NCBI RefSeq assembly: GCF_050003625.1
Contig: NC_134400.1
Location: forward strand, 225,472,085-225,536,084
Reading direction: 5' to 3'
Length of the DNA: 64,000 nt
Source: Haematobia irritans
Taxonomy: Eukaryota; Arthropoda; Insecta; Diptera; Muscidae
Part shown: positions 1 to 64,000 of the stretch, piece after piece
Position numbering within the stretch: the stretch's first letter is position 1
How the letters are laid out: each line of letters begins with the position of its first letter
Made by a program: the position numbers and the translations under genes
The notes under the pieces: generated by a model
What the model was told of the DNA's origin: nothing
The model's database searches: none
What the model saw: the letters and a program-made list of their open reading frames with translations, nothing else

Positions 1-23
1 TTGAATCGGCCATATTCAAAGAG

Positions 24-659
24 ATGTGTGAATCCCTTGGTATCAAGAAAACGAGGACTACGCCATTACATCCACAATCCGACGGCATGGTAGAAAGGTT
101 TAATCGCACCCTGGAGGAACATCTTCGAAAAGTGGTGGACAACGGCCAGAGGGACTGGGACGAGCATATACCAACGTTTTTGCTGTCGTATAGATCTGCC
201 ATTCATGATTCCACCTCTCGAACACCGGCCAATGTTCTATTCGGAACTGAGTTGAAGTTGCCTGGAGATCTGATATTCGGCGCTAAACCTAATGAGCTCG
301 CCATGGAAGAAAACAGAAACGACATCCCAAACACTTTCGGTGAAGTTCACGAATCAGTGCGCAACAAAATAAAAATGGTCAGCAACAGAATGAAGGCGAG
401 ATACGATCGTGCTGTAAATACTGAGGGCTTCCAAGAAGAAGAATTGGTTCTGCTATTTAACCCGCAACGAAAGAAAGGATTGTGTCCTAAACTGCAAACA
501 CAGTGGGAAGGCCCATACAAAGTCATCAAGAAGATTAATGATGTTGTATACCGGATTCAGAAGGACGACAGCCCTAGATCGAAGATGAAAGTTGTACATC
601 TGGAACGATTGGCTCCTTACGGAACAGGTTCTGTGCCTGTTCGGGACGAACAGGCTTAA
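24..659 (+). pseudogene. Ty3/gypsy pol 3' end (integrase C-terminal part), cut by the window edge
   Basis: The 211-codon reading frame is the end of a retrotransposon integrase. Near its start it carries the HPQSDGMVERFNRTL segment, which holds the last catalytic Glu region of a DDE integrase core. The following residues (YRSAIHDSTSRTPANVLFG) are typical of Ty3/gypsy integrases, and a basic C-terminal chromatin-binding-like tail precedes the stop. No env frame follows: the stop is only 11 bases before the LTR, with a purine-rich tract (gcgggaggcag) between, which fits a polypurine primer. The 5' part lies outside the window, so intactness of the whole element cannot be judged. This piece has no stop or frameshift. 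Typed as pseudogene only because it is partial here. Confidence 0.9.
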
Positions 660-670
660 GCGGGAGGCAG

Positions 671-1274
671 TGTTACGAATTTGATAATTATAGATATAAG
701 TTTATTTAAATTAGTTTCCGTTAATTTAAAATTTCAAATTGTAACGATAAAATTTCGCTATCACTTGTTGGAATCATCTATTCATTTTCTAGTATTTTCC
801 TGAATTTCTTTTATGTTCTTTTGTTTGCTTACCGAAATGTTAGTTCTTACTCTCTCATAGAATAGCAACCCCTTTGCTTTGTTATTCTGCATTCTCATTT
901 CATCTCATTGTCTATTGTCATTGTTGTTGTAGTAATGCGAGCATATATCTATGTGAGTGTGTATGTGTTTGGCAGCCACCAGACGAATAACTTAATGATC
1001 GTAGATCCTTCTAGCATTGTCTAAGAATGTTCTGGCGTTGCCAGAATATTGTAGTGCTACCAGAATGTTCTCGTATTGCCACACCGTCATATATAAAAGC
1101 GCTCGCATGCTGCTAACGAGTCAGTCTTAATTAAAGCGTCAAACGAATAACTTCAGTGTGAACGAATTGTAAAGTGTGAAGTCATAGTAAATAAATTGTA
1201 GATTGTCGTTATTTAAAAGAACTGAGTTTTAATTGTCGGGTAATTAAAAACGCCTAAATATAAAAAACGTAACA
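671..1274 (+). mobile_element. 3' LTR of the gypsy-like element
   Basis: The LTR begins TGTTACG directly after the polypurine tract and ends CGTAACA, a 7-bp terminal inverted repeat, giving 604 bp. A TATA box (TATATAAAAG, 1089-1098) is followed about 25 bases later by a TCAGTC-type initiator near 1121. An AATAAA lies near 1190. The right flank continues into a copy of MITE family E, so the retrotransposon probably inserted into, or next to, that copy. The left LTR and target duplication are outside the window. Confidence 0.88.
1089..1126 (+). promoter_or_regulatory. LTR core promoter (TATA box plus initiator)
   Basis: TATATAAAAG is followed at normal RNA polymerase II spacing by a TCAGTC-like initiator. 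This is the expected start of the U3/R boundary in this LTR. Inferred from sequence only. Confidence 0.55.
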
Positions 1275-1426
1275 ATATATATCAATCTAAAATATGGAGA
1301 AATTATTGATTGAATTTAAAATACATAAAGTTCTATACTTTAAAAAGTGAGTGGAATACAAAAACATAACAAAAAGCGCAGGGGCAAGTAATGTAATCAG
1401 CAAATTCATTGGTATTCCGACGCATA

Positions 1427-1880
1427 AGGTGGGTATTAAGTTCGAGTTTAGCCGCTAAAATCGTCATTTTTTTCACGATTACTTTTCTTTAATAATCCAT
1501 TTTAATACAAACTTTGTGAAAATTTGCTTTAGGATATTCCCCATCAAGTTATAATGAAATTTGAGACAAATATGTATAATTTTATTACGTTTTTTACTCA
1601 TTTACTTTTCACTTTAGTGAAAATTAGCGGCTAAAGCTGAGTACTATGTTCAGTTTTCAAGCTGAAAACCCGCTTATTTTCACGGTTACTTTTTTAATTT
1701 AATTAAATTATAAATACAAAATGGTTCACAATCAATTCCTTAGATCCTTTCCTTTCATTATTTCGCAAGACTTTTTATAAATATAATCGTCTTGATAAAG
1801 AATTTTGTACTTTTAATTTAGCGTTTTGGTGAAAAATAAGAACATAGTACTCACCATAAACTCGAACTTAATACCCACCT
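1427..1880. mobile_element. MITE family A copy with a nested B element
   Basis: The ends are AGGTGGGTATTAAGTTC and its complement GAACTTAATACCCACCT, flanked by a 3-bp ATA target duplication. Removing the B insertion leaves a normal A element of about 230 bp, close to the uninterrupted copy at 48642-48865 (224 bp). Confidence 0.85.
1635..1856. mobile_element. MITE family B copy nested in A
   Basis: Starts AGCTGAGTACTATGTTC and ends GAACATAGTACTCACC(A); 222 bp, the same length as the B copy at 41686-41907. TAA stands on both sides (1632-1634 and 1857-1859), matching the single TAA in uninterrupted A copies. Confidence 0.85.
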
Positions 1881-1974
1881 ATACTGTGTAACTCAATTGA
1901 AGAATCGTATTCGTCAACGCATTCGAATACAACGTACGCACGCATGACCGCATGGTATGTAATTCCACCTTTAC

Positions 1975-2113
1975 ACATCATGCGTCAATCCGTGCGTTGA
2001 TGGAAGGGTTGTTTTTTTCTGTTTGCGTCAGACTATTCGAGCTTTTGATTTCAAAGAGAAATTTCAACTCTTCAAGCATTGTACGCGTTGAACGAATGGT
2101 ATGTAATTCTACC
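1975..2113 (-). mobile_element. Short MITE related to family E (E2)
   Basis: Reverse complement of the element at 22319-22470. The right terminus reads GGTATGTAATTCTACCT, close to the E terminus, while the interior differs. It lies immediately beside the E copy. No coding capacity. Confidence 0.65.
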
Positions 2114-2116
2114 TTT

Positions 2117-2431
2117 AGGACATTCTGAACTTGGTAAATTTAAATTAAACTGGAATTGGCCATATTTACTATTGAATGGTATAGTAGGTTCAGTTTTATT
2201 ATACATTAATAAATGTATGACAATCTTGTTTTAACTGAAAATATATAAACAAGTCTTTAACATAATTTCCGAACTATTGCAAATACTCATTAACGTAGTT
2301 AAAGTTTATGGAATCTTCATAAATCAAATAAAATAGTTGTAAAGTAAAAAAATATTGGGTAAAGTATAAATTGCGTCGGTTTTTTAAGCACTCTTAATAT
2401 TTAATTCACTGAGCTTTCATTATTATTAAAT
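2117..2431. other. 3' flank of the zinc-finger gene
   Basis: AT-rich sequence with no reading frame or repeat that I recognise. It should hold the 3' UTR and polyadenylation site of the minus-strand gene that ends at 2432. Confidence 0.4.
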
Positions 2432-5400
2432 TTAAAAATCTGGATTTGGATAGTTAATATCGTCATCATTTTCTTGTTTCAAAGTTTCAGTACGTGTAGG
2501 GCTTGCCGATACCTCCTCGCATTCACGGACGGGAGCGGGAAGATCAGACGGCAATAGATTTGTCGCAATTGAAATATCTGCTCCAGGAGGCAAGCGTTCC
2601 TTTGGAATGGCTTTTGGGATGTTTTCTAGAGCTTCTCTTTGTCTTCTTTGCAATTCTTCCTCTTGTCTTTTCAATTCTTCTAGTTGTTTTCGAGCTTCCT
2701 CTGCAATAGCTTCTCGCTCTTCTTCCGCCATGCGTTTCGCTTGATACTTATTACGTTCTTGTATGGCTAATTCTTCTTTGGCCTGATACACTGTAGCTGG
2801 AACGAATGTTGCACGCTCTTGATGTACCTTCATGTGGCGTTTCAAAGCTACCACCTATAAAACGAATCCCAAATATTAATCATTTAATTTAATTAAAATA
2901 GCACACAGTAAAAAGAAATAAGTCGAATTACGTTCCGGTAGCTTCAGGTATTAATTTGTCTGATATGATGATATCTGAATCATCATATTAGACAAATGTA
3001 TTTTCATAAATTTATATCGGTTATATTCATAAGAAAGAATAAACAATCAGATCTATTGTTCGGTTGATGCAAATCGCCAAGCGAAGACCCGGAGCCCCAG
3101 GCACGTATAGACATATTTTTTGGCATAAATCACGATTTTTTTGATCTACTTGATTTTTAATCGAAAGTGCTACAATTATGCCCCGTTTTTTCTTTGTATC
3201 GAAAGATAGCTTTCTTTCGAAATTTGTTTTGGTTCCTCTATGTCGATAAGCAAGTCACTTCATATTTTGTTATCGAGTTAGAAACCAATGTATACAATAT
3301 ATGTCAAGAAAAAAGTAAAAACTTTGTTAACATTAGATTTACCATACCAATCATTTTTACTGGTTTTACCTCATAAATATTTACAATGTTTACGATTTTT
3401 CTGAAACTTTTATAACAACAATTAAATACACACAATTTGATATGAGGTATTATCAACATTCACATTACACTTCCAAAATCCACTTTAAATAGGTTTTAAC
3501 TTTCATTTGCCTTAAACATAAGGGATTTAAAATTCAATTTTAATAGATTTCGAGCCTAATGCGTATTTGATATCTTTTTCATATGAGAAAAAAAATATTT
3601 TTTATTTTTAGTACTTTTACCGAAACCATAATTTGAAAAAATTGAAATTGAAAGAGTTAAAAGATAAACTTTCGAAAGTTTTATTCAAGAAAAGAACTCT
3701 TCCTCTGCACAAATCAACGGCTTTTATTGGAACATTGTATAACCGTGGTACATACGAACTAAAAGGTCCTGAGTTCTTTTTTCTAAAATTATGAGTAAGA
3801 ATGACTTCACGGAATTTTTATGTTTTATTCGCTTTGATTCAACGCTTACAAACACTGTCACTACTTGTTTGGATACATTTATCGATAATAATCAAAATCA
3901 ACTGTTTTCAACGAAGGTTAGATATTAATTTACCCAGTATGTTGAATAAATAAATAGAATAAAATTCTGCCTGGCTTCTGATGTTCAAATGAAGTACGTT
4001 ATAAATGGCTTTCCTGATCAAATGGCAAGAAAGTATAGTGTAAAATCCGGATCCAGGTGACCATTTTACGATTTTTGTTTGCAATATTGTAGATTTAGCT
4101 GGAATAAATTCCTGGATTTTATATAGATGTATACCAGTATATATTTCTAGGAAAAAGTCATTGTTTCGGTTAGCTAAAGAGCACATATTTGAATATCTTT
4201 TATAAAGCCAAGGGAGGCCAAGTGAAATTCTTCCCAGTACGTAAATGGTACCTAATAGGGCATTGCAATAACAACAAGACAACTATAATTTTTCTGTAAA
4301 AAATTAGTGAAAAAGTTTGTATTTATAAAGCTACATGCATGATCATCTTGAATAAAACTATAATACAATTGATGAATTATTATATTTTATAGCGGTACGA
4401 ACTTATGTTTTGTTTTTGGCATAATTCATTTCAAGCTCACTTAGGCTATTCAGTCTATTGTGCGGCGTTCCCCCGCTCATTGGAAAACAGTTCTCTCAAA
4501 CGATAAAGCATTATAGTATAAATTAATAGAATTTGCTATATACAGTCTGTTGGTAAATCTAGCGTTAAAATTTGAATTAATTTTCAGTAGAAAAATTTGA
4601 AAATAATTTTTGCTAATTAATGTATAGTCAATACAAACGAAACGAACTTTTAAAAATACAAAAACCCAAATTGATTCGAGTGACTGTTTTCTATCGACTG
4701 GTGTTCGACATTCACTGTTGTGTTTGTCGAACGGATTCTAGAAATTAATTTATAGAAATTCACTGTAGTAAGGAAACTTGGTTTATACTTTTTGCAGAAA
4801 AATATTTCTTCAGTAACGAAATTTTTTTTATACATCAAGCATTCCCTCTCCTACGTCTAACTTCCGATGTGATTTTCAAAAAATAATAGTTACCTGTATA
4901 AATCGCATATCGCAATGTGAGCATGCATGTGGCTTTTCTCCAGTGTGAGTCATTTCATGATGTTTCAATGTTTGCGCTTTAGCAAAACGCTTATGACAAA
5001 ATCTACAGGCAAAATCTTTTACACCTTGATGTACGATTTTATGATGTCTTCTCAGATTACCAGATCCGTTAAAGCCTTGTCCACAATCTGGACAAGTGTA
5101 TTTACCTTCTTTCATCATAAAGTTTATTTGTGGTGACCACGACGGCAATGCCACTTGGGGTATTGGATTGACAGCAGTACCGGCTAAATCGGCAATATCT
5201 ACGCGTTCCACGCGTCTAGGATCTTTCGGAATTGCATTCACTGAGTCTGCGCATACTTTAAGTATCTCATCAGCCACTTTTTGGTGGGAATCGTGGGTGT
5301 TTTCCGGATTTGGTAATTCGGGAATAACTTCCGCTGGCTCCACACTCCCCTCTCCCAGTTCAACTTGACGTTTGCGGTATACTTCAATTGCTCGGAGGAC

Positions 5401-7007
5401 ACGCTTTTCGTGAGTTTTTAAATGTTTAGTTAAACCTTTAGGATAAAGGAATCGCTTTCCACAAACCTTACATTCGCACCTTTTTTCACCTGTTATGTAT
5501 TTAAATATGTTGGAAATATTGGAAATTACAAGAAACACGACAACCAAAGCACAGATAACATACCTGTATGAGTCATTTCGTGCATTTTACAAGCATTGGA
5601 CTTGCCAAATGTTTTACCACAATATTGACAGGCATAGTCCTTTATCTTTTCATGGACAACACGAACGTGCATTCGCAAATTCTGTTTGTTATGTGATGCA
5701 TGTGGACATAGATGACATTTAAATTTTTTCTCAGTGTTATGCGTAGCTATATGCGTATTCCACTCTTGTCTGGTCGTCTTGCCAACTCCGCAATATGGAC
5801 AAACGTAATTCTTAATACCAGCATGACGCATTAAATGGTCTTTAAGAGCACTATTTATCACAAAACGTTTGCCACAAATGTTACATGGGAATGGCAGCTC
5901 TTGACCAGTATGCTTAAACATATGTTTCTTCAAAGCCATTGGGCATTTGAATACTTTTTCACATTCATTGCAAGGATATGCCTTTGGTACATCCTCTTTA
6001 GCAATTTTGTGTACCCGCTTTAAATGCCAATTTAATATGCGTCGCCGTGTAAAAGTCATGTCACAACCTTCTTGAGTACAAGGTATCTTATCCACAATTT
6101 CGTCGTGAGAATGCTCGACATGCAACCGTAATCCGTAGGCTGTGGTAAAACCCCGTTTACAATTCTCAACTTCACATTGAAAGGGTAATTTGTCATTGTG
6201 GAACTTCATGTGTTCCTCATAATTTTTAGTTTTTTTAAACTTTTGATGGCAGATATGACAGTCTATTATCCTATGAAGATGTCTCTCAGCTGCAGGAATA
6301 CGCTTCCGTTTTGGTTTGACTTTTGGGTCCTTCACATCACCATTACCATTGTCCTCCTTGGACTCCTTTTTGATATTTCGAAGCCTTGAAATAAGTGGCT
6401 TATCGTCATCGCTATCACTTTCCTCGGTATCGTCATTGTTTCCGTCGGCCATTTGGAAATCAACATCGCTTTCCTTACTATCATCGCTATATTCTTCCTC
6501 ACTATTTAACTCGTTAGTTTCTTCTTGTTCTACCTTGGTTTCGATCTCTTCCGGCTCCTCCTTGTCAACGCTTTCGAGCATTTTAAACACATCCTCTTCG
6601 TTTTCGATCATTTCCATTTTATGGTTTGTAAGTAAGGGGTCGAAATCTAAATTGTCGTCATCGTCATCAGGCAAACCCACTTGAACACCCTCAATGGGTT
6701 CTGTTGAAGGAGCTTCAATGATATCGAATGAGTTGGTGGGCGGAGGCGGACAATTAACAGTGTGGCTGGCTAGAAGATCTTGAAATCTTTGAACAGAATC
6801 GGCGCAAAGTTTTTGAAAGTCAGCCATATCATTGAGACGTGCATAACACACACCACAAATATTTTTGGGGAACCCATCTTGCTGTTCCACGGACAAAGAC
6901 GTACACATACAAAGTTTCTTGGCTAAACCTGGTATTAGAAACAAATCATACGCCGTACCACTTTCTAAATATTTTAAACAAATTCGACAAATGGAGTGTA
7001 TATCCAT
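2432..7007 (-). CDS. ZAD-domain C2H2 zinc-finger protein, 3 coding exons
   Basis: Probable sequence-specific DNA-binding nuclear protein. Exons on the minus strand are 7007-5564, 5489-4894 and 2854-2432, joined by GT-AG introns of 74 bp and 2039 bp. Phases fit and give 820 residues. The N-terminus is a ZAD (zinc-finger-associated domain, about residues 6-80) with the CRIC and CGVC cysteine pairs, a dimerisation module expanded in insects. An acidic Glu/Asp/Ser-rich linker follows. Twelve C2H2 fingers come next: eight in exon 1 and four in exons 2-3, with a 100-residue spacer after finger 9. The last finger is built across the second splice (CSHCDMRFIQ joined to VVALKRHMKVH), which confirms that junction. 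The tail is a Glu/Gln/Arg-rich coiled-coil segment. ZAD genes diverge quickly, so I do not assign a Drosophila orthologue. Confidence 0.92.
2955..2996. repeat. Short near-perfect hairpin in the intron
   Basis: TTTGTCTGATATGATGAT pairs with ATCATCATATTAGACAAA with one mismatch around a 6-nt loop. It could be the remains of a tiny inverted-repeat element. The arm is short for a microRNA precursor. Confidence 0.55.
3461..3563. mobile_element. Mini-MITE (family K), about 105 bp
   Basis: Contains CACATTACACTTCCAAAATC at the left and GATTTCGAGCCTAATG at the right. It matches the copies at 7725-7830 and 27967-28072, all with the same central CATTTGCCTTA motif. Confidence 0.65.
4434..4466 (-). repeat. 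Fragment of the tRNA-derived SINE
   Basis: The segment CTCACTTAG(G)CTATTCAG followed by TC.ATTGTG matches an internal part of the SINE at 9857-10207. The flanks do not match, so it is a relic. Confidence 0.5.
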
Positions 7008-7195
7008 TGCAACAATACGATTTTGTTCTTCGTTGATGCTATAATTCTATAACAAAATTTTTAGTATTGTATCCGGACTATGATGAAAAAACGACGATGT
7101 GTACCCTAACCCAATATAGTTGCCACTTTTTACAAAGTTGGTGCTGCTGAAAATTATTTGCGCAGACCAAAACACAACTATATAGCCGCCTGCAT
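7008..7195 (-). promoter_or_regulatory. 5' flank of the zinc-finger gene
   Basis: The 188 bases between the start codon and the MITE at 7196-7680 should hold the 5' UTR and core promoter. No clear TATA box is seen. Confidence 0.35.
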
Positions 7196-7680
7196 ACAAA
7201 TAAACACAAGCATTGTAGAAATGTTTATATTCAACACGCTTTCAAACGTTATAAACTGATCAATAAATCAAACTGAAATTACCCTTAAAAGTAGAATTGA
7301 ACACATTATCAAATACTTCTCAATATATTACCAACAACCGCCCAAATTACATTTCATTTTAATGTTTCCCAATAAACAAAAATGTTTGAAAATACATCAA
7401 GAAATAAATCAAGGAAAGGTATAGACGTGTATTGATAATTCACAATGATTGTGTTTATTTGCAGTGCGCAGTCAAATGACTCAATTTCTTTTTGGAAAAC
7501 GGGAATTACCGTACAAATCAGTCAATTTGTTTTATTCTACTATTGAGGGTAGTGTCTTTTATTTGTTGAGAACGCCATTTTCTAAACAATTTGACAAATT
7601 TAATTCTAAGCTAATTCTTTGAAAAAATGTTTGAAAGCGTATTGAGTATAAGCATTTCTCCAATGCTTGTGTTTATTGGG
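7196..7680. mobile_element. MITE family M (CCCAATAAACAC ends) upstream of the zinc-finger gene
   Basis: The right end CAATGCTTGTGTTTATTGGG pairs with a left end AATAAACACAAGCATTG in which the first CCC has decayed. The inverted arms extend about 60 bp. AT lies on both sides (7194-7195 and 7681-7682), the same 2-bp duplication seen for family G. It lies about 190 bp upstream of the zinc-finger start codon. Confidence 0.75.
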
Positions 7681-7724
7681 ATGTTTGGATAATGGACTGG
7701 CAACACTGTATCTTAAACCTCATA

Positions 7725-7830
7725 CACATTATACTATCAAAATCCACTTTAACTAGATTTCAACTGTCATTTGCCTTATAAAAAATGGATTTAAAATCCA
7801 CTTTTAGTAGATTTCGAGCCTAATGTGAAT
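7725..7830. mobile_element. Mini-MITE (family K)
   Basis: Same organisation as 3461-3563: an ACACATTATACTATCAAAATC-like left arm, central CATTTGCCTTATAAAAA, and right arm ending CCTAATGTGAAT. Confidence 0.65.
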
Positions 7831-8333
7831 GGGCTATTACCGTCAAATAACTAGCATCTTTTTTCAGTGTGTGTGTAGTAAGCGTTTGGAATGGAACCAG
7901 CAAATAGTTTAGATAAATATAATGATGATGATTTTTTCAGTACACTTTTGAAATGGGGTTTATATTTCGGTAATATATTTGCACATTTATAATAATAATG
8001 CTGTTATGTTTCATTTTCATTTATTATCGTACAAAGTGATACAAAAGTCAATAAATAGACCTAAAATCCTGCATCACACAAAATTGTAATAAAATATAAA
8101 CTTCAACAATGGTATATATAAAAAAACTAGATAAAATCTTTAATACAATGGTGTAGTAAATAGAAATAATAATAAAAAATATTTATAAATAGTAAAAATA
8201 CTAAATGTTGAATATATATTAAGATATAGTAGATATCTCATACTAAGCGTTGAAAAAATGGCTCCCCAGCCAAAGGACTAGCAAATGTGTATTTAGAGTT
8301 ATGGAACACCCGTTGATAATGCGTTAACAATGA
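7831..8333. other. AT-rich stretch, probable LINE 3' UTR at its right side
   Basis: No reading frame. The part next to 8334 lies downstream of the stop of the minus-strand LINE fragment and may be its 3' UTR. No obvious poly(A) end is visible. Confidence 0.35.
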
Positions 8334-9311
8334 TTATATTCGTGGTAAAGAAAACTCCAAAAACCTAGCTCTAAAAGTATTAATAGGAAAATTGAAACTA
8401 CGAAGGTTTAAAGGTAGTCTATTCCATATACGAGCAACGCGGACAATGAAGGAACGTTCAAATATAGAATGCGATATACGAGGCAACATAATCAGTGGAT
8501 TGCGAGTCGATCTGGAGAAAAACGCCTTATCAAGAAAAAGCAACCTAGATCCACAATGGATGGCCCTATAAATGAAGATCAGGTTCCGCAATTGAACATA
8601 CAGTGCAAAAGGCATCCCAAGGAATTCAATAGCTTGTTCCGAAACGTGGTCAAATGACCCAAACTGAACACAAAACGTACTACCATATTGAATATCCTTT
8701 CCAGCCTATATATTCTCCCCAGTCGTACCGGAAATCACTTCAATACAGTAGCAAATATTCGACATAAGTAAACCAAACGCAAGTTTTCTCCTGACAAACA
8801 AGGGTAAGTACATGTTAGTACTGTAGAGCCTACGTAGGGAAATTAATACCTTCGAAAACAAGTAATCAATATGGGCCCCAAAATTAAGTTTTCCGTCTAG
8901 AAAAGCACCCAAACATTTCATCACATCAACACCTGTAACTGGCGTACCTTTATAAGTAACATCAATTCTCCACGGCTGTTCAAGTACTGGTCCAAAAAGC
9001 AAGTATTTGAATTTCGAGATATTGACATCTAAATTATTTGACTCCAACCAAGTACCAACCATATTCAAGACACAGTCAACACTTGTTTGAAGCTGAGAAA
9101 TACAACTATTATGGAAAAAGAGATGGATATCAGCATACAGAAAAGGAATACAGTACTTTGGAATGCAGCTACAAAGGTCATTAAGATATAGAATAAAAAG
9201 CAATGGACCTAGGACCGAGCCCTGAGGCTCGTTGCGGAATAAACGCAAAAATTTAATGAACAAAAATTTAATATTCGGAAAAATGTAGCAAAAAAAGATG
9301 TACACCATCAA
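8334..9311 (-). pseudogene. Broken LINE (Jockey/CR1-like) reverse transcriptase 3' part
   Basis: Minus-strand frames 9311-8706 and 8615-8334 form the end of a non-LTR reverse transcriptase. The first holds the PQGSVLGPLLF motif, then YADI where the active site should read YADD, so the second catalytic Asp is lost. It continues into the thumb region (MKCLGAFLDGKLNFGAHI). The second frame resumes at FDHVSEQAIEFLG and ends in an IWNRLP-type C-terminus typical of elements without RNase H. A frameshift and a stop separate the frames. The 5' part is missing. It is the same lineage as 10330-11040 and 54815-57087. Confidence 0.85.
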
Positions 9312-9648
9312 TCAATGTGAAATATATTGTGAAACGATATGGATAATATGAGGTAAATATATACAGTGACTCACAAAAGTATTCGTTCTATTGCTTTCTT
9401 GGAATCGAATGTATTTTTTTTTGTAAACCGTTTAACATTTTTATTTATTTATTTATTTATTTATTCCTTTATTGTAATATTAATTTTTAATTTTTAATTT
9501 AATTTTTAATTTAATTTTAATTTTGTAATTTTTATTATTATTGGAATCGAATGTTTTTTTTTTTTGTAAACCGTTTAACATTTTTATTAAATATTTTTGT
9601 TATTATTATTATCGCATCTATCAAAACTATGTTTTCAACTCCCCGTAC

Positions 9649-9770
9649 TGACATACAACCACCAATCTTCACACTTGCTTTTACATTTTTTATTTTCAAG
9701 GCGGAAGCCTGGGGAACCATTGAAAATAAAAAATGTAAAAGCAAGTGTGAAGATTGGTGGTTGTATGTCA
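9649..9770. repeat. Perfect 51-bp inverted repeat around a 20-base loop
   Basis: Left arm 9649-9699 and right arm 9720-9770 are exact reverse complements (begin TGACATACAACCACCAATC). A third, diverged copy of the arm follows at about 9829-9856 and, after the SINE, at 10208-10250. This suggests a longer repeat into which the SINE inserted. Confidence 0.9.
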
Positions 9771-9856
9771 TAAAAACACAGTTTTTATTTTTTATATATC
9801 AATCAAAACTAAGTTTCCAACTATACGTAGACATACATCCACCAATCTTCACTCTT

Positions 9857-10207
9857 AGGTTAGGTTAGGTTATGTGGCAGCCCGATGTATCAGGCTCACT
9901 TAGACTATTCAGTCCATTGTGGTACCACATTGGTGAACTTCTCTCTTATCACTGAGTGCTGCCCGATTCCATGTTAAGCTCAATGACAAGGGACCTCCTT
10001 TTTATAGCCGAGTCCGAACGCCGTTCTACATTCCAGTGAAACCACTTAGAGAAGCTTTGAAACCCTCAGAAATGTCACCAGCATTACTGAGGTGGGATAA
10101 TCCACCGCTGAAAAACTTTTTGGTGTTCGGTCGTAGCAGGAATCGAACCCACGACCTTGTGTATGCAAGGCGGACATGCTAACCATTGCACCACGGTGGC
10201 TCCCTTC
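9857..10207 (-). mobile_element. tRNA-derived SINE, full length, with 12-bp target duplication
   Basis: On the minus strand the element starts with a tRNA-like head. An A-box region lies in GTGGTGCAATGGTTAGCATG, and the B box is GGTTCGATTCC (complement at 10139-10149). A non-tRNA body of about 270 bp follows, and the 3' end is a run of CCTAA units. The duplicated target ATCTTCACTCTT stands at 9845-9856 and 10208-10219. SINEs of this design rely on RNA polymerase III and a LINE partner; the LINE fragments here show no obvious shared 3' tail. Confidence 0.9.
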
Positions 10208-10329
10208 ATCTTCACTCTTGCTTTTACATATTTTATTTTCAAGGCGGAAACGGAAGGGTATTTTTTGGAATCGTGGATCAAACAAAACCAACTTTCATCT
10301 AAGACAACCACAACTTATATATTAATGGT

Positions 10330-11040
10330 GTAGTTGACAGAACTATAAGTCCGAATAGCATTCCCTACCTATATGCGGACGATATCCACTTTTTCTTCTC
10401 TGGTAGCTATGTCAGTACTTTGACTGCGACCATTAACCCGACGTTAGGAAGCATTGACTCTTGGCTAGCAGACTTCGGATTATTGATTAATGCTTCGAAA
10501 AGTAAAGTTATGTTTTTTGGATCTCAGAGATATGATTTGTATGACCTTAACATTTTTCTTACGGGGATGAGCGATGATGTTGTTGATGAGATGCGATGTC
10601 TTGGGGTAATCCTGGAAAACAAGCTGGACTTTTCTTCGCATATAAACTACATAACTTCTAGGATCATAGTTACTCTGCGTGGATCTAATATGCGACGTTA
10701 TGATCACGTATCTCAGCACGCCATATCATTTTTAGGATTTGCGTTCAGAGATCTTCCTGATGGTTGCATGTTAGTATCATTCTACAAGATTATGAAAACT
10801 GAGGTGCCGCCATTATTGCGTGAAAATTTTGTCTTGCCGAACAACCAGAAATACCCAACTGTTAGTTCCGTTAATGTCCTCTCAATTCTATGAACGACCT
10901 TTTCGGCTGACTCGAATATGGAATACATTTCCACAAGAACTACGGTCATTTTCACATTCGTACGGACAATTTCATTGTATGGTTACTGACCATTTTTCTC
11001 ATAATTATAACTATTAGTCATTATTTTTATTTGGAAATAA
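10330..11040 (+). pseudogene. Broken LINE fragment inside the Tc1-like element
   Basis: The translation begins just before the active-site segment (LPYLYADDIHFFF-like, 10364-10396) and continues as MRCLGVILENKLDFSSHINY. It jumps with a deletion to YDHVSQHAISFLGFAF and finishes in IWNTFPQELRSF in another frame. It is the same lineage as the minus-strand copy at 8334-9311. About 60 codons are missing between LR and RYDHVS. Confidence 0.8.
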
Positions 11041-11059
11041 AAAGTGTTACAGGAAGTAT

Positions 11060-11158
11060 TGGGCAAAATCTCTCAAGATACGTCGAAAATTGGTAGAGTC
11101 GAAGCCAAGACGAATGGAAGCCATTTGCGCTAACAAAGAGCACCATACCAAATACTAA
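11060..11158 (+). pseudogene. Tc1-like transposase C-terminus
   Basis: From the TGG at 11060 the frame reads WAKSLKIRRKLVESKPRRM and then EAICANKEHHTKY-stop. The PRRxEAxxxxKxxHTKY ending is the usual C-terminus of Tc1-family transposases. It lies in the correct orientation about 230 bp from the right end of the 9364-11411 element. The catalytic domain is gone. Confidence 0.8.
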
Positions 11159-11413
11159 GTGGATCAAAATACTGTCTCATACAATGTGTTTACTGATGCG
11201 ACGAATACTTTTGTGAGCATTTTTTTAGTTTTTTGATTTAATGTTTAGAATGAATACAATGAGGTTAATTTCTTGATTTTTTATTTACGTTTTGTTTTTA
11301 TCTATGTCCAAGGAAACATTTCAATAAAACTATTTAATAAAAATATTAAACGGTTTACAAAAAAAATACATATCAAGAAAGCAAAAAAACGAATACTTTT
11401 GTGAGTCACTGTA

Positions 11414-11726
11414 TGTAAATTAAAAAGGAAAATTTATCCTAAATTAAAAGGAAAATTAATTCAGATTTATTTTTGTTTAGGAGGAAAAATAACAAAAACA
11501 AGTTTTTTTGGCTTAACAAAAAAGGAGCAACTGCTGTTTATGGGCCTCTCACCGAATTACTTAAAATTAATATATTTTGTGTCATTCGGTGAGCTGATTC
11601 CAACAAAGTGACCCATACCCGGGGGAAGTACCCGGGTCTTGAGATATATCCCTCCAAAGGGTCAATAAAAACTTGATATATCTCTGCATGCACTTTTATA
11701 CGCAAAAAATATTTTTTTAATATTTA
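11414..11726. other. Left flank of the foldback element
   Basis: Holds two small hairpins: CTCACCGAA...TTCGGTGAG (about 11547-11594) and CCCGGGGGAAGTACCCGGG (about 11619-11637). No gene. It may be part of the same inverted-repeat unit that follows. Confidence 0.4.
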
Positions 11727-12412
11727 ATTTAGTTTGGGAGATATAAAAAAAAAAGAAAAAATTTACCCTAATTTTTTGTTATTTTCGTTCTATCCCAAAA
11801 ACTATTCGATTATACCCAATGATTTTTTATACATAGCTGAAAGCCTAGTTTCTGGCCTTTCGATTGATGTACTACATGTCTTTATAGGTCCATAGCAAAG
11901 TTATTGAGCTTTTATTCTGAGTAGAAAAAAATTGTTTTATAACTGAAATAATTTTTGTATGTTGTAATTATTAACCCAAGGGGGAAAAGTGGCCGGACAG
12001 AGTCCAAAGTGGGCTAACGTGGACCCAAGGGGGGAGATTAGCCGGCCTTCGGCCGGGGTTTAAGACTTTCACCTATGGACAGAGTCCAAAGTGGGCTAAC
12101 ACAGGCCCAAGGGGGAAATGTAGCCGGCCGGACAGAGTCCAAAGTGGGCTAACGTGGACCCAAGGGGGAAGAGTAGCCGGCCGAGGTTTAAGACTTTCTC
12201 CTATGGACAGAGTCCAAAGTGGGCTAACGCAAACACGAGGGGAGAAAATATTTCAATAATAATACATTTTTTTCTACTCAGAATAAAAACTCCATAACTT
12301 TGCTAAAAGTGGACTTATAAAGACATGTTGTACATCAATCGAAAGGCCAGAATATAACGAAAATAACAAAAAAATAGGGTAAAAAATTTCTTTTTTTATT
12401 TATATCTCCCAA
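11727..12412. mobile_element. Foldback-type repeat: about 190-bp arms around a GC-rich tandem array
   Basis: The left arm (about 11727-11930) and right arm (about 12262-12412) are diverged reverse complements. They share GGGAGATATAAA, TTGTTATTTTCGTT, TTTCGATTGATGTAC and TATTCTGAGTAGAAAAAAA. The loop is 11975-12250, a GC-rich block unlike anything else in this AT-rich window. No reading frame supports a protein. The superfamily is unknown to me. Confidence 0.75.
11975..12250. repeat. GC-rich composite tandem repeat
   Basis: The 20-base word GGACAGAGTCCAAAGTGGGC occurs four times, at 11995, 12077, 12130 and 12205. The spacings of 82, 53 and 75 indicate two rounds of a composite unit of about 130 bp. 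Between copies lie CCCAAGGGGG and GCCGGCC words, plus a GGTTTAAGACTTTC spacer. It sits in the loop of the foldback. Confidence 0.85.
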
Positions 12413-12659
12413 AATTTTCTTTTGATTTTGTAGCTGGGATCTCAAGCTTTCAGGTATATAATATAAGTAAGTAAGAAAATGGCTGGCGAAAAAGAGTTGT
12501 AAAATGGCCATTAGAACGAAAATAAACCAGCCCCAGAAATAAATTATTACACTGAAGAAAGCTTACTCTTGTTCAAAGATTTTAATTCGTTTTTCTATCA
12601 GTTTTACTCATGTAATATCAAACTCCTTCATAATCGTATTTTTTTTTCATTCGTTTCAG

Positions 12660-12893
12660 GAGCATTTTTTCAAATGGGATGCATCCTGTTTTCAATTTTT
12701 TTGCCTTACGCTTCATTTTACCATATCAACAAACTAGATTCTGAGGTAATAGTTTAAATTCATATATTAAATATAATTGTGTAATATTATTAAATAATAC
12801 TTTATATTGCAGGACAGTAAGACAATTGGCAGTGATTCGCAGCCTCGGCGTTTGCACAAAGCAAGGAAGCAAGAAAAGAAAAAAAGGCGCTAA
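12660..12893 (+). CDS. Last two exons of an unidentified small membrane protein (partial)
   Basis: Exon 12660-12745 follows a good acceptor (TCGTTTCAG) and ends at a GTAATA donor. Exon 12813-12893 follows TATATTGCAG and ends at a TAA stop. Phases agree. The peptide has one strongly hydrophobic segment (FFQMGCILFSIFLPYASFY), then a polar stretch and a basic C-terminus ending KKKRR. Lysines at -3 and -4 would fit an ER-retrieval (KKxx-like) signal. The upstream exon is not found: the 12569-12659 frame lacks an ATG, and foldback repeats lie before it. The exon structure is convincing, but I do not recognise the family. It could instead be the last membrane helix of a larger protein. Confidence 0.55.
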
Positions 12894-13880
12894 ATGTCGC
12901 TAAGATTTTTAAAATATATTTTATATTTTTTATAAATACAGAGTACAGGAAAATACTCCTCAACTAATACCGAACTATGTCAACCCGTAAGTTATAAACT
13001 AACGACTAAGAGATCTGCGATAGCTCATCAAAACTCCGCGGGCAATGGAGGCACCAATATATTTAATTAATTTTTGTAATTTTGTAATTTGTAATTTTTG
13101 TATGATTGCAATTCTATTTTGTCGAAGCCGTTCCGTTGCATCGCAGATTGCAATAACATCTGGTGGATAGATGCGGTTATGAAAATGGTCATGTGTCGGA
13201 CTACGTCCGACACTTCTTACGTTGACCCTTCTCAAGATTTATGGATTTTAGATCGTTGATATTCTTTTAAAAGATTTTTAGGACACAAACTTCCTTTTTT
13301 CTCGTCGATTTGTTTACTTTTTCACGCACACGTTGCAATCTATATCCAAAGATAATTGATACCAACTTTGTATGACGATGAATAAAAAATAATTTTAATG
13401 TGATCTAAAAATGTTATTAAATTTCTAAAAATTTCTATCATGTTTTATTATTATTACATTTGGAAATTTTTACTATTTTTGTTTTCATCAAATCTTTATT
13501 AAAATATTGGCTGTTAATTTTTTCATAATTTAAATTGATGTCTATTTTTTTCACCTTCTTGATATTTTACTTTTCAATATTTAAATGCTTTTCCGACATA
13601 TGAATTCATGTTTTCAACCTTTAAATATTGTTTAATTTTTAGCATAAATTTCTAAATACGACCCACCCAAATATATTTTGCACATATATTCATCAATTGC
13701 GATCTTAATTTACCTATTCTCCTTAGAACAATAGTTAATAGCACACTCCCATCGTCATCAACAATCGACGTCCCTATTCTTCTTCTATTCTTTGACCCGT
13801 TACAAATGAAAAGTTAGACATCAAATTAAATCAAACTACAACAAATTAACGTAAATTCAAACAGTGCTAAATGAATTTAT
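12894..13880. other. Intergenic, no gene recognised
   Basis: Contains 3' UTR-like sequence after 12893 and a hairpin GTGTCGGACTACGTCCGACAC (about 13193-13214, written as two arms GTGTCGGAC and GTCCGACAC around TAC). The rest is AT-rich. The 78-codon minus frame at 12999-13235 lacks an ATG and has no family features. Confidence 0.4.
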
Positions 13881-15212
13881 AATCGAGTTTAGCCGCTAAA
13901 ATCGCTAAAGTGAAAACTAAATCAGTAATTGTTGCAATTTTTATTATGACTTGATGGGGAATAGCCCAAAGCAAATTTTCACAAAGTTTGTATTCCTTAA
14001 AGGTGGGTATTAAGTTCGAGTTTAGCTGCTAAAATAGTCATTTTTTCACTAAAGGTGGGTATTAAGTTCGAGTTTAGCCGCTAAAGGTGAGTACTATGTT
14101 CGGGGTTTTCACCAAAACACTAAATTAAAACTACAAATATATTTATGAAGACGATTATATTTTGATCGAGTCTTGCCAAATAATGGATGGAAAAGATCCA
14201 AGGAATTGATTGCAAATAATTTTATATTTCTAAATTAGTTAATTAAAAAAAGTAACCGTGAAAACAAGCTGCTTTTCAGCTTGAAAACTGAACATATAGT
14301 ACTCAGCTTAAAATCGTCATTTTTTCACGATTACTTTTTTATTTATTTTATTTCAAACATCAATACATAATAAGGCCTATATACATGTATTGTAAGATTA
14401 ACTACTACGACTAAGTTGTAGTATAACTAATTATCCATTTTATGGAATACAAACTTTGTGAAAATTTGCTTTGGGCTATTCCCCATCAAGTTATAATGAA
14501 ATCTGCAACAAATATGTATAATTTTAAGCCTTTTTTACTGATTTAGTTTTCACTTTAGTGAAAAAAACGACGATTTTAACGTCTAAACTCTAAATTAATA
14601 CTCACCTTAAAGTGAAAACTAAATCAGTAAAATTTCATTATAGCTTGATGGGGAATAATCCAAAGCTAATGTTCACAAAGTTTGTGTTCCTTAAAATGGA
14701 TTATTAAAGAAAAGTAATCGAGAAAAAATGGAAATTTTAGTGGCTAAACTCGAACTAAATACCCTCCTTAAAATCGCCATTTTTCACGATTACTTTTCTT
14801 TAATAATCCATTTTAGATAATAAAAACTACAAAAAGTTGTTTTGGGCTATTTCCCATTAAGTTGTATTAAAATTTGCAACATAGAGGTATTATTTTATAA
14901 TTTTTTTACTTGATGGGGAATAGCCCAAAGGAAATTTTCACAAAGTTTGTATTCCATTTAGCGGCTAAAGGTGGGCACTAAGTTCGAGTTTAGTCGCTAA
15001 AATCAAAACTAAGTCTGAAAAAACAGAATAAAATTATATCTTCTTGTTGCAAATTTTATTATATCTTGATGGGGAATGATCCAATGCAAATATTAAAAAT
15101 GTTTGTTTTCGGTGAAATGAATTACTAAAGAAAAGTAACCTGAAAAAATGACCAATTTATCGCGATAATATCAACTTAATACTGGCCTTAAACTCGAACT
15201 TAGTACCCACCT
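13881..15212. mobile_element. Cluster of nested and truncated family A MITEs with one B insertion
   Basis: At least five partial A elements lie head to tail or inside each other. They are recognised by AGGTGGGTATTAAG or its complement at about 13998, 14053, 14755, 14960 and 15195, and by the shared interior (TTGATGGGGAATAGCCCAAAG). The A start at about 13998 falls inside the CCTTAAAATGG segment of an older A copy. The B element is listed separately. Full dissection by eye is not certain. Confidence 0.75.
14085..14308. mobile_element. MITE family B nested in A, TAA duplication
   Basis: Starts AGGTGAGTACTATGTTC and ends ATAGTACTCAGCT. TAA is present at 14082-14084 and 14309-14311. The host site reads GCTAAAATCG in other A copies, so removing the insert and one TAA restores A exactly. 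Confidence 0.88.
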
Positions 15213-15782
15213 TACCGAAATAAAACATGAAACCTGAAATCAAAAGTGTTTTAAATCAAACAATTAAAAGGCAATCAAGCGGTAAAAGCGGACGAACGGA
15301 AATTACAACAATCAATTCAACGAAATAAACTTTAAAACCAAACAATAATATAGAGGGAAAAAACACCCCCACTGAACAGTTACTTTTCTTTAACAATTAA
15401 TTTTAAAGGAATTAAACATTTTCAATTGTTGGTTTGGATCATTCCGACGTCCAGGAAACGATGAAATAAATTTGTTTTATTTGCATTTTTAAAAACTTTA
15501 CCAAAATAGCCCTAAAACATAAATATTACATTGGTAATTAAAGAAAAATATAAATTATTGCCAATATAGAATGGGTAATGAAATACACAGCGTGTACCAG
15601 AATATTTTATAATCCATGTTCTTTAATGTCGTTGTTAATAAACTACTAATTCTTAAAGAAGATTATTTTCTATGTTATTTTGCTGTACACATGCAATAAA
15701 AGTTTTAAAAAATTACTTTGCAGAACGAATTTCATTTTCATAGAAATATAAAAAATTAAAATTATATGCCTTATATTACAAT
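15213..15782. other. Spacer between the MITE cluster and Prmt7
   Basis: AT-rich, without a credible frame or a repeat that I recognise. Confidence 0.35.
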
Positions 15783-15785
15783 TTA

Positions 15786-15920
15786 AGGCCGGTATTAAGT
15801 TCGAATTATCTTGCTAAAATAGGCAAATGTTCATGGTTAATAATCTTTAATAATTCAAAGGAAATGAATTATATATTTATTTTCGATTTTAGAGGCTAAA
15901 CTCGAACTTAATAACCACCT
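15786..15920. mobile_element. Short family A MITE forming the 3' end of the Prmt7 coding region
   Basis: The 135-bp element has ends AGGCCGGTATTAAGTTC and GAACTTAATAACCACCT, flanked by TTA at 15783-15785 and 15921-15923. Read on the minus strand its terminus supplies Gly-Gly-Tyr and the stop codon of Prmt7. Confidence 0.82.
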
Positions 15921-18143
15921 TTAACATCAAAATTAAAGTCCAATACTCCTTTCTTAGGTTTGAATTCAACACGCCATTCTACATAGCTTTTTCCACTTTC
16001 GACTTTGTGACACTGGCTCATTAAATGTACTCCTTGCCTGGTGAACATGTCCCATTTCACATATTGTCCCATTAGATCTATCGGTTCCACTGGCCCTGAA
16101 CTTATAATGGACTTTGGCGAATTGGACTCATCTAAATGCCAGTCTACCCATAGTGCTATCCCATTGCAACGAGATGAACTGGAATAAACATTGATATTAT
16201 TGTTATTATTATTTTACTCAGTACGTACAATTGAAATGGAATTTTGCCCTGGGTGGACTGATCTTTCTCAAAGTCTTGAAAATTCACTTCTAACAAAATT
16301 TGCGGCTTTGCTAAGGCCCTGCACGGATATTCCCAAAGGGGTTGCGACTCCACTTTAGATTGTGTCAGGAACATAGATTTCTGAAATTTTATATGAAGTT
16401 AAAAAATAATATAATAAGTATGGCTCTTACCTCCACCATTTCATCGAAAAGTCTTAAATCGAAACCCTCGCATTCTTTTACAGGCGTTCTGATCTTGTGC
16501 AAATGCAGAAATTCGACGGGCAAGCAATAAATGTCTGCTGAATAGGGTGATACTTTTACAGATTGAGGCAATTTGTTTTTTATTTGCATCAACAATGTTC
16601 CGAAATAAAAGTTGTCCCACGGAAGTATGGACGTTATGAAATAAGGCTCCGAAAATACAAACTCAATGGTTTGTAGAGTATCATCAGATAAATCACTCAG
16701 CTTCTCAACAAAATTAACATTTTTAATTTGGTTAAATTCAGCTACCTTTTGCATGAAATGTCTTGAATAGCGATGTGGTTCATGGCAAAATACTTCTTTC
16801 GCTCCCAAAGCGCTACAAGCTAATCCAAGAACACAACCATCGCCTAAGACAAGAGTTCTGGTTTCATTTGTAATGTTCTCTTCAAGAAGTCTTATAAATC
16901 CCTTATTACGCACTCCTTGATTCACTTGTCCTATTCTTGATCTTGGGTATGTAAGATGCATACTACAGGAACACTCGTGTCTTTTCACATGCGTATTTCC
17001 ATTGTAATCCTTAGGAAAAACATCGAACCACAATGAATATTCGTCATGATTGGCAGTCAAGATAAAGTAATCATTTGTTTGCAGGTTCAGAGGTTTCGGT
17101 ACATAGTATATTGCTTGCATCCAGTGATCTCTCCAAGGAATTATATTAGGTAGTTGGTCGGAAGGTTGCCTTTTGGCAGCCAGATCTTTAAGTTCTGGAT
17201 GTGCCCAGAATGGTGCACAGGATAATTTTATATTACCTTCAATGTCTAAAGATATCTCCCACCAATAAAATACTAAATCAGTGCTGCCCACAGAACACGT
17301 TTTAACATTGAAATTTCGTTCTCGTTTCGATTCCCTCGCTACCTTACTGTTGAAGTCAAAATCAAATACAACCATTGGCTCGGAAATGGGTCTAAATTTA
17401 TCCAAAGGTAGTTGGGAGAGTTGTACATCATGAAGGTTCGCTTCTCCTTTGCAGTCAGTGATTTCACCTGGAGGTCGCAACAACACGTCTCCATCTAAGT
17501 TCGCTAAAATTTTCAAAGTATTCCATTGTCCTGCCAAATTAGAAGTTACTACTTGAGCAAAGCATGTGGCTTTTGAAGGAATGCAAATAACATCGTCAGT
17601 CAACAAGTGCTCATGAGCATGGTTATAAATGCCGATCGCACCTTCTCCTATCAATTCAGTATCCAAAACTTCACTGACCAATACATTCGCCTTCATCGCC
17701 ATGTCTTGGCCAACTTTTATATCTGTTGACCGTTTTTTTATTAACTTTACTTTGTTCTTCATGCCATTGCTTTCCAATATACTTTCAGCACAATTCGCCA
17801 TAGGTAAAAAAGCTTCGCAGGCAGTTACCGAGTCTGCCCCAGATTGAACAGCCATCATTGATAAAATACCCGTACCTGTCCCTATATCCAGAACATGAGC
17901 TTTCTTACCTTGATCGTGCAACATTGAAATAGTTTTCTGAAGGGCTTCGAAATATTTTTGATTTCTCTCCCGGTCGTGGAGCATATCGCCAAATCCAGCA
18001 TTAGCCACTTCTTGGTGATAGTCGTAAGTATCTTCTTTCGATGCCCATTCATTTTGCCCTGTAATAGGGTTCAATACCTGAGTAAACAGTGCCATAACTC
18101 GTTTTGGAACCACCAAAATATTGACATTAAACCTCGTAATCAT
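15908..18143 (-). CDS. Art7: Protein arginine N-methyltransferase 7
   Basis: Transfers methyl groups from S-adenosylmethionine to protein arginines; the PRMT7 family makes monomethylarginine. Minus-strand exons are 18143-16431, 16380-16229 and 16178-15908, with short introns of 50 bp each. Starting at the second Met (18095, MALFTQVLNP) gives 695 residues, the usual length. The first Met adds 16 residues and is less likely. The first methyltransferase module has motif I (VLDIGTGTG, residues 68-76) and the double-E loop (SEVLDTELIGEG, Glu142 and Glu151). A second, degenerate module follows (LVLGDGCVLGLA, FSEPYF), the tandem arrangement that marks PRMT7. The exon 2 donor was chosen by phase (TT joined to T). 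The last residues GGY and the stop come from a MITE. Confidence 0.95.
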
Positions 18144-18295
18144 AAAATGCCTTTGCTACACGGTTCTTTTCCTCTAGTACGACGAAACATGTTATTTTCA
18201 TAAACAGTGTTGCCAGATCAAATAAAATCAGTTAAATCATTAAAATAATGCTAAAAACGATATTAAAGTGCCAAAACAAAACAAAATTAATTTAA
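18144..18295 (-). promoter_or_regulatory. 5' flank of Prmt7
   Basis: The 150 bases up to the H element should contain the 5' UTR and core promoter. There is no clear TATA box. The H element therefore lies very close to the transcription start. Confidence 0.35.
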
Positions 18296-18434
18296 TAGCC
18301 TGTTTCTGTATGTCGAACGAGCTCTATCGATCGACTGAAATGGAAACAAACAGCTGAATTTATAACCAAAAATCAGCTGTTTCTACGCATTTCAGTCGAT
18401 CGATAGAGCTTGTTCGACATACAGAAACAGGCAG
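18296..18434. mobile_element. MITE family H, 139 bp, nearly palindromic
   Basis: The arms GCCTGTTTCTGTATGTCGAA and its complement extend about 50 bp with few mismatches. TAA stands at 18293-18295 and 18435-18437. The length equals the copy at 28793-28931. It could form a long hairpin if transcribed. Confidence 0.85.
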
Positions 18435-18481
18435 TAAAAATAACATTTCCCAACCCAGTAAACGTGGGATGGCGTTTTTCA
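18435..18481. mobile_element. Left fragment of a G-like element split by F elements
   Basis: CCCA...AAAC followed by GGCGTTTTTC resembles the end of family G. The match resumes at 18969 (AAATGC, then TTTTCAGTTTGAGGG). The TCA at the break is repeated on the other side of the F pair. Confidence 0.5.
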
Positions 18482-18968
18482 TGCGCTTTACAGACTATCA
18501 GTTATTCCGGACGACAGTGCTCGTGTCGAACATATCCCATATATTGTGCACATTATAAGTTAAGTCCGAAGGCATAATCGATACTGCTACATGTTTATGG
18601 GATCGATAACACATTTACCGATTATTTAGTCATCGCCGACAAGTCGTATCGATTCGACACACTGTAAGATTCTTTACAAACACCAACATTCCGTCCGGAA
18701 TAGCTGATAGTCTGTAATGCGCTTTACAGACTATCAGTTATTCCGGACGACAGTGATCGTGTCGAACATATCCCATATATTGTGCACATTATAAGTTAAG
18801 TCCGAAGGCATAATCGATACTGCTGCATGTTTATGGGATCGATAACACATTTACCGATTATTTAGTCATCGCCGACAAGTCGTATCGATACGACACACTG
18901 CAAGATTTTTTACAAACACCGACATTCCGTCCGGAATAACTGATAGTCTGTAAAGTGCATAAAGCGCA
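18482..18968. mobile_element. Two fused family F MITEs
   Basis: Each unit of about 240 bp starts TGCGCTTTACAGACTATCAG and ends with its complement, with a GATCGATAACACATTTACCG core. The first unit loses its last bases where the second begins (18718). The pair is flanked by TCA (18479-18481 and 18969-18971), the site read intact in other G copies. Confidence 0.85.
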
Positions 18969-19103
18969 TCAAATGCATAACATTTTCAGTTTGAGGGCAA
19001 ATACCATTTTCAACATAAATTCAAATTGACTTGAAACAGCTAACCTTTTTTTCTGTTGTCCAGTTACTTCCGAGGAAGAATTATTTGGTCAGTGGACTAC
19101 TAA

Positions 19104-19518
19104 TGCGCTTTACAGACTATCTGTTATTCCGGACGACAGTGCTCGTGTCGAACATATCCCATATATTGTGCACATTATAAGTTAAGTCCGAAGGCATAAT
19201 CGATACTGCTGCATGTTTATGGGATCGAAAACACATTTTAGTCATCGCCTACAAGTCGTATCGAACCGACACATAATGCGCTTCACAGACTATCAGTTAT
19301 TCCGGACGACAGTGCTCGTGTCGAACATATCCCATATATTGTGCACATTATAAGTTAAGTCCGAAGGCATAATCGATACTGCTGCATGTTTATGGGATCG
19401 ATAACACATTTACCGATTATTTAGTCATCGCCGACAAGTCGTATCGATTCGACACACTGTAAGATTCTTTACAAACACCGACATTCCGTCCGGAATAGAT
19501 CATAGTCTGTAAAGCGCA
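19104..19518. mobile_element. Two more family F MITEs (19104-19273 truncated, 19277-19518 complete)
   Basis: The second unit is complete, with TAA at 19274-19276 and 19519-19521. The first keeps its left end but is cut before its right terminus. It also lacks the CCGATTATT piece of the core. Confidence 0.85.
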
Positions 19519-19521
19519 TAA

Positions 19522-20298
19522 GTGACACTGCAACAATCGCCAACTGTGATAGTATTTTGCCTATTCGCATGAAAGTATTTTGCCATCACTATTGTTACAA
19601 GAGCCATTTTATATTTTGTGAAACACTAAGCACAACTAGCTTCTTATAATTTATTTAAATAAAAACGATAATGAAGTGCTGAAACCATAGTTATTTCGCT
19701 TAAAATTGTGAATGGTATATTGGTGAACAATTTTTGAATTTCCAAATGGAATGAAGTGATAGTTTTTCACATATTTTTCCAGACACCCTGCCTCCATTGG
19801 GAATAAAAGCACTGGCTGATAGACGCTACAACATGGAACTTGCAACTCAACATCAATCTTTTATTAATGCACAAAAATATGTTAACTGTGATGTGATAGT
19901 CGTATAAATGTTATATTTATGAGAATTTATAAATGTTTAATAAAATTAATAAACATCAAAGCAATCGTGTTTTACTTGACCGCAATAATTCTTTTACAAC
20001 TATCTTAAAATGCACTTTCTCTGATTGTTTGAAGGGGCTCTTATTGGCGTCCTTCTAAATGTATCCAAAAGGGCACCTAATAATTTTATTTATTTATTTC
20101 ATATAATACCCAAAGCTTACAATGCCAATACAATAATATTATATATTTTATAATTGCACTCATGCGATACTTTTTTGTAGTAACTTGGCGTGGTACAACT
20201 TCTCAACAGTGACGTCGCTTTTCCGAGGAGTTTTTGATATTGTATACGACTGTTTTCGGCTTAGTGGGGACTCTCAGATTCAAAAAATGTTGGCAGGG
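19522..20298 (+). mobile_element. Family J DNA transposon, left end missing
   Basis: Matches the J copy at 22480-23266 in the opposite orientation. It runs from GTGACACTGCAACAATCGCC to the right terminus ATGTTGGCAGGG. The CCCTGCC left end is replaced by the F array. A short AT-rich insertion lies at about 20088-20152. No transposase is encoded. Confidence 0.8.
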
Positions 20299-20354
20299 TA
20301 CAAGCGAACTTTAAGTTAGTGTTTTTGGTAGTCATCCACTCATTTGACGGTAGG

Positions 20355-20637
20355 GTTGCTATTACAAAATTAACATTTTATTTTTCTTGGGCAATTGATC
20401 TGCTACTCCTTTGATCCTTTGTATATTTTCGGAAAAAATATGCGTTACCCACACAAATAGTTTTAATAAATAAATTATTTCTTAATTCACATCGCAAATG
20501 GCGCCATGAAATAAACGTCAGTTTTTCAACTCAAAAAAAAAAAAACAAAGTACCACAAATAGAAAAAATTTCGCTAGTTTTTCGCATTTTTGGGTTTGTA
20601 TGGAGTTTCAACGCGAAAACCGAACAGAGTGTCGGCC
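20355..20637. mobile_element. Family C MITE, left end lost
   Basis: Shares the GGGCAATTGATCTGCTA, AAATGGCGCC and GGAGTTTCAACGCGAAAACC segments of complete C copies. It ends GAGTGTCGGCCT. Confidence 0.75.
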
Positions 20638-21087
20638 TTAACGTGAAAATTCATTTCAATAAAATATATTATTGTGTTTTTTTTTGTGTTGTTTTCGGTT
20701 AAAATTGACTATGAGAACTTATTATTATTTAAAAAATTAATTTTAAGTATAACAAATTAACTTTTTTTCTATTTGTTCTTGGTACATTTTTTTTCAATTA
20801 GGATAGTTGCCAAAAACTCATACGTTGCCGTTATGTTACGTCATATCCAGGCCTTTAAGTTCATTCACAGCGCTGTAGTTTATCTGCACACCGTAGATGG
20901 CCCTTTTTCGTCTTCAAATGAGTGATTATTTAATTTGGCTTTAATTTGTTTTCTCTCCTTTGAAACACCAAATATTGTAAAAGCTTATACAATTCTATAC
21001 ATCCACTCCTGTTTTGTAATGCAAAATTTCGTACAAATTAGTCGATTTGTACGGTAATTCTTGATTTCCAAAAAGAAATAGAGTTGA
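20638..21087. other. Spacer, no gene seen
   Basis: AT-rich. No repeat family of this window is recognised in it. Confidence 0.35.
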
Positions 21088-22316
21088 AGGTGTGTACTGT
21101 GTTCGTTTTTCGAGTGGAAAATCCCTATATTTTCGCGATTGCTTTTCCTGAAATAATCAAAATTATAAATGAAAACAAACATATTCCCGTAAAGTCATGC
21201 CGAAATCTATAGGAACAAGAAATTGCGCATCAATTGAGTTAATTTATCTGCTTTAAGGTGAGTATTAAGTTCGAGTTTAGCCGCTAAAATCGCTAAAGTG
21301 AAAACTAAATCAGTAAGAAAAATGCATGAAATTATACATATTTGTTGCAAATTTCATTATAACCGGATGGGGAAAAGCCCAAAGCAAATTTTCACAAAGT
21401 TTGTATTCCTTAAAATGGATTATTAAAGAAAAGTAATCGTGAAAAAATGACGATTTTAGCGGCTGAACTCGAACTTACAGCCTATTTCTGCTATCCGAAT
21501 TCTAGTCTTCGTTCGCATACAAAACGAAAAACAGCTGATTTTGGTTTCTCTAAGGGGTATCTAAACGAAAATCGAAACGAAAGTCAATGCGAACGAAGAC
21601 GTAACGTAAGCTCTAAAATTGGGTTTCTCTAACTCGATTCGTTCGCATTTTGACGAACTGAAATGTCAAAACCACTCACTTGGTAAAGACCTTTCGTTTT
21701 GTGGAAAAAGGCATTTATAAATAGGAAAAACTTAATAATTGATAAATTTATTAAAGCTTTTATTGTAAATATGTGATAAAAGTTAATTATAGCGATCTAT
21801 TTTTTCTTTATAACCGCCATAGAGACCGTTTAAGGGAAAGTCTAACACGAGCAAACACATACATTTCGAATGAAACACTCATTAAAAGGACAACTGAACT
21901 GTAATTATTGTAGAAATATGGAAATACAAAGCCTTATCTCTCTACACGGGCTAATTTGTTAAAAAAAATTATTGAGCTAAACCAAATATCAAAAGCGGGA
22001 AATGTTTGCCAAATGAACGGCGATGCCAGATTGAATTTTATGGAAAATTATTTTTAAAATGTATGGGCCTTTTTCAGGAAATTGAAATATCTGAGATCTG
22101 GTAATGCTAGCATTTGACAGTAACGTAAGCCATGCGAACGAACGAAAGGAAGTTAGAGAAACCCAAATCTAGACGAAAGTGAGTGACTGCCGTTCGTTCG
22201 CAATTGCTTTCGTTCGGATATCAGAAATAGGCTGTTAATACCCACCTTTATATTGCATTGTTTTAGTAAAGTAACCGCGAAAATTTCAACTCGAAAAGCC
22301 AACATAGTACTTACCT
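21088..22316. mobile_element. Family D MITE containing A, which contains I
   Basis: The D ends AGGTGTGTACTGTGTTC and GTACTTACCT enclose everything. The A element inside starts AGGTGAGTATTAAG (about 21256) and ends AATACCCACCT (22248). It interrupts D at GCTTTA, giving TTA on both sides when compared with the uninterrupted D at 41425-41658. Within A sits element I. Confidence 0.85.
21478..22234. mobile_element. MITE family I, 757 bp, nested in A
   Basis: Ends CAGCCTATTTCTG and CAGAAATAGGCTG. TTA lies at 21475-21477 and 22235-22237, where other A copies read GAACTTAATACCC once. Long subterminal inverted arms carry CGTTCGCAT-type motifs. It shares its first bases with family H. A fragment of it occurs at 50296-50366. 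Confidence 0.87.
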
Positions 22317-22318
22317 TA

Positions 22319-22470
22319 AGGTAGAATTACATACCATGCGTTCAATGCGTCCGATGATTGAAGAGTCGGAATTTCTCTTTGAAATCAAAACCTCGAATAG
22401 TCTGCCGCAAACAGAAAAAATCAACCCTTCCATCAACGCACGTATTGACGCATGGTGTGTAATTCAACCT
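22319..22470. mobile_element. MITE E2, 152 bp
   Basis: Ends AGGTAGAATTACATACC and GTGTGTAATTCAACCT, flanked by TTA on the right and by a TTA formed with the D boundary on the left. It stands directly against element D. Confidence 0.78.
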
Positions 22471-22479
22471 TTACTTGAC

Positions 22480-23266
22480 CCCTGCCAACATTTTTTGAAT
22501 TTGACGGAGCTTCTGAGAATCCCCACTACGTCAAAAACAGTCGTATACAATATCCAAAACTCCTCGGAAAAGCGCCGTCACTATTGAGAAGTTGTACCAC
22601 GCCAAGTTACCACAAAAAAGTATCGCATGAGTGCAATTATTAGGTGCCTTTCTGGATACATTTAGAAGGGCGCCAATAAGAGCCCCTTCAAACAATCAGA
22701 GAAAGTGCATTTTAAGATAGTTGTAAAAGAATCATTGTGGTCAAGTAAAACACGATTATATAGATGTTTATTAATTTTATTAAACATTTATAAATTCTCA
22801 TAAATATAACATTTATACGACTATCACATCACATTTAACACATTTTTATGCATTAATAAAAGATTGATGTTGAGTTACAAGTTGCAAGTTACATGTTGTA
22901 GCGTCTATCTGCCAGCGCTTTTATTCCCAATGGAGGCAGCGTGTCTGGGAAAAATATTTGAAAAACTATCACTTTATTCCATTTGGAAAGTCAAAAATTG
23001 TTCACCAATATACCTTTTACAATTTTAAGCGAAATAACTATGTTTTCAGCATTTCATTATCGTTTTTATTTAAATAAATTATAAGATGCTAGTTGTGCTT
23101 GGTGTTTCACAAAATATAAAATGGCTCTTGCAACAATAGTGATGACAAAATACTTTTATGCGAATAGTGATGGCAAAATACTATCACATTTGGCGATTGT
23201 TGCAGTGTCACTTACGAGTCTGTGGTAGCGATGAGGATGAAATGGAACTTTGAAATGCTGGCAGGG
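22480..23266 (-). mobile_element. Family J DNA transposon, complete, 787 bp
   Basis: Ends CCCTGCCAACATTT and TGCTGGCAGGG. AC is present on both sides (22478-22479 and 23267-23268). No long frame, so non-autonomous. J copies elsewhere are 765-789 bp once inserts are removed. The 2-bp duplication and CCC end resemble family G; the superfamily is unassigned. Confidence 0.85.
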
Positions 23267-23441
23267 ACTGCGCAATTGAGTCGAATGACTAATAAACAAA
23301 ATCATGCCGAATTGTCAAAAGACGTCTATACATTTTCTTCGTCTATGTCTATACCTTCCTTGGTCTATGATATCAAAAGCAAACAGCTGACACGCCACGC
23401 TACGCTTACGACCCGTTTTTGGATGCATAACCAGGCCTTAA
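23267..23441. other. Short unique stretch before the F/E pair
   Basis: CTATACCTTCCTTGGT here is echoed by CTATATCTTCCTTGGT after element E (about 24138), so this may be duplicated vih upstream sequence. No gene. Confidence 0.35.
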
Positions 23442-23683
23442 TGCGCTTTACAGACTATCAGTTATTCCGGACGGAATGTCGGTGTTTGTAAAGAATCTTA
23501 CAGTGTGTCGGATCGATACGACTTGTCGGCGATAACTAAATAATCGATAAATGTGTTATCGATACCATAAACATGCAGCAGTATCGATTATGCCTTCGGA
23601 CTTAACTTATAATGTGCACAATATATGGGATATGTTCGACACGAGCACTGTCGTCCGGAATAACTGATAGTCTGTAAAGCGCA
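23442..23683. mobile_element. Family F MITE, complete, 242 bp
   Basis: Ends TGCGCTTTACAGACTATC and its complement. TAA stands at 23439-23441 and 23684-23686. The target was the TTAAGG boundary of the adjoining E element. Confidence 0.88.
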
Positions 23684-23685
23684 TA

Positions 23686-24128
23686 AGGTGGAATTACATA
23701 CCATGCGATCATGCGTGCGTACGTTGTATTCGAATGCGTTGACGAATACGATTCTTCAATTGAGTTACACAGTATGCGTCGGAATACCAATGAATTTGCT
23801 GATTACATTCCTTGCCTCTGCGCTTTTTGTTATGTTTTTGTATTCCACACACTTTCTAAAGTATAGGACTTTATGTATTTTAAATTCAATCAATAATTTC
23901 TCGTCAATATTTTAAATTGTTTTTCGTTTCTTGATTTGTTTACATGTTGTTTAATGTTGTCAACGCACCCGACGCATTGAAAAGTTAAAAGTTCGTCAAC
24001 TTTATGCGTCATATGCATACGTTACTTTTGTAGTGTAACTCAAACAATTATAGTTATAACATTTTAACTTTTTTTGACAAAAGCATATAACGTACGCACG
24101 CATGACCGCATGGTATGTAATTCCACCT
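23686..24128 (+). mobile_element. Family E MITE, complete, about 442 bp
   Basis: Ends AGGTGGAATTACATACC and GGTATGTAATTCCACCT. It is followed by TTA, and with the F insertion removed it is preceded by TTA. The right end lies about 210 bp upstream of the vih start codon. Confidence 0.85.
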
Positions 24129-24340
24129 TTACGACGTCTATATCTTCCTTGGTTTTTGGTATCATGCTTGCGTCCAGTCACGTTGACGTTTTCGTTTCGA
24201 AATAGTCATATCCCAAATACTTTCCCACCTTTTCAGAAAACTCCATTTTGTTTGTTTGTCGTCAAAACGTCAAAATTGGCATAATAAAGCAGCAAACAAA
24301 TTATTTAGAATAAAACGATTTTTCTCGTCTACTGTTAAAA

Positions 24341-24934
24341 ATGGCTCAAAATATAAGTCCCGAACATAGTGGTGTGTCAGGTGGGTCCCAAGGAGTTAAG
24401 CACAATGATGATTCCGTTCCTATAAAGGATAATCATGCTGTTAGCAAAAGGTAACGAAACTGCAACGAAAAATGTATAAACAAATATAATTTTGATTTCT
24501 TCAGACTACAAAAGGAATTGATGAGTCTAATGATGACCACGGAAAAGGGCATATCAGCATTTCCTGATGGCGAAAATATTTTCAAGTGGATTGGGACGAT
24601 TGCGGGGCCAATCAACACAGTGTACGCTCAACAAAAATATAGATTGTCCTTAGAGTTTCCAAATTCATATCCCTACGCTCCTCCCGTTGTGAAATTTTTG
24701 ACACCATGTTTCCACCCCAACGTTGATTTGCAGGGAGCTATTTGCTTAGATATATTAAAAGATAAATGGTCGGCTTTATATGACGTTCGTACCATATTGC
24801 TATCCATACAGTCGCTACTGGGCGAGCCAAATAATGATAGTCCTCTAAACGCGCAGGCCGCGATGATGTGGGCCGATCAAACCGAGTACAAAAAATACCT
24901 CGATGCTTTTTATGAAAAACATCAAGACACATAA
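24341..24934 (+). CDS. vih: Ubiquitin-conjugating enzyme E2 C (vihar)
   Basis: E2 that works with the anaphase-promoting complex to start ubiquitin chains on mitotic cyclins. Exons 24341-24450 and 24505-24934 flank a 54-bp GT-AG intron and give 179 residues, the length typical of UBE2C. A 36-residue disordered N-terminal extension precedes the UBC fold, as is known for UBE2C. The HPN tripeptide (residues 108-110) and catalytic Cys117 in [13 protein letters not shown] are present, as is the [18 protein letters not shown] helix that is close to invariant in this family. The stop follows YEKHQDT. It is convergent with another E2 gene 1.3 kb downstream. Family E and F elements occupy its near-upstream region, so part of the promoter may derive from them. 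Confidence 0.96.
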
Positions 24935-26011
24935 GTCCAATGCATATATATTTTCCATCGATCCATTACTTGCCCCCTGATTGAATATGTAAAACAACCC
25001 ATAGGTCATTTTATTGACATTTTTAACAAGATCATTGGATTGAATTAGTAAAACTTTATTTATGCTATTTTACTACAATTAGAATCAGAAACTCGAAATG
25101 TACTCCAAAATCCATTGTTTCTAGTTTATTTATTTTTATTTTGGTTAAGACAATTTTAGTTCAATCAGTATATTTCTTATCCATTTTTTGTGAGATGGAA
25201 TTTTGTTTTAATTATAAAAAATTCCATCAAAAACTTCATAAAATTTTAGAGTAAAATAAAATTACAAAACATTACCAATAAACATTGTAACCCATTACGA
25301 TAACGTTAAGCAACTGCGTTTTTCCTCACTGCAAACTGTAAATGGAAACAAATAACTTAAACGAAATGTTAAGGTTAGCTTTCGAGATTAAAGTTTCTTT
25401 ATTTTTGCGTTTACTTGTTTTTTAAATGACCAAATTTACGAATGAAAACTAATATTGCTGTTAAATATTGAATATTTAGACATATCTATCCAGCTTCTAG
25501 TATATTATTCTCGCTTTAAAATGTTTTATAAAAAAAGGAACCACAAATATTTCAATGCGAAATCCAAACGTAGTGCGCGCTTAGGGATTTACTTTTTTAA
25601 TAATTAAAAATGTAACTGAAGATAAACATTTTCGTTAAATTTTGTGGAAAATCTAGATGAAGACAGAAAATTTAAATACAACATCCAAATATAGAACGGC
25701 CCATTTGTAATAATGTCTCATCATTGGTATCAAAAGAATCTACTGACATATTTAATGTGTAATATTGACATTGGCCTTGGAAATGTTTAATATTACTATT
25801 AACAAAGAAAGAACAAATTGTTAATTAGCTCGCAGTATGTTAATATTCTTTCTTATTTCAAATTCCGTTATTAAAATGACAGACATTTCAAACTTCGAGC
25901 CACTAATGGGAGAATACAATTGGGAAATAAACGAACTAAATGTTTTCGAAATGATAAATTGATTTTGTCTTTACGAGTCGTACAACAAGAATATAAAAGG
26001 CTTATATCTTA
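24935..26011. other. Convergent intergenic region between the two E2 genes
   Basis: Should hold the vih 3' UTR. AT-rich with several AATAAA words (for example near 25258). No repeat family of this window is recognised before the B element at 26012. Confidence 0.4.
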
Positions 26012-26204
26012 AGGTATATACTATGTTCAGTTTCTAAGCCGGTTACTTCTTTGTATCAATTAATTTAGAAAATGTTTCACAATCAATGCCTTGAATATTT
26101 ATATCCATAATTTGTCAAGACTTAGTACAAATATAATTGTCTTCATAAATATGTTTGTACTTTTAATTTAGTTTTGGTGGTAAAACTGAACATAGTACTC
26201 TCCT
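26012..26204. mobile_element. Family B MITE, slightly shortened, downstream of the UBE2T-like gene
   Basis: Ends AGGTATATACTATGTTCAG and GAACATAGTACTCTCCT, with TTA on the left and CTA on the right. It lies about 70 bp beyond the stop of the minus-strand gene, probably inside its 3' UTR. Confidence 0.78.
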
Positions 26205-26272
26205 CTATGTGTACAATAGTTAATCGCAATCTGATTGTTTCATAATTCTATATTGATTGTTGCACATTATTA

Positions 26273-26979
26273 TTACATGTTGCGTTGCGAACCTAATCTA
26301 AGGCGTTTTTTTAGTTCATTGCCATGGCCGGATTTATCTTGTATGTCATTACTTTGTGTAGAATCTCCATTTTCAGCCACTACCGGTTTATCGTTAAAAC
26401 GGGTTGACCAAGCTCTAGCCTTTTCATTGAATAATGCTATATTCGTCTTGTATAAATCTGCAGCATCCCCATTTAAAGGATCATCTGGGTTAGGATTGGC
26501 TAATAAAAGCTGAATAGACAACAAAATTGATTCGAGTGTAATCGCCGGGTTATAAGTACCAGTTGGCGGCATACGTAGCAGGTCCAAACATATTTTACCA
26601 GCTATACAAATCGACACATTGATTATTCTGTTGAAACAAATTAGTATTCACTTACAGCTATCAATATTGGGATGGTACAAGTTAGGAGTCAAAAATTTAA
26701 ATGTTGGTGGACGGAATGGATATTGATCTCCGCAGGATATTGAGATTTTAAACACCACGTCCTCATATGGCGTTCCTTTTGGGCCCGGAAGTAATGCTAT
26801 CAAATTGTCGTAATTCTCTGGATTCTCGGTCGTAGGGGAACATTTGATGCCTACCACAAACATATTTATATATATACATACGCAATTTACAAATTGGTTT
26901 TACCATGATTTTGAAAAGATAAATCCAATTGCTTGATTTCCATTGGCAATCTCATTTTCCTTATGCGATCACTATTCAT
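26273..26979 (-). CDS. Ubiquitin-conjugating enzyme E2 T-like
   Basis: E2 enzyme. The closest match I recognise is UBE2T, the E2 that monoubiquitinates FANCD2/FANCI with FANCL in DNA crosslink repair. Minus-strand exons are 26979-26904, 26850-26656 and 26601-26273, with introns of 53 and 54 bp. Phases agree and give 199 residues. The UBC fold shows YPFRPPTFKFLT, HPNIDS, catalytic Cys95 (SGKICLDLL), the MPPTGTYNP segment and SIQLLLANPNPDDPLN, the last being UBE2T-like. One extra residue sits before HPN (PNLYHPN). The C-terminal 45 residues are polar and basic (ends LKKRLRLGSQRNM) and extend beyond the core. Assignment to UBE2T rather than another small E2 is by remembered family patterns. Confidence 0.88.
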
Positions 26980-27410
26980 TTTCAAAAGTTTTGTAAGCTA
27001 TTTCAGTGTTACCAATTCAAATATACACAAGAATGAGAAATTTTAATTTTTCGCAAAGATAATCTAAGTACACAAGATGACCAGATCGCTTGTTCTTCCT
27101 TCTCAATAGACTCATGAGTTTAGGTTCACACATGTTTGAAGTTCATGAGTTTAGGTTCAAGCATGTATTAACGTGTTGTATTTGATTTGGGCATGATATT
27201 TACGAATGGCTCATGATAAAACCAAAGACAATAAAATCTAGTAAGATAGGAAATTGGCTACTGAGGAGATCAAACCATTTACCGTGTTAGTTTCATACTC
27301 GAACCAAACGCGTATACGACAAGTATTGGCATAGCATTAAAATGCAAATAAAATGAAATTAAGTGCACGAAATAAATTTCCTTAAACGGGAAAATGTAAT
27401 TTTTAACATT
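26980..27410. other. 5' flank of the UBE2T-like gene
   Basis: No gene. A 15-base phrase (CATGAGTTTAGGTTC) is duplicated at about 27113 and 27145. Otherwise AT-rich. Confidence 0.4.
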
Positions 27411-27815
27411 AGGGCTGTTTTCTTTTAGCACTGGATGCAACATTTGTATGGACTATCCAGAACATCGTTGCACTGGTGTTCTATCCAGAACAATTCATCA
27501 GTGCAAGTCGCGCCGATGTTGCCAGATTGTATTTTGATAAAGTGACGCTTCTTTAGAAATTTATTGTGACTAATTTATCGAAAAACATGAATTCAAAGTG
27601 GTACAGTGTCATAAATAATCGCAGCAGTAAATATTTATTACTATTTGAGCATTTCATACATTAAAAATGCAAGATTTCACTTCTTTTCTGTGATTGTTTT
27701 TAAACAGCTGATGACAGTGTTGCATATTTTATGAGATGTCCTGGATAAACGAGTACTCTGTTTTCTTTTAGTCATTCACGGCTTAGGGTATCCAATGCTA
27801 AAAGAAAACAGCCCT
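27411..27815. mobile_element. MITE with AGGGCTGTTTTC ends, about 405 bp
   Basis: Ends AGGGCTGTTTTCTTTTAGCA and TGCTAAAAGAAAACAGCCCT, perfect over 20 bp, with ATT at 27408-27410 and 27816-27818. A second inner repeat (TATCCAGAACA) occurs twice near the left end. Non-coding. Confidence 0.85.
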
Positions 27816-27966
27816 ATTGTTTCATTAAGAAAATTAAGTTTTTCAGTTAAAAAATAAAAACGAAAAACAAATAAAAAAAAAATTACAAACATGTATGGAA
27901 CTAACATGGTAAATGCAACATTTGGTATGATGCAAGCCAATTTCCTATCTTCCTTAATAGGCTCTA

Positions 27967-28072
27967 CACATTACACTCAAAATCTACATTTTCGAGATTT
28001 GAAATCTACTTTTTATAAGGCAAATGACAGTTGAAATCTAGTAAAGGTGGATTTTGAAAGTGTAATGTGAAT
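27967..28072. mobile_element. Mini-MITE (family K)
   Basis: Arms CACATTACACTCAAAATC and GATTTTGAAAGTGTAATGTG are inverted. The centre carries the GGCAAATGACAG motif shared with the copies at 3461 and 7725. Confidence 0.75.
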
Positions 28073-28734
28073 CAGGTATAAGTTTATTGTATTTGGATAA
28101 AACTACTAAGGGTACTACATCACAGTCAGCTGTTCCCAGCTGAGTACATCCAACTGTCAAAAACATGTCTTGTTACTATTGGTTACATTTTACATTCCAC
28201 AAGATACTATTGTCAACAATATGTTTAGTTACTATTGCTGGCATGGGTAAATATTGGTTACATTGCCCTGCCAGCACTTCAAAGTTCCATTTCATCCTCA
28301 TCGCTACCACTCGTAAGTGACACTGCAACAATCGCCAACTGTGATAGTATTTTGCCATCACTATTGTTACAAGAGCCATTTTACATTTTGTGAAACACCA
28401 AACACAACTAGCTTCTTATAATTTATTTAACCCTAGCTTTGGCACTATATACAAATGTAAATATTTCATTTTTGACACTCTTGCCATTTCAACAATATTT
28501 GTCCAATTTTTATGAAATTTGGACTCAGTGGCTAATTTTTCGTGCTCTTTCATAATATGTACAAATTTAACAATATTTTTTACAATATAGCAATTTTTCA
28601 ATACATTTTTGTATTTTTCTTCAAAATCTACCACTGTTTACATATGTAAATATTATGATTTAACATACTTTTAGTTGATTTGTTTTGAATTATTTCATAT
28701 GAAAATAATACAAATAAAAGAAGAGAAAATAAAA

Positions 28735-29275
28735 ACTCTGTGGTTGTATGTGTATAAATCGGACTAAAGATATACATGGGAGCTATATCTAACAGCCTGT
28801 TTCTGTATGTCGAATGAGCTCTGTCGATCGACTAAAATGGAAACAAACAGCTGAATTTATAACCAAAAAACAGCTGTTTCTATGCATTTCAGTCGATCGA
28901 TTGAACTCGTTCGACATACAGAAACAGGCTGTAAATCTGAACCAATTTAAACCAAATTTGGCATGCATTGTAAGAATGTTAAGTCTACACCCTGTGCAAA
29001 ATGTCACGTAAATCGGAGTAAAATTTATGCTTCTGCGGCCATGCCTACATAAATCGAGCGAAAGATATATATGTGGGAGCTATATCTAAATCTGAACCGA
29101 TTTCAACCAAACGTCGCATGCATAGTAAGAATATTAATTCTACTTCCTATGCAAAATTTCACGTTGATCGCAGCAAAACTTTAGCGTCTCTGCTGATATG
29201 GGTGTATATCGGGCGAAAGATATATATGGGAGCTATATCTAACTCTGAGCCGATTTCAATAATGTCGAACAGATA
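28735..29275 (-). repeat. Dispersed repeat of about 170-bp units (GGGAGCTATATCTAA family)
   Basis: Units of the form GATATATATGGGAGCTATATC, then CTGAACCGATTTCAA, occur about three times. The same words in the opposite orientation are at 62190-62515. I know this type only as an abundant dispersed fly repeat. Split here by element H at 28793. Confidence 0.7.
28793..28931. mobile_element. MITE family H, 139 bp
   Basis: Ends CAGCCTGTTTCTG and CAGAAACAGGCTG. TAA stands at 28790-28792 and 28932-28934, interrupting the otherwise continuous phrase TATATCTAAATCTGAACC. Confidence 0.88.
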
Positions 29276-30031
29276 ATGTTCAAAAACAACAATATTTTTT
29301 CTGTACCAAATATCAGAATGCAAAACAAACATAAAAAAGCGGCTATGAAGTTAAAAATAACAAAGGAAACAAAATATTTACATATGTAAATAGTAGCAGA
29401 TAATGTAGAAAAACATTGGTGCCTAAGCAAGGGTTAAATAAAAACGGCAATGAAGTTTCAGCTTTTCATTGCCGTTTCGCTTAGTTATTTCGCTTAAAAT
29501 TGTGAAAGGTATATTGGTGAACAATTTTTTACTTTCCAAATGGAATATAGTGATAGTTTTTTCAAATATTTTTCCTCCATTGGCAATAAAAGCACTGGCT
29601 GATAGACGCTACAACATGTAGCTTGCAACTTGTAACTCAACATCAATCTTTTATTAATGCACAAAAATATGTTAACTGTGATGTGATAGTCGTATAAATG
29701 TTATATTTATAAATGTTTAATAAACATCTAAACAATCGTGTTTTACTTGACCACAATGATTCTTTTACAACTATCTTAAAATTCACTTTTTCTGATTGTT
29801 TGAAGGGGCTCTTATTGGCGTCCTTCTAAATGTATCCAGAAGGGCACCTAATAATTGCACTCATGCGATACTTTTTTGTAGTAACTTGGCGTGGTACAAC
29901 TTCTCAATAGTGACGGCGCTTTTCCGAGGAGTTTTGGACTGTTTTCGACGTAGTGGGGATTCTCAGAAGCGCCCCCAAATTCAAAAAATGTTGGCAGGGT
30001 GGTAACGTATATTTTATTGGTTACATTTTAA

Positions 30032-31391
30032 GGCCGGTACTCTGTTCGGTTTTCGCGTTGAAACTCCATACAAAACCAAAACATGCGAAAAACTAGCGAA
30101 ATTTTTTCCATTTGTGGTACTTTGTTTTTTTTTCGAGTTGAAAAACTGACGTAACTCGCGTAGTCAGTATTAGCTCCGTTCGAGAACCCGATAATTTTTG
30201 ATAATTGTTACAAATTTTTACTGGAAGTCGTTCGTTTACACCAAAACGCCACCAAAAGAGAGCCGGAGAGAGACTACATTTGACAGTTATGAGATAGAGA
30301 AATTGCAAGTTTTTGCTAGAGATTTTTTTCCCAGTAAAATCTTGCAAACCATAGCATACGTTGCCAGCTGGTTATTGATAACAAACAAAGTACCAATACA
30401 ATGTACATGTTCGGCAACTACGATTGGAAGTTAAATATACATGATTCGTTTTTTGTTTTCAATGTTTTAGCAGCTGAAATTTTCAATGTGCAAATAGTTA
30501 CTGGATACCGTTCGTCTACTTTTCAGCAATTTTAAGCAAAGAGTGTAAACTACACTCTTACTCTCTTGCTAGTTTTTACTGGATATTTTTTACTGGAAAA
30601 GTACGCGAACAGACCTATTGTCATAACATGGCGCCATTTGCAATGTGAATTAAGAAATAATTTATTTATTAAACTGATTTTTGTGAATTTATAACACAAA
30701 AGTGGATCTGATTATTATTTAAAAATGTAATCTGATGATTGATAAAACAAAGTATAACATGGAGTTGTATTTCCATAATAAACTAGCAACAATATCTAGC
30801 CGCTCCCTACTATATGGTAGAATATAAATAATGTACATATATAACATGAAATTTAAACACAAATGTTAACAAAATAAAAGCTTTATTTTGTGAATTATAT
30901 TTTACAATCGTTTCATTTGTACTGGGCATCGGGATAATAAACACAAAACATAATTTAAACAAAAGGAGGCACAGCAATTGATGTTCCAAAACAAGCATTA
31001 GCACTTCAACCAACATGTATAGTACCGAGGTAGCAATGAATGGAATCACAAGAATTAATTGCTATGTTCCAAAAAATAAAATGGAGCACTGTAGAATTTA
31101 TTTTTATAATTCCAAAGATATTTGTAAAATAACTGCGCCTGCTTCTTCTTTTTCAAATTATTTATTTTGTATGCGTGTGTGTGTAAATCGAGCCACTAGT
31201 TGCCTGTGTATATGTAATAATTTCGTGACATTTTGCGATGTTGTCAATACATTTCGATGAAATAAACGCGAAAAAGTTCCAAAATGGATGTTTTTTTCCT
31301 TCAAAATATATTGTCAACACTATCATTTTTCAACGCGAAACAATGATTGAGTGGAACTTTTTTCGCACCAACAAACAGAGTACCGGCCTTT
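30032..31391. mobile_element. Family C-type MITE (C2 variant) with an unexplained insert
   Basis: Left end AGGCCGGTACTCTGTTCGG (30031 onward) and right end CAAACAGAGTACCGGCCT, with TTA beside both. The sequence matches other C copies up to about 30150 and again from about 30625 (ATGGCGCCATTTGC). The 470 bp between carry TTTTTACTGG words and no clear inverted ends. The right half equals C2 at 32729-33486. Confidence 0.7.
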
Positions 31392-31638
31392 ACATGCCAC
31401 ATGTTATTATTGTCAAAAGCTTGTCTGTTTAGTACCTATCCCAATAAACACAGGGTGAACGTTTTTCAAATGCAACAACTTTTCAGTTTGAGGGTAAATA
31501 TAATTTTCAACATAAATTCAACTTGACTTGAAATAGCTCATCTTCAATATATCATCAAATTGTTTGCGAATTACTTCCAATTTGCCAAAATGTTGACGAA
31601 ATCTTTGAAAAGGTGTTGAAGATAAAGGCCGGTACTAT

Positions 31639-32427
31639 CCCTGCCAGCATTTCAAAGTTCCATTTCATCTTCATCGCTACCACAGACTCGTAAATGTCAC
31701 TACAACCATCCTACTGTGATGGGGGGCAGCATATCATAAAGTACAAAATGTACTTCATACATGTATTTTGCCATCACTACTTTTACAAAAGCCATTTTAT
31801 TTTTTGTGAAACGCCAAGCGCAACCAGCTTGTTATATTTTATTTAAATAAAAACGAAAATAAAGTTCTGAAAACATAGATTTTACGCTTAAAATTGTGAA
31901 AGGTATATTGGTGAACAATTTTTGATTTTCCAAATGGAATAAAGTGATTGTTTTTCAAATATTTTACAGACACGCTGCCTCCATCGAATAAAAACACTGG
32001 CTGATAGACGCTGTAACATGTAACTCGCTACTTGTAACTCTACATCATCATTAATGCAAAAAATTATGTTAAATGTGATGTGATAGTGGTATAAATGTTA
32101 TATTTTTAAGAATTTGTAAATGATTAATCAAATTAATAAATATCTAAACAAACGTGTTTTACTCGACCACAATGATTCTTTTACCACTATCTTAAAATGT
32201 GCTTTTTCTGATTGTTTGGAGGGTCTCTTATTGGCGTCGTTCTAAATTGATCTATAAAGGCACCTAATAATTGCACTCATGCGAAACCTTTTTGTAGTAA
32301 CTTGGCGTGGTACAACTTCTCAATAGTGACGGCGCTTTTCCGACGAGTTTTTGATATCGTATATGATTGTTTTCGACGTACTGGGGATTCTCAGAAGCGC
32401 CCCCAAATTCAAAAAATGTTGGCAGGG
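31639..32427 (+). mobile_element. Family J transposon (J4), 789 bp, nested in C
   Basis: Ends CCCTGCCAGCATTTC and ATGTTGGCAGGG. AT at 31637-31638 and 32428-32429 duplicates the AT of the C terminus GGTACTATGTTC. Confidence 0.88.
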
Positions 32428-32728
32428 ATGTTCATTCTTGCGAAAAATTTTTATGGAAACCATTATTTCGCACATAGAAAGCGGCGTTTTTTTAGGTAGC
32501 TTGGAGCGCTATTTTACAGGGAGCGATATTGGATTAAGTTGGTGGTTGTTGCTTGTTTTTACAAAATAACATTTTATTTTTCCTTGGGCAATTGATCTGC
32601 TATTCCTTTGATCCTTTGTATAGTTTCGGAACAAAAATATGGTCCGTGTTTGATTTATAAACCCGCACAAATAGTTTTTAATAAATAAATTATTTCTTAA
32701 TTCACATTGCAAATGGCGCCGTGCTATA

Positions 32729-33486
32729 AGGCCGGTACTCTGTTCGGTTTTCGCGTTGAAACTCCATACAAAACCAAAACATGCGAACAACTAGCGAAAT
32801 TTTTTCCATTTGTGGTACTTTGTTTTTTTCTGATGATTGATAAAACAAAGTATAACATGGAGTTGTATTTCCATAATAAACTAGCAACAATATCTAGCCG
32901 CTCCCTACTATATGGTAGAATATAAATAATGTACATATATAACATGAAATTTAAACACAAATGTTAACAAAATAAAAGCTTTATTTGGTGAATTATATTT
33001 TACAATCGTTTCATTTGTACTGGGCATCGGGATAATAAACACAAAACATAATTTAAACAAAAGGAGGCACAGCAATTGATGTTCCAAAACAAGCATTAGC
33101 ACTTCAACCAACATGTATAGTACCGAGGTAGCAATGAATGGAATCACAAGAATTAATTGCTATGTTCCAAAAAATAAAATGCAGCACTGTAAAATTAGTT
33201 TTTTAATTCAATAGATATTTGTAAAATAACTTCGCCTGCTTCTTCTTTTTCAAATTATTTATTTTGTATGCGTGTGTGTGTAAATCGAGCAACTAGTTGC
33301 GTATGTATATGTAATCATTTCGTGACAGTCTGCGATGTTGTCAATACATTTCTATGAAATAAACGCAAAAAAGTCCCAAAATGGCTGTTTTTTCCCCTCA
33401 AAATATATTGTCAACACTATCATTTTTCAACGCGAAACAATGATTGAGTGGAACTTTTTTCGCACCAACAAACAGAGTACCGGCCT
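32729..33486. mobile_element. Family C2 MITE, 758 bp, nested in C
   Basis: Ends AGGCCGGTACTCTGTTCGG and GAGTACCGGCCT. ATA stands at 32726-32728 and 33487-33489, where the uninterrupted C reads GTGCTATAAACGTC once. Confidence 0.86.
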
Positions 33487-34164
33487 ATAAACGTCAGTTT
33501 TTCAACACGAAAAAACAAAGTATCACAAATGGAAAAAATTTCGCAAATTTTTCGCATTTTTTGGTTTTGTATGGAGTTTCAACGCGAAAACCGAACAGAG
33601 TACCGGCCTTTAAGCGTAATAACACAGCAATTGATGTTCCAAAACAAGCATTAGCACTTCAACCAACATGTATAGTACCGAGGTAGCAATGAATGGAATC
33701 ACAAGAATTAATTGCTATGTTCCAAAAAATAAAATGCAGCACTGTAAAATTAGTTTTTTAATTCAATAGATATTTGTAAAATAACTTCGCCTGCTTCTTC
33801 TTTTTCAAATTATTTATTTTGTATGCGTGTGTGTGTAAATCGAGCAACTAGTTGCGTATGTATATGTAATCATTTCGTGACAGTCTGCGATGTTGTCAAT
33901 ACATTTCTATGAAATAAACGCAAAAAAGTCCCAAAATGGCTGTTTTTTCCCCTCAAAATATATTGTCAACACTATCATTTTTCAACGCGAAACAATGATT
34001 GAGTGGAACTTTTTTCGCACCAACAAACAGAGTACCGGCCTATAAACGTCAGTTTTTCAACACGAAAAAACAAAGTATCACAAATGGAAAAAATTTCGCA
34101 AATTTTTCGCATTTTTTGGTTTTGTATGGAGTTTCAACGCGAAAACCGAACAGAGTACCGGCCT
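33069..34164 (+). repeat. Local direct duplication, 541 bp, offset 555
   Basis: 33069-33609 and 33624-34164 look identical over every stretch I compared by eye. They are separated by 14 bases (TTAAGCGTAATAAC). The unit spans the right part of C2 and the right end of the outer C. Near-identity implies a very recent event or an assembly artefact. Confidence 0.88.
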
Positions 34165-34972
34165 TAATATGAGAAAACTTTGACAAAACACTACCCTAAA
34201 ATGCAACGAAAAAACCATGTGGTTTTCAATACTTATTTGTGCAACGAAGTTCGTGGTCAATTGCAAGAAATAAAAAAATGGAAAATTTTAGACAAATAAC
34301 CAAATAGTTTATAAAAATAGGTAAGTGAAAATAAAAAATGAAATAAAACATTAAGGAAGTTACTAAATGTATATCTCTTTGCAGAAAACTAAAATTATGG
34401 ATTCTACGTTCTTGAAAACATTAAAAAGCTGACCAATGAAAAAAATGGTGGACAATTAACTGGAACTGCTTCAAATAGTTTATAATAATTGGTACGTCAA
34501 TATGAAAAATTAAATCAACACTAAAGAAGTCACTAAATTTAAATTTCTTTGCAGAAAACCAAAATCTTTGGATGCTACATTCTTGCAAACAATAAGGAGC
34601 TGACCAATGAAAAATGAGTGGCTTATCGACAAGAAAAAGTTTCCAGAAACATTACAAGTGCAACCAATTAAAATTGTTAAAAACAACAAATTGTTGAAAT
34701 CAACAACTTCTGGATGAAAATGTGCATCACATCGTCAGTTTAATTCATATGCTATTATTAGTTTAAAATGGATATTTTGTGAATCCCTTCTGCTTGAAAT
34801 CAATTCTAACACGCGGTCCAGTACGTTCCTAATTTCAAATTGCCCGCATGTTAATAAAAGGAAGGAACCAAACGGAAGGAAATCGAATTATCAATGCAAA
34901 AGTGTTTACTAATAATGTTTAAGGGCCAGTTTCTCAATGTCTTGTTATTATTTATCGTGTCGATAAAACAGC

Positions 34973-36193
34973 CCCTGCCAGCATTTCAATGTTCCATTTC
35001 ATCCTCATCGCTACCACAGACTCGTAAGTGACACTGCAACAATCGCCAACTCTGATAGTATTTTGCCATCACTATTCGAATGAAAGTATTTTGCCATCAC
35101 TATTGTTACAAGAGCCATTTTATATTTTGTGAAACACCAAGCGCAACTGGCTTATTATAATTTATTTCAATGAAAACGAAAATAAAGTGCTGAAAACATA
35201 GTTATTACGCTTAAAGGCCGGTACTCTGTTCGGTTTTCGCGTTGAAACTCCATACAAAACCAAAAAATGCGAAAAATTTGCGAAATTTTTTCCATTTGTG
35301 ATACTTTGTTTTTTCGTGTTGAAAAACTGACGTTTATAGCACGGCGCCATTTGCAATGTGAATTAAGAAATAATTTATGTATTAAAACCTATTTGTGCGG
35401 GTTTATAAATCAAACACGGACCATATTTTTGTTCCGAAACTATACAAAGTATCAAAGGAATAGCAGATCAATTGCCCAAGGAAAAATAAAATGTTATTTT
35501 GTAAAAACAAGCAACAACCACCAACTTAATCCAATAACGCTCCCTATAAAATAGCGCTCCAAGCTACCTAAAAAAACGCCGCTTTCTATGTGCGAAATAA
35601 TGGTCTCCATAAAAATTTTTCGCAAGAATGAACATAGTACCGGCCTTAAAATTGTGAAAAGTAAATTGGTGAACAATTTTTGACTTTCCAATTGGTATAA
35701 AGTGATAGTTTTTCAAATATTTTTCCAGACACGCTGCCTCCATTGGGAATAAAAGTACTGGCTGATAGACGCTACAACATTTAACTTACAACTTGTAACT
35801 CAACATCAATCTCTTATTAATGCATAAAAATGTGTTAAATGTGATGTGATAGTCGTATAAATGTTATATTTATGAGAATTTATAAATGTTTCGTAAAATT
35901 AATAAACATCTAAACAATCGTGTTTTACTTGACCACAATGATTCTTTTACAACTATCTTAAAATGCACTTTGTCTGATTGTTTGAAGGGGCTCTTATTGG
36001 AGTCCTTCTAAATGTTTCCAGAAGGGCTCCTAATAATTGCACTCATGCGATACTTTTTTGTAGTAACTTGGCGTGGTACAACTTCTCAATAGTGACGGCG
36101 CTTTTACGAGGAGTTTTGGATATCGTATACGACTGTTTTCGACGTAGTGGGGATTCTCAGAAGCGCCCCCAAATTCAAAAAATGTTGGCAGGG
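34973..36193 (+). mobile_element. Family J transposon (J5) in L, itself carrying a C element
   Basis: Ends CCCTGCCAGCATTTC and GTTGGCAGGG, with GC at 34971-34972 and 36194-36195. Subtracting the C insert leaves 786 bp, the normal J length. Confidence 0.88.
35215..35646. mobile_element. Family C MITE, 432 bp, nested in J5
   Basis: Ends AGGCCGGTACTCTGTTCGG and CATAGTACCGGCCT. TAA stands at 35212-35214 and 35647-35649. Uninterrupted J copies read CGCTTAAAATTGTG once. Confidence 0.9.
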
Positions 36194-36394
36194 GCTGATC
36201 CCATACAAAAAATTTACTAACCGGAGGTCTATCCACCGGTTAAATTTAATCGGAGGATGAGAAACTGGCCATAAGATATTTAAAGTTTTGTTGTTTGTTT
36301 TTTTTTTTTTTTTTGTTCTTATTTGTTGATATGTTTAATAAGATTATTATTTATCAATTGGTATTGTAGTGTATTATGTAGTGTAGTGTATTAT

Positions 36395-37159
36395 CCCTGC
36401 CAGCATTTCAAAGTTCCATTTCAACCTCATCGTTACCACAGACTCGTAAATGTCACTTCAACCATCATGAAAAGGTACATCAAAAAGTACATGCAAGTAA
36501 TTTGCCATCCCTACTGTTAAAAAAGCCATTTTTTTTGTGAAACGCCAAGCGCAACCAGCTTGTTATATTTTAATTAAATAAAAACGAAAATAAAGTTCTG
36601 AAAACATAGATTATACGCTTAAAATTGTGAAAGGTATATTGGTGAACAATTTGGTGATTTTCCAAATGGAATAAAGTGATTGTTTTTCAGATATTTTACA
36701 GACACGCTGCCTCCATGGAATAAAAACACTGGTTGATAGACGCAGCAACATGTAACTCGCTACTTGTAACTCAACATAATCATTAATGCCAAAAATTATG
36801 TTAAATGTAATGTGATAGTGGTATAAATGTTATATTTTTAAGAATTTGTAAATGTTTAATCAAATTAATAAATATCTAAACAAACGTGTTTTACTCGACC
36901 ACAATGATTCTTTTACAACTATCTTAAAATTCACTTTTTTTGATTGTTTGGAGGGTCCCTTATTGGCGTCGTTCTAAATTGATCTATAAAGGCACCTAAT
37001 AATTGCACTCATGCGAAACATTTTTGTAGTAACTTGGCGTGGTACAACTTCTCAATAGTGACGGCGCTTTTCCGACGAGTTTTTGATGTCGTATATGATT
37101 GTTTTCGACGTAGTGGGGATTCTCAAAAGAGTCCCCAAATTCAAAAAATGTTGGCAGGG
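36395..37159 (+). mobile_element. Family J transposon (J6), 765 bp, nested in G1
   Basis: Ends CCCTGCCAGCATTTC and ATGTTGGCAGGG, with AT at 36393-36394 and 37160-37161. The corresponding site in the G copy at 37740-37790 is uninterrupted. More diverged from J4 and J5 than they are from each other. Confidence 0.86.
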
Positions 37160-37382
37160 ATTATATATTATATTTTGATGAAAATGAATAAATTATACAA
37201 AATTCATAGAATTTTGGCTTTGACTTTCAATTTGAAGTGGGGATATCATTCATACAAATTTAGGTTGAAAAGTATTAGCAATGATGTTAATTTTGAATTT
37301 GACTCGCATCGAAAATTGTTTGACAAATTATTGAGTAGCGGTGCATTTCAATTTGAGGATAACACTTGAGATATTATAGCCA

Positions 37383-38830
37383 CCCAATAAACACAAACGT
37401 TTGAAAAATGCTAAATTTCAACAAATTTTCAAACATTTTTTCAAAGGATTAGGGTAGTATTCAAGTTGAGAAATTGTTGAGAAAATCGCGTTCTCAACAA
37501 AAAACAGACATTACCCTCAACAGTGAAATTCAACACATTAGCAATAATATCTCAAGTATTATCCTCAAATTGAAATGCATCGCTACTCAATAATTTGTCA
37601 AACAATTTTCGATGCGAGTCAAATTCAAAATTAACATCGTTGCAAATACTTTTCAACCTAAATTTGTATGAATGATATCCCCACTTCAAATTGAAAGCCA
37701 AAGCCAAAATTCTTTGAATTTTGTATAATTTATTCATTTTCATCAAAATAAAATATATAATAATATACTACACTACATAATACACTAAAATACCAATTGA
37801 TAAATAATAATCTTATTAAACATATCAACAAATAAGAACAAAAAAAAAAAAAACAAACAACAAAACTTTAAATATCTTAAACATTATTAGTAAACACTTT
37901 TGCATTGATAATTCGTTTTCCTTCCTTTTGGTGTCATAAAACAGCATTAAAATTTATTAGCATGCGGGCAAGTTGAAATTAGGAACGTACTGGACCGCGT
38001 GTTAGAATTGATTTCCAGCAGAAGGAATTCACAAAATATCCATTTTAAACTGATAATAGCATATGAATTAAACTGACGATGTGATGCCCATTTTCATCCA
38101 GAAGTTGTTGATTTCAACAATTTGTTGTTTTTAACAATTTTAATTGGTTGCACTTGTAATGTTTCTGGAAACTTTTTCTTGTCGATAAGCCACTCATTTT
38201 TCATTGGTCAGCTTCTTAATGTTTGCAAGAATGTAGCATCCAAAGATTTTGGTTTTCTGCAAAGAGATTTAAATTTAGTGAATTCTCTAAAGTTTTGATT
38301 TAATTTTTCATATTGCCGTACCAATTATTATAAACTATTTGAAGCAGTTCCAGTTAATTGTCCACCATTTTTTCATCGGTCAGCTTTTTAATGTTTTCAA
38401 GAACGTAGAATCCATAATTTTAGTTTTCTGCAAAGAGATATACATTTAGTGACTTCCTTAATGTTTTATTTCATTTTTTATTTTCACTTACCTATTTTTA
38501 TAAACTATTTGATTATTTGTCTAAAATTTTCCATTTTTTTATTTCTTGCAATTGACCACGAACTTCGTTGCACAAATAAGTATTGAAAACAACATGGTTT
38601 TTTCGTTGCATTTTAGGGTAGTGTTTTGTCAAAGTTTTCTCATATTATCTTCAACAACTTTTCAAAGATTTCGTCAACATTTTGGCAAATTGGAAGTAAT
38701 TCGCAAACAATTTGAAGATGTATTGAAGATGAGCTATTTCAAGTCAAGTTGAATTTATGTTGAAAATTATATTTACCCTCAAACTGAAAAGTTGTTGCAT
38801 TTGAAAAACGCTCATCCTGTGTTTATTGGG
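37383..38830. mobile_element. Family G element (G2), 1448 bp, inside G1
   Basis: Ends CCCAATAAACACAAACG and CATCCTGTGTTTATTGGG. CA on the left and TA on the right are probably a decayed 2-bp duplication. Beyond it the G1 sequence resumes (AATGTGTTGAATTTCACTG). Contains diverged inverted segments and no long frame. Confidence 0.83.
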
Positions 38831-39095
38831 TAATGTGTTGAATTTCACTGTTGAGGGTAATGTCTGTTTTTTGTTGAGAACGCGATTTTCTCAACAATTT
38901 CTCAACTTGAATATTACCCTAATCCTTTGAAAAATTGTTGAAATTTAGCATTTTTCAAACGTTTGTGTTTATTGCGATTAATTCAAATGGCCTTGCAAAT
39001 TGCTTGCTTTCAACAAATTTTCCAATAGGTTTGAAGCATTAAAATGAAATTTAGTTTGAAAAGTTGTTGCTAATATGTTGAGAAATTGTTGCTAA

Positions 39096-40765
39096 AGCTG
39101 AGTACTATCCCAATAAACACAAACGATTGAAAAATGCTAAATTTCAACAATTTTTCAAACATTTTTTCAAAGGATTAGGGTAATATTCAAGTTGAGAAAT
39201 TGTTGAGAAAATCGCGTTCTCAACAAAAAACAGACATTACCCTCAACAGTGAAATTCAACACATTAGCAATAATATCTCAAGTGTTATCGTCAAATTGAA
39301 ATGCATCGCTACTCAATAATTTGTCAAACAATTTTCGATGCGAGTCAAATTCAAAATTAACGTCGTTGCAAATACTTTTCAACCTAAATTTGTATGAATG
39401 ATATCCCCACTTCAAATTGAAAGTCAAAGTCAAAATTCTATGAATTTTGTATAATTTATTCATTTTCATCAAAATAAAATATATAATAATACACTACACT
39501 ACATAATACATTACAATACCAATTGATAAATAATAATCTTATTAAACATATCAACAAATAAGAACAAAAAAAAAACATACAACAAAACTTTAAATATCTT
39601 AAACATTATTAGTAAACACTTTAGCATTGATAATTCGTTTTCCTTCCTTTTGGTGTCATAAAACAGCATTAAAATTTATTAACATGCGGGCAAATTTAAA
39701 TTAGGAACGTACTGGACCGCGTGTTAGAATTGATTTCCAGCAGAACGAATTCACAAAATATCCATTTTAAACTGATAATAGCATATGAATTAAACTGACG
39801 ATGTGATGCACATTTTCATCCAGAAGTTGTTGATTTCAACTATTTGTTGTTTTTAACAATTTTAATTGGTTGCACTTGTAATGCTTCTGGAAACTTTTTC
39901 TTGTCGATAAGCAACTCATTTTTCATTGGTCAGCTTCTTAATGTTTACAAGAATGTATCATCCAAAGGTTTTAGTTTTCTGCAAAGAGATTTAAATTTAG
40001 TGACTTCTCTAAAGTGTTGATTTAATTTTTCATATTGGCGTACCAATTATTATAAACTATTTGAAGCAGTTCCAGTTAATTGTCCACCATTTTTTCATCG
40101 GTCAGCTTTTTAATGTTTTCAAGAACGTAGAATCCATAATTTTAGTTTTCTGCAAAGATATATACATTTAGTGACTTCCTTAAAGTTTTATTTCATTTTT
40201 TATTTTCACTTACCTATTTTTATAAACTATTTGGTTATTTGTCTAAAATTTTCCATTTTTTTAATTTCTTGCAATTGACCACGAACTTCGTTGCACAAAT
40301 AAGTATTGAAAACCACATGGTTTTTTCGTTGCATTTTAGGGTAGTGTTTTGTCAAAGTTTTCTCATATTATCTTCAACACCTTTTCAAAGATTTCGTCAA
40401 CATTTTGGCAAATTGGAAGTAATTCGCAAACAATTTGAAGATGTATTGAAGATGAGCTATTTCAAGTCAAGTTGAATTTATGTTGAAAATTATATTTACC
40501 CTCAAACTGAAAAGTTGTTGCATTTGAAAAACGCTCATCCTGTGTTTATTGGGATGTTCAGTTTTCAAGCTGAAAACCAGCTTATTTTCACGGTTACTTT
40601 TTTTAATCAATTAATTTCGAAATATTAAATTGTTCGCAATCAATACATTGGACCTTTTCCATCCATAATTTGAAGAGACTTGATAAAACTGTTATCGTTT
40701 TCATATATATTTTTGCACTTTTAATTTAGTGTTTTGGTGAAAAACTCGAACATAGTACTCACCTT
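39096..40765. mobile_element. Family B MITE interrupted by G3
   Basis: Ends AGCTGAGTACTAT and GAACATAGTACTCACCT, with TAA at 39093-39095 and 40766-40768. G3 sits after the ACTAT of the left terminus. Confidence 0.86.
39109..40553. mobile_element. Family G element (G3), 1445 bp, uninterrupted
   Basis: Ends CCCAATAAACACAAACG and CATCCTGTGTTTATTGGG, with AT at 39107-39108 and 40554-40555. It is the best reference copy for G in this window. Frames up to about 95 codons occur but none is shared as a conserved protein. Confidence 0.88.
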
Positions 40766-40768
40766 AAA

Positions 40769-41199
40769 GGCCGGTACTATGTTCATTCTCGCGAAAAATT
40801 TTTATGGAAACCATTATTTCGCACATAGAAAGCGGCGTTTTTTTAGGTAGCTTGGAGCGCTATTTTAAAGGGAGCGATATTGGATTAAGTTGGTGGTTGT
40901 TGCTTGTTTTTACAAAATAACATTTTATTTTTCCTCGGGCAATTGATTTGCTATTCATTTGATCCTTTGTATAGTTTCGGAACAAAAATATGGTCCGTGT
41001 TTGATTTATAAACCCGCACAAATAGTTTTTAATAAATAAATTATTTCTTAATTCACATTGCAAATGGCGCCGTGCTATAAACGTCAGTTTTTCAACACGA
41101 AAAAACAAAGTATCACAAATGGAAAAAATTTCGCAAATTTTTCGCATTTTTTAGTTTTGTATGGAGTTTCAACGCGAAAACCGAACAGAGTACCGGCCT
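40769..41199. mobile_element. Family C MITE, 431 bp, uninterrupted
   Basis: Ends AGGCCGGTACTATGTTC and GAACAGAGTACCGGCCT, with TAA at 40766-40768 and 41200-41202. It shares one TAA with the B element to its left. Reference copy for C. Confidence 0.9.
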
Positions 41200-41202
41200 T
41201 AA

Positions 41203-41421
41203 CGTGTTAAATTCTACTGTTTAGTCTGTTTTTTTTTTGTTTTTGTTGGGAACGCGATTTTCTCAACAATTTCTCAAATTGAATTCTAATCTAATTCTTT
41301 GAAAACATGTTTGAAAGCGTATTGAATATAAGCATTTTTCCAATGCTTGTGTTTATGTATTTATGTCTGTTTTCAGTTGAGAACGCGATTTCTCAACAAT
41401 TTCTCAATTTGAATATTACCC
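41203..41421. mobile_element. Family M remnant
   Basis: Contains TTGAAAGCGTATTGAATATAAGC-type sequence (long form at 7630 and 52495) and CAATGCTTGTGTTTAT. The left part of this M copy lies at 38979-39092, before the B and C insertions. Confidence 0.65.
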
Positions 41422-41424
41422 TAA

Positions 41425-41658
41425 AGGTGTGTACTATGTTCGATTTTAGAGTTGAAAATCACTTTATTTTCGCGATTACTTTTCCTGAAATAAACAAAAT
41501 TATAAATGAAAACAAACATATTCCTGTAAAGTCTTGCCTGAATCTAGAGGAACAAGAAATTGCGCATCAATTGAGTTAATTTATCTGCTTTACATTGAAC
41601 TGTTTTAATAAAGTAACCGCGAAAAAATCAACTCGAAAACCGAACATAGTACTTACCT
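41425..41658. mobile_element. Family D MITE, 234 bp, uninterrupted
   Basis: Ends AGGTGTGTACTATGTTCG and CGAACATAGTACTTACCT, with TAA at 41422-41424 and 41659-41661. Reference copy for D; it defines the empty site used for the nest at 21088. Confidence 0.88.
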
Positions 41659-41661
41659 TAA

Positions 41662-42117
41662 AGGTGAGTATTAAGTTCGAGTTTAAGCTGAGTACTATGT
41701 TCAGTTTTCAAGCTGAAAATCAGCTTGTTTTCACGGTTACTTTGTTTAATTAATTAATATAGAAATATAAAATTATTTGCAATCAATTCCTTGGATCTTT
41801 TCCTTCCATTATTTGGTAAGACTTGATCAAAATATAATCGTCTTCATACATATTTTTGTACTTTTAGTTTAGTGTTTTGGTGAAAAAGCCGAACATAGTA
41901 CTCACCTTTAGCCGTTAATTTTCACTAAAGTGAAAACTAAATCAGTAAAAAAGTAATAAAATTATACATATTTGTTGCAGACTTCATTATAACTTGACGG
42001 GGAATATCCCAACGCAAATTTTCACAAAGTTTGTATTCATTAAAATGGATTATTAAAAAAAGTAATCGTGAAAAAAATGACGATTTTAGCGGCTAAGCCC
42101 GAACTAAATACCCACCT
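41662..42117. mobile_element. Family A MITE interrupted by B
   Basis: Ends AGGTGAGTATTAAGTTCG and AAATACCCACCT. The left flank is the TAA shared with D. Confidence 0.83.
41686..41907. mobile_element. Family B MITE, 222 bp, nested in A
   Basis: Ends AGCTGAGTACTATGTTC and GAACATAGTACTCACCT. TTA at 41683-41685 and 41908-41910 duplicates the TTA of the A phrase CGAGTTTAGCCG. Confidence 0.9.
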
Positions 42118-42457
42118 TATTCCGTTAAAAAAATGTTTAAAAACATTTTCAAATTCACCATTTTTCAAACGTTTGTGTTTACTGGGTTTGATTTTACCTC
42201 TTAAGAGTACCCTGAAAGCCTTTGGTGCCACATTGTTTTTATGTTTTAGCGTCATCTGATGACGTCATACAGCAAAATATTTAACAACAACACTCGCCGG
42301 GTGGGTTTGATCGGAATATTTTTATATTGTTATTTATAGCGCGCATACGACCCAGGTTCGATTGTCGTACCGTGTTCATAAACAAAAAATTACACGTTGG
42401 AATTAGGCAACAATATTTGAGTTATTCAACTCATGAAAAGTGAAATTTTATTGTAAA
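42118..42457 (+). promoter_or_regulatory. 5' flank of PIG-B
   Basis: Contains a G/M-like fragment (TTTTTCAAACGTTTGTGTTTACTGGG, listed as parts, about 42162-42187) and then unique sequence with the 5' UTR. No TATA box is certain. Confidence 0.4.
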
Positions 42458-44880
42458 ATGAACCTGTTTTTGGTATTTCTGCTATGTTTTCTTGTGCGTT
42501 TATCTTCTGTGTTCGTAGTCAAAACATTCTACGTTCCTGATGAATACTGGCAGAGTCTTGAAGTGGCGCATAAAATTACCTTCGGGTAGGTTGGTTTCTC
42601 ATGAAGCATGAATATAAAATTCAGTGAAACCTCTCAAACTTAGACACTCTGAAATCCGGACACCTCCCAAAAATGCACATTTGTCTGGGGACGTTTGCTA
42701 TATTAACATATTAAATTTAACCCTCTCATACCTGGACACCTATCATAGGTGAACAAAATTTAGGCGATCGTGTGTCCACCTTTCAGAGGTTTCAGTGTAG
42801 TAGTAATACCAAATTTGCGAATTGTCTCGGTAATAAGTATCTATGGGGCTTGAACTGTTTGCTATATATTATTTCTCTTTTTAGTTATGGTCATCTTACT
42901 TGGGAATGGGTCCATGGAATAAGAAGCTACGTTTATCCAATGCTAATAGCTGGTGTCTATAAACTCTTGGCGTTGCTCAGTTTAGACACAGTACAATTGT
43001 TAGTGTTAATACCCCGCATTTTACAGGCCACCTTGTCGTCATACTCAGACTATCGCTTTTTTATTTGGACTGGAAAAAAGAAATGGGGCCTATTTCTGAT
43101 TATTTCCTCGTGGTTCTGGTTCTACACAGGATCTCGGACGTTAAGTAACACGTTGGAATCATCGTTGACTACCATTGGGTTGAGCTACTTCCCTTGGTAT
43201 GGTGAAGGAATAACATACCTATGGCCTGCCATTTTATGTTGTTTTTTAAGACCAACAGCAGCAATAATTTGGTTACCATTAATATTTTATCATTTACGGA
43301 AATCAAAATTCTCATGGACCGAATTGATTTTTAAACGCTATTTGGTGATTGGGTAAGTTTTACAAAGCAATGTTCACTGCATATATATTTAACAATATTT
43401 TTCCTACGCATAGTGTATTGGTGGCCACAGTTGTGGTTGGATTAGACTCGTACATGCACGGGCATATTCTTATCACCCCATATGAATTCTTGAAATATAA
43501 CGTATTTCAAAACATTGGAAGTTTCTATGGGTCACATCCTTGGTAAGTCATGCCTTGCAACCAATAGAATAATCATTTCAATTTGTTGTCCAGTGAAAAT
43601 CAGTTTCTTCCGTATGACATTTTGGATATAGTCCTGAATCTTATTCATTTTGGTTTATGTCATATTTTATATAAATATAAAAGAGTATCACAGCTATTTA
43701 TATACATATATAGTTATACATATTTGAACATTGTAATACAATGTTGTCGCATAGGTGAAGTTCGGATTAAAATTTCTCAATAATTGTCCAATGTTTTAGG
43801 TACTGGTATTTCACCGTCGGTCTACCCACCACTTTGGGAATAACTTTCTTACCTTTCCTGTTTGGTATAATCGAAACTATTAGACACCATGATACATTTC
43901 CAGTGCGAAAATACCTGCTGACTACAATATTCCTAGCTCTTGCTGTTTTAAGCGCAGTTGAACACAAGGAGTTCCGGTTTGTAAGTGTGTTGATGCCATT
44001 GTGTTTATATATTGCCTCAGACACATTAACAAGATGGAGTTACAAAGCCTCAAGGTAAGATTTATTGGGAATTATTTATATAAATAATTTTTATTATTTT
44101 CTGATGTAGTTTACTTTTGTGGATTGTGGCTATTCTTATTGTTGTTGGGAACGCCATACCTGCTTGGTATTTGAGCACTGTACATCAAAGGGGGCCAATT
44201 GATGTGATGGTACAGCTTGGTGATATCGCGTCCGAATACCGGAGTGAACAGAATCGCCCCGCCAATATATTATTTTTAATGCCTTGTCACTCAACACCGT
44301 ATTATAGGTAAGATATTTTATATACAGTTCGTTTTTTTATAAAGATTTAATCATCGATTGTAATCGCAGTCATATCCATCAAAACGTCACCATGCGATTT
44401 TTGACATGTGAACCAAACCTAAAGCAAATTCCAAATTACAAAGATGAAGCTGAGTTGTTTTTTGATTCTCCAGTGCATTGGCTACGTTCTCACATCCCTT
44501 CATATCCACGATCTGCCAAACCCACACATGTGGTATTGTATGAACCCTTGGCTGAAATAATTAATGAGTTTCTATTGGACTATAAACAATTGTATAGGAT
44601 TGACAATGCCGAGGTAAACCACAATATTGATTCCAAAAATATCCTCAATGAATGGTTCATACACATGAAGGAGATACAGTTAAATGTTGATTTTCTTTTA
44701 CAGTATATAAATTCAAGAACCGGAAAGCATATTCTGATCTACCAACGATTGCGTGAAGGTGAAGAAAATACATTTAATCGCAATGAATTCCACAGGGAAG
44801 TAGAAACCCCAATATTGTCTGAATTCGAAGATAATTTTGTTACGAACGAATTTGAGACTGAAAGAAATCTCTTTAATTAA
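42458..44880 (+). CDS. PIG-B: GPI mannosyltransferase 3 (PIG-B)
   Basis: ER-lumenal alpha-1,2-mannosyltransferase that adds the third mannose to the GPI anchor precursor. Six exons: 42458-42585, 42885-43352, 43414-43542, 43800-44054, 44110-44307 and 44370-44880. All introns are GT-AG and all junctions lie in the same phase, giving 562 residues. Exon 1 encodes a signal-anchor-like helix followed by VPDEYWQSLEVAH, which holds the acidic motif of the GT22 family. The exon 1-2 splice builds TFGYGHLTWEW. Exon 4 holds HKEFRF, the family signature. Many hydrophobic helices lie between. The C-terminal domain (FLTCEPN, DEAELFF, SHIPSYPRSAKPTHVVLYE) is lumenal-type. The last 40 residues are acidic and less typical. 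It is convergent with the TMEM267-like gene. Confidence 0.96.
42622..42796. mobile_element. pogo-like MITE in PIG-B intron 1
   Basis: Ends CAGTGAAACCTCT and AGAGGTTTCAGTG-like, with TA on the right. The left flank is TT, a decayed TA. Inner GACAC and GGACAC words are repeated. CAGTGAAACCTC ends recall insect pogo/Tigger elements, but no transposase is present. It makes up more than half of the 299-bp intron. Confidence 0.7.
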
Positions 44881-45044
44881 GATTGTTTGGTTTCAACTTC
44901 AAGTATGAAGTTATTTTGTTTCATTCTATACAAGAAAAACTAAATTTTGTCGGTACAAAAGATAATTTTAATACTAGTAGATAATATACATAAGTATGTA
45001 TTTGTGTTTTTTATTCAAAGCTGTAAAAGAGTCAATATCATATA

Positions 45045-46257
45045 CAGTGCTGTTCAAAGCATTTGAAACTAACCCTAGCATGAACTTAATCTAGGTTAAT
45101 CTCCCATAATAAGAAATTTTTAGTTTACATCCCACTTAATAACAGTCTTTATAGAGTGGTATTTCCAAATTCTTATTGGGTAAATGAATAATATGTTATA
45201 ACATATTGGTATTTCCCGAAAGGTAAAGAATCGTGTGATTTAACATGTTCAAAACATTTGCAACTACATAGCACCGTGTAATATTTTCTTCCTTAACAGC
45301 ATTATTTTTGTGGGGCATCGTAGGAAAATAGTTTAGTTTATGGCATAATTTTTTCATAAACTGGCATTCTCTGTTTTTGATATACGATGAAATTACCGAT
45401 AATAAGTATAATCAATATTGAAAAGCAAAATATCGATTTTATTGCTTGGGGTATCACAGAAATGAATTTCGGAAGAGTACACTGTCCACAAAACAACTGC
45501 GTCTCGAGTTATAAACAGCGGATGCACCAAAACTGTGCACAAAAGTGGAGAAAACGTAAGACTACACCAAAAAAACTATATAACAATTCTCTCAAATAAA
45601 ATATTAAGAAGGAAAGAAATACAAAAAATTCCGTCAATCATGGTTAGGACAATATTGTGGTCTTGGGGGAGTTTTTATGGACAAGTTATTGGCCAGATTC
45701 ATTGAGCTGAGGGTATTCAGTCTACAAAAATATTTTTCCCTATGTAATATTGACGTAATAATCGCGGGAAATGTCTGCATAGATTATTCACCGCGATATT
45801 GACCCTTTAAGTTGGTAAAGCAATTTATTTCCGATGAAAAATTGTGTGTGCTTGGCTGGCCTGTCCAGTTGCGTATTCTAAATGTTATATGGAAAACTTT
45901 GGAAATTGTAAAACGAAAATTGATCATATTTTTAAACCTGGTGTTATCTATGGGTCCTGAACCATAGGATATCATTGACCATATAGTCATTTCAATGCCA
46001 AGAAGTTATCAAACGGCGTGGCTATAGTATGAACTATTAGCATTTATCTTTAAAAGTAACAAACATTTTTTTAATATGTATGGGACACGTAGTATTAGTT
46101 GCAAATGTTTTATAGTTATTTTCACCATTCTCTAAAATATTTGAAGCTGACATAAAAGGCAACATTACTGCTTTAAAGTATTGGTTTTACAACTTTTATT
46201 TTCATTACAATTACGTATTATTTTCAACAGTGGTTGCAAATGTTTTGAACAGCACTG
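45045..46257. mobile_element. Tc1-like element with decayed transposase, 1213 bp
   Basis: Ends CAGTGCTGTTCAAAGCATTT and AAATGTTTTGAACAGCACTG, each flanked by TA (45043-45044 and 46258-46259). It lies between the convergent PIG-B and TMEM267-like genes. Confidence 0.9.
45640..46010 (+). pseudogene. Tc1-like transposase remnant
   Basis: Successive frames read MVRTILWSWGSFYG, EKLCVLGWPVQ, then LNVIWKTLEIVKRKL and MPRSYQTA. These correspond to the WG.F, DWPxQSPDLNPIENLW and SMPRR landmarks of Tc1 transposases. The Asp of the DWP motif reads Gly and the NPIE part is lost. Frameshifts and stops separate the pieces. An N-terminal frame may lie at 45387-45597. Confidence 0.75.
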
Positions 46258-46865
46258 TACGTTTTTAGAATTCGAAACTTAATAATTATTGATTTAAATT
46301 TTATCCTATAACTACAAATAGTACATGGAATCAAGTGCAAATAAAATTATTTTTAAATAAATTATAACATAATTATACATTACAGTTCTTTTATGTTTTA
46401 TATATTTCGTTTATCAACGCCTCACAGAGGCCTAATGTACTTCCAAGGAGTACAGTCTTGCACAGAACTAGCACTACTTAATTAATGTTGTAGACATACA
46501 TATTTTAACAATTTATATCACTCTTATTATCACATTTTTGAAATGGGCACTAGATTCAGTATGGAAGCATTCCGATTTTTTTGTGGTGCTCAAACTAAAT
46601 CTAACTTTCCCATACATCAATTGCTTAATTATATGTGTTTATTAAAAAACTTATGCTTTGTAAAGTGTACAACATAAACTGCAAACAGTTTGGTACTATT
46701 TGGATATCGTTTTATATAGGCCTATTTCATTGGGCATTTTTTATTGTAATCTAGGTTAAAATTTCTTACTCGAAAAATAACTGTGGACAGGATATGGATT
46801 TTAATTATTAATTGATTGTAAGATTTTAAGCACCAATATTGTATGTCCATAATATTTTCGATAAT
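46258..46865 (-). other. 3' flank of the TMEM267-like gene
   Basis: AT-rich; expected to contain the 3' UTR of the minus-strand gene. No repeat of this window is recognised. Confidence 0.35.
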
Positions 46866-48218
46866 TTATACCTGCATATAGCGATATCCTCTAACATCTT
46901 TGTGATTATTTTCATGCATGTTTATATACTGGCTTAAAAATTGTTGTATATCTGTTGAACGGCAAATCATGTGTACATAACCTACTAAATATGGCGTAAA
47001 TAAGGTGATTATGATATAAGATAGATTTGATATTTTTTCCGTGTTTCCCCAAGGGTAAAACCAGTATCCACGTCTAACAGCGTCCCTTGAATGGTGTGTT
47101 ATAAAGGCACACAACAATGTGCCAAGTATGAGGCTTGATTTAAGATAGTTCAGAGAAGATGTGCATATATAAGCTATTAAAATGAGAGCAGCAATTGTAG
47201 AACAGTGAAGGAAAGGTCGGCGCGTTAGGTTAGTAGCATCCTGTAAATGTTATACATATTTGAATAACAAATAGGTCTTTATAAATTATAAACAATACAA
47301 AACACTAAATTAAAAGTGCCAAAATATATATGGATGGAAAAGATGCAAGGCATTGATTGCGAAACGTTTAATATATCTATGTTAATTGATTCAAAGAAGT
47401 AAACGTAAAAGCTACTTGTTTTTCAGCTCGAAAACTGAAAATAATTCTTACTTTTAGAAAGAAAAATAGATCAAAAATAATTCGATGTTTTTTTTTTTTG
47501 TTATTTATATATCTTTGATTCAACTACTTGATACTTGACAATTCGCTCAAATCTCATTTCGCGGTTACTTTTTTTTTAAATAATTGCAGCCGTTTTCATC
47601 AGAGTCCAAAATTTGAAAATTGTACCGTCCTTAAAATATTCGTGATATTTATGAAAAAAATTATAGCCTACATGCAGAGTCTGTAGTAGAAGCATAGGCA
47701 TTTTGTAGCCGAACAAATACTAAGCCTTATGGAAGAGTACATTCTCGGCTACAGTTGAAATTCCTGTTGAATCGGAATCATATTTTTTACGAGTGTGAAT
47801 CAGAAGTGTACATTCTTGCTAGTAAAAGATAAATCGCGCAGGGATGGCCACCAACAATTAGTTTCACGACTTTCAACGGCAACGCTGCTATCAACAAAAC
47901 GATAAATTTCAATACATGGGACAATGTGCTTAAATTTACCTCTAAATTCCAACTTTTCGCTGCTATAAAATGGTCCACATCAATTAAAGATGAACATGTA
48001 AAGCATATAAAAATTAGCAGCCAACCGAAAATATTAGAGGTCTTCTCATAAAATTGAACAGCAAATGCTATCCCAGATAATGCACCGATGGCGGCATGGG
48101 TTGCATTATCGGCTAATGCTTTTAATAAAGGATTTTGATTGATTTCAACGAAATTATCCCCGAGCAAGCAAGTTAAACAAGTTAGAGTCGCGACTATTAT
48201 TCGCATGTAGACCATCAT
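46866..48218 (-). CDS. Transmembrane protein 267 homologue
   Basis: Multi-pass membrane protein of unknown biochemical role. Minus-strand exons 48218-47940 and 47240-46866 flank a 699-bp intron; phase 0 is kept, giving 217 residues against about 215 in the mammalian protein. Family landmarks are present in order: LLKALADNATHAAIG, SLIDVDHFIAAKSW, LTRRPFLHCSTI (start of exon 2) and THHSRDAVRRGYWFYPWG. The exon 2 peptide continues to a stop after GYRYMQV. The GTATAA there could be read as a donor, but the length argues for the stop. The His/Asp pairs (DVDHF, THHSRD) resemble a metal-dependent hydrolase pattern such as YdjM/LexA-regulated membrane hydrolases; that link is my inference. Confidence 0.9.
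47300..47456. mobile_element. Truncated family B MITE in the TMEM267-like intron
   Basis: Shares AACACTAAATTAAAAGT, ATGGATGGAAAAGAT and TTTTTCAGCTCGAAAACTG with the B interior. Both termini are lost. Confidence 0.65.
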
Positions 48219-48641
48219 GTTAATACATATGTTCGTTGTGTATACCTTAAAGAAACAGCAAAAAATATGTTAATACATGTTTAATTTATTACTTCATTTT
48301 TCTAGTTGCTATTTTTGTGAAAAATAACTGAAATGAATGTTGATACAAATTTCACGAAATGAACTAAATTTTAATGACGTAACCAAAATGATTGATGATT
48401 GCTCGTCTTCAACGTTAAAATATTTTATAACTTGGTACGAAGAATTCTAAACTGCTCAGCAGTGTCAATCAGCTTTTTTATTTTCGACATGTTTCTATCA
48501 AACGGCGTTTTTATCTAAGCCTTGCTGCAAGAATAAGGTTTTCCACATTTTTCAAAGCTCAGTTGAAACAATAATAATGATTCCAGTCATTATGCGGGCT
48601 TTTTTGCAGCAACGGTGTATTTGTAAAGTTTTTCTCTCATA
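48219..48641 (-). promoter_or_regulatory. 5' flank of the TMEM267-like gene
   Basis: Unique AT-rich sequence with no clear core-promoter motif. A MITE begins at 48642. Confidence 0.35.
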
Positions 48642-48865
48642 AGGTGAGTATTAAGTTCGAGTTTAGCCGCTAAAATCGCTAAAGTGAAAACTAAATCAGT
48701 AAGAAAAATGCATGAAATTATACATATTTGTTGCAAATTTTATTATAACTTGATGGGGAAAAGCCCAAAGTAAATTTTCACAAAGTTTGTATTCCTTAAA
48801 ATGGATTATTACAGAAAAGTAATCGAGAAATTTATAGAGGCTAAACTGGAACTTAATACCCACCT
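48642..48865. mobile_element. Family A MITE, 224 bp, uninterrupted
   Basis: Ends AGGTGAGTATTAAGTTCG and GGAACTTAATACCCACCT, with ATA at 48639-48641 and 48866-48868. Reference copy for A. Confidence 0.9.
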
Positions 48866-49057
48866 ATATTCATAAAAGTTATCGTAAACTTTAAATCTAC
48901 TATTACCATACAAATTTGTTAGATAAACTGCCAGTAAATTATTGGGAATATTAGCATTTGACTCGATTACCCTTTTTATTTCATTATAATATTCTAAAGT
49001 TATTACGATATTACTAAATTAAAATAGTAGATGTGAATTGTTTTGTGCACTGAAAAA

Positions 49058-49890
49058 ATATTGTCGTGAGGCCAAAGATTTCATCTCCTTAAAAAACGAA
49101 CTCGAATTTTGGTTATAATAACATTTGTCAATTTCTCTTATATAAACTGTTTTCCTTGTCCAAAAGCCGATAAAGTCATTTTGTCCTTATAGTTAAGTGA
49201 TTCAACTTAAAAATTGGTATCTTTTCATGAAAGAAGGCTAGGGCCAATTCTAAAAAATTCTAAAATTAATGAAATAGTCTTTAAATGTGAAGAGTTTTTG
49301 TATCTTGACCACAAACCAAAATACCGTTCAAAAATAGATGTTTTTCAACACTTTATTTTAAAAACGTATACATACAATAATTTCTGCTTGAAGTGGAGTA
49401 AAAGTAATGTATTTCGAATTTCTCACAGTTTCAAAACCAAACTAAAATTTTATTTAAAAAAATGACAAATCATTTTTTACCAAATCCAACACTGAAAAAA
49501 ATATTGTCGTGAGGTCAAAGATTTCATGTCTTTAAAATACGAATTTAAATTTTGCTTAGCATAGAAGACACATTTCTCTAATACAACGTTTTTTCATTGT
49601 CCAAAAGTCGATAAACTTTTCAATGTAGTCGTATTGTCCTTATAATTAAGTGATTTCACTTAGAAATGGGTACCATAACATGAAAGAAAAAATGTTTGGT
49701 CTAAGGTCAACTTGACTTTAATAATTCAGAGAAATTCTTTAGATTTAATGAAATTGTTTTTTAAGTTTTTTGTTTTTTTGCATCTTGACTACGAAGCAAA
49801 AAATCGTTCAAATATAGGACATGTTTTTCAACACTTTATTTTAAAGACGTTTTTACTTGAAACATAGCATAATTTCTACTGGAAGTCGAG
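49058..49890 (+). repeat. Diverged tandem duplication of about 430 bp
   Basis: The phrases ATATTGTCGTGAGG.CAAAG, TTGTCCTTATA.TTAAGTGAT, GTTTTTCAACACTTTATTTT and ATAATTTCT.CT occur in the same order in 49058-49480 and 49489-49890, with about 25 percent differences by eye. No frame is shared. Nature unknown. Confidence 0.75.
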
Positions 49891-51364
49891 TCTTAATTTG
49901 GAAAATAAAGTTGTCGTTACCTCGTTTTTAAAGGACTTTGATAGCATATGAAGAAACAAAGCTGAAAAAGCGAAAAATTAAAATTTGCTTCCTAGAAGCA
50001 AGTACACAAAACCCAAATTTAAAAGAGAATTGTGTCTTAAAAGTATCCTTACTTGTATTCTCCGCTTCTTTGGCTCGGAATCAATACCAAAATGTTTAAA
50101 GTAGACAAAATCTTTGGAACCGGGCATGCTTTTTTTCAGCGAAAGGATGCTTAGATTATTTAATATTTTAAAATAACAAGTAAATAAAATAGAGGTGTTT
50201 GGAAGGTAGTTCCCACAAAACGAAGGACTTCCAGTAAAAATTTTGATATTTATTTCTCTTTCCCAGAGAACAAGGCTGAGTCTTCTTCTAGATTGTTTTA
50301 GACAGTAAGCCATGCGAACGAACGAAAGGAAATAGAAAAACCCAAATCTAGACGAAAATTGAGTGACAAAGTAATCGTAATGCCTGACAATCCTGAAAGG
50401 AGGCCTCCAAGCATACGACTACACCGCTGGTTCCTAACGTATTATATATTTGATATGGATGAAAGTGTTAGTTTCTTATGAGGGGATGGTAGATTAATTG
50501 CAATAGTTCCGTTCACTTGCGTGATGTTATATATAATAATAACATACGATACACGAGAGTTCACTTATTTCTTTATTATTTAATTTAATTCGTTTTGCAA
50601 TCCGATGACCTGTGTGGTGTTGGTGGTTGTGTAGTTTGGTGCGGTGGTTAGTGGCGACGTTTGATAATAGGTCTATGCACGGCTGCCAGATTTTTTCGAG
50701 ATCATTGCAAAAAGCGAATTTTTAGTACTAAAACCAGAGTTATACAAAGCAGTAAGGGGATTTTGAAAGTGATTTTGTTGAAAACCACTACGAGCCAGCT
50801 GATATTTGCTTATTGCAAATCTACTGAGATCTAGGAGGATTTCGGCCAAAATCCTCGTTTGCGAGGATTTCCTGTCTAGTGCGAACGAAATATTAGCCGC
50901 TAAAATCGATAAAGAATGTGCCCTTTTACCTCACAGCATGCCGTTTTTGAAACTCTTTGCCTTCATCAATACAATTCATTCACAACGCTAATATGTTTAA
51001 AAAATCACTTTACAGATTTTACTCTCAATAGTCTATCTTTTTCATTAATTTTTGTCTTCTTTGCCCTTTCATTGTTAATGTTTTTGTGAATACGGTCGTT
51101 AATCTATTGAAACGTCTTTTATGTACTATATATTCTATGGCATAAATTGTATAAAATTGTAACTATATCACATCAAATCACACAGTGCAATCAAAAGATT
51201 ATAATATAATATCGTGTGAAACTTCGAACAAATAAAATTGAAAGCCACATATTTGGAGAAAGCCACATATTTGGTCACTACATAATTTTACTTTGTGGCG
51301 TAAAACTCTCAGATATTAGCCAACAGACCTAATATAGGTGGTCATGCCGTTTGAAATTATTTTC
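49891..51364. other. Repeat debris, no gene recognised
   Basis: Holds a fragment of element I (50296-50366, GCCATGCGAACGAACGAAAGG-like), an LTR-like phrase (TGTTATATATAATAATAACA, about 50525) and an A-like scrap (TTAGCCGCTAAAATCG, about 50893). A 33-codon frame from 50380 has no family features. Confidence 0.4.
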
Positions 51365-51470
51365 CACGTTCCGTTACGCAGAAAGAATGAAAACACAAGA
51401 GGACGAAAAGTTCTCTTCTGCGAAGAAATCAAATGTCAACCGTATAGATGTCGCACAATGCCTGCAGCTT
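51365..51470 (-). repeat. Inverted copy of the MPV17L2-like upstream region
   Basis: This is the reverse complement of about 52605-52700, sharing ACACAAGAGGACGAAAA, AAATGTCAACCGTATAGATG and GTCGCACAATGCC with modest divergence. It lies about 1.2 kb before the original, with F and M elements between. Confidence 0.7.
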
Positions 51471-51478
51471 TGGTATAA

Positions 51479-52223
51479 TGCGCTTTACAGACTATCAGTT
51501 ATTCCGGACGGAATGGCGGTGTTTGTAAAGAATCTTACAGTGTGTCGGATCGATAGGACTTGTCGGCGATGACTAAATAATCGGTAAATGTGTTATCGAT
51601 CCCATAAAAATTCAGCAGTATCGATTATGCCTTCGGACTTAACTTATAACGTGCACAATATATGGGATATGTTCGACACGAGCACTATCGTCCGGAATAA
51701 CTGATATTCTGTAAAGCGCATTACAGACTATCAGTTATTCCGAACGGAATGTCGGTGTTTGTAAAGAATCTTAAAATGTGTCGGATCGATACGACTTGTC
51801 GGCGATGACTCAATAATCGGTAAAGTTATTATCGATCCCATAAACATTCAGCAGTATCGATTATGCCTGCGGACTTAACTTATATTGTGCACAATATATG
51901 GGACAAGTCGTATCGATCCGACACACTGTAAGATTCTTTACAAACACCGATATTCCGTTCGGAATAACTGATAGTCTGTAATGCGCTTTACAGAATATCA
52001 GTTATTCCGGACGACAGTGCTCGTGTCGAACATATCCCATATATTGTGCACATTATAAGTTAAGTCCGAAGGCATAATCGATACTGCTGCATGTTTATGG
52101 GATCGATAACACATTTACCGATTATTTAGTCATCGCCGACAAGTCGTATCGATCCGACACATTGTAAGATTCTTTACAAACACCGACATTCCGTCCGGAA
52201 TAACTGAAAGTCTGTACAGCGCA
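51479..52223. mobile_element. Three fused family F MITEs
   Basis: Units begin at 51479, about 51721 and 51982. TAA flanks only the outer ends (51476-51478 and 52224-52226). At the internal joins the terminal bases are shared or lost (GCGCATTACAG, CTGTAATGCGC). The units differ in orientation of the core. Confidence 0.85.
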
Positions 52224-52226
52224 TAA

Positions 52227-52535
52227 CGCCATATCAATTTGATAGTGAATCCCATCTTCAACATTAATTCAAATGGCCTTGCAAATTGCTTGCTTTCAAC
52301 AAATTTTCCAATAGGTTTGAAGCGTTAAAATGAAATTTAGTTTGAAAAGTTGTTGCTAATATATTGAGAAATTGTTGCTGGCGTATTGAATTCTACTGTT
52401 GAGGGTAATGTCTGTTTTTTTTTGTTGAGAACGCGATTTTCTCAACAATTTCTCAAATTTAATTCTAATCTAATTCTTTGAAAAAATGTTTGAATGCGTA
52501 TTGAATATAAGCATTTCTCCGATGTTTATAAGCAA
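52227..52535. mobile_element. Family M fragment
   Basis: Shares AATTCAAATGGCCTTGCAAA, TTTCAACAAATTTTCCAATA and TTGAATATAAGCATTTCTCC with the M copies around 38979-41357 and 7630-7670. Ends are lost. Confidence 0.7.
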
Positions 52536-52537
52536 TT

Positions 52538-52609
52538 TATCAAAACAGCGCTTCGACCGTAACGTCGGTAATACCATCTATCAAAACAGCGCTTCGACCG
52601 TAACGTCGG
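52538..52609 (+). repeat. 31-bp direct repeat upstream of the MPV17L2-like gene
   Basis: TATCAAAACAGCGCTTCGAC continuing CGTAACGTCGG occurs at 52538-52568 and 52579-52609. CpG-rich for this window; it may contribute to the promoter of the gene starting at 52761. Confidence 0.85.
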
Positions 52610-52760
52610 CATTGTACGACATCTATACGGTTGACATTTCTTGTGTTTGTAGAAGAGACATTTTCGTCCTCTCGTGTTTTTATTCTCTCTGCCCTGGTCA
52701 CCTGGTATATGACATATGACAACGCGCATTATTTATTTATTTATATTTCCTTTTGTTGAA

Positions 52761-53462
52761 ATGGGTTCCGTATTTTTGAGAGGAAATCTTTCGAGACTTT
52801 TGTGTATACGGGGATACTCAAAAACTTTCAATGTACCATCGAATCAATTTATTTTAAAGAAGGCACCAGTTCCTTCCGTGAATCACATTTTGCCATTTCA
52901 ATCCAAAAGATTAAGACACAATACATTTCGTGACATTCGGTTATTATGGAGAAATGTTTTTGGAAAGTATTTACTTGTGACTAATATTTTAGGGTCTGGA
53001 ATACTCATGGTTGTTGGCGATGTTGCGGCTCAAGAAATTGAACATCGGAAAGGCGAAAAATCCGAACGCTTTGACTTGTCGAGAATAGGGAGAATGTTTA
53101 TTGTGGGAGCTTTGCTGGGACCTTTGCATCATTATGTATACGCTTGGATGGACAAAGTAATGCCTATTGCGAATTTAAAGAACATTGTGAAGAAAATACT
53201 TATAGATCAACTGATTATGTCACCTGCGTGCATTCTAATATTTTTCTATTCAGCCTGTTATTTGGAGAGAAAAAACGTGAAGGAAACCAACGAAGAACTA
53301 CGTCAAAAGTTTCTCTTTATATATTGTATGGATTGGTTGCTTTGGCCAGGTGCCCAATATTTTAATTTCCGTTATTTGGACACTAAATATCGTGTTACAT
53401 TTGTTAATATCTGCACCGCTCTATACAATATATTCATGTCATATATGAAACATGATTATTAA
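52761..53462 (+). CDS. Mpv17/PMP22-family protein, MPV17L2-like
   Basis: Predicted small multi-pass membrane protein; MPV17L2 is a mitochondrial inner-membrane protein linked to mitoribosome assembly. Single exon of 233 residues. The Met at 52761 was chosen because the preceding 15 codons (from 52716) look like 5' UTR. The N-terminal 60 residues are basic and hydroxylated, as in a mitochondrial presequence. Family landmarks: LWRNVFGKYLLVTN, then LMVVGDVAAQEIE, then GPLHHYVYAWMDK, and the C-terminal signature WLLWPGAQYFNFRYLDTKYR. No intron is present, which is unusual for the family but does not look like retroposition because the frame is intact and no poly(A) is seen. A broken partial copy lies 4.8 kb away. 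Confidence 0.92.
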   Translation: MGSVFLRGNLSRLLCIRGYSKTFNVPSNQFILKKAPVPSVNHILPFQSKRLRHNTFRDIRLLWRNVFGKYLLVTNILGSGILMVVGDVAAQEIEHRKGEKSERFDLSRIGRMFIVGALLGPLHHYVYAWMDKVMPIANLKNIVKKILIDQLIMSPACILIFFYSACYLERKNVKETNEELRQKFLFIYCMDWLLWPGAQYFNFRYLDTKYRVTFVNICTALYNIFMSYMKHDY

Positions 53463-53920
53463 CCGAAGATGGACAAAATCCGCAAAAGTATGTTTCGAGA
53501 AACATATGTCTCTTATGGATGGACAAATGAAAATAGTTGCTAAAATATACTTTTCCATTGGAACAATGGATTATTTCCAAATACAAAGCCAAACGCGAGT
53601 TCAAAGCGACAGTGATAATCTGTCTAAGCTAGTAATAAACCTATCATAATTATAGTTTGATTAATCATTTAGACTAATATATATATGCCCGCCACTTTTA
53701 TAGTTGAATTCATGTTCGTAACTATTATTAAGTACTCAGAGCCTGTTATTCATAATAAACCAATTGAAAAGACAAAGAATTCTAGTTAATGTTTTAATTG
53801 GTCGGGTGAATCCAGACCGGTTGCAACATATCGGAGGTTTACAAGTAAGTATGTATTACAAATTTTCATGGAAGTTTAGTCCGTTTAATAAAGAAAATAT
53901 ATTAACTAAAAAGTAAATGC
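53463..53920 (+). other. 3' flank of the MPV17L2-like gene
   Basis: Expected 3' UTR; AATAAACC at 53755 is a candidate polyadenylation signal. No other gene. Confidence 0.4.
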
Positions 53921-54290
53921 CGGTCTTCGTGTGGGTCATATATTAAACAGGGCGACTTGTTTACAAATATTATTGTATAGTAAAAAACTATTTATTGCTC
54001 GATGTTTTTTAGAGGTTCAATGTATTTTTGATGTTTTGTGATGTGATGTGTAACAATCGACTATTCTGGGCTTACTTCACCAGTAATTTATTATCAGATA
54101 GACCGGAGTTAATTTATAATTTTATTAGGGTTAACAGAAAATTTCAACAAACTACCGACTTTTCAGCAGTATGTTTTCATTTCCGAAATAGCGGATTGTT
54201 TGCTACTTCAGCAAAAGAACTGCTAAAACAGCAGTATTTTGTTTGCTGAAAAACAGCAGACAGTGTTTGCTATTAATATCAGTCTTTTTT
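53921..54290. repeat. Dispersed repeat N, first copy
   Basis: Shares GATAGACCGGAGT.AATTTAT, AACTGCTAAA.CAGTA and TTTTCA.CAGTATG with 57870-58185. Rich in CAGCAG/CTGCTG pairs. Superfamily unknown. Confidence 0.6.
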
Positions 54291-54814
54291 CGTTTTTCGG
54301 TAACCAATGTATTCCTGATCATCTAAAATCCACAACGTCAGCCAATATTTAAACTGCATAAGTTATTAAAGTACTCTAATATCCTACAACTTATATTATA
54401 TTAAACTTATGTTTAGAAATAAAAAAAATATAATATTGAGTGGAAGAATTCCCGTAAATTCATTGGAATTCCTAAAATCCACTTCCCGAAAGAAGCCATA
54501 AACACGAATTGTCATTTATGGTTTCATTAAGAACTTTTGGTTTCTCGAAATATTTTCAATTGAATCAATAGAAGACACATACCTCATATGGTACCTTATT
54601 TTCCATAATATATTATTGAAATATGAAATCTATAATGTAACAAATTTTCATTACACTGTTTGTTACATAAATTTAGAAACTTACAATTAATACTGTTGTA
54701 CACCCAAAAAAATTTGTTATTCATAACAGCTAAAATAGGAAATAAATGCTGCTGAATTAGCAAACGTGTTTTCTAAAAGTTTTTAACAAATATGAGGAGA
54801 ATTGGCGGGTATTT
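54291..54814. other. Spacer before the LINE, no gene seen
   Basis: AT-rich. May contain the tail of repeat N. Confidence 0.3.
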
Positions 54815-57087
54815 TGTAGGGCCCGCAATCGTGCGAAGACTGTCAAGAGAAGGATGAAATGCAAATCCCATGCTTCCATGTTTCGCGAATGCTCGAGTTC
54901 GAAAGCGATGTGGAATGTAATCAGGGGGGTGGACTAATAAGTGATGATGGTTTTCGTACTGATCATACTACGGTGGATGATGTTAATGATTTGAATTCGG
55001 CTTTTGTGCGTAACCAGTTGGGTCCTACTGTGGAAGGAGAGCGAACGTTTCCGATTGATTTTGCGGAAACCGGATTTTCATTCAGTTGCATTTCATCCGA
55101 TGATCTTATTATGGCTTTCGAGCAAATTAAGTCTAATGCACCATGCTGTGACGGGTACCCTTTGACATTTTTTAAGATAATTTTTCCTCATCTGTCGAGG
55201 TACTTTCTTCATGTAGTTAATACTATTATTATGACGTCTTCCTTTCCAAGTGGTTGGCAAGGTTGTACCGATCAGGAAAAAGTCCGAGCCCACATCTTCG
55301 GATATGTATCGGCCAATATCATTGCTGCCCATATTGTCGAAGGTGGTCGAATATGTTTTAAAGAGACAAATGTCGGAATATTTGGAGCGTAACAACATGC
55401 TCAGCGACGTCCAATGTGGTTTTAGGAGTCACAGAAGTTCTACGATGTTGTTAGTAGGTCTGACTGATTCCATCAGAAGCAATTTTGTGAACCATAGGAC
55501 TAGTGTCTTACTGTCTCTCGACCTTGTAAAGGCATTTGATCGATTAGACCACGGTATTTTGATACGGAAGCTTCATTCCATTTATGGATTTTCTTCAAAC
55601 GCATGTAGGCTCATTAATTCATATTTGACAGATAGGCGTCAGTATGTCCAAGTTAAAGATTTGGCGTCTGATGTCCTCCCTGTGAGAAGCGGTGTTCACC
55701 AGGGATCGGTCCTCGGCCCATTATTATTCATTACATTCATTAATGACTTTTTTGATCATGTCGGAGAATGGTGTATGCCATTTTCGTATGCGGATGATAT
55801 TCAATTGCTTTTTAACGGTGAGAACCACTTTGCCGACGTGCTGCAGGCGAGATTGACCATGTCATGAACCTGGTATTGTAATGGATGACTTCGAATAGAT
55901 TGTCGGTGAATCCGACAAAAACTAAGGCAATGCTGTTTTCCCCTAATAGTTCTGGGGATGTTAATTTGATATATGACTCCCAGACGATTAATTTTGTTCA
56001 GAGCACAAAGTGCTTAGGTGTCACTATAGATAATAGGCTATCTTTTTCTACGCATATTGACAACGTGGTTGCTCACACCCACCTTGCCCTTCGTCGCCTG
56101 TATAACACGGATTTAGTACTACCGTTTCATGTTAGGAGAATATTAGTCCACGCTTTGATCATGCCTCATTTTCTGTACTGCATTGAGGTGTTTTGTGGTA
56201 CTTCAAGGGAGAATATGAAACCTCTTGCGCTTTCATTTAACCGAGTAGTTCGTTATCTGTATTCTCTTAGACGTTTCGATCATGTATCTGCATCTGCTAA
56301 GCATTTTCTGGGATGTTCCTTCTGGTGTTATATTGACATCCGTTCGATAATTCTATTCTATAATTTACAAGCGACAATCGCCTTCTTTTTTGGCGGATTT
56401 GTTTAATTTTACCCGATCTCGCAGAACGAATCAGCTTATAATTTCGAACGCTAGGGGCTATATGGACAAATCATTTCAGACTCGCACAGTCAGACATTTC
56501 AACTGTCTCCCTGATACATTAAGAACATTTTGTTTGAACACGAAAACTTATCGAAACAAATTAATTGAATACTTTTGTGAGATATAATCGAGTAGTTACT
56601 CCACTATAATTACTGTATGTTTACACTGGGAACTTTCATAAATATTTGTTAGTTTGTTTACATAATTTTTGAATACTGAAATATCGAAACAAATTTATTC
56701 AATACTTTTGTGAGTCATAAGTCTTTCAAGACTGATTATTTACATTGTCATAAATAAATATATACATATTTTTAAGCTACTACTAAGAATTTTTGTTATA
56801 TATTTTTTTCTTTTCTTTCCTTTTATATAAAGAAGTATTCCTATTAAAACATACAAAAGACAATTATCTTTTCTTGTTTCTTGCTTAATTATACACTTCT
56901 CTGTTTTGTGCAAATGATTGTTTATTATAAGTATTCAACATCTTTTTTGCACACCTTATGTATTATTATGTATGAATATTGTATGAAACTCTAGAGAGTA
57001 GTCCATTGTAATTATTTTATATTGGCCAAATAGGCTTAGAATTACAGGCTCTGAACGAATAAATAAAAAAAAAAAAATAAATAAATA
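54815..57087 (+). pseudogene. LINE (Jockey/CR1-like), 5'-truncated, frameshifted, with 3' tail
   Basis: Four overlapping frames (54859-55392, 55250-55867, 55885-56406, 56390-56587) form the end of a non-LTR ORF2. In order: a linker before the fingers (TFFKIIFPHLS), the palm (LLSLDLVKAFDRLDHG), the thumb entry HQGSVLGPLLF, an intact active site SYADDIQLLF, MxxKCLGVTIDNRLSFSTHI and the C-terminal FDHVSASAKHFLG. The catalytic aspartates survive, but three frameshifts and a stop after ARLTMS kill it. A 3' UTR of about 480 bp ends in an A-rich AATAAATAAAAAAAA tract at 57057-57087. No RNase H. Best preserved of the three copies here. Confidence 0.87.
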
Positions 57088-57223
57088 TCTCTGCTGAAAC
57101 TGTACAAACTGAAATAGAATAGTTGAAATAGCTAACATTTTTCTTCTATAAAAACTACAAATGTTTATTGTCATATGTGAAATAAATAGAATTCCATCAA
57201 ACCCAATTAAAGAGGTATTGGCA

Positions 57224-57329
57224 GGTGGGTATTAATTTCCATTATAAATAATACTATGTGAAAATTGTACTGTTTTTACTGATTTGTTTTTGATTTTAGC
57301 GGTTAAACTCGAACTTAATACACATCTTT
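57224..57329. mobile_element. Short family A MITE, about 106 bp
   Basis: Ends AGGTGGGTATTAAT and AACTCGAACTTAATACACATCT (22 bases: AACTCGAACTTA then ATACACATCT). Most of the interior is deleted. Confidence 0.7.
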
Positions 57330-57869
57330 AAGTTGCAATAAAATTGCCAAACAAGGCTATTTTATTTTTCTTTTAATACTCACATTTAATAAACAAAATT
57401 GTCCTGCCTGAGGCTCGAAAAACCAAGGAAGTTTTCATCCTCATCCTCTACGTACGACTGTTTGGTGTGGTTAGTGGTCTGGCGGAGTTACTCGATCTTT
57501 TTTACAAATGAAGTTGGATCATCCAGTTGGAGCTGGATGTTTTTTTTACATTTTTTATTTATTTAACTCATTTTACAACCAAGCCGAAATGGCCATATAC
57601 GGTTACAGAGGTACTCATCATAAAGAAATACATTAACTTTACTTAAAAAAAATAATAATAAAAAAATTTTGATGTGTACAACGTTTACTTTTAGCAATTA
57701 GTTGCCACACAAGCAACCAAACCGTTGCTCTTTTGCAGGAAACGTTTCCAAGCCGGGAAATAATAATTAGCCACCATGATATCACAATTTTAAAACCTTC
57801 CTGTCGTACCATGTGAAAGAACGCTATCAACCCAGGATACGTTTAATTAAAAAAATGTTTTAACTAAAA
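57330..57869. other. Spacer, no gene seen
   Basis: Contains TGTTTGGTGTGGTTAGTGG (about 57449), loosely echoed at about 50630. No frame with family features. Confidence 0.3.
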
Positions 57870-58185
57870 TGTAAATTTCTACCTCCGTATGGGACATATA
57901 CTAAAAAGGTTGGCTTGTTCACAAATGTTATTGCATTATCAAAAAAATGCGATTTTTTTAATGTTTGAAGGTATTTAATGTGAACCATTTGACTATTTTT
58001 GGATTACTGCTGCAGTAATTTACTCCGGTCTATACTATGAGATAGACCGGAGTGAATTTATAATTTTATTCGAATCAGGAGAAAATTTCAGGATACTGCT
58101 GACTTTTCAACAGTATGTCTGCTGTTCCAAAATAACAAATTGCTATAAAAAAAAACTGCTAAAGCAGTAGAAAGCCTTCGCTACA
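57870..58185. repeat. Dispersed repeat N, second copy
   Basis: Matches 53921-54290. Adds a hairpin ACTCCGGTCTAT / ATAGACCGGAGT around 58021-58052. Confidence 0.6.
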
Positions 58186-58252
58186 CCCAAAAGAGTGACC
58201 TCTTCTTTAAGTTAAAGTTTCTGAACAAGTTCTTCAGTTATAAAAGTATTTT

Positions 58253-58573
58253 CTTCAAAGGTCCCAGCAAAGCTCACATAATAAACATTCTCTCTAGTTT
58301 CACCAAGTCATTGCGTTCCGATTTGTCGCCTTTCCGTTGCTCAATTTCTTGAGCCGCAACATCGCCTACAACCATGAGTATTCCAAACCCAATATTATTG
58401 CATTTGGTCACAGTATTGGTCACTAGCCAATACTTCCCAAAAACATTTCTCCATAATAACCGAATGTCACGAAATGTATTGTGTCCTAATCTTTTGGGTT
58501 GAAATGACAGATTCACCGAAGGAACTGCTGCCCTCTTTAAAATAAATTGATTCGATGGTACATTGAAAGTTTT
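58253..58573 (-). pseudogene. Partial broken copy of the MPV17L2-like gene
   Basis: The minus-strand translation matches parent residues about 20-120: KTFNVPSNQFILKRAAVPSV, RLGHNTFRDIRLLWRNVFGK, then ILMVVGDVAAQEIEQRKGDK. Breaks: a short deletion in NHILPF, an insertion of about six residues after LVTN (the phrase GTGACCAATA is repeated there), and a TGA where the parent has Gly in RMFIVGALLGPL. Homology stops just after GGACCTTTG, so the last 100 or so residues, with the family signature, are absent. It may be the decayed end of a duplication or a gene fragment carried by repeats. Parent and copy differ at many sites, so it is not recent. Confidence 0.85.
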
Positions 58574-58924
58574 ATGGCGATTTCGATTGGGGAAAAACGT
58601 GCAACATTCTCCAAATTGAATGTAAAATATGAAGGACACTGTCGTAGCCTGTTCTGAGTCTCACCGCACTGTACACCACACAGCACACATTCTTCACACG
58701 TCTGAAAAAGTTAGTTGTTCTGTTCACTCGTTGGAAAAATTTTTGGAATTTCTGATCAAAAAATTTAAACAGCTGATTTTTCCTGCAATATATTTTATTT
58801 GCAGGCAGGAAGCATAAAATAAAACTATTTTACAGGAAAAAAGCAAACAAAAACTGTTAAAACAGTAAAATTTTGTCTGCTAAAAAGTCTGCGTTTTCTT
58901 TGTATTTTTGGGTTTTCTACACGC

Positions 58925-59915
58925 TCACAAAAAATCGCTTCTGTAACATATACTCCCAAACATATTTTGCTTCAAGCATATACATTTTTGGGTATTGCCC
59001 AAACATTTATATGTTTGATCTCTTCCAATATATAATATGTTTGAAAGCATATTGGTCTAAACAATATATGTTTGGGTAGTCTAAGTTCCAAACATTTTGT
59101 ATTTTTGCATCCAAATTCAATAATGTTGTCTTCCAAAAAACAATATGTTATTATGTGAACATATAATATGTTTGGAAGCATTTTGCACCCAAAAATATTA
59201 TATGCTTAAAAAAAATACTCCCAAACAATATTGTGCTCAAAATTTTATTTATTTATTTATATATTTACAATCATAATGAATTATGAAAATAAACAGGTAA
59301 TATAGGTGCTAACAACATAGGTTTTCGACCTGAATGCTCAAAATTTTGTTTCTGCCCAATTGTATATTCCCCGACATCTTTCTCACTTCCACGAGATTTT
59401 TTAGTTCTTAGCACCTTTTTCTGTAATACAAACATTGTAGAAGAAATTATTCAATTTTATGATTTTTTTTATTTTAATTTTACCTTTTGCCGGACGGGGA
59501 TTCGAACAGCGGACCACACAGTTTGTAAGGATCAAAGAAGTAGCTGATCAATTGCCCAAGGAAAAATAAAATGTTAATTTTGTAATAACAAGCAACAACC
59601 ACCAACTTAATTCAATATCGCTCCCTGTTAAATAGCGCTCCAAGCTACTAAACACATATATGTTTATAGGCTATTTCTAAATTAATATATGTTTGCATCC
59701 AAGCATATTATATTTACAAACATTTTATGTCCCAAACATAATATGTTCTAACATATTAACATATATGTCCCAAACATGTTATGCTAGTTTATGAACATTA
59801 TATGCTTGCACTCAAAAATATTGTGTTTCAAAATTTGTGTTCCAAACATATAATGTTTATAGCCAAACATATGAAAAACAGTCTTTTTCATCCGTGTACG
59901 AGTGTATGGATTTTC
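58925..59915. repeat. AT-rich array of CCAAACATAT/ATATGTTTGG words, interrupted
   Basis: Degenerate copies of CCAAACAT.TTATATGTTTGG and half-sites recur about every 20-40 bases in 58945-59220 and again in 59655-59880. The break holds a SINE-like unit (59247-59530) and a family C scrap (59545-59650, GATCAATTGCCCAAGGAAAA). No frame. Confidence 0.75.
59247..59530 (-). mobile_element. Second tRNA-derived SINE, head truncated
   Basis: On the minus strand CTGTTCGAATCCCCGTCCGG forms a tRNA T-arm (B box GTTCGAATCCC) and acceptor side. It is followed by a 200-bp body and a 3' tail of TAAATAAATAAATAAAA. The A-box half is replaced by a C-element scrap. Different body from the SINE at 9857-10207. Confidence 0.7.
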
Positions 59916-59999
59916 TACAGCTGATTCCCATCATAATTTTGATACGATTTGACGATAAGTACAGTGTAGAAGAAGAAATTTAATTTATGATCATGTGTG

Positions 60000-60214
60000 A
60001 GCAAAATTTCTTCAAAATCACAAAAAAGTAACGTTCACAATAAAATTCAGGCTCACGATAACATGCACACTCACGGTAAAATATATGCATACGAAAAAAT
60101 CACAGGAACAAATTTACGTTCACGATTAAAATCATGCCCACCGATTTCAATCACTTCACGGTTTTGCTCAAGATTTCAATAATGTCTATAGTTTGATAGT
60201 TCGTTGGTGAACCA
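60000..60214. other. TTCACGAT-rich stretch
   Basis: The words TTCAC(G/A)AT, CTCACG and TTCACG recur about every 30 bases to 60165 and again near 61090-61250. Possibly a relic of a simple satellite. No gene. Confidence 0.4.
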
Positions 60215-60731
60215 CACTGAAAAAACAGTGAACCCACCAGGAAAGATAACTTTCGATTAATTTTAGAAAATTTGGAACTTTTTTAGAAAATTTTAACTAA
60301 ACGGTATTACAAGCGCTGGCATCACTCCGATATGGCAAAAATAAGTAAATATTTTTCGACAAATTCAAGAAAATTTATTAGACATAACTAAATTTTTTCA
60401 GTAGTTAAAGAAAATTTTGTAGTTTTAAGAGAAATCTTGGAGTTCAAAATTGCAAGAATGTCTTTAGTGACATACGAAGTTCATGATGGACACATTTTTG
60501 GTAAAATTTACAAATTTAAAGAAATAATGAACTATTTTGTAAGAAATACGAAATTAGGAAATCCTTTTTCTTTATTTGTGTATAACTTTTTCCCGTTTTT
60601 TTGTTCATTTAACTAACATACGCAAAAAATTATTTGACTAAAATAAACTTTTTCCAAACATAATGATTCTATGAACTAATATAAAGTTAATATGGCTTTA
60701 GTGAAATAGAGAGTTCACTTTTTTTTGAGTG
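60215..60731 (+). mobile_element. MITE family P, 517 bp
   Basis: Ends CACTGAAAAAACAGTGAAC and GTTCACTTTTTTTTGAGTG. CA stands on both sides (60213-60214 and 60732-60733). The second copy, inverted, starts at 63529. Confidence 0.75.
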
Positions 60732-60759
60732 CATATTTTGAATGTTTAAATGCTAATGG

Positions 60760-61071
60760 GTTAGGTTAGGTGGCAGCCCGATGTATCAGGCTCACTTAGA
60801 TTATTCAGTCCATTGTGATGTCACATTGGTGAACTTCTCTCTTATCACTGCGTGCTGCCCGATTCCATGTTAAGCTCAATGACAAGGGGCCTCCTTTTTA
60901 TAGCCGAGTCCGAACGGCGTTCCACATTGCAGTGAAACCACTTAGAGAAGCTTTGAAACCCTCAGAAATGTCACCAGCATTACTGAGGTGGGATAATCTT
61001 TTTGGTGTTCGGTCGAAGCAGGAATCGAACCCACGACCTTGTGTATGCATGGCGGGCATGCTAACCATTGC
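60760..61071 (-). mobile_element. tRNA-derived SINE, 5'-truncated, with 11-bp target duplication
   Basis: Same family as 9857-10207. It lacks the first dozen bases of the tRNA-like head and a CCACCGCTGAAAAAC piece. The target AATGCTAATGG stands at 60749-60759 and 61072-61082. The B box (GGTTCGATTCC) is intact. Confidence 0.9.
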
Positions 61072-61082
61072 AATGCTAATGG

Positions 61083-61369
61083 TTCCGCCGTGAGTTATGA
61101 AAATGCTCTTTACTCATGAGTTATTGCGTGCATCACGAAAATGATCGTGTCCCAAGAATTATCGTAAATCGTACGTGCGGCTTTAAACGTTGTTCGTGCG
61201 AGAGTATGAGTTTTCATTTCGTGAATGTGTATGAGCGTTATTTTCAAGCTCAAGCGAAGGGCCAGTAAAAGTTTGAGATCAGGCGTAATTGCGTGATTCC
61301 TAGGAAAAGTACAATGAAACTATGGGAACAAGAACTTTGGTATTTTATCTTACCTACCAGTAGCAGGCT
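61083..61369. other. Spacer, no gene seen
   Basis: Contains CGTGCG and TTCGTGA words similar to 60000-60200. Nothing else recognised. Confidence 0.3.
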
Positions 61370-61812
61370 TTAACTGATTTTTGATTTTAATGAGGATGTA
61401 AAAAAAGGTTTTTTTTTTGATATTCTAAATCTCTTCATAAACTCTTTATCATCCATTTCAGAAATGTAATTTGGTCTACATTTATAAAGTCTCGCAGAAT
61501 GCACACGTGGTTCGGCATCATCCATTATATTTTCCATAGAAAAAATATCAAAAATTCTTTTATTCATGCCAAACACTACACTCGTTATTAATTAAGAAAT
61601 TATTATCAAAAACCGCGGTAAACAAATTTAAACAGCTGATCAGACAGATCATATGTTTGTATTTATCGGGTCGATAAGTTACTAACCGGAGCCCATCTTC
61701 CGGTTAGCGACTTATAGGCAGGATTAGTACTAAGCATACATTCAGAAAACCAAATGTCATTAACAAGAGGAATATCGATCCGATAAAATATAACCGCCGT
61801 ATGAGAAACTAT
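61370..61812 (-). pseudogene. PIF/Harbinger element 5' part with transposase N-terminus
   Basis: On the minus strand the segment opens AGTTTCTCATACGG near 61812, resembling the GGGCCAGTTTCTCA end of MITE L. It shares the paired phrases ACCGGAAGATGG and CTCCGGTTAGTAA with L's CCACCGGT and CTCCGGTTAGTAAAT. About 240 bases inside, a frame starts (61576) and runs to YISEMDDKEFMKRFRIS, the conserved DxEFxxxFRxSK entry of HARBI1-like transposases. A run of A's then breaks the frame; the alternative frame continues TFFYILIKIKNQLKPATGR. The nuclease domain is absent. Confidence 0.65.
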
Positions 61813-61845
61813 TCAGTCCATTGTGAGAGAGAGAGAGAGAGAGTA
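61807..61845. repeat. SINE scrap and (GA)n microsatellite
   Basis: ACTATTCAGTCCATTGTGAG matches the SINE interior. A run of about nine GA units follows (61826-61845). Confidence 0.7.
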
Positions 61846-61946
61846 AAAGAAATGATAAAGAAGGCGACGGAGATAGATAACAAAATACATATATAGATAT
61901 GCTGAGCACTCGTTCATGATTGCTTACCGACTTACATTTTTATACC

Positions 61947-62515
61947 CTTCACCACTACTGTGGTACAGGGTATAATAAGTTTGTGCATTTGTATGTAACG
62001 CCGAGAAGGAATAGTCATAGACCCATCTTTTAGTATACCGATCGGCGTAGAATTAAATTCTCAGTCGATTTAACGATGTCCGTCTGTCTGCGTTTTGATG
62101 TATTTTTGTGTGAAGAGTCCAGGTCGCAGTTTAAGTTCGATCGTCCTCAAATTTGGCATAGGGTCCTTTTTCGGCTTAAAGACGATCCCTATTGATTTTG
62201 GAAAAAAATCGGTTCAGATTTAGATATAGGTGTCATATATTTATAATCGATCTGCTCTTAAATGACGTATTTATCAACCGATCTTCTTCAAATTTCTTAT
62301 AATGGAATATTTTGTGAGTCTAGTAAATTATGAAAATATCGGTCAAATCGGTTCAGATCCAGATATAGCTCTCATATATAGCTTTCGTCCGATTTACAAT
62401 CCTATGGCCTTACCACCGAATTTGGTGGTAATCGGTTCAGATTTAGATATAGCTCCCATATATAGCTTTCGCCCGATTTACACTCCTATGGCCCCAGAGG
62501 CCAATTAATATCCAC
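61947..62515 (+). repeat. Dispersed fly repeat (TATACCC...GGGTATA palindrome plus AGATATAGCTCCCATATA units)
   Basis: Opens with a palindrome, TATACCCTTCACCAC and GTGGTACAGGGTATA, followed by the TCCGTCTGTCTG phrase common in dispersed fly repeats. From 62190 on, about 65-bp units carry AATCGGTTCAGAT and TATAGCT..CATATATAGC words, the same family as 28735-29275. Superfamily not assigned. Confidence 0.65.
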
Positions 62516-63528
62516 GATTCTACCCAGCTATTCACATATTTGATTTTCCTTCGAGAGCAATATGTGTTTGCTTACGACAAATGATGTTTGAGACATTCAA
62601 ACACAACATATAAATCATAAATGAAGATTTGCGAAATTTTATGAAATTTAAATATTTCTAATATTTTTTTACTAACATTGTGGTCCGTCTCGGACATAAA
62701 CCAATTTAAATTTTGAGTCTAGACATTTTGTGAATGTTTAAATAAATTTTACAAATCGGTTCATATTTAAATATTTCTATATGGGAAAATAAACATTTAT
62801 ATAGCTCCTAAAAGATTTGAAGGTGTTAAGATGTTGGTATATATACACCCAGAAAAAAGTGTCTTCGAAACTAGAGGAAAAAATGTTCATCAATTTAGTT
62901 TAGCCATTTTATTTCCATTAAGTTAAATTTTTGTGTGAAATAATAAAATTTACTTGTTTCAGTATAAAACTCCTAAACTGAAAGCAGTTAGGAATAGTTC
63001 ATTAACTAGAATAAGGCATGGAATTTTACTAATACTGTTTTCTTCGCTGGGTATAAGAATTTACTACTGAACAAGAAAATTTTATTCTCTGATAACAAAG
63101 CATTCGTAAAAATAAACAAAAACCGTACTAAAACCAAGTTTCCTCAAAATTAGTAAAATTTCTTATAAAATGATAATTCTGACTTCCTTTATTATAGAAA
63201 GCTTATCATACATACGAATAACACTTGGCATAGAAATATATTTTAGTTCATTCGTACTAAGAAGTATTCAATCCATTCAAAACTTAAGGAAACATACTTG
63301 TTAGAAAATAGGAAATTGTCTACCTGTAATCGATACCTGTCATCGGTGTAATCGATATGTTTGCGCGCGGGTTTTTTTTAGTTGGAGTCGCGTATTTATG
63401 GTATACGGAGAGATTGTTAAAAAATAATATAGTAAAATAATATAATAAATAACAAATAAAATATATAAAATATGTGTTATTTTAAATTAGTGAGAACAAT
63501 TTTCGTTTTTTGAAAATTATTAAACATA
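62516..63528. other. AT-rich region, no gene recognised
   Basis: Two ATCGATA-containing phrases near 63330-63358 (TGTAATCGATACCTGTCATC, TGTAATCGATATG) form a small direct repeat. Nothing else supported. Confidence 0.35.
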
Positions 63529-64000
63529 CACTCAAAAAAAAGTGAACTCTCTATTTCACTAAAGCCAATTTAATTTATTTTAGTTCATGGAGTTATTATG
63601 TTTGGAGAAAGTTTCCTCTACTCTAATAATTTTTTGAGTACGTTAGTTAAATTAACTAAAACCAAAGAAAAAATATACACAAATGAAGGATAAAGATTAA
63701 CTAAATTCGCACCTTCCACAAAATAGTTCAATATTTCTTTAAATTTGTAAATTTTACTACAAATGTGTTCATCATGAACTTCGTATGTCACTAAAAACAT
63801 TCTTGCAATTTTGAACTCCAATTTTTTCCTTCAAACTACAAAATTTTCTTTAACAAATGAAAAAACCTAATTATGTCTAATAAATTTTCTTGAATTTGTC
63901 GAAAAATATTTGTTTATTTTTATGACATCGGCGTATGCCAGCGTTTGCTATACTGTTTAGTTAAAATTTTCTAAAAATATTCAAAATTTTCTAAAATTAA
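63529..64000 (-). mobile_element. MITE family P, second copy, cut by the window edge
   Basis: Starts CACTCAAAAAAAAGTGAAC and runs as the diverged reverse complement of 60215-60731, including ACTTCGTATGTCACTAAA and CATTCTTGCAATTTTGAA. Confidence 0.78.

Follow-up and report, generated by a model that had tools for sequence, protein, structure and literature searches.

The window analysed here is a 64,000-nucleotide stretch of the Haematobia irritans genome, to which all coordinates refer. Within it lies a G element, the outer, apparently non-autonomous G1 (31440-38976, minus strand; ends CCCAATAAACACA; target site duplication (TSD) AT), which holds eight inserts and reaches a depth of four along the path from G1 through L and J5 to C3. 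On this path L, a putative Harbinger-like MITE with GGGCCAGTTTCTCA ends (34923-36271, plus strand; TSD TAA; 126 nt after excision), contains J5 (34973-36193, minus; TSD GC), which in turn contains C3 (35215-35646, minus; TSD TAA) at a recurrent site, ACGCT[TAA]AATTG. G1 also carries a C complex (31626-34164, plus; TSD TAA) composed of C1 together with J4, C2 and a tandem duplication. J4 (31639-32427, minus; TSD AT; tree branch 0.0014) lies near the end of C1, and C2 (32729-33486, plus; TSD ATA), likewise an insert in C1, is a relative of C with which it has the terminal 108 bp in common at 92%. Further along G1 are J6 (36395-37159, minus; TSD AT) and G2 (37383-38830, plus), an instance of self-nesting with CA and TA as its flanks; the lack of an exact TSD around G2 is at odds with a clean stack. 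Uninterrupted reference copies of all three main families are present in the same window: G3 (39109-40553, plus; TSD AT), C0 (40768-41199, plus; TSD TAA) and J2 (22480-23266, plus; TSD AC). A G3-like copy on contig C5 is 100% identical (rounded) over 1-1445.

The four-deep stack of small cut-and-paste DNA transposons is real. Each insert in G1, J5 and C was removed with one copy of its target and the remainder aligned to intact copies, and in every case the uninterrupted sequence was restored. G1 was thereby reduced to 1426 nt, with identities of 94.6% to G3 and 95.2% to G2, and was colinear with the whole of both except for the last two bases; J5 was reduced to 786 nt and matched J2 over its full length at 94.2%; and C without J4 and C2 matched C0 across its 432 nt at 98.6%. 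The original prediction of four nested levels built from these families, with empty sites that can be read from intact copies of G, J and C, is therefore borne out, boundaries having been found at every level. Its claim of a target duplication at almost every level also stands, as the duplication is exact in 11 of the 12 elements checked, G2 being the exception.

Family assignment of the nested elements

The elements of the stack are short and seem non-autonomous, and each would have been mobilised by a transposase encoded at some other genomic locus. In their sequence features, C and L resemble PIF/Harbinger MITEs. Exact 3-bp TSDs were found in 44 of 48 distinct full-length C copies, 38 of them TAA or TTA, and the terminal inverted repeats (AGGCCGGTACT at both ends) begin with A or G, as is described for the PIF/Harbinger group of the PHIS superfamily in a section of PMC4482050. 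L has TAA, a TWA trinucleotide, on both sides in its one copy. Its ends match those of a 3580-bp element (C5:151042122-151045701) that has perfect inverted ends of 16 bp and carries a stop-free PF13359 frame (DDE_Tnp_4, the Harbinger transposase domain), 13 of 14 terminal bases being common to the two; 66 terminal columns gave a score of 38, against 31 for the best of 100 mononucleotide shuffles. The duplication of this relative is AAA and not TWA. Unlike the group as outlined in that section of PMC4482050, C is also flanked by ATA, TAT, AAA and TTT (the remaining 6 of 44 duplications), and although matches to Harbinger-type transposases are abundant (267 candidates, 150 scored), no C ends, and hence no transposase-bearing element with C ends, were seen near them at the six loci read of the 150 scored.

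G and J are abundant (1965 and 2841 first-look candidates, respectively) and are not assigned to a superfamily; their ends are CCC...GGG, and their 2-bp duplications vary in sequence from copy to copy. Exact duplications flank 21 of 30 J copies and 18 of 20 G copies, where 0.08 per site is expected by chance, and chance is thus not their source. The 21 in J comprise four TA, three each of AT, GT and CT, two each of TT, TC and AA, and one each of AC and CA; the 18 in G comprise 11 different dinucleotides. Tc1/mariner elements duplicate TA, which accounts for only 4/21 exact duplications in J and 2/18 in G, and this assignment was rejected, as was ISL2EU, characterized by an AT duplication, given the variable dinucleotides in both families. 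The CMC group (EnSpm/Mirage/Chapaev) has duplications of 2-4 bp according to part of the text of PMC4482050, a range that takes in the 2-bp, sequence-variable duplications of G and J; the CA..TG termini given for most CMC elements in an excerpt of PMC12730594 are, however, absent from G and J, which end in CCC..GGG. Among the papers listed for the terminal sequences of the elements, none looks related by its title.

Landing of C within J and the order of events

In a sample of 48 C copies, all four cases of C within J (the index copy C3 included) lie at one and the same J nucleotide and in the same orientation. These four are spread over three J subfamilies, and the C copies concerned have no common substitution against the C consensus. 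Five further J copies with C at the recurrent site were read, recovered with a J5[C3] query that is biased toward that site. The C of L071 has TTA on one flank and TAA on the other, a point against the insertion reading. A target matrix trained on 40 C sites outside J ranked the observed site first of 734-771 positions in 12/12 J copies bearing it, these copies being related and not amounting to 12 independent tests. In leave-one-out runs over 43 sites the true site was the best within 400 nt either side in 16, and a mean of 0.089 of local TAA/TTA sites scored equally high, the figure for random sites being 0.506 (sd 0.070, 20 runs). On other known nests the ranks were lower, namely third of 1418 twice in G and sixth of 405 for C2 in C. 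C would be driven by a PIF/Harbinger-type transposase whose preferred target extends beyond the TAA/TTA core and is roughly palindromic. The position of C3 in J5 coincides exactly with that of C in further J elements, probably because J carries one near-ideal copy of that target. The constant orientation of C in J is left unexplained by a near-palindromic target; a moving composite would explain it.

It had also been proposed that the families were active over overlapping periods, on the grounds that C is found in J5 and J4 in C. The argument by itself does not hold, since the J subfamilies of J5 and J4 differ by 12.5% and successive waves, first of J5-type elements, next of C and last of J4-type elements, would fit. 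The conclusion does, on other evidence: at L039, outside the window, a C copy 0.23% from consensus lies within a J4-type J that is 1.5% from J4, and as J4 lies in C1, the J4 subfamily and C nest reciprocally. Overlapping activity of C and J, as read from these nestings, is thus supported; C was dated by divergence from a 49-copy consensus and J by tree branches. Containment gives no strict order of events, because a cut-and-paste element may carry a passenger, and the insertion of C3 into J5 may have preceded or followed that of J5 into L.

Tandem duplication in the C complex

Without J4 and C2 the C complex measures 987 nt and not 432, owing to a tandem duplication of period 555. The first copy (33068-33610, plus), made up of the C2 tail and the C1 tail, is identical over 543 nt to the second (33623-34165, plus), and between them lies a 12-nt filler, TAAGCGTAATAA (33611-33622, plus), which continues the inverted C3/J5 flank. 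Positions 33485-33623 show exact inverted identity with 35201-35339, and within the window the filler is found only at the duplication junction and, inverted, beside C3. Of 41 genome matches to the 151-nt junction, a single one covers its full length; among the others, only two are perfect over the first 84 nt, the local C3 and a distant copy on this contig, L019, which makes L019 an equally perfect filler donor. The duplication with its filler is likely a template-switch scar, to judge from this identity. C3 would have been present first. DNA synthesis proceeding past the end of C1 would then have taken the inverted C3 as its template, added 12 nt of the adjoining J5 sequence and re-entered C2 upstream through a 1-bp identity, creating the tandem duplication.

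Explanations and known systems

The locus very probably represents non-autonomous DNA transposons of MITE type nested in one another, formed by repeated cut-and-paste insertion, a target preference of C within J and a template-switch duplication. Repeats that are 98-100% identical lie within 10 kb of one another here, the usual setting of misassembly, and the order of the stack might be suspected of being a chimera of similar repeats; yet every junction but that of G2 has an exact TSD of its family's own length and excision yields colinear elements, neither of which a chimera creates, and the window lies inside a 227.9-Mb contig, so that an assembly artefact is scarcely credible. Unequal exchange or slippage would, like template switching, predict perfect identity of the two duplicate copies, but neither process would supply 12 extra nt running on exactly from an inverted copy nearby, a match with a chance of about 6e-8 to 2e-7, and either is distinctly unlikely to be the source of the duplication. 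Nor is it at all probable that C landed at random in J, with the common site a product of coincidence or gene conversion: the C-based sample holds only four cases, one of them the index copy, but each J offers 40-49 TAA/TTA sites, three independent hits on one of 45 have a chance of about 5e-4, and a matrix trained without J puts this very site first.

The main alternative to separate insertions is that J5[C3] entered L as one composite, in which case the third and fourth levels would be one event and there would be fewer insertions than levels. The J-resident C copies read agree in site and orientation, and an early tree placed J5 with L019, from which it differs at about 21 of 768 positions in J (from 2.7%) and at 7 of 432 in C, so that equal age is not rejected (Fisher p 0.24). 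However, the six empty relatives that were read are 1.4-1.5% from J5 (98.5-98.6% identity) and the J of L019 is 2.7% from it, a comparison that leaves out JC_L074 and JC_L075, and a common J[C] ancestor is therefore disfavoured. J[C] copies occur in several J subfamilies beside C-free J copies; for J5-type copies without C, the right half is matched at 98-99% by 29 rows, 21 of which have the left half directly adjacent at 96-99%. Early trees had seemed favourable to amplification of a J[C] composite, and this support was gone in a tree with six C-free J5-type copies. We consider entry as a composite improbable, although J5[C3] may have hopped a single time without leaving a further copy, and L004 and L071, whose J bodies are 1.13% from each other as against 1.4% from the nearest empty copy, could on that distance derive from a common composite ancestor. 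A further reading joins two claims, that G and J were moved by a transposase lineage outside the named superfamilies and that J served as a standing landing pad for C through a single near-ideal target at which insertion takes a fixed orientation; the combination is doubtful.

The stack is ordinary in kind and a useful worked example, since its empty sites are readable and the target preference of one family predicts nesting in another. Nested plant MITEs of the Tourist and Stowaway types were reportedly described by Jiang and Wessler in 2001. Nested MITEs with readable duplications are in print for carrot DcSto (PMC3695323, in part), and the plant Tourist/Stowaway elements treated in that portion resemble the present case in having MITEs within MITEs, TA or TTA duplications, clustered insertions and independent insertions at exactly the same position; here, unlike there, the genome is that of an animal, the nest has four levels and the repeated site is predicted by a matrix trained elsewhere. 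Plant LTR retrotransposons likewise nest at preferred positions of older elements (abstract of PMC6911290), but are retrotransposons with another insertion route. Two cautions follow for the reading of such loci, in that target choice can produce repeated nesting at one site and that the containment of one element in another should not be equated with the sequence in which they inserted.

More telling than the nesting itself are the repeatedly used landing spot and the duplication patched from a neighbouring copy, the latter carrying its own time stamp. Fork stalling and template switching at TIR transposons, as presented in an extract of PMC8277862, similarly involve switching near TIR elements, short microhomology and tandem duplications in one family; in the C complex, by contrast, the likely donor, at a distance of 1.6 kb, is a further copy of the same MITE, and gene capture did not take place.

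Architecture of the nest and its element families

Eight inserts lie inside one G element (G1, 31440-38976) of the window (C4:225472085-225536084; the genome is 1.17 Gb in 181 contigs, C4 among them), with element boundaries set by BLAST with intact copies and exact searches for ends. The original prediction of a nested transposon stack was borne out, as excision of every insert together with one target copy made the elements colinear again; the only path four deep runs from G1 through L and J5 to C3, and the side branches in G1 are the C copy C1 holding J4 and C2, then J6 and a second G. A target duplication at almost every level, also predicted, was recovered exactly in 11 of 12 window elements checked, G2 being the one without. 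G also seems to be inserted in G elsewhere, at C4:63075867-63078731 (G000) and on contig C1 (C1:132389705-132391256), at positions differing from the window's, and J in J at L017/L042 (C1:109165595-109167168).

Unit lengths are 432 bp for C, 126 bp for L, about 790 bp for J, 1445 bp for G and 758 bp for C2. The inverted ends comprise 13 exact bases in G, 16 exact bases in C2, 14 with one mismatch in J, 13 after a mismatched first base in L and, in C, 11 exact bases or 26-27 allowing mismatches and a gap. The criteria for classification came from PMC4482050 and PMC12730594; G and J, with their 2-bp duplications, are unassigned. As a scan of C, L, J, G and C2 found no stop-free frame longer than 109 aa, these look non-autonomous; the ends of L match a 3580-bp element carrying a Harbinger transposase domain, whose own duplication is AAA. 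A longer relative of C2 (30031-31389, flanked by TTA on both sides) contains C2 1-101 and 101-758 with ~600 additional bases between.

Exact 3-bp duplications flank 44/48 distinct full-length C copies (49 rows, the window's C0 entered twice), and 38 of the 44 are TAA or TTA. This sample was drawn mostly from the best 40 of 1505 candidates, with extra copies in those stretches and the window's C3, and therefore favours young copies; divergence from consensus averaged 0.31% (49 copies, C1 included), with C3 at 1.39% and C1 at 0/432 differences. Several C copies (L002, L004, L008, L011, L013, L031, L035) abut another terminus, of type AGGCCGGT or AGGTGGGTA, whose target duplication they seem to have used. 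J has exact 2-bp duplications of no fixed dinucleotide in 21/30 copies (J2 included, three with damaged or truncated ends) and in 10/12 of a second, overlapping set, and G in 18 of 20 full-length copies picked from 55 listed matches, one of the two misses having a 3-bp match instead. J target sites (n=21) may carry a weak symmetric preference, G (10) and T (11) before the 2-bp target mirrored by A (11) and C (12); J4 and G3 share the insertion site GTACT[AT]GTTC.

Recurrent occurrence of C at one site in J

Within the C-based sample, 4/48 copies lie inside J, all at the identical nucleotide and orientation, in bodies of three J subfamilies, and these four C copies have no substitution in common. 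Querying with J5[C3] (J5 with C3 inside) matched nine J copies through C in one piece, including J5 and three from the C-based sample, and at least two further copies in pieces, counts unusable as a rate since the query is biased to that site and orientation. In the five new one-piece copies C occupied the same site (5/5), with an exact TAA duplication in four; the exception, L071, has flanks TTA/TAA. With 40 C sites outside J as its training set, a target matrix ranked the observed site top in all 12 motif-bearing J copies, a thirteenth, deleted at the motif, falling outside this count. Leave-one-out analysis of 43 sites, with J sites held out as a group and other related sites singly, confirms that the target preference of C extends beyond TAA/TTA.

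Order of events and the tandem duplication

J5 differs by 1.4-1.5% from six empty relatives and by 2.7% from the J of L019, which bears a C; because it is nearer the former, C3 probably entered a J5-type element in an event of its own. Cut-and-paste elements may carry passengers, so C3 may have entered before or after J5 moved into L, the sequence being compatible with either. That the families were active over overlapping periods, as predicted, finds better proof in reciprocal nesting: J4 lies in C1, and at L039 a J4-type J has C inside it.

Within the C complex, 33068-33610 is identical to 33623-34165 (0 differences/543 nt, an upper 95% bound of 0.55% divergence), with the filler TAAGCGTAATAA between. 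An inverted exact match of 139 nt (33485-33623 against 35201-35339) is carried on by the filler across the C3 end into J5. The whole 151-nt junction was spanned by one of 41 genome matches reported (40 of 1341 candidates scored), and its first 84 nt were otherwise perfect, among these 41, only in the local C3 and L019; C3, 1.6 kb off, is the nearest donor for the filler. The simplest reading of these repeats is a template switch during repair or replication, which would have produced both duplication and filler. It would postdate the entry of C2 into C1 and also, supposing that the local C3 served as donor, that of C3 into J5. Nested MITEs and insertion at an identical position are described in PMC3695323, Harbinger elements with nested insertions in PMC2213677 and TIR elements with template switching in PMC8277862; here these occur together in one readable locus.

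Other features of the window

Integrase_p58_C integrase and RVT_1 reverse transcriptase fragments of other mobile elements lie at 3-659, 8706-9311 and 55250-55867. Host-like genes encode a zf-AD zinc finger protein (5526-7007), an arginine methyltransferase (16389-18143), an Alg9-type mannosyltransferase (42772-43356) and Mpv17 (52716-53462).
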